Positions 1 to 50,935 of a stretch of 50,935 bases of DNA are shown here, piece after piece (position 1 is the stretch's first letter; every line of letters begins with the position of its first letter). The stretch covers positions 1 to 50,935 of the forward strand of contig CAUYTY010000066.1 of NCBI GenBank assembly GCA_963575655.1, in the 5' to 3' direction. The position numbers were made by a program, and so were the translations under genes. The stretch comes from Gammaproteobacteria bacterium (lineage in GTDB: Bacteria > Pseudomonadota > Gammaproteobacteria > CAIRSR01). The notes under the pieces are model-generated. The model searched no databases. It saw only the letters and a program-made list of their open reading frames with translations, and had not been told where the DNA came from.

Positions 1-1086
1 GATTTATATTGACTGTGGTGGGTGATGAGGAGGTTTCCGATAAGGTCTATTGATTGGCGGCTTAGTTTACTCTGCACGTGTGACAAAAAACTATCGAGTT
101 CTTGGCTTGCTCGAATAGGACACGATAATCTGGTATTGGGCTGGCAGTCACGATGAATATGAGCTGTTATTGATAAATAAATGAGTAAAAAATCGAAACC
201 GCCCAGCAAGTCGCTGAATCGGACGCGCGCTCTAGGGATAGTTCTAAATGGTTTTGAGTTTCAACGCGCGCACCGGTTAGCTTATCGTTTAGCCGTTTTA
301 TGAATTGCGCATTGCAACTCCTTTTGAGCATATTTCTGCTTGCCGGCCTGTCCGGCTGCATGCCATCTAATAACGTCGTGCGAATTACCGAGACCGAGGC
401 CGCGGCACCAGACATCAACCGCTCTGTGGTCATATTTGGAATTGGCGTAGAGGGTGCTTGGGAATATCTGCGGTTTGCCATCGTGCTTGACGAATACGAC
501 ACAGAGCGCCAGTCCATAACTGGAAACTGTTGGCGCTACAACAAAATGGAAGCCTCTGTGCCGAAAGATTCAAAGGCTGTGCAACGTTTTGCCTTTGAAG
601 TTGAACCGGGCTACTACTCGTTTAGCGGCTTTAACGCAGTAAAGCTTATTGGCCCGGGTACGTTTTTGGCACCCGCAGGACAGATTGTTTACCTTGGTGA
701 CTTCATCTACTCTGGCGAGCGCACGATTGTTCTTCGCCGCAGCGACGACACAATGAAAAGAGAAGTGCTGAAGGAGTATCCAAGCTTGATCGACAAAATC
801 ACTTTTGCCAAAGCCATTTCTGTTGCAGCGCCCAAGATATTTTTATGCACACCATGAAGACGGTTAACCCTGCGTCCACCGGACGTTGCGTGATAAAGCC
901 GAGCAACGCCGGTGACCTCCACGTTGTTGCGCCGAGAAAAAGCTCGGCGTATCTTGTAGGGTGAAAGTTCCTGTCGGGAAAGGGCTAGCTACCCACCCGT
1001 ATCGAATGTTGCTCTCATTGCGGAGCGGGGTAACCAATAGACCTTATCGGAAACCTCCTCATCACCCACCACAGTCAATATAAATC
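1..1086. mobile_element. Inverted-repeat-bounded segment carrying a lipoprotein gene
   Basis: Positions 1-52 are the exact reverse complement of 1035-1086, so the segment has 52-bp perfect inverted ends. The left repeat begins at the window edge and may extend beyond it. The only convincing gene inside is the lipoprotein at 300-857; there is no intact transposase. A third, partial copy of the inner end of the repeat lies at 1120-1140. This could be a passenger-carrying nonautonomous transposon related to the IS630 remnant next door. It could also be an amplification or assembly chimera at a contig end, since a perfect inversion at the edge is typical of those. The third copy favours a real repeat. 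Confidence 0.5.
300..857 (+). CDS. Putative lipoprotein, unknown function
   Basis: This 185-residue protein starts at the ATG at 300 with a short hydrophobic signal. A lipobox LSGC ends at Cys20, which predicts signal peptidase II processing and lipid anchoring in the envelope. The mature part has aspartate/glutamate-rich and beta-strand-like stretches, including FEVEPGYYSFSG near residues 98-109 and AGQIVYLGDF near 125-134. The second stretch loosely recalls small bacterial lipoproteins with a beta-sandwich domain, but I cannot assign a family. The gene lies alone between the 52-bp inverted repeats at 1-52 and 1035-1086, so it may be mobile cargo. The signal peptide is the firmest evidence that it is real; the function is unknown. 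Confidence 0.7.
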   Translation: MNCALQLLLSIFLLAGLSGCMPSNNVVRITETEAAAPDINRSVVIFGIGVEGAWEYLRFAIVLDEYDTERQSITGNCWRYNKMEASVPKDSKAVQRFAFEVEPGYYSFSGFNAVKLIGPGTFLAPAGQIVYLGDFIYSGERTIVLRRSDDTMKREVLKEYPSLIDKITFAKAISVAAPKIFLCTP

Positions 1087-1119
1087 ATGAGGTTGCGTTG
1101 TCCGGCAGAGCTAGGTAGG

Positions 1120-1140
1120 GGGTTTCCGATAAGGTCTATT
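1120..1140 (+). repeat. Partial third copy of the 52-bp repeat
   Basis: The sequence at 1121-1140 repeats positions 32-51 of the left inverted repeat in the same orientation. It sits directly before the surviving part of the IS630-type transposase, which suggests that the repeat is a transposon end rather than random sequence. Confidence 0.6.
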
Positions 1141-1293
1141 CAACAAGCCATCAAAAATGCGGGCCATATTCTGGAATATTTACCCCCTTATTCACCAGAT
1201 TTCAATCCCATCGAACATAAGTGGGCGCAATTAAAGGCGATTGACAAAAGAGAACGCCGTACTACCGAGGAAGTCTTCGCAAATTATGCGTAA
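1138..1293 (+). pseudogene. IS630-family transposase, C-terminal remnant
   Basis: The open frame running to the stop at 1293 contains LPPYSPDFNPIEHKWAQLK, the end of the DDE_3 catalytic domain of IS630/Tc1-mariner transposases. The glutamate in NPIE is the third acidic catalytic residue. Only about 50 residues of a protein normally above 300 survive, and both upstream aspartates are missing. The frame continues upstream to an ATG at 1087 only by reading through repeat sequence, so the true remnant starts near 1138. It is a dead fragment that could not catalyse transposition. It probably marks the family of element that produced the neighbouring inverted repeats. Confidence 0.8.
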
Positions 1294-1327
1294 TCATTTT
1301 ATGGTGGCTTTGCTATAGCATAATAGA

Positions 1328-1658
1328 GTGAATTTTATGGACCTGTTTACGGTTCGTGACCTACGGGAACGTACCGGTGAGTTGATCCGAGATGCCGAGG
1401 CGGGCAAGCTTTCTCTGGTGACCAAGCATGGGCAGCCGATTTTTGTAGCAGTACCGCTGGATGAACAGATGATCCAGGCCGGGTTGCCTGGCGTTCGCCA
1501 TGCGGCTTTACGAAGAAGAGGTGCTGAGTCTCGGTAAAGCCGCGCGGCTTGCCCGGTTGTCACTGGAAGCTTTCATCGAGAAACTCGGTGCGGCGGGTAT
1601 CCCGGTCGTTCGTTACGACACCCAGGAACTTGATAGCGAACTGGCTGCGCTTGGCTAA
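1328..1658 (+). pseudogene. Phd/UPF0175-type antitoxin, split by a frameshift
   Basis: The first part (ATG 1328, stop 1535-1537) has the Phd/YefM N-terminal pattern: VRDLRERTGELIRDAEAGK, then a TKHGQPIFVAVPLDE strand. Phd proteins bind their own operator and neutralise a partner toxin. A second frame (ATG 1500, stop 1656-1658) reads like the UPF0175 helix-turn-helix family (LYEEEVLSLGKAARLARLS, then IPVVRYDTQEL). I recall Phd-UPF0175 arrangements as one protein, so a single-base indel near 1500 most likely split the gene, leaving 23 unrelated residues at the end of the first part. Two overlapping, translationally coupled genes remain possible. It is directly followed by a DUF3368-like PIN toxin, which is the expected partner. 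Confidence 0.6.
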
Positions 1659-1880
1659 ACGCATCGTCACCAACGCGGGGCCACTGATCGCGCTCGCGCG
1701 GATTGAGCGGCTGAATTTGTTACCCAAGTTGTTCGCAGAAATTGTTGTTCTCCGACCGGTGGTCGAGGAGTGCACGGCGTTTCCCCGGAAATAGGGTGCC
1801 GCCGCCATCGCCCAGGCGGTGAAGGATCGGGTATTCACCCTACAGACGGTTAAAGGATTGGCGGTTGGTGACGCACCCCC
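1651..1880 (+). pseudogene. DUF3368-type PIN-domain toxin, truncated by a stop codon
   Basis: The frame probably starts at TTG 1651, overlapping the antitoxin stop. It reads IVTNAGPLIALARIERLNLLP, the N-terminal strand-helix of DUF3368/PIN toxins. These are Mg2+-dependent RNases whose first acidic residue normally lies in this strand; here the position is Asn. An in-frame TAG at 1792-1794 interrupts it, and the same frame then continues with recognisable toxin sequence (AAAIAQAVKDRVFTLQTV) to about 1875. After that the sequence dissolves into low-complexity DNA. The toxin is therefore broken twice and should be inactive. The nonsense codon could be a sequencing error, given the poor-looking DNA that follows. 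Confidence 0.6.
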
Positions 1881-1959
1881 CTTCTTTGGGATTTGGGGAC
1901 TGGGGGGAATAGAGATATCCAACCAACCTAAACTCCCGGTGTTGTTGGGCGGCAAAAAC

Positions 1960-2185
1960 GGGAGGGGGGTTTGCCGGCCCCCCGGGGGCGGGGTGGTGGG
2001 GGGTGGTGGTATTTCGGGTGTGTCTTCTCCAAATCAAAATTAAAAAAATATCAAAAAAACCCCAATTCCCCCCCATACAAAACACGCGCCCCCCCACCCC
2101 CCCCCCCCCCCCCCCCCCCCCCGGGGGGGGGGGGGGGGTGTGCCCCCCCCCCCCCCCGGGTGGGGGGGGGGGGGGGGGGGGGGGG
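1960..2185. repeat. Poly-C/poly-G low-complexity tract
   Basis: A G- and C-run region contains uninterrupted runs of 26 C (2097-2122), 16 G (2123-2138), 15 C (2143-2157) and 24 G (2162-2185). Adjacent C and G runs are self-complementary and would form hairpins, and the G runs could form quadruplexes. Open frames through this tract encode only Pro/Gly strings and are not genes. The base composition is unlike anything else in the window, so a sequencing or assembly artefact is as likely as a biological repeat. The right side ends on a copy of the AGGTGGCAACTTGGGTTA dispersed repeat at 2190-2208. Confidence 0.85.
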
Positions 2186-2291
2186 CAAGTAGGTGGCAAC
2201 TTGGGTTATATATTACGCGAGCGTTGGACCGGGAAATGGCATGAGATAATGATATGCCAAAGCGGCTCCTCTACGCGATGCGGATGATGCG

Positions 2292-3257
2292 TTAATATTC
2301 TCCCAACCGTCCAGCGAGAGATACCGGAAAACGACCGCTCTGATCGGGGGAACCGAGAAGTGAAAGGATCTGGCGGATCTGAGGCTGTGAATTGGGGCGG
2401 GGAGTAATCGCACCGGTAATTTGCCAAATCCCTTGAGAATTTAACCAAAGCTGGCCTTGAACCTGTACCGGTCCACTGCGATCGGTAATCTTGCCATGCA
2501 GAATGCGGTGGGAGTGTCCAGAACCACTCGGAGGTAAAGAACCAGTAGCATTTCGTGAGGTTGGTCCCGTGACATTGGCTTCAATACCGCCCTTATTGGC
2601 GACTTCTCCTCCCCTCTTCCCTTTGACATTCCCCTTGATACCATCCTTGGAGGCGCCAGCCTCGTTGGGCGTCGCAGGAGAATTGCCTGCGGGGGCCTCC
2701 TCAACAATATTCAACGTCTCCAATATAACCAAAAAGTCTCCGAGAGGAATCGGTGGCTTGCCCTCCCAGGCAATATTTTCGAAGGCCACCTGTCCCGCAA
2801 GATCAAAATTAGTAGAGGTCCCTTTGAGGTGATCTAAATCAATCCCGAGCCACCCCCCGAAATTTACCACGGTTGGCCGCCATAAAGGTTCCAGGGCACT
2901 TACCCGCAATCGAGCGTGCAAATCCGTGAGATAGGGGTGACCTAGGATCGTAATCCCTGCACGGGTGTGTGCTTTACTCTCATCGGGATTATGGAAGGCT
3001 ACATCAAATCCCAATTTGCCCATTATCAAATCCCATGGACGTAATGCCCAGGTAACCGACTCGAAGCGCCAATTATTCCACCCAATCAATGCCGCACCTC
3101 CAGCAAAGGCTGTTCCTTCCGCACCATAGACTCGAATCTGTCCGGGCAATGGTTCAACCCAAGTCAGAATGCGTGTAACCGGGAGTTGCAATACGAGAGA
3201 ACCTAGGTAACCCAACAGTCCCAGAAAAACCAGTATTCGAGTACTCACCCTGATCAA
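2292..3257 (-). CDS. gspN: Type II secretion system protein N
   Basis: GspN is a bitopic inner-membrane protein of the type II secretion machine. This 321-residue protein has one N-terminal membrane segment (about residues 8-26), then the family pattern with conserved Trp-rich strands (WNNWRFESVTWALRPWDL, about 60-77). The start is TTG at 3257: it has a strong AGGAGG site six bases upstream and overlaps the gspM stop. Residues about 190-250 form a Gly/Asn/Lys/Ser-rich linker (GNSPATPNEAGASKDG) that interrupts the two beta-rich halves and looks like an insertion relative to the usual length of about 250. It is the last gene of the interrupted gspLMN run; gspC-K are not in the window. Confidence 0.85.
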   Translation of the reverse strand: MIRVSTRILVFLGLLGYLGSLVLQLPVTRILTWVEPLPGQIRVYGAEGTAFAGGAALIGWNNWRFESVTWALRPWDLIMGKLGFDVAFHNPDESKAHTRAGITILGHPYLTDLHARLRVSALEPLWRPTVVNFGGWLGIDLDHLKGTSTNFDLAGQVAFENIAWEGKPPIPLGDFLVILETLNIVEEAPAGNSPATPNEAGASKDGIKGNVKGKRGGEVANKGGIEANVTGPTSRNATGSLPPSGSGHSHRILHGKITDRSGPVQVQGQLWLNSQGIWQITGAITPRPNSQPQIRQILSLLGSPDQSGRFPVSLAGRLGEY

Positions 3258-3742
3258 GTTCCACCTCCTACCAATACTAAACGGGCATTAACCCGTCCCG
3301 GTGTAGCCTGACGGTCGATCACCAAACTTTCGGGGGCCACACCCTGGGTTTTACCCAATTCAGTGAGCCAGGGGATCAGGGGATCAAAGGCGATATCGTT
3401 CAACCAAACTCGTACTTTATCCTTACCCTCTGGTTCTACTCGATTAAGCCCCGCCCCCATTCCCGCCGCTCGCGCACTTCGATCTACCAAGGCGAGTAGC
3501 GAGCCACCTGTCTGCTTCTCCGCTACCATCGCTATACCTCGCAAAGGACCAACCTCAAGGGCAGCCTGTACCATCCAAGCCACCTGAATCCGTTCCTCGG
3601 TAACGGTTTGGCGTAGGGTCCGCAGGTGAGCATAAAAAGGCTCCCAGACCACAAGAAAAAGAGTTGCAGCGAGAATTACCCCCGCCCCCAAAGTTACCAT
3701 GATGCGTTCTTGCGAGGACAATTCTTCCCACCAGGTATTCAT
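3254..3742 (-). CDS. gspM: Type II secretion system protein M
   Basis: GspM partners GspL in the inner-membrane platform of type II secretion. The 162-residue protein begins NTWWEELSSQERIMVTLGAG with a single membrane span at about residues 17-36, followed by a periplasmic coiled-coil plus ferredoxin-like domain. This fits the family length of about 160-180. The ATG at 3742 was chosen over the in-frame TTG at 3754. Its stop overlaps the start of gspN, so the two are translationally coupled. GspL would normally lie directly upstream; here about 4.3 kb, containing a repeat element and a two-component pair, separates them. Confidence 0.85.
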   Translation of the reverse strand: MNTWWEELSSQERIMVTLGAGVILAATLFLVVWEPFYAHLRTLRQTVTEERIQVAWMVQAALEVGPLRGIAMVAEKQTGGSLLALVDRSARAAGMGAGLNRVEPEGKDKVRVWLNDIAFDPLIPWLTELGKTQGVAPESLVIDRQATPGRVNARLVLVGGGT

Positions 3743-3783
3743 CGTTCTGTCCAATATTTAGGTGGAGAAATAGAACTGGTTTA

Positions 3784-4116
3784 GTTAATCCAAATTGCTG
3801 CCTAGCGCACTTTTCTCTCTTCGCCCAAAGAGAGGGGCTTTTTTACATCGTTCCCACGCTCCGCGTGGGAATGCATCCCGCGACGCTCCTGCGTCGCGTA
3901 TTGGTGGGGATCACGAACAAGCCGGAAGTCATCGCGGTATATGACCTATGGAATGGAATCACTACAATGGATGTGCCGTGTTTCGAGACACGCGACGCGG
4001 GAGCGTCGCGGAATGCATTCCCACGCGAAGCGTGGGAACGATGAAACGCGCTTTTCTCTCCTCGCCCAGAGAGAGGGGCTTTTTCGTTTCTCAGCGCATA
4101 GGTGGCATTGAGTTAA
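3784..4116. mobile_element. TTAA-ended repeat element interrupted by the 198-bp element
   Basis: A forward end (GTTAATCCAAATTGCTGCCT, 3784-3803) and an inverted end (AGGTGGCATTGAGTTAA, 4100-4116) bound this interval. Each is followed inward by a similar CTCTC...GAGAG hairpin with a T tract (3815-3844 and 4055-4085). The 198-bp palindrome-ended element lies between the two hairpins, so it appears to have inserted into this element. The T-tract hairpins face the plus strand and would not end the minus-strand gsp transcript. Confidence 0.65.
3846..4043 (+). mobile_element. 198-bp palindrome-ended nonautonomous element, copy 1
   Basis: Both ends are near-identical inverted repeats of about 50 bp, beginning CATCGTTCCCACGCTCCGCG and containing a second palindrome, GCGACGCTCCTGCGTCGC. 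The roughly 90-bp core contains ATCACGAACAAGCCGGAAGTC. A second copy lies at 48268-48466 with its core in the reverse orientation. No coding sequence is convincing. Size, ends and intergenic location fit a MITE or a compound REP element. Confidence 0.8.
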
Positions 4117-4128
4117 GTAGCTCGCCCA

Positions 4129-4530
4129 TTAAGAAGAGCGGTTACGATCCTTTTTTAGTTCAAGATGATTGGCCACACAGCAGCGCACAGTGGGCGGGCT
4201 AATTGGCTTGGTCACATAATCCACGGCACCGGCGTCAGACCATTTGGTTTCAGCCTGTTTCTCACCAAGACCGGTGACAAAAATTACCGGAATCTCGTTC
4301 GTTTCCGAATACTGTTTGAGGTGAGCGCAGACCTCGTAGCCATTCATGCCCGGCATCATCACGTCGAGTAGGATCAGGTCGGGGCGTGTATCGCGGGCCA
4401 ACTCTATTGCCTGAGCGCCATCCAGCGCGACGGTAATATCGTAGTCATCCTCAAGGATTTCTATCAGAATCTCGAGATTGATTGGTTCATCATCAACAAT
4501 CAGGATCTGGCCATTGCTGGTAGTGGTCAT
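4129..4530 (-). CDS. Single-domain response regulator
   Basis: This 133-residue protein is a stand-alone CheY-like receiver with no output domain. The acidic pair is in LIVDDEP (about residues 11-14) and the phospho-acceptor Asp lies in LILLDVMMPGMNG (about residue 56). The Thr of FVTGLG and the Lys of VTKP complete the active site. Its start overlaps the stop of the upstream hybrid kinase by four bases (ATGA), so they are co-translated. It probably receives phosphate from the Hpt domain of that kinase. With no DNA-binding part it should act by protein contact. No target can be named; the flanking gsp genes make a secretion role possible but unproven. Confidence 0.88.
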   Translation of the reverse strand: MTTTSNGQILIVDDEPINLEILIEILEDDYDITVALDGAQAIELARDTRPDLILLDVMMPGMNGYEVCAHLKQYSETNEIPVIFVTGLGEKQAETKWSDAGAVDYVTKPISPPTVRCCVANHLELKKDRNRSS

Positions 4531-7500
4531 GAGTTTGATTCCTGTGATGGTAAACCAGCCGTAAGCGTGGCAAGAGCATTTTCTGCGCCACGAAAGTCAA
4601 AGCGTTCGAGATGGGTCGCGAGCGTGTTTAGATGAGAATCAAGATTACAACCAACCAGTGCCTCCCGTAGCGGTATGACCGCTTTGCGCGCCTTGGCACT
4701 ATTTTTGGCCAACAGGGTTTGCAATTCGGCGATGAGCCGATTTAGCTCGTCGCGGTGAATAATCGGAATGACGGACAATGGCTGCGGGAGTTCCGACGCG
4801 GCCACTGCAGGGGTTATCCGTGCCGCCGCTGCCAAGGCAATGAGTAGTTCAATCTTGAGCGCGTCGACCAATGACCGTACATCATCAGTGTGCGTGTTGA
4901 GCAAGGCGGTTTCTAGTGCTGCCGCCGCTTTGGTCAGAGCCGCCGCCTCCAGCGTGGCAGCAATGCCCTTGAGGGTGTGAGCCAACCGCAACAACTCATC
5001 AAACCGGCCTTCGCCAACCAGCCGCTCGAATTCCGTTGGTGCGTTGCCAAAGCTTTTATGGAAGCTAACCAATACTTTCCGTACTACCCCTCGCTTACCG
5101 TTCATCCGCGCCACCGCCGCAGCAAGGTCAAAGGGGGGAAGAAAATCGGGAAAATCCGGTGGCGGAGTGATTACCACGGGCGGTGGTGGTAGTGGCTCAG
5201 TGGGTGGTTTGAGCCGATCCGCTTCTGCCGTCGTTTTACGTGGCGTAATCCAGCGAGTCAAGGTTTCGATCAGATCTGTCGGAACAATCGGCTTGGTGAT
5301 ATGGTCATCCATTCCAGCCAGTAGGCAACGTTTCCGCTCGGTTTCCATGGCATGGGCGGTCATGGCGATGATCGGCAAATGGATTGCGCCGAGACGTTCT
5401 CGGATCCGCCGGGTTGCTTCCAGGCCATCCATTTCTGGCATCTGGACATCCATCAATACCGCATCATAGTTAATGTCTCCCTCGAGCACTTTGGTTACCG
5501 CTTCTCGTCCATTCACGGCAAGATCGACTTGTGCCCCCGCATCGGTTAGAAATTCGATGGCGATCTGTTGATTGATTTCATTATCCTCGGCCAAAAGAAT
5601 TCGTGCCTCGCGCAGTTCGCGTGAAGTCATCACCACGGGCGCCAATTGATTGATATGCGAGGACCGCTCACTTTTCACTAAGAGAGTGGTAATAGTTTCC
5701 AGTAATAGCGACTTCTCAATCGGTTTGATCAGGAAGGCGCCGATACCGAGATTGACTGCTTCGGCCATGATTTCGTCATGACGATAATAGGCGCTGTTCA
5801 TAATGATATGCGGTTTTTTCGTAACTTCTTCGCTAGCCATGATGGCCTTGGCTGTAGCCAATCCGTTTGGCTCCGGCATTTGCCAATCGAGTAGGATGAG
5901 GTCAAAGGGGGCATTGTCCGCCGCAGCATGACGGAGGGCGGCTAACGCTTCCAATCCACCCGTAGCGGTTTGAACCTGCATCGACCACGAGATCAGCATC
6001 GAGGAAAGTATCTCCCGCGCCATTGCATTATCATCGACCACCAACACTCTGGGATTAGATTGTAACTGTGCTACGATTGGCGCCTCACCATCGCACTGTC
6101 GATAAATACCAAAGGCGGCGGTAAAGGAAAAGGTACTACCAACCCCCGGTTCACTCTCAACCTTAATTGCTCCCCCCATCAACTCGACAATTCGCTTGCT
6201 GATGGCAAGACCAAGGCCCGTGCCGCCGAAACGGCGGGTGGTCGAGGCATCTGCTTGATTGAACGATTGAAAGAGTCGTGATTGCTGCTCCAGCGTTAAC
6301 CCAATTCCGGTATCGTGTACCGAGAATGAAAGATCTATTTCAGTCTCCCGTTGTTCAACTACCGTAATCGATAGTACAACCTCTCCGCGCTCGGTGAACT
6401 TGATCGCATTATTAATGAGATTCAATAGCACTTGCCCCAATCGCAACGAGTCACCAATCAGGTATGACGGTACATTAGGGGCAACGTGAAAGAGTAGTTC
6501 CAGGTGTTTCTCCGAGGCGCGCATAGCGATCACGTTAGCCACACCGTCGAGAACGGATTTCATATTGAAGTTGATGGCTTCAATGGAAAAATTTCCTGAT
6601 TCGATCTTTGAGAAATCAAGAATATCGTTAATGATATTTAATAGGGAAGTGGCGGAGGATAGGATCTTTTGAAGGTAATCCTTCTGTTTATGGTCTTGGC
6701 AGGACTTGAGTGCTAATTGACCTAGGCCAATTACGCCATTCATCGGGGTGCGGATTTCATGGCTCATGTTGGCCAGAAACAATGCCTTGGCCTCGGTGGC
6801 GGCCTCCGCGCGTCGTTTTTCTGCTTCGAGGGCGACTTGTTTCTCTTTTAGGATAATTTGGTTTTCTCGAAGTTCCCGGACGTGCCGGGCTGAGCGGCGC
6901 ATATGCATAATCACGCCCCCCACGAACAAGAGCACAGCGACACCGGCAATGAATATCGCAACCTTGATCTGGTGAACATCTTGTTTGATTCTGTCGATTT
7001 CCTCAAGCTGGTCAATGACGTGAACTGTCATGCCCTCGGCGGTTTCGGCTCGGGTTGTTATAAGATAGGGATGAGGCGAACCATCGAAGCGGAACATCCG
7101 GGTAGCGCGAAAATTATTCCATGGCGTTATATCGAGTTTCGGGAAATAGCGCTGTTTGTAACGAAACTCGCGCGCCTCGGGCGAAAGTTCCATCAGGCGG
7201 TTTTCCGGTAGGGCATGCATGACCAGAGCGGGGCGGCGTGCCATGATGATGATTCCATACTCATCCGTCACGAATGAGTCGGTACTGCCGAGCAATGGAG
7301 AGAGTTTGACGAGATCGAGCTTGATAACGACCACCCCCATTACCCGTTCTCCTACCATTATCGGTGCGGAAAAATAAACGCCGAGAACTCCGGTGGTACG
7401 TCCAACTGCAAACTGATGTCCGAGATTTCCTTCCATGGCCATTTTGAAGTAGTCACGGTCGCGAAATCGAGTACCAAGAAGGGTCTGTGGTTGGTTAAAA

Positions 7501-7937
7501 TTACTGGTAGCGATACAATCGCCAGCAATATTGAGGATCCATGCAATATCGACGCCAAATTGACCGGCCTCTTTTGCCAGTTGACGAGAGAGTGATACCA
7601 ATTCAGGGTGGGACAGGAATACCGCTGCCTTTTCCTTAACATTGGCTGTAGGGGGAATCGCCTCGCTGCTGTAGGTACGCACAGCGTTGGCCACTTCCTC
7701 ATCGGTGGATATATGAATAGGTAGGGCGTGTAGAAAGGCGAGACTGCGATGCAGATTGTAGCTAAGGGCGTCGGCATGTTCGTTGATCATAATGCCATGC
7801 GCCTCGACCAAGGCGTCGACCCGCATGGTGACCAACCGATTTCCACCGACCCAAACCAATCCACTCCACGCGCCCAGGAGTAGCCCAGTTACCAAGATAT
7901 GTCGGATAAAGTAGCCCAACCAGGCATGACGCCACAT
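4527..7937 (-). CDS. Hybrid sensor histidine kinase with two receivers and Hpt
   Basis: This 1136-residue membrane kinase begins with a transmembrane segment (about residues 10-33). A periplasmic sensor of about 290 residues with a PDC/Cache look follows, then a second span near 326-344 and a coiled coil. Next come HisKA ([15 protein letters not shown], His393) and HATPase_c with [18 protein letters not shown]. Receiver 1 has Asp684 and receiver 2 Asp830; an Hpt domain carries HTLKG at His987. The protein therefore holds a complete His-Asp-His relay in BarA/ArcB style. The start at 7937 was preferred over 7976 because GAGGA lies eight bases upstream. The single-domain regulator behind it is the likely final acceptor. 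A Pro-rich linker precedes Hpt. Confidence 0.9.
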
Positions 7938-8101
7938 GGATTCAATCCTCACACAAACCTGTCGTTGATGTCCCATTGGCCCAAGTATCTGGCCGAAAAT
8001 TATTGATGGTTGCTAGTCATTAGTCGAGCGGTGAGCGAAGTGGTAGCCATTTTAATTAGCTACGACTCATTCCATCCATGAAACTCTAACGTTGGTGGCT
8101 T

Positions 8102-9355
8102 TTACTTGTTTGCACTGCGGATCTGAATATGCGCTGCGACCGTTTCTCCCTGGGCGCGTGCGGAACGAATCTCTACCTCTAGACCGGTATCCGTCAGAGA
8201 TTGTTTAAATCGATCCAAGAGTTGCAGATCTTTGAGGGAAAGTTCCAATTCGATGCTGCCATCCTTATAACGCAGGGTGTGCAATTCCATTCCTTCGGTC
8301 TTTTCAAAGACGGGGGCGGCGTGCACCAATAGACCGAGGAGGCCGGTGGTTCCTGTTTCGGGCTGGGTGCGCAGGGCATTTAGGCGCTGCTCCATTTGGA
8401 TGCGCGGATTGACCACCTTTCGCGCCTCTGGAAAGGCCCGAAGGTAGATCTCACCCATGCGGCTGCGCAAGGCGATGTCTTCGGCGGCGAGTCGTTGCTG
8501 CTCTAGCATTAGGTCAACAAACTGCAACGCACCAAAAACCAGTAACAGGATCGCAGCCGTGCGCCATGGTCGCCACAGGCGGCCTAGTTGCTCATGGCGA
8601 CCGTAGGCCCCTTGGAGCAGATCAATGGCCTCTTCAGGACGATAACCCTCCATCAATAGGGACAGTACCCCATTCGGACAGGGCAAGTCCTCCACGGGGA
8701 GTGCTAAAGGAGGCAAGGGCGGTGGCAACGGGGATAGTCGCGAGGACGACGATGTGGAGAGATTTGAAGGGATTAATGGTGGCTCGGGGCTCGCCACCCG
8801 TACTCCAAGTGGCGCTTCACCGACCTGTCCCAGGGCGATGGGTAGCCAATCCGGGTCAAGGGCAAACCCCGATTGGGGTCCGGTACGCAATATGGTTGCG
8901 TTCATTTCCCGTAGCAAGGACCAGGTCCCAGCTGCCAGGGGCAAGGCCAGGGTGTCCGGTACCAGGGCGTGTGGGGCGATCCCCGCCTCTCCGAGTGCCG
9001 CTAACCAGGCATCCATACGCGCACGGGTTACCACCGCGACCGCCACCGCAGGAGCATCATCTCCAGTAGCAGCAGTGGCATGACCCAACGCGAAGTGCAA
9101 GGTCTCGACATCTGCTGCTAGGTATTCTTCCAAGACGTAAGGTACAGCCTGGAGTAGACGGTCGCGTTTGCGAGTCGGAACCGTCGCTTCAAGCAGCAGC
9201 ACTTCCGCACCGGCAACGAACACTACCACCCGTCGCCCACTCGCAAGTGCAGCCGCCTCGGTCAGTGCCCCGCCGCCGTTATCCCCATCGTTGGTACGCC
9301 AGACGGCCTCTCCGGGTGAGGGGTGGTCGAGGCGTAGATAGAGGGTACCGGCCAT
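8102..9355 (-). CDS. gspL: Type II secretion system protein L
   Basis: GspL links the cytoplasmic ATPase GspE to the inner-membrane platform. The 417-residue protein has an actin-like cytoplasmic domain; typical GspL sequence appears early, including RLLQAVPYVLEEYLA near residues 66-80. One membrane span follows (TAAILLLVFGALQFVDLML, about 267-285), then a periplasmic ferredoxin-like domain ending in GETVAAHIQIRS. A Ser/Pro-rich insert (about 195-220) precedes the membrane part. In known gsp operons gspM follows immediately; here 164 bp and then a kinase-regulator pair intervene. No gspK lies upstream, where uppP is found instead, so this is a detached end of the secretion operon. Confidence 0.88.
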   Translation of the reverse strand: MAGTLYLRLDHPSPGEAVWRTNDGDNGGGALTEAAALASGRRVVVFVAGAEVLLLEATVPTRKRDRLLQAVPYVLEEYLAADVETLHFALGHATAATGDDAPAVAVAVVTRARMDAWLAALGEAGIAPHALVPDTLALPLAAGTWSLLREMNATILRTGPQSGFALDPDWLPIALGQVGEAPLGVRVASPEPPLIPSNLSTSSSSRLSPLPPPLPPLALPVEDLPCPNGVLSLLMEGYRPEEAIDLLQGAYGRHEQLGRLWRPWRTAAILLLVFGALQFVDLMLEQQRLAAEDIALRSRMGEIYLRAFPEARKVVNPRIQMEQRLNALRTQPETGTTGLLGLLVHAAPVFEKTEGMELHTLRYKDGSIELELSLKDLQLLDRFKQSLTDTGLEVEIRSARAQGETVAAHIQIRSANK

Positions 9356-9416
9356 CAGGGCAGCCGCCGCCAGAGGTTAGACAGAAGATTACGCAGGCAT
9401 CGAGGATTCAATAGGT

Positions 9417-10238
9417 TCAACTAGCAAAGGCCCCAGGAAAGTACCAGGAATAGAACAATACCAGTCCTCCGAAGACAATGCGATACCAGGCAAAGGCAGA
9501 GAAATCGTGGCGACCGATGTAGACCAACAAGGCACGCACGACTACCAAGGCACTGAAAAACGCGACCACGAAGCCCACGGAGAATAACGGAATATCCGCC
9601 AACGAGAGGTCGCCACGGCTCTTGTAGAGGTCGTAGAGGGTGGCGGCAAACATTGTGGGAATCGCCAGGAAGAAGGAAAACTCGGTAGCCGCGCGTCGTG
9701 ACAATCCAAACAGGAGGCCGCCGATAATGGTTGCCCCCGCACGGGAAGTGCCAGGGATGAGAGCGAGACACTGGGCACACCCCACCATTAAGGCGTCGCG
9801 CCAACCCATGTCGTCTACTTCCTCGACGTGGATCTTATGGATGCGGCGTTCTACCCAGAGGATGGCTATTCCCCCCACAACCAAGGCCAGCGCCACGGTA
9901 ACTGGGCTAAACAAATACACCTTGATCGTCTTGTGGAACAGAAAACCCAGTATCGCCGCGGGGAGAAAGGCCACGGCTAGATTGAACAGAAAACTCACCG
10001 CGCGGGAATCACCCTTCAATGCCGCTGGTACCACGACCAAACGCCCTTGGTAATGCCAAAGCACCGCCAGAATAGCCCCAAGCTGAATAAAAACTTCAAA
10101 GGTATCCGCACGCGGCCCGGTAAATCCTAACAAGTTACCAGTAATGATCAGGTGACCCGTACTAGAGATTGGTAGAAATTCGGTAATCCCCTCGACGAGA
10201 CCGAGGATAATAGCATTCAGGTAAATCGTTAGTTCCAC
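9417..10238 (-). CDS. uppP: Undecaprenyl-diphosphatase
   Basis: UppP (BacA) dephosphorylates undecaprenyl diphosphate, recycling the lipid carrier for peptidoglycan and O-antigen synthesis. It acts in the inner membrane. The 273-residue length is standard. Both signature motifs are present: [14 protein letters not shown] (residues 16-29) with the catalytic Glu and His, and PGTSRAG near 160. About eight hydrophobic segments fit the family. The start is GTG 10238, with GGAG seven bases upstream. It follows tatA on the same strand across a 77-bp gap. Overproduction of this enzyme gives bacitracin resistance in other bacteria. Confidence 0.95.
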
Positions 10239-10315
10239 AAAGGCTCCAGAGATAGGGTAATATAAATAGCTATCAGAACGACGCTAAAGTAATCAATCTT
10301 ACCAACAACACGCTA

Positions 10316-10588
10316 TCAGGTACCTGATGAATGTTGAGAAGTTTCGACTCGGACACCACTCCCCGGAGGAGGAGATGGGGGCGCAGAATGGGATAAACTT
10401 GCCGGTGACTCGGGTGGAGTCGTTGAATTATCCGGTGTTTTCGCACCTTCGTGCATCGCTTGGCGAAAGCCACGAATAGCGGCGCCTAGATCGGAACCCA
10501 CGTTGGCCAGTTTCTTGGTGCCAAACAGGAGCACCACGATCACAAACAACAACAATAACTCGCTAAAACCAATACCAGAAAGTCCCAT
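10316..10588 (-). CDS. tatA: Sec-independent translocase subunit TatA/TatE
   Basis: TatA oligomers form the pore that moves folded proteins across the inner membrane. The 90-residue protein has the diagnostic start: a short hydrophobic helix (about residues 6-22), the FGTKKLANVGSDLG hinge, then an amphipathic helix with a conserved Phe-Arg (IRGFRQAM). The tail is Pro/Ser-rich and disordered. GAGGT precedes the ATG. No tatB or tatC follows, although tatABC usually form an operon, so this is an isolated tatA/tatE-like gene and the rest of the system must be elsewhere. Confidence 0.9.
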   Translation of the reverse strand: MGLSGIGFSELLLLFVIVVLLFGTKKLANVGSDLGAAIRGFRQAMHEGAKTPDNSTTPPESPASLSHSAPPSPPPGSGVRVETSQHSSGT

Positions 10589-10666
10589 ACTTACCTCACA
10601 TAGTATTCAACCACGGGGATCGGTCCAACCGATCCGGGCAGAAAAAAGAAACTATTGCCAGCAAAC

Positions 10667-10687
10667 AAAAAACGCCGGTCAGCGACG
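10667..10687 (-). terminator. Possible intrinsic terminator of trkH
   Basis: Read on the minus strand, CGTCG pairs with CGGCG around a five-base loop and is followed by six T. The stem overlaps the last codons and stop of trkH. The stem is short (5 bp with one G-T pair), so strength is uncertain. Confidence 0.5.
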
Positions 10688-12130
10688 CCAAAATTTAGGG
10701 AGGAAGAGCAGCAGAACCGGAAATATTTCCAACCGCCCCATTAACATCGTGATCGCAAGCAACCACTTGGCGGTATCGTTGATACTACCGAACCCGGTTG
10801 CCGTGGCCCCGAGGCCCACCCCCGTGTTGTTTATGCACCCCCCTACCGATCCGAACGATGTTACCAGGTCAAGTCCTGTGGCTACTAGGGCCAACGAGAA
10901 AACTCCGTAGCTAAAAATATATAGAAAATAGAACCCCCACACCGCATTGGCCACGCGATCATCCACTAAGCGATCACCGAACTTGATGGCAAGATGCGCA
11001 CTTGGATGGATGAGGATGCGTGCCTCACGCATACTGAATTTGTAGAGGAGTAGGAGGCGAATGACCTTGATCCCCCCCCCAGTTGACCCCGCGCACCCCC
11101 CCACGAAGCTCCCGGACAAAAGCAGCAACGGCGCCAACGCCGGCCAATCAGTAGGATAACCGCGAGTCACCAGTCCATTGTTGGCAACAATGGATGGACC
11201 CTGAAAGAAGGCGTGGTAAAGCGCCTTCCAGAAGGGGAAGGTGCCTGCGGACCAAAGAATAACGAAGGTGAGGACAATAATCACCCCCATTATCCAGGCA
11301 TATAGGATGAACTCTGGGTCATTGACGTAGGCCCGGATGCTACGACCGCGCCACGCCAAAAAGTGTAGAGCGAAATTTACCCCCGCCACCAGGGTAAAGA
11401 ACCCTGCTACTATTTCAATTGCCCCGCTATGGTAATAACCAATGCTGGCATCGTGGGTTGAGAATCCCCCCAAAGATAGGGTGGAGAAGGCGTGACAGAC
11501 AGCATCGAAGGGACCCATCCCGGCCCCCCAGAAAGCGAGGGCGCAAGCGAGGTTGAGCCCTACGTAGAGGTACCAAAGGTGTTTGGTGGTTTCAATGAAG
11601 CGGATGATGAGCTTTCCTTCCTTCATTGGACCTGGAGTCTCGGCACGGTAGAGCTGCATCCCTCCGATACCGATTACGGGAACCAGGGCAACCCCCATCA
11701 GTACGATACCCATACCCCCAATGAAACAGAGTTGATGGCGGTAATAGTTGACCGCATGAGAAAGATGGTCAACGCGCGAGATCACACTTGCACCAGTAGT
11801 GGTCAGTCCCGAGACCGACTCGAAGAAGGCGTCTACGGGGGCCATTTGGAGCTGCTCCGAAAGCATCAGGGGTAGTGCCCCTAACGCACTGAACAACAAC
11901 CAGAACAGGGGCAATATTAGCAACCCGTCGCGACGACTCAGGTCCGGTTTATGGCCAGAGGCTAGCGACCGGCATAGCAGACCAATCCCAAAGAGGATGA
12001 CGAAAGCTCGCGCAAAGGACAGTACCTCCCCATCTCCATACCACTCTCCCACAATGATGGGGGGTAGCATGGAGACGCTGAAGATCATGCTCAGCATTCC
12101 GGTTAGGTAGAGGAGGTTTGGAAAACGCAT
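10679..12130 (-). CDS. trkH: Trk-type potassium uptake protein TrkH
   Basis: TrkH is the K+-conducting membrane subunit of the Trk system; it needs the cytoplasmic NAD-binding subunit TrkA, which is not encoded here. The 483-residue length and about ten hydrophobic helices fit. The four selectivity-loop sequences are visible: TTTGASV (about 130), FSTLSLGGFSTHD (about 217-229), NNGLVTRGYPTDWP (about 315) and GSVGGCINNTGVGLG (about 430). GSTGGGIKVIRLLLL (about 350) is the conserved segment before the Arg/Lys-rich loop. No clear Shine-Dalgarno sequence precedes the ATG. It may matter in osmotic adjustment together with the trehalose and NhaD genes elsewhere in the window. Confidence 0.95.
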   Translation of the reverse strand: MRFPNLLYLTGMLSMIFSVSMLPPIIVGEWYGDGEVLSFARAFVILFGIGLLCRSLASGHKPDLSRRDGLLILPLFWLLFSALGALPLMLSEQLQMAPVDAFFESVSGLTTTGASVISRVDHLSHAVNYYRHQLCFIGGMGIVLMGVALVPVIGIGGMQLYRAETPGPMKEGKLIIRFIETTKHLWYLYVGLNLACALAFWGAGMGPFDAVCHAFSTLSLGGFSTHDASIGYYHSGAIEIVAGFFTLVAGVNFALHFLAWRGRSIRAYVNDPEFILYAWIMGVIIVLTFVILWSAGTFPFWKALYHAFFQGPSIVANNGLVTRGYPTDWPALAPLLLLSGSFVGGCAGSTGGGIKVIRLLLLYKFSMREARILIHPSAHLAIKFGDRLVDDRVANAVWGFYFLYIFSYGVFSLALVATGLDLVTSFGSVGGCINNTGVGLGATATGFGSINDTAKWLLAITMLMGRLEIFPVLLLFLPKFWRR

Positions 12131-12632
12131 GGAGGAGGTGGTAGGTGTGTGCCAAGGCGCTTGAGGTCCGCACTAGAGACCAACGGGGCATGCTATGGGA
12201 GTCGATACCCTTTGTGTTATTTACCGTAAAGAAACGGAGACTGAATTAATCAATACTTGACCTTTGAACATGATAATCCATACCACGTGCACATGGGTAT
12301 GTTACCCGCAACGCGAAGGTTTCGCGTACCATCGGGAATTTACAACATTGGTTCGCAAAGTCATTCTGTCCATGGATGATCGATGGGATGGCTTAACGGA
12401 GAGCGAAGTGTCTAATAATCTGGATGTCCAAACTTGTCCGGGTTCTTAGAAGCAGAAGAGGGCGATCAACTGAGGTCTTTGTGTAACTCAAGCGGCTACC
12501 AATCCACCATTCGCTTAGGTGAATTTTCGTGATCTGAATTCTACGTCCCGGTATTCGCTCACCGGATAAGAATGTGGCCTCAGTGTCCGAGACCACATTA
12601 TGGTGTAGCTTGAGAAATTCGTCGATCGGAGT
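12131..12632. other. Intergenic gap without a convincing gene
   Basis: These 502 bp separate trkH from the TonB-dependent receptor gene, whose transcript runs towards trkH. Two short open frames (12264-12449 plus, 12393-12596 minus) have no recognisable domain or ribosome binding site. I see no tRNA, strong hairpin or dispersed repeat. It may hold the trkH promoter. Confidence 0.6.
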
Positions 12633-14720
12633 CTACATTTTGTAGGTTGCCCACAGATAAAATGTACGGCCTGACAGCGGCAGGTCATTGGGGATATAGG
12701 CTACTTTTCTGCCCAGGTCGTAAATGCTGGGGTCAAACGCATTTGAATCAAACAGATTGCGTACCAAGGCGGTAAGTTCCCAGTGCTGTTTATCGGTGCC
12801 AGTGCGCAAAGTAACGTCCACTAGGTTGTAACTGGGGACCGTGGCGCGTGTATCGCCGACGGTGCGCTTCGTCTTCCCTGTCCAATTAATTTGTGGGCTG
12901 AACAACCAACCGTTGGGAAAACGCCAGTCTGTACGAGCGTAGAATTGGTTGTGAGGTGTGAGACCTGCATCGGCCCTGTTTACAGGGTCAATGGAGCTCT
13001 GGTGGGCGTAATTTCCCGTTAGCCGTAGATTACGACCAATATCCCAGGTGGTTTCCAATTCCATGCCTTCTCCATCCTGACGACCGGTATTGGTGAAGGT
13101 GGCGCCAACCAGGGTAATGACATCTTCAATTTTGTAGCGGAAGAGGTTTAGGTTGATTTGAGTATCACGGTGTGCCTGCCAGGAGAATGCCGCCTCAATG
13201 GTGCGCACGGTTTCCGGTTTTATATTTGGATTGCCGCCGCCCACTGGGTTAATACCGTACTGATCATTGAAGGACGGGGCACGGAAGGCCTTTCCGTAGA
13301 GGAGTTTTGCGGTCAGATCGAGAGAAACATCCCAGACCAGAGCCAGGCGTGGATTGGTGGTTCCGCCGAAGTCAGAATAGAGATCGCGTCGCAGGCCAGC
13401 CGTTAGGATCCAATCACGAGCAAAGTTCCACTCGTCCTGAATATAGAAATAGTCGAGATTACGTCGGTGCGGTAATATATGCGACTGTCGGTTGTAGTAG
13501 TCGGTCACTGCGCCGCTGGTGAATTCCAGATCGGGGCTTGGTGGACCGGCGGTCAGGAGGTAGTTTTTGTGGGTACCGGTCTCGTAGAGATTCAGATCAT
13601 CGTGACCGGTACCAAAACGCAGATTATGGTGGATGAGACCTGAATAGCTAGCAAAGGTGGATAGCCGTAATTGGTATTGGTAACGAGTGGGTCCACCGAT
13701 CATGCCGTTAGGGAATGTGCCGTTAAGGTTAGAATAACCCGGTGGGAAAATCTGGAAGTAGGCCGTTTCACTGTAATGGAGATAGCTGCCGGTGAAACCA
13801 ATCCCCCAATCACGAGAGAATTGCGGATCTGTCCAGGAAATATCGGCGATAATGCGCTCGCTTTTCTCGCTACCTATCGGGTCGAGAGCAGACGCAATAC
13901 CTGCCCCCGATTGGAGATTGTCACGTAGTTTATAGCTGGTGCGCAGTCTCCATTTGTCATAACCAAAGTCAAGGCTACCGTCCACAGCATCATAACCGTT
14001 GTTCACCGATCCTGGCGCCAGGGAAGGATTGGTGGAACCAGTAAATCTATCCTGGGTAATGGTTTCCTTGATGCCGTCGGTGCTACCGACGCGTAGATAG
14101 GCAGCGATATTCACCGGCCCCAATTGGCCGCCATGTTGAACCCAAGTGTCCCACGTACTGCTAGAACCGGCACGTATACCGAATTCCGTTCCCGGCGTGT
14201 CGACTGCTGTCTTGGTAATGATATTGATAACGCCAGCAAAGGCGTCAGCCCCATAGAGCGCGGAACCCGGGCCACGGATAACTTCAATACGGGCCACATT
14301 TTCCAGTGGTAGGCCACCCCAACTCTCTCCTTTATCGCCGCGATACAGGTCGTTGACTGGAATTCCATTTTGTAGCACCAGTACCTGGGGATTGGTCGGG
14401 TTACCGGCGATGCCACGAATCGCATAGGTCGAGAAATACATCCCGGCGGTGTGAGCGACATGTAGGCCTGGTACGGTTTTCAACGCTTCGTCGAGATCCC
14501 GAGCACCCATGGCCTTAATATCTTCAGCGGTGATTATGCTGGCCACGGCCGGGGCACGACGCAAGGACTGCTGATTGCCGGTAGCGATGCTGACGGTGGC
14601 TTTATTACCATAGGCAAGCACCAAATCTTCATCTTCCTCAAGCGTCTGTGCGACAGCGAGGGTAGTCGAGAACAGTAGCACTGAAGTGAGCAGTCGATTA
14701 GTAACATGAATGCGCTTCAT
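12633..14720 (-). CDS. TonB-dependent outer-membrane receptor
   Basis: This 695-residue protein has a signal peptide ending near residue 25 (LLFSTTLAVAQ). A TonB-box-like acidic stretch follows (EDEDLVLAYGNKATVS, about 29-44), then the plug domain (VASIITAEDIKAMGARDLDE, about 59-78). Plug hallmarks GIPVNDLYRGD and IEVIRGPGSALYGADAFAGV lie near 126-167. The rest is a 22-strand-type beta barrel ending in the aromatic pattern TFYLWATYKM. Such receptors import siderophores, cobalamin or other scarce ligands using energy from TonB-ExbBD. No transport or biosynthesis genes adjoin it, so the ligand cannot be told; the plug resembles vitamin B12 and catecholate-siderophore receptors. The last residue is Met rather than the commoner Phe. 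Confidence 0.92.
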   Translation of the reverse strand: MKRIHVTNRLLTSVLLFSTTLAVAQTLEEDEDLVLAYGNKATVSIATGNQQSLRRAPAVASIITAEDIKAMGARDLDEALKTVPGLHVAHTAGMYFSTYAIRGIAGNPTNPQVLVLQNGIPVNDLYRGDKGESWGGLPLENVARIEVIRGPGSALYGADAFAGVINIITKTAVDTPGTEFGIRAGSSSTWDTWVQHGGQLGPVNIAAYLRVGSTDGIKETITQDRFTGSTNPSLAPGSVNNGYDAVDGSLDFGYDKWRLRTSYKLRDNLQSGAGIASALDPIGSEKSERIIADISWTDPQFSRDWGIGFTGSYLHYSETAYFQIFPPGYSNLNGTFPNGMIGGPTRYQYQLRLSTFASYSGLIHHNLRFGTGHDDLNLYETGTHKNYLLTAGPPSPDLEFTSGAVTDYYNRQSHILPHRRNLDYFYIQDEWNFARDWILTAGLRRDLYSDFGGTTNPRLALVWDVSLDLTAKLLYGKAFRAPSFNDQYGINPVGGGNPNIKPETVRTIEAAFSWQAHRDTQINLNLFRYKIEDVITLVGATFTNTGRQDGEGMELETTWDIGRNLRLTGNYAHQSSIDPVNRADAGLTPHNQFYARTDWRFPNGWLFSPQINWTGKTKRTVGDTRATVPSYNLVDVTLRTGTDKQHWELTALVRNLFDSNAFDPSIYDLGRKVAYIPNDLPLSGRTFYLWATYKM

Positions 14721-14744
14721 GGCTTAACCTGTGGTGAAATTAGA

Positions 14745-14841
14745 TAACCAAAATTGCCACCTATGCGGTGAGAAACGAAACAAACTCCTCTCCCAGCAGG
14801 AGGGGGTAGAAAAATGTGTTAGGCAGCAACTTGGGTTAGGT
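14745..14841. mobile_element. TTAA-type inverted repeat pair
   Basis: TAACCAAAATTGCCACCTAT (14745-14764) and TAGGCAGCAACTTGGGTTA (14820-14838) are inverted copies of the dispersed end motif. They enclose about 50 bp with a CTCCT...AGGAG hairpin. The element lies in the 195-bp gap between the TonB receptor start and the RND pump. A separate 8-bp hairpin (14886-14905) follows, just beyond the pump's stop. Confidence 0.65.
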
Positions 14842-14915
14842 AATAAAGTTGCTACCGCGCTATCCATCTCTTGTAATCGTTCACTCCCTTTTCGTCGGAA
14901 AAGGGATATGAGCGG

Positions 14916-17900
14916 TTATCCATTCTCCAGGGGAATTGGTTCTGATCTCTTTTCCCTTATCAGCCGCCGTACCATCACAAAGAATACCGGGACGAATAAT
15001 ACTCCGAGTACGGTAGCACCAACCATTCCACCCATTACGCCGGTGCCAATGGCGTGACGGCTATTGGCGCCGGCACCGCTAGAGATCGCCAGTGGCAATA
15101 CCCCGAAGATAAATGCAATCGAGGTCATGAGGATCGGTCGGAAACGTAGACGGCACGCTTCTAATGTAGCCTCCATCACCCCTTGGCCACGCTGGTGCAA
15201 GGTATTGGCAAACTCGATAATCAGGATGGCATTTTTAGCAGAGAGACCGATAACCGCGATCAGCCCAACTTTGAAATAGACATCATTCTCTAGGCCCCGT
15301 AACCAGGTAAAGCCAAGGGCACCGAGTACCCCAAGGGGGACAACCATTATTACCGCCGCCGGGATTGACCAACTCTCATACAATGCCGCGAGCGATAGAA
15401 ACACCACCAGCAGAGAAAGTCCGAAGAGAATCGGCGCCTCCTGACCAGAAAGGATCTCCTGAAATGAAGCCCCCGACCACTCGTAACCAATGCCATTCGG
15501 GATATCTTTCTTGATGATCCTCTCCATTGCGGCCATGGCCTCGCCAGAACTATGGCCGGGTGCAGCGCCACCATTAATCTGGATAGCACTGTAACCGTTG
15601 AAGTGATCAATCGCCGGTGGCGCCAGTACCCAACTCGTGGTAACGATGCTACTCAATGGAACCATCTCATCGAGATTACCGTTGTTGCTGGGCAGATAAT
15701 AACGGCTTAGGTCCTCGGGACGACTACGATAATCCGCGTCGGCCTCCAACATTACCTTTAGCACACGACCTTGATAGTTAAAGTCATTGGCGTAGACCGG
15801 CGCGAGCATCAGACGAATCGCATCGTGGATATCCGCAAGCGAGAGTTTCATCGCCTGGGCTTGGAGGCGGTCAACATGAAGGTGCACCTCTGGCGCGTCT
15901 TCGAGTTGATTGGGGCGTACCCCGGCGAGTAATGGTTCCTTGGCCGCTGCTCCGAGTAGCGTATTGCGTGCTTGCATGAGTTGGTCGTGACTGAGTCCCG
16001 CCCGATCCTCTAAACGGAAATCGAAACCACCGAAACGACCTAGGCCCCGAACGGTCGGCATATTAATCACAAAGAGGCGCGCCCCTTTAATGCTTTGCAG
16101 GGCGCCATTGGCCCATCCGATAAAGGCGTTGATCTGTTCACTAGGTTGAGTGCGTAAGTTCCAATCCTTGAGACGAATGAAACCAAGACCAACGTTCTCA
16201 CCCTGACCCACAAAACTAAACCCCGCCACGTCTAATACGCGGTCAACTGCGGGATTCTTTTGGATGATCTGCTCCATTTCACGCAACACTTCAGCGGTAC
16301 GCTCCAAGTTGGCGCCCGATGGGAGTTGCGCGATTACGTAGGCGTATCCTTGGTCTTCTTCAGGTAGGAAACTGGTGGGCAGGTGCACAAATAGATACCC
16401 TACCAATCCCACGAGTAGGAAAAATATTACCATCCAAAGTGGTACATGACGGAGCGCAGCAGCTACGCGGGCAAGATAGGCGTTGCCTAGCCACGTGTAG
16501 AAACGATTAAAACCTTGCAAAAACCAGTTGGGCTCGTGGTGATTTTTCTTTAGAAGGTTGGCACACAAGGCTGGAGTGAAACTCAAGGCCATCAGGGCCG
16601 AGATCATCATCGAGATGGCAATGGTCAGGGAAAATTGACGGTAGATGACCCCAACGCTTCCTCCCACCAACATCATGGGGATAAACACTGCCCCCAACAC
16701 CAGAGTCATGGCGATGACCGCACCGGTGATCTGGTCCATGGCCTTGCGAGCAGCCTCCTTGGGGGACAACCCTTCTTCGGTGATCAGGCGTTCCACGTTT
16801 TCCACCACAACGATGGCGTCATCCACCACCAATCCAATGGCCAATACTAGGCCGAACAAACTCAATACGTTGATCGAAAATCCCGCAAGATACATCCCGG
16901 TAAATGCGCCGGTCAGTGCTACTGGCACCACTAAGGTTGGAATCAGCGTGGCACGCAGGTTTTGTAGAAATAGTAGGATGACCAAGAAGACCAATACCAC
17001 CGCGATAATCAATGTATCAACCACCTCTTCGATAGAGATGGTGATGAATTGGGTGCTGTCGTAGGGGATCATCCAGGTAACGCCAGACGGAAAGTAGGTC
17101 GCTAACTGGTTCATCCGCGCCCGTACCGCCTCGGCGACCTGAAGAGCATTGGCGCCGGGGGCGAGTTGGACGGCAAACCCGGCAATGGGGTCACCGTTGA
17201 GATGGACATCGCGGCCGTAGGCCTCGGCTCCGAGGGCGGTACGGGCCACATCCTTGAGACGTACCTGGCTCCCATCGGAATTGGCGCGCAGGATGATGTT
17301 ATTGAACTCCTCAATGGAGGTAAAACGGCTGGAGGTGTTCACCGAGGCGGTAAAACCCCGACCGGCAACCGCCGGTTCGCTACCAATCGCACCGGCGGCG
17401 ATCTGAACATTTTGGCTACGTACTGCGGCCAACACCTGGGCCGCACTCAGGCCATAACCCCGTAACTGATCTGGGTTGAGCCAGATCCGCATCGCATAAC
17501 TGGAACCAAACAGAGTGGCCGCACCCACTCCAGGCAGGCGTTGGATGGAATCCAATACTTGCGCGGTGATGAGGTTGTCCAAGGCGTGGCTATCGAGGCT
17601 TCGATCAACAGACTGGAGCGCGACCACCATCAAAAAGTCGTTATTGGCCTTGGCCACAATCAGCCCGTTTTGCACTACTTCCTGGGGCAGACGTGCTGAT
17701 GCCACGTTTAACCGATTTTGTACCTGGACCGCTGCCGTATCTGGATTAGTACCACTCTCAAAGGTCAGCGTAATCTGCACCGTACCATTGGAACGAGAGG
17801 TAGATTCGAAATAAAGAAGAGCGTCGATCCCCGTAAGTTGTTGTTCGATTACGGAAGTTACCGTCTTTTCCACAACCTCGGCACTGGCGCCAGGATAGGT

Positions 17901-18041
17901 AGTGGTAATACTAATCTGAGGTGGAGCAATCGGGGGATAGGCGGCTACCGGGAGTTTAAAGATCGCGACACTGCCGGAAAGAGTAATAAGAATTGCCAAT
18001 ACCCAGGCAAAGACTGGCCGGTCGATAAAAAATCGCGGCAT
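14916..18041 (-). CDS. RND multidrug efflux permease, HAE1/AcrB family
   Basis: This 1041-residue inner-membrane proton antiporter would pump hydrophobic compounds through a tripartite complex. It has the canonical start PRFFIDRPVFAWVLAILI and twelve predicted helices in two halves with two large periplasmic loops. TM4 contains GLVLAIGLVVDDAIVVVENV, including the paired aspartates of proton relay. The porter domain begins PVAAYPPIAPPQISI. The ATG at 18041 was preferred to GTG 18050 because it matches the family start and has AAGGAG eight bases upstream. No membrane-fusion protein or outer-membrane channel gene adjoins it, which is unusual because most are encoded with their adaptor. The substrate is unknown. 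Confidence 0.93.
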   Translation of the reverse strand: MPRFFIDRPVFAWVLAILITLSGSVAIFKLPVAAYPPIAPPQISITTTYPGASAEVVEKTVTSVIEQQLTGIDALLYFESTSRSNGTVQITLTFESGTNPDTAAVQVQNRLNVASARLPQEVVQNGLIVAKANNDFLMVVALQSVDRSLDSHALDNLITAQVLDSIQRLPGVGAATLFGSSYAMRIWLNPDQLRGYGLSAAQVLAAVRSQNVQIAAGAIGSEPAVAGRGFTASVNTSSRFTSIEEFNNIILRANSDGSQVRLKDVARTALGAEAYGRDVHLNGDPIAGFAVQLAPGANALQVAEAVRARMNQLATYFPSGVTWMIPYDSTQFITISIEEVVDTLIIAVVLVFLVILLFLQNLRATLIPTLVVPVALTGAFTGMYLAGFSINVLSLFGLVLAIGLVVDDAIVVVENVERLITEEGLSPKEAARKAMDQITGAVIAMTLVLGAVFIPMMLVGGSVGVIYRQFSLTIAISMMISALMALSFTPALCANLLKKNHHEPNWFLQGFNRFYTWLGNAYLARVAAALRHVPLWMVIFFLLVGLVGYLFVHLPTSFLPEEDQGYAYVIAQLPSGANLERTAEVLREMEQIIQKNPAVDRVLDVAGFSFVGQGENVGLGFIRLKDWNLRTQPSEQINAFIGWANGALQSIKGARLFVINMPTVRGLGRFGGFDFRLEDRAGLSHDQLMQARNTLLGAAAKEPLLAGVRPNQLEDAPEVHLHVDRLQAQAMKLSLADIHDAIRLMLAPVYANDFNYQGRVLKVMLEADADYRSRPEDLSRYYLPSNNGNLDEMVPLSSIVTTSWVLAPPAIDHFNGYSAIQINGGAAPGHSSGEAMAAMERIIKKDIPNGIGYEWSGASFQEILSGQEAPILFGLSLLVVFLSLAALYESWSIPAAVIMVVPLGVLGALGFTWLRGLENDVYFKVGLIAVIGLSAKNAILIIEFANTLHQRGQGVMEATLEACRLRFRPILMTSIAFIFGVLPLAISSGAGANSRHAIGTGVMGGMVGATVLGVLFVPVFFVMVRRLIREKRSEPIPLENG

Positions 18042-18929
18042 GAACACCACTCCTTAGATTGTCGAAATAAGAAATTAGAAGAGTCGGTCCAGGCAGCGTT
18101 TTGTCTGTGTATCGTTAGGTGATACCTGAAAAACGTAGAACAAACTGCTCGTTGCCCTGGGGATATAACTCGTTGCGTGTGTTCTGACCCCCTTTGTTAT
18201 TCTTGGGGCGTTGCCCCAGGCTGGTATAAGATCGCGCCGCTGGCGCTACCTGAAAGTTATCTTTCGACTAAGCTGGCGGACTTGACAGGTGGAGCGAAGG
18301 CGGCTGCACGAGATAGTTCCATAACCATATATATGGTTGTTGTGATCGAGCCACGCCTTCCAGTGAAGTCGTGGATTGTCCCATTTTATGATCTGTTACG
18401 CTTGGGACGATAGGTACACGAGCGACGATTGCAATGGTTCGTACCTGTATTCACCATATCGCTGCTCTGATCGACCGTTCTCCGAAACTTACCCATCTAT
18501 CACGATGAAAAATGGTGTTCAGTTCCTGCTTCATCGAGGCTGCCCAGGGTGCGCCGCAGCCGACAACTCCCCCAGGTCTCACGACCTCTCCACAGGCTTA
18601 AGATTCCGTGGAACTCACGGTACGTTGATATTGTTGACTATCCCATTACCCCCACAGATCTTCACCATTCGCCTGGTGCGACTTAGCTCGGGTGATGCGT
18701 AATGAGCCAGACGCAATCTTCTTCGGACGACGGCCCCATGACGAACCTGGCACAACCAGGCCAAAGCCCTAAAAACCCTAGCTATTCGTGGTATAGATGG
18801 GTCTTGGCTGTTGTTTTAAGTGTTGCCCAACCATCTACGGATGTGACGAGAAAGGGATTCTGCCTTTTCGACATATTCTCTCTGCTGTCATGGGGGGGGC
18901 GAGGCGAGGGGAAGGTCTTGGTTAGGGCG
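18042..18929. other. Intergenic gap with repeats
   Basis: About 890 bp separate the RND permease from the lipoprotein gene. They contain the GGGGCGTTG repeat (18204-18254) and a perfect 16-bp palindrome AACCATATATATGGTT (18323-18338). Open frames at 18177-18413 and 18376-18702 have odd composition, no domain and no convincing ribosome site. An upstream extension of the lipoprotein frame to 18702 precedes its signal peptide and is not credited. The region may include both genes' promoters. Confidence 0.6.
18204..18254 (+). repeat. Dispersed repeat GGGGCGTTGCCCCA, copy 1
   Basis: TTGGGGCGTTGCCCCAGGCT is followed by GGTATAAGATCGCGCCGCTGG. A closely matching copy lies at 40585-40634. GGGGCGTTGCCCC is itself a short hairpin, so this looks like a REP-type sequence. 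Confidence 0.7.
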
Positions 18930-19619
18930 ATGGTCAAGGTTTGTGGGTGGCAGATCCTGCTACTCGCCGTGGCGTTGACGTTGAACGGTTGTCTTGGGAG
19001 CATGACGCCGTCTGAGCGGTTGTTTCGTCTGAGTGACCCCGTCTCGCCGAAGAAATATGCCCAACCGTTATTCAACGGCGTCTTGGCGGTGGAGACTTTC
19101 CAGGCGCGAGGGATGTTGGCACGCGAGCGTACCATCCTCTACCGCGACCTGGCTCTGCCCAACGAGACCCAATTCCACCCCAATGACCTGTGGGAAGAAC
19201 CGCCAGCGGCGATGCTTCAATCGGTATTGTCCCATTGCTTGGTTGATGCTGGTCTGTTCGAGGGGGTAATTCAGTCGGGTCGCTACCTGCGGCCGCGTTA
19301 TTCGCTGAATGGCACCGTCGATCGCGTGGAGCAACGTGCCTCCAACGAACGTTTTGATACCTTGATTCGGATCGACTTGGCAATTACGGATGGTGATGCC
19401 GATAAAATTGTTTTATCGGGGAGCTATCAGGCGATCGAGCCCGCCAACGATGGTCAGATGGAGACGTTGCTGCCTGCCTTCGACCGTGTTATGACCCGGA
19501 TATGTGGCGCATTGACAACCGATCTCGAACAACGCACGAAAGCCGAGACCTCTAAAATGACCAGCCCGAAGGTGAGCCATGCAGCTCACCCCAACGGTGC
19601 ACGAGGTGATGTTCCGTAG
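18930..19619 (+). CDS. ABC-transport auxiliary-type lipoprotein (PqiC/YmbA-like)
   Basis: The 229-residue protein starts at ATG 18930 with a lipoprotein signal, ILLLAVALTLNGC, with Cys near residue 19. The mature part fits the ABC_trans_aux fold of PqiC/YmbA: YAQPLFNGVLAVETF near the start, then LARERTILYRD and NDLWEEPPAAMLQSVLSHCL. A strand pattern SLNGTVDRVEQ follows, and a C-terminal helix with AFDRVMTRI. Family members are outer-membrane lipoproteins that help MCE/PqiB-type lipid transport. Here no mlaEFD or pqiAB genes are adjacent, so it is an orphan. The frame is open back to 18702, but an internal lipobox start is far more credible. Confidence 0.75.
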   Translation: MVKVCGWQILLLAVALTLNGCLGSMTPSERLFRLSDPVSPKKYAQPLFNGVLAVETFQARGMLARERTILYRDLALPNETQFHPNDLWEEPPAAMLQSVLSHCLVDAGLFEGVIQSGRYLRPRYSLNGTVDRVEQRASNERFDTLIRIDLAITDGDADKIVLSGSYQAIEPANDGQMETLLPAFDRVMTRICGALTTDLEQRTKAETSKMTSPKVSHAAHPNGARGDVP

Positions 19620-19769
19620 TGCGGCAAGCAAGACACTGATAAACCAAAAAACATAGAACTATTTGCTCAGCATACCGAATGTCACATAGACCACGGCTCC
19701 TCTTGGTGTATATGATCGGTAGTTAAACCACTCATCCCCTCTCTCTTTACGTAGGCAGCAACTCATCCC

Positions 19770-21557
19770 ATGGCTATGTCGACTGATATACGCACAAAAA
19801 CAATTCTAATTATTGATGATATGACCTCAGTGCGTAGTGCCTTGCGTCACATCTTTGCCTCCATGGGAGCGATGAAAGTCGAGCTTGCAGCCGACGGTGA
19901 CGAGGCGTTACGGCGTATGGCCTCGACGCCGTATGACATCATACTGTGTGATTACAACCTGGGGGAAAATCGTGACGGAATGCAGGTCTTTGAAGAGGCT
20001 AAGCAACGTCACCTGGTTGGGTTGAGTACCGTGTTCATCATGATTACGGGAGAGGCGAGTCTGGCGATGGTGCTTGGGGTCGTGGAGTATCGACCCGATG
20101 AGTACCTGATCAAGCCCATCACCCGTCAAATGCTAGAAGAACGATTGGATCCGGTGGTTGCTCGCAAGATGGTTTTGGTTGACATCGAGAAGGCGGTACG
20201 TGACGGCGATCTACCCCGCGCGGTGGCCATGGCGGGGGCTCAACTTCAGGCACAGCCGGCCCATGCCCTTGACTTGTTACGGGTACGGGCGGAGTTGCTG
20301 CTGCGTTTGGGGCAGTTTGATGCCGCAGGTGAATCCTTCGAGACGGCGGCTCGTATTCGTGAGACTTTCTGGACCAAGCTTGGTCGTGGGCAGGTGCGCT
20401 ACTACCTGGGTGACTATACGACCGCGACTCAGATCTTTCAGGGATTGATTGCCGAAAACAGAATGAATACCGAGGCTTACGACTGGTTAGCGCGGGTCTA
20501 TCAGGCCACTGGTAATCCCGAGGCTGCCAAGGAGGCGCTCTCCAGCGCCGCGCAGATCTCTCCTCGTTCCATTCTGCGGGCTCAGGCACTTGGGGCGCTT
20601 AGTTTGCGTGCTGGTGATACTGCAGTAGCCGAACAGGCCTATCGTAACGCTGTACGCCTGGGTCGTTTCTCCGTCTATCGTGACCCCAGCGACAATGCCC
20701 ATCTATCAAGGGTCTTCATGGAACGCGGTAACTCCAAGGAAGCTACCCGGACCATCAAAGAGGCGCGAAAACAGTATTCCGGTGACCCCAAGGCCTCGCT
20801 GGTGCTCGCCATTGCCGAGGCGTCCGCATATCAACAGCTTGGTTTGCACGATGCCGCAGTCAAGTCCATGAACGAGGCCAATGCCGTCTATCAAAGCGCG
20901 GGTGCTGATCTGCCTCCTGATTTGGCGATGGAATTGGCGAAGATCTGCCATACCAATGGTAATGACAAACAGGCCAGTGTGATCATGTCCGATACGGTCA
21001 ATCGGCATGTGGAAGATACCGCCCTCATGGAACAAGCCAAGGAGGTGTACGGCACCCTGGGCATGGCGCAGGACGGCGAGGCGTTGATCAGTACCCTATG
21101 GGCAAAGGTGGCCGCCGCCAATAACGAGGGGGTGCGTTTGGTGCGAGAGGGACGTTTGAACGAGGCCATCGTCCTGCTGGAGAAGGCGGCCCGCGAGATG
21201 CCGCGCAATCCCACCATCAATATGAACGCGGCCCGTGTGTTGCTGTTGGCCATGGAAAAACTCGGGCGACGTGCCGATTTGTTGGCACGGGCCAAGGAAT
21301 ACTTGGACCGTGTCCCGGCTGCTCAGGGGACCCACGACGACAAATTCCAGCGTCTGCGTGGTACCTGGGTCAAGCTTGCAACGCAGTCGCAACCAGGTCC
21401 TGATGCCTCGGGAAAAGGTCAAGCACCACAGAAACCAGGAGCTGAGGCACCCCCCAAAGCGCAAGCGCCACAGAAGCCAGCGCAGGCGCCGCAGAAACCA
21501 GGACCCGAAGCGCCTGCCAAGGCTCCAGTACCACAAAAACCAGGAGTGAAAGGTTAG
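19770..21557 (+). CDS. Receiver-TPR response regulator
   Basis: This 595-residue soluble protein has an N-terminal CheY-like receiver (about residues 10-130): acidic pair in LIIDDM (Asp16/17), phospho-acceptor Asp61 in ILCDYNLG, and Lys in LIKPI. It is followed by at least eight tetratricopeptide-like repeats (about 150-520), for example FDAAGESFETAARIRETF and TEAYDWLARVYQATGNPEAA. The last 45 residues are a Pro/Lys/Gln/Ala tail with repeated APQKPG units, and the DNA there is correspondingly repetitive. TPR regulators work through protein-protein contact rather than DNA binding. No kinase adjoins it. The tail may be a flexible linker or a docking site. Function is otherwise unknown. Confidence 0.85.
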   Translation: MAMSTDIRTKTILIIDDMTSVRSALRHIFASMGAMKVELAADGDEALRRMASTPYDIILCDYNLGENRDGMQVFEEAKQRHLVGLSTVFIMITGEASLAMVLGVVEYRPDEYLIKPITRQMLEERLDPVVARKMVLVDIEKAVRDGDLPRAVAMAGAQLQAQPAHALDLLRVRAELLLRLGQFDAAGESFETAARIRETFWTKLGRGQVRYYLGDYTTATQIFQGLIAENRMNTEAYDWLARVYQATGNPEAAKEALSSAAQISPRSILRAQALGALSLRAGDTAVAEQAYRNAVRLGRFSVYRDPSDNAHLSRVFMERGNSKEATRTIKEARKQYSGDPKASLVLAIAEASAYQQLGLHDAAVKSMNEANAVYQSAGADLPPDLAMELAKICHTNGNDKQASVIMSDTVNRHVEDTALMEQAKEVYGTLGMAQDGEALISTLWAKVAAANNEGVRLVREGRLNEAIVLLEKAAREMPRNPTINMNAARVLLLAMEKLGRRADLLARAKEYLDRVPAAQGTHDDKFQRLRGTWVKLATQSQPGPDASGKGQAPQKPGAEAPPKAQAPQKPAQAPQKPGPEAPAKAPVPQKPGVKG

Positions 21558-21725
21558 TAACTGTTTCCTTGCGCATTGTTCCCGTGCTTCTGTGCGGGGG
21601 CGATGCGTAGAACAGGTGCTAGCTTTAGATGGACAGCTGATAGTGTTGAATATCCTCGATTTTCTTTTCTTCTCTGCCAGCCAATTACACAAACGATAAG
21701 TAGGTCGCTGTGTTATCTGCCATTT

Positions 21726-23000
21726 ATGCGTGACACTCTCGATACTCGACCTGAATCGGGGCTAACCGTCTACCTGGTGGGGGGGGCGGTGCGTGACGAG
21801 TTACTTGGGCGGTCCGTCGCAGAGCGAGATTGGGTGGTGGTGGGGAGTACCCCCGAGGAATTGATGCGGCGCGGCTTTCGGCAGGTGGGTAAGGATTTTC
21901 CCGTGTTTCTACACCCCATTACCAAGGAGGAGTATGCGCTGGCTCGCACCGAGCGCAAGACTGCCCGAGGTTATCGAGGGTTTGTGGTTGATGCCGATCC
22001 CGGTGTCACCCTAGAAGACGATCTACGTCGCCGTGATCTCACTATTAATGCCTTGGCCCGTGCCCCCGACGGTACCCTGATCGACCTTTTTGATGGTTTG
22101 AATGACCTACGTAATGGCCGGTTGCGCCATGTCTCTCCCGCCTTTGCCGAGGATCCGGTACGTATTCTGAGAGTTGCCCGTTTCGCGGCCCGTTACGATT
22201 ACTGTGGCTTCCACCTTGTCCACGATACCCGTGTCTTGATGCAGAGCATGGTGGAAGAGGGTGAAGTTGATGCCTTAGTCCCTGAACGGGTATGGGCGGA
22301 GTTGGTAAAGGCCCTGGGAGAGGAGCGGCCCTGGTGTTTTTTCGAGGTGTTGCGTTCGGTTGGGGCGTTGGTGCGATTGTTCCCAGAGTTAGATGCCTTG
22401 TGGGGCGTACCTCAGCCCGCCCACTACCATGCCGAGATTGACACCGGGGTACATGCAATGTTGGTCCTGCGCCAAGCGGCGCGTCTCTCCCCTGAGCCAG
22501 TGGTGCGTTTCGCAGCATTGACCCATGACCTGGGCAAAGCGGTTACTCCCCCGGAAGAATGGCCGAAACACCATGGCCACGAACAACGCGGGGTGAAGCA
22601 AGTAGAGTCTCTTTGTAACCGCTACAAGGCCCCCCGCGAGTATCGTGATCTGGCAGTTTTAGTGGCGCGTTGGCACAGCCATTGTCACAGAGCTACTGAA
22701 TTACGTTCCGCCACTCTGTGTGACACGCTATTGGCGTTGGATGGTCTACGTCGTAGAGAGCGATTTGAACAATTTCTGATCGCTTGCGAGGCTGATGCGC
22801 GCGGTCGGCTGGGTAAAGAGGACGAGCCATATCCCGAGGCGAATTTATTCCGGGAGGCTCTTATCGCCATAGCAGCGATATCCACCGCGCCTTTACGAGA
22901 TGCGGGGTTGAACGGTGAAGCCTTTGCCGCAGCCCTGCGCGAGCGACGTGTTGCAGCGATTCGCGCGCTGCGCACCAAGGTAGTTGAGAGTGGTCAGTAA
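21726..23000 (+). CDS. cca: Multifunctional CCA tRNA nucleotidyltransferase
   Basis: CCA enzyme adds or repairs the 3' CCA of tRNAs using CTP and ATP. The 424-residue protein opens with VYLVGGAVRDELLGRSVAER (residues 15-34), the class II nucleotidyltransferase head, followed by DWVVVG with a metal-binding Asp. DDLRRRDLTINALA and RVARFAARY are the ribose and template motifs. A C-terminal HD phosphohydrolase part has HYHAEIDTGVHAML and ALTHDLGKA, as in E. coli-type enzymes with extra phosphatase/phosphodiesterase activity. ATG 21726 was chosen; the open frame extends to 21576 but that stretch lies outside the fold. It stands alone between the TPR regulator and a repeat-rich gap. Confidence 0.95.
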   Translation: MRDTLDTRPESGLTVYLVGGAVRDELLGRSVAERDWVVVGSTPEELMRRGFRQVGKDFPVFLHPITKEEYALARTERKTARGYRGFVVDADPGVTLEDDLRRRDLTINALARAPDGTLIDLFDGLNDLRNGRLRHVSPAFAEDPVRILRVARFAARYDYCGFHLVHDTRVLMQSMVEEGEVDALVPERVWAELVKALGEERPWCFFEVLRSVGALVRLFPELDALWGVPQPAHYHAEIDTGVHAMLVLRQAARLSPEPVVRFAALTHDLGKAVTPPEEWPKHHGHEQRGVKQVESLCNRYKAPREYRDLAVLVARWHSHCHRATELRSATLCDTLLALDGLRRRERFEQFLIACEADARGRLGKEDEPYPEANLFREALIAIAAISTAPLRDAGLNGEAFAAALRERRVAAIRALRTKVVESGQ

Positions 23001-23350
23001 CAATGAATTGTGGCCATCTACAGTCTCTGGAGTTGAATTGATTATGAGCCTCAAGATTTTCGGCCAGGTACTACTAACCTTCGCGTTGGCTACAGGAAAG
23101 TATGGTGATTTAATATACTCTCAGCCACCCCCGCAAGCCTGGCGAGGTTAATATATTACCTAATTTGCACGGAATATTCCATTTTTCTACTGTCCTCTAA
23201 CCAACGCAAAGGTTAGTAGGTAGCCACTTCGATTTAGACATACCCGAAACCCTCAAACACCAAAGGGGCGAATTATTGGCGTCAGGGGCAATGTCCCGGC
23301 GCTAATAATTCGCCCCTTTGTGTTGGAGGGTCTCAAATTTTCGAGAATGT
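23001..23350. other. Repeat-rich gap between cca and the SDR gene
   Basis: No gene is seen in these 350 bp between convergent cca and SDR genes. Two inverted-repeat structures are present. In the first, 23071-23104 pairs with 23186-23219 (core ACTAACCTTCGCGTTGG), enclosing about 80 bp. In the second, 23248-23284 pairs with 23298-23333 around a perfect 16-bp arm AAAGGGGCGAATTATT, forming a long imperfect hairpin that may stop transcripts from both sides. A TTAA-type end motif (TAGGTAGCCACTTCGATTTA) lies at 23218-23237. Confidence 0.75.
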
Positions 23351-24055
23351 CTAACCTTCACCATACACCGGCAGGGTTACACCATGAATTGCTCGAGCGG
23401 AATCAGAGGCCAGAAACAAGATGACATCGGCTAGTGCCATCGGGGTGACCCATTTGCTGAAATCAGCATTCGGCATGGCTTCTCGATTTTCTGGCGTATC
23501 GATGGTTCCAGGTAGGATACAGTTGACGTTGATTTTGTGGCTACTATTCTCCGCCGCCAGGGTCTCGGTCAAGGTAATTACTGCGGACTTGGCGACGCAA
23601 TAGGGACCCATATCGGCCTTCCCTTCCAAGGCCGCGCGCGCGGCTACATTAATAATTTTGCCACCGCCCTGATCACGCATATGGGGTAATACCGCCCGAC
23701 TCATCAGAAATACCGAGCGAGCATTGACATCGAGCATGTTGTTCCATACCTCTACCGGCGTTTCATGGATGGGATGCCCCATGGTAAAACCACCGGCAAT
23801 ATTGGCCAGGACATCGATGCGTCCATAATGGGAAATTGCCTCCTCTACGGTATCCTTGACCTCGCTTTCATTGGTGAGATTGGCAGCAAGCAGCAATATT
23901 CCTTCCGATGCCGGCCACGCCCATTCCATCTGCCCGAGATTACGTCCCACCAATGCCAAATGAGCACCGACGTAGCGAAATGCCTCAGAGGTCGCATGAC
24001 CTAGATTGCCGGCCGCCCCCGTGATCATTACGACTTTTCCAGCAAAGCCGAACAT
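23351..24055 (-). CDS. Short-chain dehydrogenase/reductase
   Basis: This 234-residue Rossmann-fold oxidoreductase has the cofactor loop TGAAGNLG (residues 12-19), NIAGG at 85-89 and Asn111. The YCVAK catalytic pair is Tyr152/Lys156. At the position of the usual catalytic Ser (the NVSS-type strand) it reads INVAARAALEGKADMG, so Ser is replaced by Ala. I recall related SDRs with NVxARAAL, which suggests a conserved subfamily rather than damage. Such proteins oxidise or reduce small alcohols/ketones with NAD(P), or may have lost activity. Its substrate cannot be told. It is transcribed in the same direction as murU-amgK, about 90 bp upstream, but no functional link is obvious. Confidence 0.85.
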   Translation of the reverse strand: MFGFAGKVVMITGAAGNLGHATSEAFRYVGAHLALVGRNLGQMEWAWPASEGILLLAANLTNESEVKDTVEEAISHYGRIDVLANIAGGFTMGHPIHETPVEVWNNMLDVNARSVFLMSRAVLPHMRDQGGGKIINVAARAALEGKADMGPYCVAKSAVITLTETLAAENSSHKINVNCILPGTIDTPENREAMPNADFSKWVTPMALADVILFLASDSARAIHGVTLPVYGEG

Positions 24056-24146
24056 GAATTGCCCCTCATGGTTATTAAACGGTTGTGACGTTGGTTGTGG
24101 CGTAATCGCTCACTTCCTTCCAATTTCTTAAAAAGATACGCACTCA

Positions 24147-25843
<1,697 letters not shown>

Positions 25844-25903
25844 GGATTTTTACTCGGTAGTAGATATGTGGCGTGCTATCGCCCATGGTTAGTGTCTAAA
25901 TAA

Positions 25904-26683
25904 TTACGGGCATTCGCCTATGGCGCTGGGTTTGCAGCGGTGCCGATCTACCCAGATCGTATTGTCCAGACGCGCACCTTCCAAACGTGTCCCGGCGAGG
26001 TCTGCCCCGATGAGGGTGGCACGGCCCAGATCGGTTGCGGTGAGGTCTGCACCGGCGAGTAGGGCGCGGTCCAGACGCGCTTTTTCCAGTATGGCCCCGG
26101 ATAGTCGGGCACCCTCTAAGTTGCTTTGAACCAGATTGGCACCCCGCAAGGAGGCCTGGGTTAGGTCCGCCTCGCGCAGGTCCGCTTGTTCCAGGTTGGC
26201 GCCGTCCAGTATCGCGTTCGCCAGACGTATCTTGCGGGCCTTGGCGTCGTAGAGGGAGGCCCCCTCCAGGTGGGCGCGTTCCAACTCGGCGGCCTCGAGT
26301 TCGGCGCGATCTAGGCGTGCCCGGTCGAGGCGCGCCCCATTCAGTGAGGCTTGACGTAGATCGGCGCCCACCAGTTTGGCCGAGCTAAGGCGTACCCCAT
26401 CGAGATGGGCGCCAGTAAAACGGCTGGAACTGAGGTCCGCCCCAACGAGTTCGGCCTCGTCAAGGTTGGCCCCCGTAAAGTTGCTACGACTGAGCACGGA
26501 GTGGTCGAGGTGAGCGCCCTTGAGATTAGCATCGTGCTTATCGCAACCGATCCATAGGACGCCGGGGGCAGGCGGGTCGGTACAGGCGGTCCAGGCGGGC
26601 ATCGCCACAAACGAAAGGACGAGAAACAGGCCAACGACGGCCTGACGCAGGGTGACAACGGTCGTGAAGGATGAGGGGGTCAT
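25904..26683 (-). CDS. Exported pentapeptide-repeat protein
   Basis: The 259-residue protein has an N-terminal signal (about residues 14-33, ending AMPAWTACTD) followed by about thirty A(D/N)LxX pentapeptide repeats, such as GANLDEAELVGADLSSSRFT, from residue 52 to about 245. Repeats of this kind form a right-handed quadrilateral beta helix. Two Cys pairs are seen: one flanking the start of the mature chain (CTDP, WIGCDKHD) and one at the end (RHRCKPSAIGECP). These may cap the helix by disulfides in the periplasm. Cytoplasmic relatives such as Qnr protect gyrase, but an exported form suggests another, unknown role. The coding DNA is highly repetitive. Confidence 0.85.
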   Translation of the reverse strand: MTPSSFTTVVTLRQAVVGLFLVLSFVAMPAWTACTDPPAPGVLWIGCDKHDANLKGAHLDHSVLSRSNFTGANLDEAELVGADLSSSRFTGAHLDGVRLSSAKLVGADLRQASLNGARLDRARLDRAELEAAELERAHLEGASLYDAKARKIRLANAILDGANLEQADLREADLTQASLRGANLVQSNLEGARLSGAILEKARLDRALLAGADLTATDLGRATLIGADLAGTRLEGARLDNTIWVDRHRCKPSAIGECP

Positions 26684-26696
26684 GAACCCATTGTAA

Positions 26697-27476
<780 letters not shown>

Positions 27477-27613
27477 AGATTTTTTACAACGTAACCATTC
27501 ACCCTATCCTGCTGTCCACCTCTGAATGGAGAACGATTGCAGGGGAGGGTGGGTGGTAATTTTCTCCTACAACCCTAACGATCTCCTTGCGGGGACTACT
27601 GAGAATTACGTCC

Positions 27614-27985
27614 ATGGCGACTATCGACCTCACAAAAGAAAACTTTGAACAGACTATCAACGATAACGAAATGCTTATTTTAGATTTCTGGGCACCCTGG
27701 TGTGCCCCGTGTCGTAGTTTCAAACCAATCTTCGAAAAGGTAGCCGAGAAACATCCTGAGGTGGTCTTCTGCAAAATCAATACTGAGGCAGAGCGAGAGT
27801 TGGCCGGCTATTTCCAGATTCGTTCGATTCCCACGATCATGATTTTCCGTCAGAAGGTGATCGTTTATTCTGAAGCCGGGGCATTATCCGAGTCTGCCTT
27901 GAACGAATTGGTCGAACAGGTCAAGGCACTGGATATGGAACAGGTACACAAGGATATTGCCGAACAGGAAGCCGCCAACAGTTGA
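27614..27985 (+). CDS. Thioredoxin-family protein, CAPC active site
   Basis: The 123-residue protein has the thioredoxin fold with WAPWCAPCRSFKPIF (Cys30, Cys33), the cis-Pro in RSIPTIMIF and a C-terminal helix extended by about 15 residues. The active site is CAPC rather than the usual CGPC, which I recall from a subgroup of proteobacterial and cyanobacterial thioredoxins. It would reduce cytoplasmic disulfides with thioredoxin reductase. There is no signal peptide. ATG 27614 was preferred over 27587 because the family begins at this point. It is followed by the Trx-VKOR membrane gene, with a hairpin between them. Confidence 0.9.
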   Translation: MATIDLTKENFEQTINDNEMLILDFWAPWCAPCRSFKPIFEKVAEKHPEVVFCKINTEAERELAGYFQIRSIPTIMIFRQKVIVYSEAGALSESALNELVEQVKALDMEQVHKDIAEQEAANS

Positions 27986-28021
27986 TCTTAGTGAATGGAT
28001 CTTTCTTTTCTTCGGTACTAC

Positions 28022-28057
28022 ACACAAAAGAAAAATGCAATGGTTTTTCTTTTGTGT
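28022..28057 (+). terminator. Perfect A/T-rich hairpin between trx and the VKOR gene
   Basis: ACACAAAAGAAAAA (28022-28035) is exactly complementary to TTTTTCTTTTGTGT (28044-28057), with an eight-base loop. It lies 37 bp after the thioredoxin stop, and T runs follow the loop. It could end or attenuate the trx transcript. The stem has few G-C pairs, so termination strength is uncertain. Confidence 0.5.
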
Positions 28058-28091
28058 CGTGATGTTTTCACACTATTGTAAGAAATCGGCT

Positions 28092-29153
28092 ATGTCCCTG
28101 CCTTTCCTTCGTTTTCGATGGTTGCTGGCGCTGATTCTTGCCACCACTGTGGCTGTTGCGGCACTCCCACCGGTAGTACGCGCCGTAGTTTTCATCTCTC
28201 CCCAATGTGCGCTGTGTCAGGATCTTTACGCCTATCTTTTGCCGTCACTCACGGAGCGTTATGGCGACCGTCTCGAACTAACCCAAGTAGATGTTACTCA
28301 ACCCAATGGGGCTGCAATCTATCAGGCTGCGGTGGCATCTTATGGACTCGGTGTTTGGTCGGGAGTTCCGATAGTGTTGGTGGGGAAACAAGCCCTAACG
28401 GGATTGGACGCCATTGCTGTGACGTTGGGTGACGATTTCGAATCACTTGCCACGGGGGTACCGTCCGCTACGCATTGGCCCGACCTCCCGGGATTGGCCA
28501 CGCTTCTACCTGAAGGAATGCGGGCGCTGAAGGCGCAAATGGCGGCGATTGCACCGCTTCCCCAATCGAACCCCTCCAGTGATTGGCGTAGTCGTTTTTT
28601 GCAGGATCCGATAGGGAATAGTCTGGCACTATTCGTGCTATTTATTATGCTAGTGGCGTTGACACATACCTTAATACGTTTACGCCATGGCGCAAGCAAT
28701 CCACAATTCGCTAGTGCGCTGTTGCCCCTGGTTTTCGTAATAGGCATCGGTATTTCCGCTTATACCGCCTATGCTGCGTTAGTGGGAGTGGCCCCGATCT
28801 GTGGCCCCGTGGGAGACTGCGCTGCGGTACAATCCAGCGTATATTCGCGTCTCTTCGGTATCCCTCTGGGGATATTTGGGATTATGAACTACACAGGTCT
28901 CCTGGTGTCCCGTGAATTAGCGCGGCGTCTTTCCCCAAATGGTGGTGGATGGCATTGGTTACCTTGGGCCATGGCGCTGGGGGGATTTTCCTTCTCTCTG
29001 CGACTTACGACCCTGGAGCCTTTTGTTATTGGCGCCACCTGCCTATGGTGCTTGAGTTCCGCCCTGGCCATGACAGCGGCGCTATGGTTACTAGCCGGGG
29101 AACTTCATGAAGCAAAGGATCGCCCAACCCCAGTGTCAATGGCAAGAAAATAA
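28092..29153 (+). CDS. Thioredoxin-like/VKOR fusion membrane protein
   Basis: VKOR proteins pass electrons from disulfide-forming proteins to quinone, replacing DsbB. The 354-residue protein starts with an export signal (about residues 9-30), then a thioredoxin/glutaredoxin-like domain with CALC (Cys39, Cys42). A membrane segment lies near 178-198, then the VKOR domain: loop Cys237 and Cys243 (ICGPVGDC), SSVYSRLFGIPLG and the quinone-site CLWC (Cys317, Cys320). All four VKOR cysteines are present. In the best-studied VKOR fusions the thioredoxin part is C-terminal; here it is N-terminal, an order also recalled from some other bacteria. Start choice (28092) is moderately sure. Confidence 0.85.
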   Translation: MSLPFLRFRWLLALILATTVAVAALPPVVRAVVFISPQCALCQDLYAYLLPSLTERYGDRLELTQVDVTQPNGAAIYQAAVASYGLGVWSGVPIVLVGKQALTGLDAIAVTLGDDFESLATGVPSATHWPDLPGLATLLPEGMRALKAQMAAIAPLPQSNPSSDWRSRFLQDPIGNSLALFVLFIMLVALTHTLIRLRHGASNPQFASALLPLVFVIGIGISAYTAYAALVGVAPICGPVGDCAAVQSSVYSRLFGIPLGIFGIMNYTGLLVSRELARRLSPNGGGWHWLPWAMALGGFSFSLRLTTLEPFVIGATCLWCLSSALAMTAALWLLAGELHEAKDRPTPVSMARK

Positions 29154-29171
29154 GCGTTCCTCTTTCTAAAA

Positions 29172-29345
29172 TTAACTCAAGTTGCTACCTAATGCATTCT
29201 TCTCCTCTCTCCCTCCGGGAGAGGGGCCGGGAGTGAGGGCGTGATGCTGACGAATCAACAAATTCTTGCACTCACCCCAATCCTTCTCCCGGCGGAGAGA
29301 TAGGGACTTTTTGTTTCTCACCGCATAGGTAGCAACTTGGATTAA
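29172..29345. mobile_element. TTAA-type inverted repeat element
   Basis: TTAACTCAAGTTGCTACCTA (29172-29191) and TAGGTAGCAACTTGGATTAA (29326-29345) are inverted copies bounding 174 bp. The inside holds CTCTCCC..GGGAGAG and CTCCCGGCGGAG hairpins. It fills most of the gap between the VKOR gene and ubiV and is the clearest full-length member of this family in the window. Confidence 0.8.
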
Positions 29346-29410
29346 AGTTAGGAGAAAAATCTTTATTTCTTCTTGTTTCTGATGACAAAACTAAAGTTGA
29401 ATAAATTTAT

Positions 29411-30292
29411 ATGAAACTTGCGCTCGGTCCGGTTCTCTATTATTGGTCACAGGATACCTTGCTGGAATTCTATGAAAAGGTGGCTGGTTGGCCAGTAGAT
29501 ATTGTCTACCTGGGAGAGACGGTATGCTCTAAACGCCGGGCACTTTCGGTGACGGAGTGGCTGGAGGTGGGCGATCGTTTAGCGGCGGCAGGCAAAGAGG
29601 TAGTAATCTCCACGCTATCTTTGCTGGAGGCAGAATCAGAGCTTAAAACGCTACGACGCTGGTGTGAAAATGGAAAATTTTTGGTAGAGGCCAACGACAT
29701 GGCGGCCGTGAATCTGTTGGCAGGGCGGGTGCCTTTTATTACGGGTCCCACGGTGAATCTCTATAACCAACGTTCGCTACGCCTGCTCCATGGAATTGGA
29801 TTGAAGCGTTGGGTATTGCCGGTAGAATTATCGCGGGCCACGCTGGCTGATCTTCAGAAAGATCGACCGGAAGGACTGGAGGTTGAGGTATATGCCTATG
29901 GTCGCCTGCCGCTATCCATCTCCGCGCGTTGTTTTACCGCTCGTGCCCACAATCTGCCTAAAGACGATTGCCAATATCGTTGCCTTGATTACCCCGAAGG
30001 GATGGTGCTCTATTCTCAGGAAAACCAGCCCTTTTTGACCCTCAATGGGGTCCAGACTATGTCGGCACTTACCTACAACCTATTGGAAGAATTGCCGGAT
30101 ATGGCGGCTCTTCAAGTCGACGTGGTGCGAGTGAGTCCCCCGGCGCAACGTGCTGATCGGGTGATTGCTGCTTTTCGCGAGGCATTAGATGGTAAATCCG
30201 CGACTACGGCAGCTCTGGGTGTTCATTTACCACAAGGAGCTTGTAGTGGTTATTGGTTTGGGCGTCCTGGTATCGAGAATTCAAAAATCTAG
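29411..30292 (+). CDS. ubiV: Ubiquinone biosynthesis protein UbiV (U32 family)
   Basis: UbiV with UbiU and UbiT hydroxylates the ubiquinone ring without oxygen, so ubiquinone can be made in anaerobic conditions. The 293-residue protein matches E. coli YhbV closely in pattern: KLALGPVLYYWSQDTLLEFY at the start, VYLGETVCSKRRA, and FTARAHNLPKDDCQYRC. The four Cys ligands of the 4Fe-4S cluster are all present: Cys39, Cys174, Cys187 and Cys191. UbiU and UbiT are normally encoded next to it; neither is here, and a repeat element and a cation transporter flank it instead. The ribosome site is weak. Confidence 0.93.
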   Translation: MKLALGPVLYYWSQDTLLEFYEKVAGWPVDIVYLGETVCSKRRALSVTEWLEVGDRLAAAGKEVVISTLSLLEAESELKTLRRWCENGKFLVEANDMAAVNLLAGRVPFITGPTVNLYNQRSLRLLHGIGLKRWVLPVELSRATLADLQKDRPEGLEVEVYAYGRLPLSISARCFTARAHNLPKDDCQYRCLDYPEGMVLYSQENQPFLTLNGVQTMSALTYNLLEELPDMAALQVDVVRVSPPAQRADRVIAAFREALDGKSATTAALGVHLPQGACSGYWFGRPGIENSKI

Positions 30293-30500
30293 ATAATCCA
30301 AGTTCTACCTAGTGCTTGGTCGAAAACTCCGGTTCTGTGTTCTGCAACCCTCCGGGTTGCAAAGTCAAGACTGTTTTCAGTCAGGCACTACCTATCCATC
30401 CTTGGTAGGTATACCGTTGGCGTGTCTAAGGAAACTACAACACTCCCTCTGCGCAACCTTACGTGGATGGCTCTTTATTAGACTTTTTTTCGGGAAGACT
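30293..30500. repeat. Hairpin-rich gap with REP-like repeat
   Basis: The gap contains a TTAA-type end motif (AATCCAAGTTCTACCTAGTG, 30295-30314), a GCAACCC..GGGTTGC hairpin (30343-30359), a TACCTATCC..GGTAGGTA stem, and a reverse copy of the CCACCAGCGTAAAGTTGCGC family at 30411-30470. No gene is seen. Its hairpins argue against an upstream start for the transporter gene. Confidence 0.75.
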
Positions 30501-31199
30501 ATGGCTGATTGTTGTAGCAATAAGGCTTGCGAGATTGATGCGCTTCGCTATCGTCAAAGTTCAACACTTAAAATCGTATTGGCGATTAACGCCTGCATGT
30601 TTGTAATCGAGTTGAGTGCTGGATTAATGGCTAGCTCAGTCGCATTGGTAGCAGATTCGTTGGATATGCTAGGCGATGCCTTCGTATATGCCTTTAGTCT
30701 CTACGTGGTCGCACGTGGTGCAAGAATGAAGGCGGTTGCTGCTTTGTTCAAAGGTGGCATCATGACGGTGTTTGGTCTTTTTGTCTTTGCTCAGGCAATC
30801 TATAAAATAATTGTTTCGCAGGTACCGGTGTTCGAGACAATCGGGATCGTTGGCCTATTGGCGCTGGTGATGAATAGTCTATGTTTGACGTTGCTCTGGC
30901 GGCATCGGAGCGATGATATCAATATGAATTCGGTTTGGTTGTGTTCCCGCAATGATATCATTGCGAATGTCTCAGTATTGTTTGCGGGGTTAGGCGTGTG
31001 GCTGATGGGATCGGCTTGGCCCGATATCTTGGTAGGATTCGCGTTGGCGGTTCTTTTTATCAAGTCAGCATGGTTTGTATTACACCGGGCATTTGTAGAG
31101 CTGCGTACCATTGATGGACACAATCCACAGCAGCAACCATCGGTGCAAAAGATTAAAATTCCTTTATTTCGCATACCAAGGACAGGGCCACCAGCGTAA
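30501..31199 (+). CDS. Cation transporter, cation-diffusion-facilitator-like
   Basis: The 232-residue protein begins with a Cys-rich tip (ADCCSNKACEID) likely to bind metal, then about six hydrophobic helices. The segment VALVADSLDMLGDAFVYAF (about 48-66) is the CDF TM2 motif with acidic site Asp55/Asp59. The TM5 motif reads CSRNDIIANVSVL, with Asp152 and Asn156 in place of HxxxD. CDF proteins export Zn2+, Co2+, Fe2+ or similar by H+ antiport; the ligand change makes the ion uncertain, and the usual cytoplasmic C-terminal domain is short or absent. ATG 30501 has GGGAAG upstream. Its last codons and stop lie inside the REP-like repeat starting at 31188. Confidence 0.8.
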   Translation: MADCCSNKACEIDALRYRQSSTLKIVLAINACMFVIELSAGLMASSVALVADSLDMLGDAFVYAFSLYVVARGARMKAVAALFKGGIMTVFGLFVFAQAIYKIIVSQVPVFETIGIVGLLALVMNSLCLTLLWRHRSDDINMNSVWLCSRNDIIANVSVLFAGLGVWLMGSAWPDILVGFALAVLFIKSAWFVLHRAFVELRTIDGHNPQQQPSVQKIKIPLFRIPRTGPPA

Positions 31200-31556
31200 A
31201 ATTGTGCACCAACAGTCTTGAAGTAGTTGAATGGATGTGGGTTGGAGGATAAGAAGAATTTCACCCCAAAGGGGTCGTATCAGAGGGAGAACCTCATGCC
31301 CCAATCCTTATCGACAGTTTATATCCATCTCGTATTTTCGACAAAGAACTGAGATCTGTTTCTGCACAACACCGATTTGCGCTCTGAAATGCACGTCTAC
31401 CTTAGCGGGGTTTCAAGAAATCCTGAATGCCCACCGACCATCATTGGCGGCACGGAAGGGGATTGCGGCATGAATGCAGCAACCCCGGGCTAGAAGATGA
31501 TGCCCCTTTGGGGCAACACACCCATAGGGCGTGAGTGCGCAACTTTACGTTGGTGG
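31188..31556. mobile_element. REP-like inverted repeats flanking a dead RAYT
   Basis: CCACCAGCGTAAAATTGTGC (31188-31207) and the inverted GCGCAACTTTACGTTGGTGG (31537-31556) bound 369 bp. A decayed IS200-type transposase lies inside. Other copies of the same repeat occur at 30411-30470 and 48135-48202. RAYT transposases are known to sit between REP palindromes that they mobilise, and this arrangement fits. Confidence 0.65.
31296..31469 (+). pseudogene. IS200/RAYT-type transposase, N-terminal remnant
   Basis: From ATG 31296 the frame reads MPQSLSTVYIHLVFSTKN, the typical start of Y1 (tyrosine-HUH) transposases. A TGA at 31350-31352 then stands where the family has Arg. The same frame goes on with DLFLHNTDLRSEMHVYLSGV and NPECPPTIIGG. 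The HUH motif and catalytic Tyr, which lie further on, are missing. It is inactive twice over: a nonsense codon and a C-terminal deletion. The CGA-to-TGA change is a simple transition. Confidence 0.8.
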
Positions 31557-31712
31557 CCAAGGGTAAGGTACAAACCCACAAATCCTCACGACCTGAGAGA
31601 GACCGTGAGTGAACGTTCATTGCAACCGCTGTTGGATTGTCATTTTGGCAATTATTGCCAGAGTGACGAACCGATATAAGCAACGTGAGCGATGTCCGGC
31701 AATGTCTAATAC

Positions 31713-32333
31713 CTAGATCTTTTGTATGATGCCGAGAATAATCGAGAATATCATTTCTATATCCTCTGGTACACGATAGGTGTGGAGGTCTCTACAAATA
31801 TTGCGATGTTTTCTCTGTAAAATACAAAAACGCCACAGCTCGCCAATACTCACCGCGCCATAGATCAATTCTGGGGTGTTTTCTTTCTCACTTTTGTCGA
31901 GTGTAATAAGTTCTGCGGTGAGTTGGTTGAAGCCTTTGTCTAGGTCTCCTTTTTTTGCTTCTATTACGACCAATTCTTGTTCTGAGCGGATTAAATAATC
32001 GAGCGATCCACCGAGTTTGTTGTCGATTTCTATGGGATACTCAACGTGTATTCTTGCTTTAGCGTAGAGTAAGACGCTCCATAAGATCGGGGCTATCATA
32101 AAATCCCTTTTGGCCATCTCGGAGTTTAGACTAATCTTTGGCAGGATTTCGTAAAAGTTTTCTTGCAGGTGTAGAATTTCTTTTTGATTGAAACTCGGTG
32201 CGGTGGGAAGCTCCAGGATTCTAGTCTCGAATGAATACCCAAACTCGTTGGCGATGTCTTCCGTTGGATTATTGAAATCAAAATAATCACTGAAGGTATA
32301 TTTTTTTCCTTCTTTAAAAAATAGTTTGCTCAC
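31713..32333 (-). CDS. PD-(D/E)XK nuclease-like protein, unknown role
   Basis: The 206-residue protein shows a core typical of restriction-endonuclease folds: GGSLDYLI (Asp112), a strand with VVIEAKKGD (Glu125, Lys127), and a helix with FNQLTAEL (Gln137). This is the pattern of type I restriction R-subunit N-termini and of a group of uncharacterised proteins I recall from cyanobacteria and sulfur bacteria. The DNA is more A/T-rich than its neighbours, which suggests transfer. The start is GTG 32333, two bases after the yggS stop, so it is probably translated with yggS. Whether it cuts DNA is unknown; no partner methylase is near. Confidence 0.7.
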   Translation of the reverse strand: MSKLFFKEGKKYTFSDYFDFNNPTEDIANEFGYSFETRILELPTAPSFNQKEILHLQENFYEILPKISLNSEMAKRDFMIAPILWSVLLYAKARIHVEYPIEIDNKLGGSLDYLIRSEQELVVIEAKKGDLDKGFNQLTAELITLDKSEKENTPELIYGAVSIGELWRFCILQRKHRNICRDLHTYRVPEDIEMIFSIILGIIQKI

Positions 32334-32335
32334 GG

Positions 32336-33070
32336 CTAATTTCCAGGTTGAGTGGCGAAGATTTCGGGATGGCTAGTGTCGGTTCTTGCTCCGAAAAGCG
32401 CCGTTCCGATTCGCACCATAGTAGCTCCCTCAGCGACTGCGGCTTCTAAGTCGTCAGACATGCCCATCGAGAGGGTATCTAGTTCAAGTCCTTGGCTTCG
32501 GAGAGACTCGAACAATTCGCGCAAGGCACGGAAGGGGGTGCGGGCCATGGTGATGTCGGCATTCTCCGCGAGAGGGGCGGGGATGGTCATTAGGCCGCGC
32601 AAACATAGATTCGGTAAGGCCGCTACTGCCTGGGCCAGTTCCAAAAGATCAGTAGGGGACACCCCAGATTTGGTTTGCTCACCACTGACATTGACCTCCA
32701 AGCAGATATTGAGAGGCGGTAATTCCGGTGGGCGTTGGGCACTGAGGCGTTGCGCTATTTTCAGTCGATCTACGCTATGAACCCACTGGAACAAACCTGC
32801 CACTGTGCGAGTTTTGTTGGATTGCAGTGGCCCGATAAAGTGCCATTCTAGATCGAGGTCTGCGAGCAGCGGGAGTTTGGTTTGTGCTTCCTGAAGATAA
32901 TTCTCACCGAAGCATCTCTGCCCGGCCATTGCCAATACCCGAACGCTTGATGCGGGGTGAGTTTTACTTACGGCCAAGATCTGAGTACTACCCTCTGACC
33001 TTCCCGCTACCCATTCCGCAGCATGTAGTCGGGCGATTACTTGAGTGCGTTGCCAGGCAAGATCAATCAT
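32336..33070 (-). CDS. yggS: YggS-family pyridoxal phosphate homeostasis protein
   Basis: YggS (PLPBP, COG0325) binds pyridoxal 5'-phosphate and keeps B6 vitamers and amino/keto-acid pools balanced; it has no known catalysis. The 244-residue protein has the alanine-racemase-like TIM barrel: ILAVSKTHPASSVR with the PLP Lys, GENYLQEAQTK, WHFIGPLQSNK and LSMGMSDDLEAAVAEGATMV. The phosphate-binding VRIGTALFG follows. ATG 33070 has AAGGGGA upstream and gives the family start; the frame is open to 33157. It is divergent from pilT, a classic gammaproteobacterial order. The usual downstream proC/yggT genes are replaced here by the PD-(D/E)XK-like gene. Confidence 0.94.
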   Translation of the reverse strand: MIDLAWQRTQVIARLHAAEWVAGRSEGSTQILAVSKTHPASSVRVLAMAGQRCFGENYLQEAQTKLPLLADLDLEWHFIGPLQSNKTRTVAGLFQWVHSVDRLKIAQRLSAQRPPELPPLNICLEVNVSGEQTKSGVSPTDLLELAQAVAALPNLCLRGLMTIPAPLAENADITMARTPFRALRELFESLRSQGLELDTLSMGMSDDLEAAVAEGATMVRIGTALFGARTDTSHPEIFATQPGN

Positions 33071-33277
33071 GATTGTGGTCCCCTTGGTAGACGAAGATTT
33101 AGTAATCGTTCCCCCGTTCGTTGGGAGGAGTAAGCGGTTACGAAGATAATCTCTCACCGGCTTGCAGATTCATCCCACTGGTAAACTGAGAAAACGGGTA
33201 AATTCAGCTACCGGTATTTCAGTTGCCCTTTACATCTAATTCGCGGGTAGGCTCGCGATTCTTGAGAGGTATAGCCG

Positions 33278-34312
33278 ATGGATATTACTGAACTCTTAAC
33301 CTTCAGCGTCAAGAGCGAGGCGTCCGACCTCCACCTTTCCGCTGGATTGCCGCCCATGATTCGTATTCATGGTGAGGTCAAACGGGTCAATGTTCCCCCT
33401 CTCGATCACAAAGGGGTGCATGGCCTACTTTACGATATCATGAATGACCGTCAGCGCAAGGATTTTGAAGAGAAATTTGAAACCGACTTCTCTTTCGAGG
33501 TCCCAGGGTTGGCACGTTTTCGTGTCAATGCCTTCAATCACAATCGGGGCGCGGGGGGGGTTCTTCGCACCATTCCCTCCGTGATCAAAAGTCTGGAACA
33601 ACTGGGCGCCCCCGAGGTATTTAAAACTCTCGCCGACAATCGGCGCGGAATGGTATTGGTGACCGGCCCTACCGGATCAGGAAAGTCTACCACGCTGGCC
33701 GCTATGGTCGATTACAAGAACAATACGGAATTCGGGCACATCCTTACCATCGAGGACCCTATCGAATTTGTGCATCAGAGTAAGAAGTGTCTGGTGAACC
33801 AGCGCGAGGTTCACCGCGATACTTTGGGTTTCTCGGAGGCGCTCCGTTCTGCTTTGCGCGAGGATCCCGATATCATCCTGGTGGGAGAAATGCGGGACCT
33901 GGAAACCATTCGCTTGGCCTTGAGTGCGGCCGAGACAGGCCATTTGGTGTTCGGTACCCTGCATACCAGTTCTGCGGCAAAAACCATCGACCGTATTGTC
34001 GATGTGTTTCCTGCAGCAGAAAAGGAGATGATCCGTTCGATGCTTTCAGAGTCGCTACGGGGTGTTATCTCCCAGGTGTTGCTGAAAAAGGAAGGGGGCG
34101 GACGGGTGGCAGCCCATGAAATTATGATCGGTACGCCGGCAATCCGTAACCTAATTCGTGAGAACAAGATCCCGCAGATGTATTCTGCCATCCAAACCGG
34201 TCAGGCGATTGGGATGCAGACCCTTGATCAGAATCTCCAAGATCTCGTTCGGCGGGGGGTGGTGAGTCGGGCAAATGCTCGTATCTATGCGCAGAATAAG
34301 GATGCATTCTAA
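33278..34312 (+). CDS. pilT: Type IV pilus retraction ATPase PilT
   Basis: PilT is the hexameric cytoplasmic ATPase that depolymerises type IV pili for twitching. The 344-residue length is standard. It has Walker A GPTGSGKSTT (about residue 130), the Asp box IEDPIEFVHQSKKCLVNQRE, Walker B DIILVGEMRDLETI and the His box TLHTSSAAKTIDR. The PilT-specific AIRNLIRE motif near residue 288 is present, so it should be a retraction rather than an extension ATPase. GAGAGGT precedes the ATG by eight bases. It shares a one-base overlap with pilU. Confidence 0.97.
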   Translation: MDITELLTFSVKSEASDLHLSAGLPPMIRIHGEVKRVNVPPLDHKGVHGLLYDIMNDRQRKDFEEKFETDFSFEVPGLARFRVNAFNHNRGAGGVLRTIPSVIKSLEQLGAPEVFKTLADNRRGMVLVTGPTGSGKSTTLAAMVDYKNNTEFGHILTIEDPIEFVHQSKKCLVNQREVHRDTLGFSEALRSALREDPDIILVGEMRDLETIRLALSAAETGHLVFGTLHTSSAAKTIDRIVDVFPAAEKEMIRSMLSESLRGVISQVLLKKEGGGRVAAHEIMIGTPAIRNLIRENKIPQMYSAIQTGQAIGMQTLDQNLQDLVRRGVVSRANARIYAQNKDAF

Positions 34313-35451
34313 TGGATTTCAATGCCCTCCTTAAATTGATGACGCACAAACATGCCTCGGATTTGTTTATCACTGTGGATATGCCGCCGACTCTCAAGGT
34401 TGATGGCAAACTTGCCCCGGTTATTCCGAATGCACTTACCCCCGAACAGGTGCGTGAGGTGGCATATTCGATTATGAATAGTGAGCAACGGGAGGAATTC
34501 GAGCGTACCCGCGAGTGTAATTTCGCGGTCAGCTCTCCCAATATGGGGCGGTTTCGGGTTAATGTTTTCCAACAACGCAACCATATTGGGATGGTGGCGC
34601 GCCGGATTGAGAGTCGGATCCCCAGCCTGGATGAGCTAGGAATGCCACAGGTGCTCAAACAGGTCGCTATGACAAAGCGTGGCCTGATTATTTTCGTGGG
34701 TGGTACCGGTACTGGGAAGTCGAGTTCATTGGCGGCGATGATTGGTTACCGTAATCAGAATTCTAGTGGCCATATTATTACGATTGAAGACCCGATCGAG
34801 TTTATTCACCAACACGCGGGCTGTATTATCACTCAACGTGAAGTTGGGGTTGATACAGTGTCTTACGATATGGCGCTGAAAAACACCCTGCGTCAGGCCC
34901 CTGATGTTATTCTGATTGGTGAGATTCGTTCTCGGGAGACAATGGAACATGCCATTGTCTTTGCCGAGACCGGACATTTATGCCTTTCTACATTACATGC
35001 GACCAGCGCCAATCAGGCGCTGGATCGGATCGTCAATTTCTTTTCCGAAGACCGTCGCCAGCAATTGTTATTAGACCTCTCGCTCAATCTGCGGGCGATT
35101 ATTGCACAACGCCTGATTCCGCGTCGTGATGGTCAGGGGCGACAGGTAGCGGTGGAGGTATTAGTTAATTCGCCGGTAGTAGCTGATCTACTGCTGAAGG
35201 GCGAGATTGCAATGCTCAAGGAGGTTATGCGCCGTTCCACTGATGAGGGAATGAAGACTTTCGACCAATCCATCTACGAAATCTATCGTGAGGATATTAT
35301 CAGTGAGACGGATGCCATTCACTATGCGGATTCGGCCAACGATGTGCGGTTAATGATTAAACGAGGCAAGGAAAGTAAGGCTGCCAATCTGGAGGAGACT
35401 CCCTTTCGTCCGTTAGATACCGGTACTCGATTAAACACCGGGGGACGTTGA
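34312..35451 (+). CDS. pilU: PilT-dependent retraction ATPase PilU
   Basis: PilU assists PilT in forceful pilus retraction. The 379-residue protein is a paralogue of the preceding gene: Walker A GGTGTGKSSS, IEDPIEFIHQHAGCIITQRE, Walker B DVILIGEIRSRETM and TLHATSANQALDR. It has the longer C-terminus, ending in a Thr/Arg-rich tail, that marks PilU. Its ATG overlaps the TAA of pilT by one base (TAATG), so translation is coupled. No other pil genes lie near, as is usual for this pair. Confidence 0.95.
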   Translation: MDFNALLKLMTHKHASDLFITVDMPPTLKVDGKLAPVIPNALTPEQVREVAYSIMNSEQREEFERTRECNFAVSSPNMGRFRVNVFQQRNHIGMVARRIESRIPSLDELGMPQVLKQVAMTKRGLIIFVGGTGTGKSSSLAAMIGYRNQNSSGHIITIEDPIEFIHQHAGCIITQREVGVDTVSYDMALKNTLRQAPDVILIGEIRSRETMEHAIVFAETGHLCLSTLHATSANQALDRIVNFFSEDRRQQLLLDLSLNLRAIIAQRLIPRRDGQGRQVAVEVLVNSPVVADLLLKGEIAMLKEVMRRSTDEGMKTFDQSIYEIYREDIISETDAIHYADSANDVRLMIKRGKESKAANLEETPFRPLDTGTRLNTGGR

Positions 35452-35927
35452 AAGGGGAACCCGCGTAGATACCGTCTTGTCTGTCAATGGGGGGTGGAAA
35501 ATGTTTAAAATTTTACGGAAGAATCATTACCATTAGAATGGAAATCGCGCTCCGTGTGGACTAAAGAGCGAATGTCGCAAGCGAGCGTGTGAATAAAGTT
35601 GGAATAACTCGCTTAGTGTATTTAAGCGAGTTATTCCAACTTTATTCACACTCATTCACTCTTTGCCCACACTCCATCACGATAGTTTGATGCTGGACTC
35701 GTGAGTTCAAAAAATGGCGTTGGTGCGTGGATAATGTCCGTACTGCTTGCAGGCGGAATTCCCCCTACCCCTATTTTCTCAGGGCGCAGCTTCCCCTACC
35801 CGCACGGAAACGGGCATGCCCAGGTAGGTCATTTTGTGGGTGGTGTTCCAGACTTGGGTAGTTTCAACCTTGAAGTGCAACACCTTAGTGTCCAAACCTA
35901 ATTGTCTAAACCAAACTTAGAGATATT
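35452..35927. other. Intergenic gap with a large palindrome
   Basis: The 476 bp between pilU and the OmpR-type regulator contain a 29-bp perfect inverted repeat (separate entry). The outer flanks 35553-35575 and 35652-35674 continue the pairing imperfectly. An open frame at 35701-35901 starts at GTG with no ribosome site and no domain, and is not credited. The rest may hold the regulator's promoter. Confidence 0.7.
35587..35651. repeat. 29-bp perfect inverted repeat with 7-base loop
   Basis: GTGTGAATAAAGTTGGAATA and nine further bases (35587-35615) are exactly complementary to 35623-35651. The stem contains AACTCGCTTA next to the loop GTGTATT. It lies 135 bp after the pilU stop. It could be a strong bidirectional terminator, a cruciform or a recombination site; there is no T tract after the stem. 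Confidence 0.85.
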
Positions 35928-36617
35928 ATGCACCTATTAATGGTCGAAGATAATCCGGATTTGGTCGCCAATGTGGTTGACTTTCTCGAGGACCATGGGC
36001 ACACCCTAGATATTGCCTATAATGGGTTTTCTGCCCTAGGATTTGCGCTGGAGAAAAATTACGATGCTATGATTCTTGATTTAATGTTACCGGGTTTATC
36101 TGGCTTTGAAGTCTGCTCCAAATTACGTAACTCAGGACTATCCATCCCAATTCTGATGCTCACCGCTCGCGATGGGCTGGATGATAAACTGGAGGGATTC
36201 GCCTGTGGGGCGGATGATTATTTAATAAAACCTTTCGCCCTACTGGAGTTGGAGGCACGCTTGCTGGCCATTGCGCGTCGTGGTCAGTCTGCATCGCTGG
36301 GCGAAGCGGCGGAGCATTTGCGGGTGGCAGACTTGGACCTGGATCTTGCTACCCGTCGCCTCACTCGCGCTGAGAGCGTTTTAGATCTACCACCCATCCC
36401 TATGAAGTTATTGGAGGCCCTAATGCGGCGGGCGCCGCACCTGGTCAGCCGGGCGGAGCTAGAGCGTACGATTTGGGGCGATGAACCACCAGATAGCGAC
36501 GCCCTGCGTGCCCACCTACATCTGCTGCGTCAGATCATCGACAAGCCATTTTCGCATCCGCTGCTCCATACGGTGCGTGGTTTTGGTTATCGACTGGGCG
36601 ACGATGAAAAACTTTAG
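35928..36617 (+). CDS. OmpR/PhoB-family response regulator
   Basis: The 229-residue regulator has a receiver domain (acidic Asp8, phospho-acceptor Asp51 in MILDLMLPG, Lys in LIKPFALLELEARL) and a winged-helix DNA-binding domain (about residues 130-225) ending in HTVRGFGYRLGDD. The order and length are those of QseB/PmrA-like regulators. The last 14 bases overlap the start of the sensor kinase gene, so they form a two-gene operon. It should control transcription on phosphorylation. The next gene, a SulP transporter, may be a target, but there is no direct evidence. Confidence 0.93.
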   Translation: MHLLMVEDNPDLVANVVDFLEDHGHTLDIAYNGFSALGFALEKNYDAMILDLMLPGLSGFEVCSKLRNSGLSIPILMLTARDGLDDKLEGFACGADDYLIKPFALLELEARLLAIARRGQSASLGEAAEHLRVADLDLDLATRRLTRAESVLDLPPIPMKLLEALMRRAPHLVSRAELERTIWGDEPPDSDALRAHLHLLRQIIDKPFSHPLLHTVRGFGYRLGDDEKL

Positions 36618-37929
36618 GGTCCCTTTACGATTACGGGTCGCTGCGGGATTTTCTCTGTTAGGCGTTGTCGTTAGTTTGGCCCTGGGGGGTTGGCTGCACC
36701 TCGCCTCACACAATTTGGAAAAGCGCCTCATTGATGACGCCCTCAATGCTGAATTAGAAGATTATCAAGCACGATTGTCGCGTAATCCGAATTCTCTGCC
36801 CCCAGATACCGCCACCATCCGCGGCTACATCAGGCGTCCCAATGTTGCCGACGACCCCATTCCCGAGATGCTCAATGACCTCGCCGAGGGAATTTACACC
36901 TTGGAATTAGACGGAGTGAGCTACCGCGTCGTAATGCAAAAACGCGCGGGTATGACCCTGGTTATGCTCCATAACCGGACCTTGGTAGTACAACATTGGG
37001 AAAGATTTTCTTGGATCCTGATACTGGGAATAACGCTCGTTGCCTTGTTATCTGCGGCGGGTGGTTGGTGGCTCGCCGGGCGCGTTATTGCCCCCGTACA
37101 AGAACTGGCGAAACGAGTACGCGAATGTGATTCGTCCAACCTTGGCGTTATTCATCCTGACAGTGGCCAATTACCAAATGATGAGGTGGGTGAGCTAGCC
37201 CAGACTATCGAGGGCTATGTCCAGCGCCTACGGGCCTTTGTCGAGCGCGAGCGGGCCTTTGTCAGCAACGCCAGCCACGAGTTACGAACCCCGCTGGCGG
37301 TGATCCAGGGGGCGGTTGAGGTCCTGCAAGGCGACTCGCGACTCGACGAACGCACCCGTGCCCGGATCGACCGCATTGCTCGCGCTACCTACGGTATGAC
37401 CAATCTCACCACGGCACTCTTGATGCTCGCCCGTGAGGGTCGTACCAATCCCCCTCCGGCCTGTGAAGTCCACACGGTCTTGGCCGAGGTCGTGGAACTA
37501 CATCGCCCCCTCCTTTCACACAAGCCAGTTGTGCTGGAATGTGTGGTAACCGCATATCCGACACTCGCGGTAGAGCGTTCCCTGCTGATCATTGCCTTAG
37601 GCAACTTGGTACGCAACGCCTGCGTTTATACCGAGCGCGGCAGCGTGACCGTAACCTTAGACGAGACCCAACTACGGGTAGACGATACGGGTCCGGGAAT
37701 TCCACACGGAAATTTGAGTAGTTTATTCGAGCAGACGCGGCGGCATCAGGTCCATGGTGAGGGCATTGGTCTACCCCTGGTCAAGCGCATCGCCGCCCAT
37801 CAGGGTTGGCGCGTCGCGGTGGAGAGCCAGGTTGGGAAAGGGTCTTGCTTCCACCTACAGTTCCTACCGGAATCAAACAGCCAACCAATAACAAAATCGA
37901 GAGTTAACGATACCTTGACTAGTTATTAA
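36604..37929 (+). CDS. Membrane sensor histidine kinase
   Basis: The 441-residue kinase has two membrane spans (about residues 10-30 and 137-158) around a roughly 105-residue periplasmic sensor (ELDGVSYRVV, MTLVMLHNRTL). HAMP, HisKA (AFVSNASHELRTPLAVIQGA, His225) and HATPase_c follow (LIIALGNLVRNACVY; DDTGPGIP; GEGIGLPLVKRIAAH). Its ATG 36604 overlaps the regulator gene by 14 bases, and the longer open frame from 36481 would read through that gene's codons, so it is rejected. It should phosphorylate the OmpR-type partner. The signal is unknown; the periplasmic domain has no motif I recognise. Confidence 0.92.
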   Translation: MKNFRVPLRLRVAAGFSLLGVVVSLALGGWLHLASHNLEKRLIDDALNAELEDYQARLSRNPNSLPPDTATIRGYIRRPNVADDPIPEMLNDLAEGIYTLELDGVSYRVVMQKRAGMTLVMLHNRTLVVQHWERFSWILILGITLVALLSAAGGWWLAGRVIAPVQELAKRVRECDSSNLGVIHPDSGQLPNDEVGELAQTIEGYVQRLRAFVERERAFVSNASHELRTPLAVIQGAVEVLQGDSRLDERTRARIDRIARATYGMTNLTTALLMLAREGRTNPPPACEVHTVLAEVVELHRPLLSHKPVVLECVVTAYPTLAVERSLLIIALGNLVRNACVYTERGSVTVTLDETQLRVDDTGPGIPHGNLSSLFEQTRRHQVHGEGIGLPLVKRIAAHQGWRVAVESQVGKGSCFHLQFLPESNSQPITKSRVNDTLTSY

Positions 37930-38005
37930 CGATTTCTTCACATTCCGCTTGATACCCTGCATTGTGTTTTGGTTTTCCACACTATCCATTTGCAGAGGTA
38001 TATCA

Positions 38006-39826
38006 ATGCCATCATCAGATGCACACCCTCCCCTCCCTATTCATACGAAACAAACATTATACCCCGCATGGTTATTTGTGATATTCCCGTTTCTACGTTG
38101 GTGGGGCCAGGTCAGTCGCACAACTATCAAGGCCGATCTACTGGCCGGGTTGACCGGTGCGGTAGTGGTTTTACCTCAGGGCGTCGCCTTTGCAACCATT
38201 GCCGGAATGCCGCCGGAGTACGGGCTTTACGCAGGTATGGTTCCGGCAATTGTCGCTGCTCTTTGGGGGTCCTCTTGGCATTTGGTTTCTGGACCCACGA
38301 CGGCGGCCTCGATCGTACTATTTTCTGGTCTCTCCGCTTTGGCCGAGCCGGGCAGTGCTGATTATGTGCGTTTGGCACTAACCTTGACGTTCATGGTCGG
38401 CGTATTGGAGTTAGGAATGGGGCTGGCCCGTTTGGGCGCCTTGATTAATTTTGCTTCCCATTCCGTGGTAGTCGGTTTCACCGCTGGTGCGGCTTTCCTG
38501 ATCGCGGCCAATCAGATCAAAAATTTCTTTGGTATCAATATCCCTCGAGGGCTGCACTTCCACGAAATATTCGGCACCTTACTTCTGAATATCGGACACC
38601 TGAATCCCCTGGTTACCACGGTAGGTATCGCTACCATCACCCTCGGATTGGTGGTTCGCTATTGGTTTCCTCGCATCCCCTACATGATCGTTGCCATGGT
38701 CGGCGGAAGCTTAATCGCCTTTGCGTTCAATAAGGTTCTCGGAGTCGAACATACCGGCATCAGTACCGTGGGTTCCTTACCGGGCGGGTTGCCCCCCTTG
38801 TCACTGCCTGACTTGTCTTTCGAAACTATTCGACAACTGGCCCCGGTTGTGTTGGCAACGAGCCTATTTGCTCTCACCGAGGCGGTTTCCATCGCACGTT
38901 CCCTGGGGGCACGCGCCAATCAGCATATCGATGGCAATCAGGAGTTTATTGGTCAGGGATTGTCTAATATTGTCGGGTCATTCTTTTCTGGCTACGTGGC
39001 AACCGGTTCATTCAATCGAAGTGGGCTTAACTTTCAGTCTGGAGCAAGAACGCCACTCGCTGCAGTCGCTGCTGGCATTTTTTTAGCCGGGGTCGTGGCG
39101 CTGGTCGCGCCGTTAGCTGCCTATCTGCCTAACGCGGCCATGGCAGCAATTCTTTTCCTAGTTGCTTGGGGCCTGATCGACTTTCACGCGATACGTAACA
39201 TCATACGCACCAGCGATTCCGAGACAGTGGTGCTGGCAGTTACCTTTCTCTCCACCCTATTCTTGCAGTTAGAATTCGCCATCCTGTCTGGGATGCTTTT
39301 ATCCTTGGGATTGTACCTAAATCGTACCTCGCGCCCCAATCTAATCTCGCGAGTCCCGGACCCGAATAGCCCAGGGCGTGACTTTATCACCAACACCAAC
39401 CTTCCAGAGTGTCCACAATTCAAACTTGCTCGTTTGGATGGATCACTCTTCTTCGGTGCGGTCAGTCATGTGGCGGAAAGCCTCAAGCTAATGGAGGATC
39501 AAAATCCTGGTCAGAAACATATCGCTATCTCAGCCACTGGGGTAAATTTTATTGATGTGGCGGGGGCGGAACTTCTCGCTAATGAGGCCAATCGACGGCG
39601 GAATATTGGAGGGGGACTGTATCTAATCCGCACGAAACCGGAAGTACATGAAACACTTCGGCGAGGTGGTTATCTCGAAATTATCGGCGCGGAGAATCTT
39701 CTCTCTGGTAAAACCGAGACGATCGCTCATGTCGTCGCAAAACTCGACCCAGAAATATGCGCTACTTGTAAGGTACGAATCTTCCGCGAATGTGCTAGGA
39801 AATCTGGGGCTCAGACCGGGGGTTAA
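38006..39826 (+). CDS. SulP/SLC26-family anion transporter with STAS domain
   Basis: The 606-residue protein has about 12-14 membrane helices followed by a cytoplasmic STAS domain (about residues 455-570). Family motifs: ADLLAGLTGAVVVLPQGVAF, AGMPPEYGLYAGMVPAIVAA (TM1-2 loop) and GSFNRSGLNFQSGARTPLA. The STAS conserved loop reads GVNFIDVAGAELLANEA, with Asp in place of the usual Ser. SulP members move sulfate, bicarbonate or other anions; the substrate cannot be told. The last 20 residues contain a Cys cluster (CATCKVRIFREC). ATG 38006 was chosen for the AGAGGT site upstream. It follows the two-component pair on the same strand. Confidence 0.88.
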   Translation: MPSSDAHPPLPIHTKQTLYPAWLFVIFPFLRWWGQVSRTTIKADLLAGLTGAVVVLPQGVAFATIAGMPPEYGLYAGMVPAIVAALWGSSWHLVSGPTTAASIVLFSGLSALAEPGSADYVRLALTLTFMVGVLELGMGLARLGALINFASHSVVVGFTAGAAFLIAANQIKNFFGINIPRGLHFHEIFGTLLLNIGHLNPLVTTVGIATITLGLVVRYWFPRIPYMIVAMVGGSLIAFAFNKVLGVEHTGISTVGSLPGGLPPLSLPDLSFETIRQLAPVVLATSLFALTEAVSIARSLGARANQHIDGNQEFIGQGLSNIVGSFFSGYVATGSFNRSGLNFQSGARTPLAAVAAGIFLAGVVALVAPLAAYLPNAAMAAILFLVAWGLIDFHAIRNIIRTSDSETVVLAVTFLSTLFLQLEFAILSGMLLSLGLYLNRTSRPNLISRVPDPNSPGRDFITNTNLPECPQFKLARLDGSLFFGAVSHVAESLKLMEDQNPGQKHIAISATGVNFIDVAGAELLANEANRRRNIGGGLYLIRTKPEVHETLRRGGYLEIIGAENLLSGKTETIAHVVAKLDPEICATCKVRIFRECARKSGAQTGG

Positions 39827-39864
39827 AACAGATAGCACTACTAAAAACAATTTCGTTGCCTCTA

Positions 39865-39955
39865 GTTAACCAAAATTGCCATCGATCCGTCATTTCAACC
39901 GAGAATTATGGAGTGACGGACCTAATGGTTTACCAGGTAGCAACTTGGCGTTGAA
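39865..39955. mobile_element. TTAA-type inverted repeat pair
   Basis: GTTAACCAAAATTGCCATC (39865-39883) and CCAGGTAGCAACTTGGCGTT (39933-39952) are inverted end copies enclosing about 50 bp with a CCGTCA..TGACGG stem. It lies between the SulP and universal stress protein genes. Confidence 0.6.
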
Positions 39956-40011
39956 CAGTTCCACTCGTTTTTTTTCGTTGGTTTCAAAAACCACAGCGGA
40001 GTTTACAAAAT

Positions 40012-40524
40012 ATGTCTCAACCCATCATTCTTGCGGCAGTTGATCTCGATCATCGCGCCAGTACAGTCATTACTCACGCCAACCGACTCGCCGCCCTATG
40101 CCAAGGTCACCTAATGGTTGTTCATATTGTCGATTACGACAGTGTCTATGAAGATGATCACGGCTTTCCCCAACCTCCTGGGAAGATCCGAGAGGATATG
40201 ATACGTCACGCTCGAATGTCTTTATTTGGCATGATCCATCACCTGAATCTATCGACAAATCTAATTGAGATCCAGGTCAAAACGGGTCCCGTAGTGGACA
40301 CCCTAATAGACCTTGCTGCGACCATACACCCACGCTATGTGCTAATCGGGGCCTCTCGTTTCGGAATTTTAGGTTCAACGACAGGATTGGTTACGGCTTT
40401 TAATGCAGGTAGCAATGGGCAGCTTTTAGTTGTACCAAACACCAACACAGCTCTATCCAACTGGGACATAACCTCCCGAATACGCCAATGGATCGGACAA
40501 AACGTGGTGGCCCCGATAAAATAG
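40012..40524 (+). CDS. Universal stress protein family
   Basis: The 170-residue protein fits the UspA fold: ILAAVDLDHRASTVITHA at the start, VDTLIDLAATIHPRYVLIGA in the middle, then GSNGQLLVVPN at the end. The ATP-binding motif normally reads G-x2-G-x9-G-S; here it is GASRFGILGSTTGLVT, so the nucleotide loop is atypical. A 45-residue insert with DDHGFPQPPGKI follows strand 2. Universal stress proteins help survival in starvation or respiratory stress. It is followed by a terminator-like hairpin and is alone in its transcript. Confidence 0.75.
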   Translation: MSQPIILAAVDLDHRASTVITHANRLAALCQGHLMVVHIVDYDSVYEDDHGFPQPPGKIREDMIRHARMSLFGMIHHLNLSTNLIEIQVKTGPVVDTLIDLAATIHPRYVLIGASRFGILGSTTGLVTAFNAGSNGQLLVVPNTNTALSNWDITSRIRQWIGQNVVAPIK

Positions 40525-40584
40525 CTGTGAGACAATGATTTATGGGACGGGTTCTCAGCCCTTTGGATGTAACACTCGCCATCC

Positions 40585-40634
40585 CTGGGGCGTTGTCCCA
40601 GACTGCTATAGGATCGCGCCGTTGGCACCCCTGA
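40585..40634 (+). repeat. Dispersed repeat GGGGCGTTGCCCCA, copy 2
   Basis: CTGGGGCGTTGTCCCAGACT then GCTATAGGATCGCGCCGTTGG matches the copy at 18204-18254 in the same orientation, with a handful of substitutions. Confidence 0.7.
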
Positions 40635-40711
40635 ACAACTACAACGGTTACAACTGCACAAGCTATAAAATTCTCGTTCCTTAACTCAAGTTACTAGCTA
40701 GCGCGTTTTCT

Positions 40712-40740
40712 CCCCTCTCCCTCCGAGAGAGGGGCTTTTT
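40712..40740 (+). terminator. Intrinsic terminator after the usp gene
   Basis: CCCCTCTC (40712-40719) pairs perfectly with GAGAGGGG (40727-40734) around a seven-base loop, followed by CTTTTT. It is about 190 bp after the universal stress gene and oriented to end it. It is part of a dispersed repeat, as at 3815 and 4055. Confidence 0.7.
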
Positions 40741-40830
40741 CGCTTCCTATGTAGAAGCATAGGAACGATGTGTAAGAACAGGTGTTGGGGTTAAATGGGT
40801 AACCTGATCGATAAATCGATTGATGAGTTC

Positions 40831-42135
40831 TCAGAATAGTGATTTATTGAGAATCATATGAACAAAAACGCCGGCAGCATAGCCTGCTGCTACTGCTGGC
40901 GTCCAACGCAGATGGGCCATGAAAGTATAAATACCGCGTGACTGTCCCATCAGAGCTACCCCCGCCGCTGAACCAATCGATAATAGGCTCCCGCCAATGC
41001 CCGTTGTTAGCGTAATTAGTAACCATTGCCCATCTGACATATCGGGATGAATGGTGAGTACCGCGAACATCAGTGGGATATTATCAAGAATCGCTGAGAT
41101 TATTCCAATCAAAATATTCGCAGCACTCGGTCCTAACTGTCCGTACATTAACTGAGACATCACCGCTAAATATCCCAATACCCCCAGTGCCCCCACACAC
41201 ATCATAACACCATAGAAAAACAGCAAGGTGTCCCACTCAACAGCCACAATCTTGTGGAAAAAATCAAAAGCAAGTTCTCCTCTCGAGCGTCTTAAAAAGT
41301 ACGCTTGTAATTGCAGATAACCCAATCCTGTCATCATACCGAGCACCGGTGGCAGCGTAAAAAGGTTGTGAGCGACAATCGCAGTAATGATGGTGAGAAT
41401 AAATAGAACCGTGCTCACCACTGCCCCAGGTTTCAGCGTGATGTTCATATCTTGGGCGGATGGCGCCCCGGCTGGAACCGCCCAGTGCATGAATGCAGCA
41501 GGAACAACGAAACTAACCATGGCAGGTACGAACAGTACGAAGAACTCACTAAAACTCAGGACTCCTTTCTGCCAGACCATCAGGGTGGTAATATCTCCAA
41601 ATGGACTGAAGGTACCACCGGCATTAACAGCAACAACGATATTGATACACGAGAGGACGACAAAACCTGGCGAATTCCGACCCACTGCCAATACTACAGC
41701 ACACACTACTAATGCGGTGGTTAAATTGTCAGCAACCGATGAAATAAAGAAGGCCAATGTCCCAGTTATCCAAAAGAGAGCGCGATAGCTAAATCCTGAA
41801 CGGACCAACCATGCCTTGAGGACCGCAAAGACGTTTCGATCTTCAAGCGTGTTCACGTAGGTCATTGCCACCAACAAAAACAACATCAATTCGGCATATT
41901 CCAGAAAGACTTGGCGGAACGCTCCCTCTACTACATGCGATGGACCAAGACCACGATAGGAAAATGCAATAAGTATCCACAAGAGACCAGCGGCGACTAC
42001 CATCGGTTTTGATTTGCGTAGCTGAGTAGTTTCCTCCGTGATTACCAGCACATAGGCCAAGATGAATATTCCCAGCGCGGTAATTCCTGCCCAATGATTG
42101 GTAAGTTCGGGGAGGTGTTCAGTAATTTCAGTCAT
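40831..42135 (-). CDS. nhaD: NhaD-family Na+/H+ antiporter
   Basis: NhaD exports Na+ (or Li+) in exchange for protons, giving salt and alkali tolerance. The 434-residue protein has about 12 helices and family motifs: SSVADNLTTALVV (about 131-143), VVAVNAGGTFSPFGDITTLMVW (residues about 167-188) and ILDNIPLMFAVLTI in the C-terminal half. It follows the trehalose genes on the same strand with a 121-bp gap, so it may be the last gene of the stress block or have its own promoter. Confidence 0.9.
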   Translation of the reverse strand: MTEITEHLPELTNHWAGITALGIFILAYVLVITEETTQLRKSKPMVVAAGLLWILIAFSYRGLGPSHVVEGAFRQVFLEYAELMLFLLVAMTYVNTLEDRNVFAVLKAWLVRSGFSYRALFWITGTLAFFISSVADNLTTALVVCAVVLAVGRNSPGFVVLSCINIVVAVNAGGTFSPFGDITTLMVWQKGVLSFSEFFVLFVPAMVSFVVPAAFMHWAVPAGAPSAQDMNITLKPGAVVSTVLFILTIITAIVAHNLFTLPPVLGMMTGLGYLQLQAYFLRRSRGELAFDFFHKIVAVEWDTLLFFYGVMMCVGALGVLGYLAVMSQLMYGQLGPSAANILIGIISAILDNIPLMFAVLTIHPDMSDGQWLLITLTTGIGGSLLSIGSAAGVALMGQSRGIYTFMAHLRWTPAVAAGYAAGVFVHMILNKSLF

Positions 42136-42256
42136 ACTGATTATTATTGCTCCGATGAATGATGAGACATGGTGAGATTTCTTATGTTTTGATCGCTGCT
42201 ACGCTGCCCATCAGGGAGCAAAATCTATGGTTGCTTGGAATCAAAGCGAGGGTATA

Positions 42257-44059
42257 TCAGAATGCCTCTTCCCAATTCCTTGATAGACGCATCGCGCAAT
42301 TAATCAATCCGACCATTGAATAGGTCTGAGGATAGTTTCCCCATAACTCGCCGGTTTTCGGATGGATATCCTCGGAGAGTAGACCCAAGACAGATCGACG
42401 TTTCAGCACGGTCTCGAACAGGGCACATGCCTCACCCTTCTTTCCCAATGCCGCCAAGGCCTCGATATACCAGAAGGTGCAAATGGTGAAAGAAGTTTCC
42501 GGCAACCCGAAATCATCCTCGGTGGCGTAGCGCAACAACAGATCGCCACGTTTGAGGGTACGACCAACCGCAACGACAGTGGCCTTGAAACGGGGGTCAT
42601 CGGCGGAGAGGAAAGCCAATTCGTGCAGCAGCAATAGAGTTGCATCCAAGGCATTGCCTTCAAAGGTGGAAACAAAACTTCCGAGCTCAGCATTCCAAGC
42701 CCGGCGGGAAATATTGGCGTGCAATCTATCGGCCTGCTGCCGCCACCAAACCTGACGATTGGGTAGACCCAGGGTTACGGCTATTTTAGACAGACGGTCG
42801 CAACCGGCCCAACACATCACCGCCGAGAAAGTATGAATGGCCGAAAGCGCCCGTAATTCCCAAGGGCCAGCATCTGGCTGATCATAAACAACAATAGCAC
42901 GCCGCCCCAGGCCCTCAAGCCGCTCAAACAGTATTCTGTCGCCGGCCAATGGTAGACGACGATCGAAAAAGGCATGGGTTGCGGCTAAGATAACGCTGCC
43001 GTACACATCATTTTGGATCTGCAAATGAGCCTGATTACCAATGCGAACCGGACCCATACCTCGATAGCCCGATAATGCAGAAGCGGTATGCTCCTCTAAA
43101 TCGGTGCGTCGGGTAATGGCGTAACAGGGTTTCAGTGCCTGTTCATTACTCTCGCCCACAATATTGGTGATATAGCCGAGATATTCTTCCATAGTCCGCG
43201 TAGTGCCCAGGCGATTCAACGCATGGACCACAAAATAGGCATCACGTAGCCAGCAGAACCGGTAATCCCAGTTGCGTTCGGTAAATGGTGCCTCTGGGAT
43301 TGACGTAGTCAATGCCGCAACGATGGCCCCGGTTTCTTCGTAATTGCAGAGTTTCAGGGTAATGGCAGCACGAATCACCTCGTCCTGCCAATCAAAGGGG
43401 ATCGACAACGATCGTACCCAAGTCCGCCATCGATCTAGGGTACGCTCCAGAAATATCTGTGCAGTATCCTCGATCCCGGCATTGAGCCCCTCATCGGAAC
43501 CAAGAAACAAAGTGATCGTGTGTTCGACCACAAAGGCAGTCTCTTCGACCACATAGGACAGAGGTGCGGTGGTGGTCAAACGGAGCGCCCCAGACTGGCT
43601 CTGGAAGCGAATGTGGTTGGAACCGAGCGTAATTTGTGGTGTAAGTGCGCCATAATCGAAGCGTGGTCGCACTCGAATACGAATCCGTGGACGCCCTTGA
43701 ACCGGCACAATCCGCCGTACCAACATGGGCGGGCGGAACATGCGTTCAAATTGGGCAAAGCGCGGGGCAAAATCAATGATTTCTACCGCATTACCATCTT
43801 CATCTTCCAAACGTGTTGCTAATACCGCCGAATTAGATAAGTAATATTGCTGTCGGTGCTGGCAACCAATCAATTCCACGGCATAGTAGCCCCCATTGGT
43901 AGGATCCTCGGGATGAAACGAATTCTCGCCGTTGACCAGGGCATGGAATACCGGGTCACCATCAAAGCGCGGAAAACCCCACCAGACAATTGTCGCGTTT
44001 ACGTCAATCAGTGCAGCGACCGTACCATTTCCAATGACACCAAGCTCGAGGGTATTCAT
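42257..44059 (-). CDS. Glycoside hydrolase family 15 protein
   Basis: GH15 includes glucoamylases and bacterial/archaeal trehalases. The 600-residue protein has an N-terminal beta-sandwich (about 1-215) and an alpha/alpha barrel carrying ERNWDYRFCWLRDAYF (residues 261-276), the family hallmark. The C-terminal part has FTICTFWYIEALAALG. It begins directly after the stop of otsB, so it is co-translated with the trehalose-synthesis genes. A trehalase role is therefore plausible and would let the cell remove trehalose when stress ends, but alpha-1,4-glucan hydrolysis is not excluded. There is no signal peptide, so it is cytoplasmic. Confidence 0.9.
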   Translation of the reverse strand: MNTLELGVIGNGTVAALIDVNATIVWWGFPRFDGDPVFHALVNGENSFHPEDPTNGGYYAVELIGCQHRQQYYLSNSAVLATRLEDEDGNAVEIIDFAPRFAQFERMFRPPMLVRRIVPVQGRPRIRIRVRPRFDYGALTPQITLGSNHIRFQSQSGALRLTTTAPLSYVVEETAFVVEHTITLFLGSDEGLNAGIEDTAQIFLERTLDRWRTWVRSLSIPFDWQDEVIRAAITLKLCNYEETGAIVAALTTSIPEAPFTERNWDYRFCWLRDAYFVVHALNRLGTTRTMEEYLGYITNIVGESNEQALKPCYAITRRTDLEEHTASALSGYRGMGPVRIGNQAHLQIQNDVYGSVILAATHAFFDRRLPLAGDRILFERLEGLGRRAIVVYDQPDAGPWELRALSAIHTFSAVMCWAGCDRLSKIAVTLGLPNRQVWWRQQADRLHANISRRAWNAELGSFVSTFEGNALDATLLLLHELAFLSADDPRFKATVVAVGRTLKRGDLLLRYATEDDFGLPETSFTICTFWYIEALAALGKKGEACALFETVLKRRSVLGLLSEDIHPKTGELWGNYPQTYSMVGLINCAMRLSRNWEEAF

Positions 44060-44812
44060 TTATCTCTCCGTCAATGTCGTCGCCACGGCAGCAAGCCACA
44101 CTTTCAATTCTGATGGTGAGCTGATGTGGAACTGTGCTAGTAGTGATGGCGGATTACCAATCTTGATGGAAATCCCCTCCATGCGATTAATCACTTGGAA
44201 TCCACTTTCGTCAGTAACATCATCTCCGGCAAAGATGGGTATCCGCCCAATATAGGGGGGAATCGCCATGAAACGTTCAATGGCTTTACCTTTGTCGGCA
44301 TCCGCAGCGATGATCTCAACGACACTGTGGCCGGCGAGCAATCGGAAATCTTCTCCCAATTCTCGCATAGCGTATTCCGCTAGTGACCACGCATCAGGCT
44401 TGAGTTCAGGATTTTGACGATAATGCAGGGCAAGCGATTGAGATTTCTTTTCGATGAGCAGGCCAGGTAAGTGATACGCTCGCTCCTCAATCAATGGAAC
44501 GATATTGGTAATCGCCTCGTGCCGATGGCGGTCGTTCGGTATTGTGGTCCCGGCATGACGCCACTCGATACCATGAGTTCCCGCAGCATCGAATTGTCCC
44601 GAAAACATGCGATCGATATCCGTCAGCGCACGTCCACTAATCAGTGCCAATGCCCCGTCGAGTGCCTGACGGAGAACGCTCAATAGCGCCGGAAGAGTAG
44701 CAGAGATAATAACACTATCAGGCGTTTGGGCGATATCAATGAGGGTTCCATCAATATCCAGGAACAATGCCCAGTGACGACGATTCTCGATTACGGGAGG
44801 GGCTGCCCTCAT
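44060..44812 (-). CDS. otsB: Trehalose-6-phosphate phosphatase
   Basis: OtsB removes phosphate from trehalose 6-phosphate. The 250-residue HAD enzyme has motif I FLDIDGTLIDIA (nucleophile Asp in DIDGT), motif II ALISGR, GTHGIEWRH, a conserved Lys in the cap, and motif IV IFAGDDVTDESGF. It overlaps otsA by four bases (ATGA) and is abutted by the GH15 gene. The set otsA-otsB-GH15 is a common proteobacterial trehalose operon. Confidence 0.94.
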   Translation of the reverse strand: MRAAPPVIENRRHWALFLDIDGTLIDIAQTPDSVIISATLPALLSVLRQALDGALALISGRALTDIDRMFSGQFDAAGTHGIEWRHAGTTIPNDRHRHEAITNIVPLIEERAYHLPGLLIEKKSQSLALHYRQNPELKPDAWSLAEYAMRELGEDFRLLAGHSVVEIIAADADKGKAIERFMAIPPYIGRIPIFAGDDVTDESGFQVINRMEGISIKIGNPPSLLAQFHISSPSELKVWLAAVATTLTER

Positions 44813-47064
44813 TTTTCCTCTCCTTGTTTGCGATTATCGGATGATGTCTCAACAGCAGCGATGTGTGCCTCGATCCGTTGGCGTTTACGCATCCGGGCAG
44901 CGTCGAGCAACATACGCCCCGCCCAGAAATAGATATTATGCTCGCCAACCATATCACGCATGAGCCTCATCCGTTCCTGTCGCTGCTCAATCGGCATAGT
45001 GAGACCACGATGAAGGGCCTCACCCATGGAGTTACTGTCATAGGGATTCACAATCAATGCCTCAAGTAGTTCACGCGAGGCCCCGGCAAAGATACTAAGG
45101 ATCAAAACTCCATCCTCATCATCACGAGCGGCGACAAATTCCTTAGCAACTAGATTCATACCATCATGCAAACTGGATACTAGACAGAGATCGGCGGCCC
45201 GATATAGCATAAAGACCGCATCAGATTCGTGGTGTTTGGCTGATAGAATAATGGGTACCCACCCCTCGATTCCGAAACGCTCATTGATGGTACGCGCCAT
45301 TTGTTCGGCTTCCAGTTGGGTGTTGCGATAGACAGGAAGCCGGCTTCGGGTAGGGGCAGCGATTTGCAGCATGGTAAAGCGACCAATCCACTCAGGGTGA
45401 TTTTCCAACAAGTTTCCAACAGCGCAAAAGCGATCTGCAATGCCTTTGGTATAGTCAAATCGCTCGACGCCCACCACCAACATTGTATCCGCCATCAGAC
45501 CGTATTGGTGGCGAATCATGGCGCGACACGCTGCAATTGAAGGTTGATTAGCCAAAGCCGCTGGCGGCCATTCAATCGAGATTGGATAAGGACGCACCAC
45601 GGTAGTACTGGCGCCAGTACTCACCACACTCTGTTCACGGTTGATATTACATTCCAAGAAACGGTCTACTGATTCCAGGAAGTTAAGACAATGGAATTGT
45701 GTATGGAAACCAAGAATTGAACTTCCCAGCATTCCCAACAAAATCTCCTCACGCCATGGACAGATACTAAAGGCCTCTGGATTTGGCCAAGGAATGTGCC
45801 AGAAAGTGATGATAGTGGCATCAGGGAGGCGTTCGCGTACCATACGTGGTAGCAGAGCAAAGTGGTAGTCCTGAACCAAAACTACTGGGTTGGGAGTAGT
45901 GGCCTCAGCCACTACCGCATCAGCGAATTTGCGATTCACAGCGACGTATTGCTCCCAATCGCTGGCACGAAAAATTGGTCGCACGAAAGCAATATGACAA
46001 AGTGGCCATAAACCTTCATTGGCAAAGCCGTAGTAATAACCATCCTGTTCCTTCTCGGACAACCATATTCTGCGTAGGATGTAGACGGGAGCCTCAGGAG
46101 GTACTCCAAGACGATTATTGGCATCAACGGTGCGATTATCGGCCGAACCGCTGCCGTGGGCGATCCAGGTCCCACCACAAGCCCGACAAATGGGCTCAAG
46201 GGCGGTTACTAGACCACTGGCGGGGCGTTGAACAACAATACGGCCGTCCTCTTCCTCGTTATGGATGTAAGGCTCGCGATTGGATACCACAATTACCTGC
46301 GCCTCGGGCAATTCATTGCGCAGTAAAGTGCGTAGGCTCTCAGGACTCCAGTCGATGCGAATGGCATCAGCCACACTTCGCGGCACGTCAAGGTCACGCA
46401 ACATTTTGCGTACCTCACGCACCAGCGGGGCGATTTCTGGTTCCAGAAATGTGTCTGTCTGACTTTTCTCGGAAGTAACTAGGCCGTTGCGCACGGCTTG
46501 GACCCAGCCCTTCAGCATCACTCGTGCGACAATGATGGTAATTATCGCCACCACCACTCCCAACACTGCGAGAAATACCGCCATATATTGTTCAGCCGTA
46601 GAGCTACGGCGCTCGATAAACATGAGATCATGAACAATAATCAGGCGTCCCAATTCGACATTATCCACCGTTAGGGTAAAAACTGCTGCCAATACCGGTC
46701 CCGCCTCTAAATGTTCCACCGTGAACGTTTTCTTGCTCGCAGTGGAGGGCAACGGACAAGATAAAGCCTTGGGCCATTCTGATGAGCGGTGCGACAATAC
46801 TCCATTTGGCATACATAAGCCCAGTGCCAACAACCTCTCATCACGAGCAATCCGGCGAAACAAACCATCAATTTTACTATTTTCTTTGGATGCGATCATG
46901 GCGTTAACCGTGTCTTGAATCGAGTCAAAAAGCAGTTGCGACCGTAATTCAACATCAGTACGAAACCAACGTTGCACCAGTTCTCCCACCAGGGGGGCAG
47001 TACCCCAGGCGATTCCGCCAAGAATGGTAAGGAGCGGAAAAATAAACCTTAAAGCCATACGCAT
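44809..47064 (-). CDS. otsA: Membrane-anchored trehalose-6-phosphate synthase (GT20)
   Basis: OtsA joins UDP-glucose and glucose 6-phosphate. This 751-residue protein is far longer than the usual ~470. Residues 1-250 form a sensor-like front: a span at about 6-26, a periplasmic domain of about 130 residues, a second span at about 160-184 and a HAMP/linker-like part. The GT20 domain starts near 256 (VIVVSNREPYIHNEEEDG) with VQDYHFALLPRM, VERFDYTKGI and HDGMNLVAKEF. The donor loop reads PASGLVTAL, where OtsA has a GG pair, and GTWIAHGSGSADN replaces the standard acceptor segment. Trehalose-6-phosphate is still likely with OtsB behind it. AAGGAG precedes the ATG. Confidence 0.88.
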   Translation of the reverse strand: MRMALRFIFPLLTILGGIAWGTAPLVGELVQRWFRTDVELRSQLLFDSIQDTVNAMIASKENSKIDGLFRRIARDERLLALGLCMPNGVLSHRSSEWPKALSCPLPSTASKKTFTVEHLEAGPVLAAVFTLTVDNVELGRLIIVHDLMFIERRSSTAEQYMAVFLAVLGVVVAIITIIVARVMLKGWVQAVRNGLVTSEKSQTDTFLEPEIAPLVREVRKMLRDLDVPRSVADAIRIDWSPESLRTLLRNELPEAQVIVVSNREPYIHNEEEDGRIVVQRPASGLVTALEPICRACGGTWIAHGSGSADNRTVDANNRLGVPPEAPVYILRRIWLSEKEQDGYYYGFANEGLWPLCHIAFVRPIFRASDWEQYVAVNRKFADAVVAEATTPNPVVLVQDYHFALLPRMVRERLPDATIITFWHIPWPNPEAFSICPWREEILLGMLGSSILGFHTQFHCLNFLESVDRFLECNINREQSVVSTGASTTVVRPYPISIEWPPAALANQPSIAACRAMIRHQYGLMADTMLVVGVERFDYTKGIADRFCAVGNLLENHPEWIGRFTMLQIAAPTRSRLPVYRNTQLEAEQMARTINERFGIEGWVPIILSAKHHESDAVFMLYRAADLCLVSSLHDGMNLVAKEFVAARDDEDGVLILSIFAGASRELLEALIVNPYDSNSMGEALHRGLTMPIEQRQERMRLMRDMVGEHNIYFWAGRMLLDAARMRKRQRIEAHIAAVETSSDNRKQGEEK

Positions 47065-47104
47065 GGAATCAGTATCTCCTTAGAACTTAGTGCTTGATCA
47101 CGTA

Positions 47105-47512
47105 TTATTGTGTTAATGGAGTCTTAGGCGAGACGCGTAATTCCTTTAGAAATGATGAAGTGGCCATACCCGCTGCACCACTAACCATTGACATACCGCA
47201 GGACAATATTGAGGCGCCGATCACGTAACCTATCCCAACAGATGTTGCCACACCATTAGCCATAAATCCTAATGCTGGCGCTACACTTACCATTATTCCC
47301 GCCGACGCCCCAGCAATACAACCAATGATCAGCGAATCAGAACTAATAAAATTGTCCCCCCGCCGGATTAGCAACACCGTTTCTTGGACCGCCTCACTCA
47401 CTGGGCCAGTGAGGAGTAACAACATTTCGGTATCGAGGATACTGGCACGGACAGGCGTCACTATTAGAAATCCGGCGGCAATCATTGCAAACTTTTGACT
47501 GGTTCGTATCAT
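47105..47512 (-). CDS. Small glycine-zipper membrane protein A, unknown family
   Basis: The 135-residue protein has a signal-like N-terminus (residues 7-24, ending VRAS), a charged stretch, and then a Gly/Ala-rich membrane part with FISSDSLIIGCIAGASAGI. It has a second Cys exactly 40 residues after the first. A strong AGGAGAT site precedes ATG 47512, which supports it as real. It is a paralogue of the next gene upstream and shares a gapless core with it. The Gly-xxx-Gly spacing suggests helix packing or oligomer formation in the inner membrane. It ends 40 bp before otsA on the same strand, so they may be co-transcribed. I recognise no family. Confidence 0.75.
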   Translation of the reverse strand: MIRTSQKFAMIAAGFLIVTPVRASILDTEMLLLLTGPVSEAVQETVLLIRRGDNFISSDSLIIGCIAGASAGIMVSVAPALGFMANGVATSVGIGYVIGASILSCGMSMVSGAAGMATSSFLKELRVSPKTPLTQ

Positions 47513-47580
47513 AAGAGATCTCCTATAAGTTAGGTTATAGATACGGCCACCTCTATTACTTTACGCAAACTGCCATCTGG

Positions 47581-48012
47581 TCACTTAGAGGAACTAAGCA
47601 ACCACGCGGTAAGAATGGCCACGCCGCCACTAGCCGCGCCTACTCCACATCCTAGCCCGGTCAAATTCACTAATAAATTGACACTCGCAGGAACACCAAC
47701 CCCCGTTACCATAGCACCGGCAAGGGGGAGACTTCCTGCGAGAATTCCGGCAGCAGCCCCGGCGGTACAACCAATAATCACAGTATCCAGGCTGATAAAA
47801 TAGTCCTCACTCGCTACGATGGGGGCTGTCGGTTGGATAGTCGGTGTCACAGGCACAGCTTTTACTTCATGTACCATTCCCTTTTCATTTTCTACATAGT
47901 CTGCTGGAGGCTCACGGGAAAGTTCTGGAACAAAAACTAGTAGCCCTATACCAAGAACCACGGTTAAAATTCCGCCCAATATCGACTGATACCACACTCG
48001 TTGAGAACGCAT
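47581..48012 (-). CDS. Small glycine-zipper membrane protein B, unknown family
   Basis: The 143-residue protein has an N-terminal membrane anchor (about residues 9-28), a Pro/Glu-rich linker, then a C-terminal Gly/Ala-rich membrane part with FISLDTVIIGCTAGAAAGI. A second Cys is 40 residues after the first (TGLGCGVGAASGG). It aligns without gaps over about 51 residues with the neighbouring protein A (about 21 identities counted by eye). GAGGT lies nine bases before its ATG. It begins the minus-strand run that continues into otsA. It could sense membrane tension, form a small pore or modify OtsA; there is no direct evidence for any of these. Confidence 0.75.
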   Translation of the reverse strand: MRSQRVWYQSILGGILTVVLGIGLLVFVPELSREPPADYVENEKGMVHEVKAVPVTPTIQPTAPIVASEDYFISLDTVIIGCTAGAAAGILAGSLPLAGAMVTGVGVPASVNLLVNLTGLGCGVGAASGGVAILTAWLLSSSK

Positions 48013-48134
48013 ATTTTCATACCTCAGGTATAACTATCTTTCTGACTCAAGTTGCCACCTGACAACGGTTAAACCGTTTTCCAATAGGGATTGCAAAATT
48101 CAGATGACACGGGTGGCGTGCTTGATAATTCAGA

Positions 48135-48202
48135 CCACCAGCGTAAAGTTGCGCAGGGAGAGTGCAGTAATTCTTTCAGACACGCCAACGGCGTGTCGGT
48201 AT
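48135..48202 (+). repeat. REP-like repeat CCACCAGCGTAAAGTTGCGC
   Basis: This is a longer copy of the REP-like family seen at 31188 and 31537. It aligns over its whole length with the reverse complement of 30411-30470, sharing the end GACACGCCAACGG. GACACGCCAACGGCGTGTC forms a hairpin. Confidence 0.75.
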
Positions 48203-48267
48203 ATCAGCCCAGGGCAACACCCTCACTGCCATTAAGTTAAGGGAATCTCTCCTAAAACAAATAGTTA

Positions 48268-48466
48268 CATCGTTCCCACGCTCCGCGTGGGAATGCATCC
48301 CGCGACGCTCCTGCGTCGCGTGTCTCGAAACACGGCACATCCATTGTGGTGATTCCGTTCCATGCGGTCATATACAACAATGACTTCCGGCTTGTCCGTG
48401 ATCCCCACCAATACGCGACGCAGGAGCGTCGCGGGATGCGTTCCCACGCGGAGCGTGGGAACGATG
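48268..48466 (-). mobile_element. 199-bp palindrome-ended nonautonomous element, copy 2
   Basis: The ends match those at 3846-4043 (CATCGTTCCCACGCTCCGCG and its inverted partner), but the roughly 90-bp core is reversed relative to copy 1 (GACTTCCGGCTTGTCCGTGAT). Similarity of the cores after reversal is high. It has inserted between the two arms of another inverted repeat. Confidence 0.8.
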
Positions 48467-48955
48467 TAACAGAATTGGTAACTGTTTGTTAGAAAACAGA
48501 ATTCCTTAACTTAATGGCAGTGAGGGCAACACCCTGGTCGAAGATTTAAAATTTCTAGCCGTCCTGAAAGGGCGGCAGTATCTACATAACACCCTGTACC
48601 CGCGCCCTTTCAGGGCGCGATTTTTGAGGTGACTCCAAACCCATGGCGTTTCACGTCCTTGTATCCTCGACTCTGACAATCCCGGCTGGCTCCCCCTAAC
48701 TCTCCAAGCGACTTCACCCCCCGTAAGCGTTCACTCCCCTCTGGGAGCGCGGCCGTCTCGCCCGCTCTTGTGCGGCCAAGATGGCCGCGCTCCCAAGGAG
48801 ATCTGAACGGTGACCACCCCCGCCCCCCTTTCCTGTTAAGGAGAGGGGGGTTAGGGGGTGAGCTTAGGGGGAATGAATGATTACGAAGAAAAAGGTGCAC
48901 TGGGTAGCAATTTGGATTAAATTAGTAATAAGCAACGGAATCAGCATCCCACCGC

Positions 48956-50935
48956 TTATTCAAACTCAGCGTTCTTAAACCGCAATACATTGCAATTCTC
49001 TTGCACGGTACGCTGCAATCCATCATCAAAACCTGTTGCTAATTCAGCGTGAATCTCAATAGCAACCTTTACTTTTACGCCAGGTCGTGACGTGAACGGT
49101 AAGATAACCTCATCGACAACATCAGAGAATTGTTTCTTGGCTAAGAACGGGTCGAGTTCGATACTGCCGTAGAACTGCTTCTTAGTCACCTGCTGTATCT
49201 CGTTCCCAGCAGGCGGATGGTTTTTATTTTTGGAAGTCTTAGTGCGTGGTGCATCGCTACCAGCCAGTGTAGTCTCTATCATTTCAGTCAGCTTTGGCCG
49301 CAGGCAGCTTCCCTCGGCGGATCGCTGGATTTCCGCGTATGCTGCCGCCGTACTAGGCTCAATCAACAGTAGCGAGGAATCGAGTAATACTGACGTGCGT
49401 TTTCCGCAGCTAAAACCGATGTAACGATCTCCCTCCTTGCCTTGTGCGAAACCAAAGAAATCTTGACTTTCAGCACCAGCGGCTATCGTGTGCTGAAACA
49501 CCTTGTCATCCTTTAGTCGCGGGAGATAGGGTTGCTGGCAACTCTGTTGCCATACATGGAGCGCGTTGACCTCCTTGGTGTCATTTTTCCAAAACCACAT
49601 CTTGAGCATTGTTGCTAAATGGATCGGTGCCCATTCAGTAATCAGAAGTTCATTCTCCTTTAGTACGCGCTCAATTTCCTGCGATAGATTTTGCGCACCA
49701 GGATTCACTTGGAAGTGTTCCCACCGAAGTTCAGACAGACCTTTGCCAGGTCGCGCCTCCTGCATCGGCGCAAGCATCCATCTGTACGTTTCCCGAACCA
49801 TGCGACGCAGTGCTTCATGCGCATCATCACGGTTCTTCTTGGCCTGCCTTGCCTGGAACTGATCAAGGTTAAGCTTCATTTCATCGATATCGGAAACGAT
49901 AGATTTCCACGCAAGGGAAGAACGTATCTGATCCTTCAAACGACCCACGCTTTCCTGGTCCGCCACCAGGAAGATCAAACGATTCTGTTTGAAACGCGGC
50001 TGATCACCCCGTTTCTTCAGAATTTCAGTAGCCCGCCCAATGGCAAGGTTCGCAAGGTTCGGCACGCTACGACTGAAAGCGGCATCCGGTGGTAATACCA
50101 CGAGGCGTAACGCCCAATCATCCGGTACGTCACCACTGCTCACAAAGACGTGGATACCACCGAATACGCCGCCGGAAAAACTACGCTGCACCAGGTCGCG
50201 GATAGCGGGAAATACATCCTCCTTGTCCTGAAAGCGGCGTTTACGTTCCTCCATCTCACGCCGTAGATTTGGACGAGTGTCTAGCCAGAAGCGATTATTC
50301 GCGTGATTCAGATAGTGGAGACGGTCATTCAACCGACGCAAGGCATCCTTGTATAGGCCCACTTGCTGGCCTGGTTGCGCCACGCCCAACACGACACGCT
50401 CAAGTTCCAAACCTCGAACCATTTGGTTCGCCGTACTGGGTGCGCTGCCTAGAAAGACCGCCCGTGCGGAGCGGCGGCAAGCTTGCACACTGCCCAGCCG
50501 AGTATCACGATTCTCGATCTCGGTGGTTTCGGCTCGCTCACCATCAACATCACGCTCGATAACCGGGTCCCAGCCCTGCGGTAGGTAGTAGATCACTTCA
50601 TTACGGATATCGGCGTCGTATAGCGGCAAACTGCCCGGCATGATCAGGGGATCGTTGTTGCCATCCTTCCATAGGCGATGGATCACCTTTGCCATCAACT
50701 TCAGCACCCCACGGGTGCGTTGAAAGTTGTCGAGCGTTGACCAATCCTCATACAGACGGTCGAATACCTCCGGGTGAATCGGGTAGGCGCGCATTAATCG
50801 GTCGAAATAGCGGCTTTCCTGAGTTTCCTGTGGGAAATCGTCGCGGTTGGTCGTATAGAAATCAGCAAACGAATGGCATATTGGGTGGTGTTTCAGACCT
50901 GGATATTGCGGTAGCCATTCTTCAAACATGGGTAT
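48956..50935 (-). CDS. DUF499-type ATPase, N-terminus beyond the window
   Basis: The frame is open to the right edge, so the ATG at 50929 is probably internal. The visible 657 residues open with [20 protein letters not shown] and [19 protein letters not shown], typical of the AAA-like C-terminal half of DUF499 proteins, which usually exceed 1000 residues. Next come a region with [13 protein letters not shown], a helical part with [19 protein letters not shown] and a beta-rich C-terminus. Walker A is outside the window. DUF499 genes often sit beside DUF1156 methyltransferases and helicases in defence islands. Those partners would lie upstream, beyond the edge; downstream there are only repeats. 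The exact role is unknown. Confidence 0.75.

Follow-up and report, generated by a model that had tools for sequence, protein, structure and literature searches.

Two adjacent small genes, A and B, lie next to otsA in the stretch of DNA analysed here (the window, 50,935 nucleotides, from a CAIRSR01 gammaproteobacterium), and their similar build raises the question of whether the encoded membrane proteins are true relatives and which process they serve. The initial annotation had aligned them without gaps over about 51 residues. The gap-free alignment was recovered and extends to 87 residues (A36-122 with B53-139), 21 residues being identical within the shorter stretch, and both the motif FIS.D..IIGC.AGA.AGI and the distance of 40 residues between the two cysteines of each protein were exactly as described, relatives having a spacing of 40-43. 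Smith-Waterman comparison of A with B gave a score of 156, against a mean of 36 in 2000 shuffles (maximum at most 73, z 18), and z was 14 with the Gly/Ala-rich, low-complexity cores alone. A matched B at E 4.5e-12 in a search of its own genome, and the two seven-member profiles aligned with an hhalign probability of 98.8 (E 1e-16). A and B are true paralogues. The coordinates of these and related features are given in Table 1.

Table 1. Coordinates of the genes and domains discussed in the text (window positions; L-numbers denote loci in other contigs)
Feature	Position	Strand	Description
Gene A	47105-47512	-	135 aa; signal-like N-terminus, then conserved LLL.GP.SEAVQET.LL.RRG, then two-Cys glycine-zipper domain (Cys65, Cys105)
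Gene B	47581-48012	-	143 aa; hydrophobic helix near the N-terminus (residues 10-28), followed by a Pro-rich linker and the two-Cys glycine-zipper domain (Cys82, Cys122)
Paralogous two-Cys core of A, residues 55-126	47135-47350	-	ungapped alignment with B; hhalign
Paralogous two-Cys core of B, residues 72-143	47584-47799	-	ungapped alignment with A; hhalign
B-A intergenic gap, 68 bp	47513-47580	-	B upstream of A
E5	L085:4561-5070, L086:8186-8695, L087:10310-10999, L088:7725-8213, L090:10909-11352, L091:6181-6765		

Seven orthologues of A share 33 invariant columns; B likewise has seven orthologues, one of them truncated by a contig end. The proline singled out as conserved, 14 residues past the first cysteine, was indeed invariant in A but was shifted by one residue in one B. 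Similarly, the distinction between a signal in A and an anchor in B fits the window's genome, where B begins with a strong helix and a long linker, but it is not constant, the N-terminus of B being short and signal-like in the alphaproteobacterial relatives. Short hydrophobic helices with a Gly/Ala-xxx-Gly/Ala pattern occur in both proteins, and AlphaFold2 modelled them as helical hairpins with low confidence (mean pLDDT 57-59). As the initial annotation had supposed, the pattern matched no family in Pfam, NCBIfam, PHROGs or PADLOC, and PDB sequence searches returned chance-level HlyE matches only. The order and strand of B and A are identical in CAIRSR01 and Achromatium, and the genes overlap in one genome (G002), so the two are probably read as one transcript. 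Upstream of B, the window carries palindromic REP-like repeats (CGTTCCCACGCTCCGCGTGGGAA and GCGACGCTCCTGCGTCGC) in inverted orientation (48268-48467).

The position of the pair had been taken to point to osmotic or membrane stress, and A and B might on that view be co-regulated with trehalose synthesis; in the window's genome otsA, otsB and a glycoside hydrolase 15-like gene do lie directly downstream. In its GTDB family, however, the three further genomes had A and B adjacent to each other, with folB, rsmH/mraW or spoT as neighbours (read from translations), not otsA, while the remaining loci had an acyl-CoA dehydrogenase and a MlaA-like gene, or a kup-type transporter (named from translations). 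With trehalose genes near no other A-B locus, synteny refutes a general link, and a role in trehalose-associated stress is most improbable. The pair itself persisted, A and B occurring together in all seven genomes that carry them. They point the same way in Achromatium, in which the end of a contig truncates B, and are divergent in two alphaproteobacterial metagenome-assembled genomes (MAGs).

Several features of these neighbourhoods are recorded here in their own right. The window's OtsA (44809-47064) has about 250 extra N-terminal residues with hydrophobic segments before its GT20 domain (256-721), resembling a membrane sensor input. In the second genus, a compact C-B-A operon begins with a DUF2061 membrane gene (L011:10570-11118 in G002, L012:9321-9941 in G003); in G001 this gene has no such linkage (C111:31690-32103), and none was detected in the genome of the window. 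In the gammaproteobacterium G002, a PBP_like_2 periplasmic binding protein and a partner without family match adjoin C-B-A (L011:7673-9577); the same two lie in the alphaproteobacterium G1059 beside a signal/anchor two-Cys pair and a Xan_ur permease (L140:89-2118), and in G060 a further homologue of the binding protein is located in the vicinity of the single two-Cys gene (L092).

A-B was carried by seven genomes: all four of CAIRSR01, Candidatus Achromatium palustre and two alphaproteobacterial ('Acetobacteraceae') MAGs. Two of the four CAIRSR01-family genomes are the 'Thiotrichales' lake MAGs KR_bin-0880 (G002) and KR_bin-4016 (G003). A scan of the contigs of 84,980 species with conserved A peptides recovered five loci only (KR_bin-0880, KR_bin-4016, Ca. 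A. palustre and the two 'Acetobacteraceae' MAGs), B adjoining A in each; the genome contig scan with B alone and the viral contig scan with A gave no match. When genomes around Achromatium were searched with A, 1 of 142 had it, and around the alphaproteobacterial MAG G059 it reached real significance in 2 of 195. Matches at E 0.001-0.01 in four alphaproteobacterial genomes were inspected and treated as chance.

A weak match of the B profile in A. palustre led to a second, unlinked locus, a cassette of four signal-peptide genes with five domains built like those of A and B: E1, E2, a two-domain E3 and E4. Searching with a profile of the cassette domains (A3) detected it in all seven A-B genomes. 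The order and architecture (single, single, double, single) were the same in CAIRSR01, Achromatium contig C38, both 'Acetobacteraceae' MAGs and a block of Azospirillaceae genomes described below; in Achromatium contig C37 the first two cassette genes are fused. Across 56 aligned cassette domains, both cysteines, one Glu between them (G-P-x-E) and one Gly were invariant. The cysteines are 49-50 residues apart in the cassette and 46-49 in other two-Cys genes. Every fully read domain has two of them, the sole single-Cys case being the contig-cut B of A. palustre. Cassette proteins, like A and B, had no match in Pfam or NCBIfam. The B profile matched E1 of A. palustre at E 2e-6, and hhalign gave probabilities of 58-86 for B with E and weak values for A with E; A and B are probably homologous to the E cassette, and we propose that A, B and E1-E4 form a two-Cys glycine-zipper superfamily.

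In a tree of the domains, E1, E2, E3a, E3b and E4 grouped by position across classes and not by organism; E1 split into a gamma- and an alphaproteobacterial branch, and each other position formed one group. A. palustre has two complete cassette sets, one placed within the CAIRSR01 branches and the other mostly with alphaproteobacterial branches; the A. palustre rows are long, and their exact placement is unsure. The position-wise tree and the two A. palustre sets are best explained by an old cassette that was passed between lineages as a unit.

These results also bear on the suggestion that A and B are a bacteriocin-like or toxin pair. The proteins are small, Gly-rich, paired and furnished with two cysteines, and models of pore-forming colicin and of HlyE were matched at chance level. 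Their translations, however, show typical signal peptides or anchors and no double-glycine leader, the neighbouring ORFs include no recognisable immunity or dedicated export gene, and there was no match to PADLOC, Pfam or NCBIfam models, so that neither genes nor families speak for bacteriocins or defence. Moreover, related proteins are multiplied within one genome at unlinked conserved loci, and the family is conserved across classes without rapid divergence. We give this possibility hardly any credence.

The cassette is restricted to few lineages. It was present in 4 of 369 Gammaproteobacteria sampled, all of them CAIRSR01, and in 1 of 385 Alphaproteobacteria, four more of which had a single domain. 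The Azospirillaceae were located with an Azospirillum 16S rRNA from an A. oryzae plasmid (match to G369, 96% over 463 bp). Among 82 genomes of this family, three (G1060, G1061 and G1062) had the full cassette and G1063 had it truncated at a contig end; these four entries are consecutive, and the others gave single or weak matches only. A-B was not found in this block, where two-Cys genes of a different kind occur, some signal-type and some anchor-type. Beyond the named carriers, the cassette was absent among about 830 sampled proteobacteria, the 142 genomes around Achromatium having been searched with A alone. Some alphaproteobacterial loci (L093, L094, L095, L096 and L148) have two-Cys glycine-zipper genes without a cassette, possible ancestors or remnants. 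G1059, beside the cassette-bearing Azospirillaceae, has an adjacent signal-type and anchor-type two-Cys pair (L140:4090-5188) and no cassette, and may be a non-calcifying sister or an incomplete genome.

Descriptions of intracellular carbonate in Achromatium go back to the 1890s. CAIRSR01 and Achromatium are independent carbonate-forming lineages, and the hosts of the cassette or A-B comprise these two, the Azospirillaceae block and the further 'Acetobacteraceae' lineage, phenotypes being assigned by lineage from published work (PMC11773610, PMC4806510) and not per MAG. Magnetotactic bacteria with intracellular amorphous calcium carbonate (iACC) have been placed in the GTDB order CAIRSR01, the Chromatiaceae and the Azospirillaceae, and KR-bin-0880 and KR-bin-4016 cluster with the iACC-forming magnetotactic morphotype 3 of CAIRSR01 (PMC11773610). 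Candidatus A. palustre accumulates carbonate (PMC4806510). In the Azospirillaceae there is one iACC clade, several MAGs of which have magnetosome genes (PMC11773610). We infer that the cassette block is this clade, since a single consecutive block, in which two of the four genomes have magnetochrome, fits it. The iACC inclusions of magnetotactic bacteria of both classes are bounded by a lipid bilayer (PMC11773610), and the carbonate of Achromatium sits in periplasmic pockets (PMC6995342); membrane-bounded inclusions, periplasmic in Achromatium, fit exported membrane proteins. A published search for the gene ccyA in genomes of iACC magnetotactic bacteria and of Achromatium was negative, and comparative studies have proposed no alternative candidate genes for Achromatium (PMC11773610, a 2025 survey).

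We therefore favour, with moderate confidence, the reading that A, B and the E cassette are exported small membrane proteins that make the iACC inclusions of Pseudomonadota, lining or shaping the carbonate compartment. Against it weigh the moderate profile link between A/B and E, the single-domain homologues without a cassette in some Alphaproteobacteria, the lack of A-B in the Azospirillaceae block and the low confidence of the structure models. A wider proposal, whose chances we judge to be evenly balanced, is that the formation of membrane-bounded intracellular carbonate in Pseudomonadota has its genetic basis, or a part it cannot do without, in the five-domain cassette together with A-B, that this set passed as a cassette between Alpha- and Gammaproteobacteria, the two Achromatium versions coming from two sources, and that it predicts unseen chalk formers such as the 'Acetobacteraceae' MAGs. 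The independent cases are limited to about three carbonate lineages, with the 'Acetobacteraceae' lineage serving as a prediction.

The same hosts might instead share another trait that the family marks, such as sulfur globules, large cells or a habitat where oxic and anoxic layers meet in stratified lakes and sediments, its proteins then building periplasmic structures unrelated to carbonate. Achromatium stores sulfur besides carbonate (PMC4806510), the KR MAGs were recovered from stratified lakes, in their anoxic zones (PMC11773610), and exported proteins are believed to form a coat on the globules of purple sulfur bacteria (PMC6995342). Yet the single A-positive genome in the set around Achromatium, which is expected to include many sulfur-storing Chromatiaceae, would count against a sulfur trait, most bacteria of such habitats lack the cassette, and it occurs with its gene positions conserved in hosts that are only distantly related. 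We regard such a shared trait as unlikely.

A further reading makes A-B and the cassette accessory magnetosome proteins, comparable to the glycine-rich small proteins of the magnetosome membrane. Magnetochrome domains (PF18509) exceeded the cut-off in G000-G003, G1060 and G1063, so that by this marker the genome of the window counts as magnetotactic, but its pair (C66) and cassette (C67) lie on other contigs than magnetochrome (C41, C201). In addition, G059, G060, G1061 and G1062 have the cassette and no magnetochrome, and the non-magnetotactic Achromatium (G058) has the cassette with magnetochrome below the cut-off. Given its presence without magnetochrome over the cut-off in these five genomes, the cassette does not track magnetosomes. 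A magnetosome function, largely refuted by Achromatium, was rejected after the magnetochrome scan, and we hold it to be very unlikely.

In the likeliest account of how the proteins would act in carbonate storage, each domain forms a short hydrophobic glycine-zipper hairpin held by its two cysteines, which probably form a disulfide outside the cytoplasm, the N-terminal signals or anchors directing entry into the membrane. Packing of the Gly/Ala faces could then yield hetero-oligomers of the A-B pair and the five domains of E1, E2, E3 (two domains) and E4, and these would line the carbonate-holding membrane pocket or vesicle and give it its shape. They may also set nucleation or ion passage, and the invariant cassette Glu would fit a role in lining or with ions. 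The main alternative on mechanism keeps the process and changes the role, the proteins being an ion-conducting complex (for Ca2+, H+ or bicarbonate) in the inclusion membrane and not a structural lining. Several small membrane proteins able to hetero-oligomerise, the same Glu between the cysteines and the requirement, set out in published work, that ions cross the inclusion membrane (PMC11773610) would all suit conduction; on the other hand, the proteins resemble no channel or transporter family, and the structure models are too weak to show a pore. Conduction is a tentative possibility that we consider somewhat unlikely.

Calcyanin, the ccyA product of cyanobacteria, was reportedly described in 2022 as a protein with repeated glycine-zipper domains. 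Compared by description only, the present family resembles it in these repeats, in the tie to intracellular amorphous carbonate and as a phylogenetic marker, and the occurrence of A-B and the cassette in carbonate-forming lineages is a likeness by analogy only. In contrast to calcyanin, there are several exported proteins here, each domain has two cysteines, and the inclusions of the hosts have a lipid bilayer; published searches did not recover ccyA itself from the iACC magnetotactic and Achromatium genomes (PMC11773610). The Gly/Ala-xxx-Gly/Ala pattern in short hydrophobic helices is shared with the generic glycine-zipper 2TM families of Pfam, but no such model matched A, B or the cassette proteins. 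MamC, MamD and Mms6 are short, hydrophobic, Gly-rich proteins of a mineral-enclosing membrane, and thus alike in type; the proteins studied here differ in having no matching Pfam or NCBIfam model, in the two-Cys signature and in their presence without magnetochrome genes. SgpA-C, of the sulfur globule envelope, are exported hydrophobic proteins around a periplasmic inclusion. This likeness, drawn in part from PMC6995342, is offset by the missing family match, the absence of A from almost all genomes around Achromatium and the paired cysteines in every domain.

To our knowledge, A, B and the cassette are the first concrete gene candidates for intracellular chalk in these proteobacteria, the giant Achromatium included, and a cassette that marks independent carbonate lineages makes an old question directly testable. 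If the carbonate reading is true, it would speak against a purely convergent origin and point to horizontal transfer of a shared toolkit, and metagenomes could be screened for unseen carbonate-storing bacteria.

Three further genes were seen around the cassette. E5, conserved and without family match, follows it in CAIRSR01 and, on the opposite strand, in both 'Acetobacteraceae' MAGs. In three of the four CAIRSR01 genomes the gene immediately before it is membrane glycosyltransferase-like (L085:138-1736, L087:6480-8123, L088:10697-12277), and just upstream of it A. palustre encodes a protein with cadherin and RTX calcium-binding repeats that is about 1,670 residues long (L044:2-5032).
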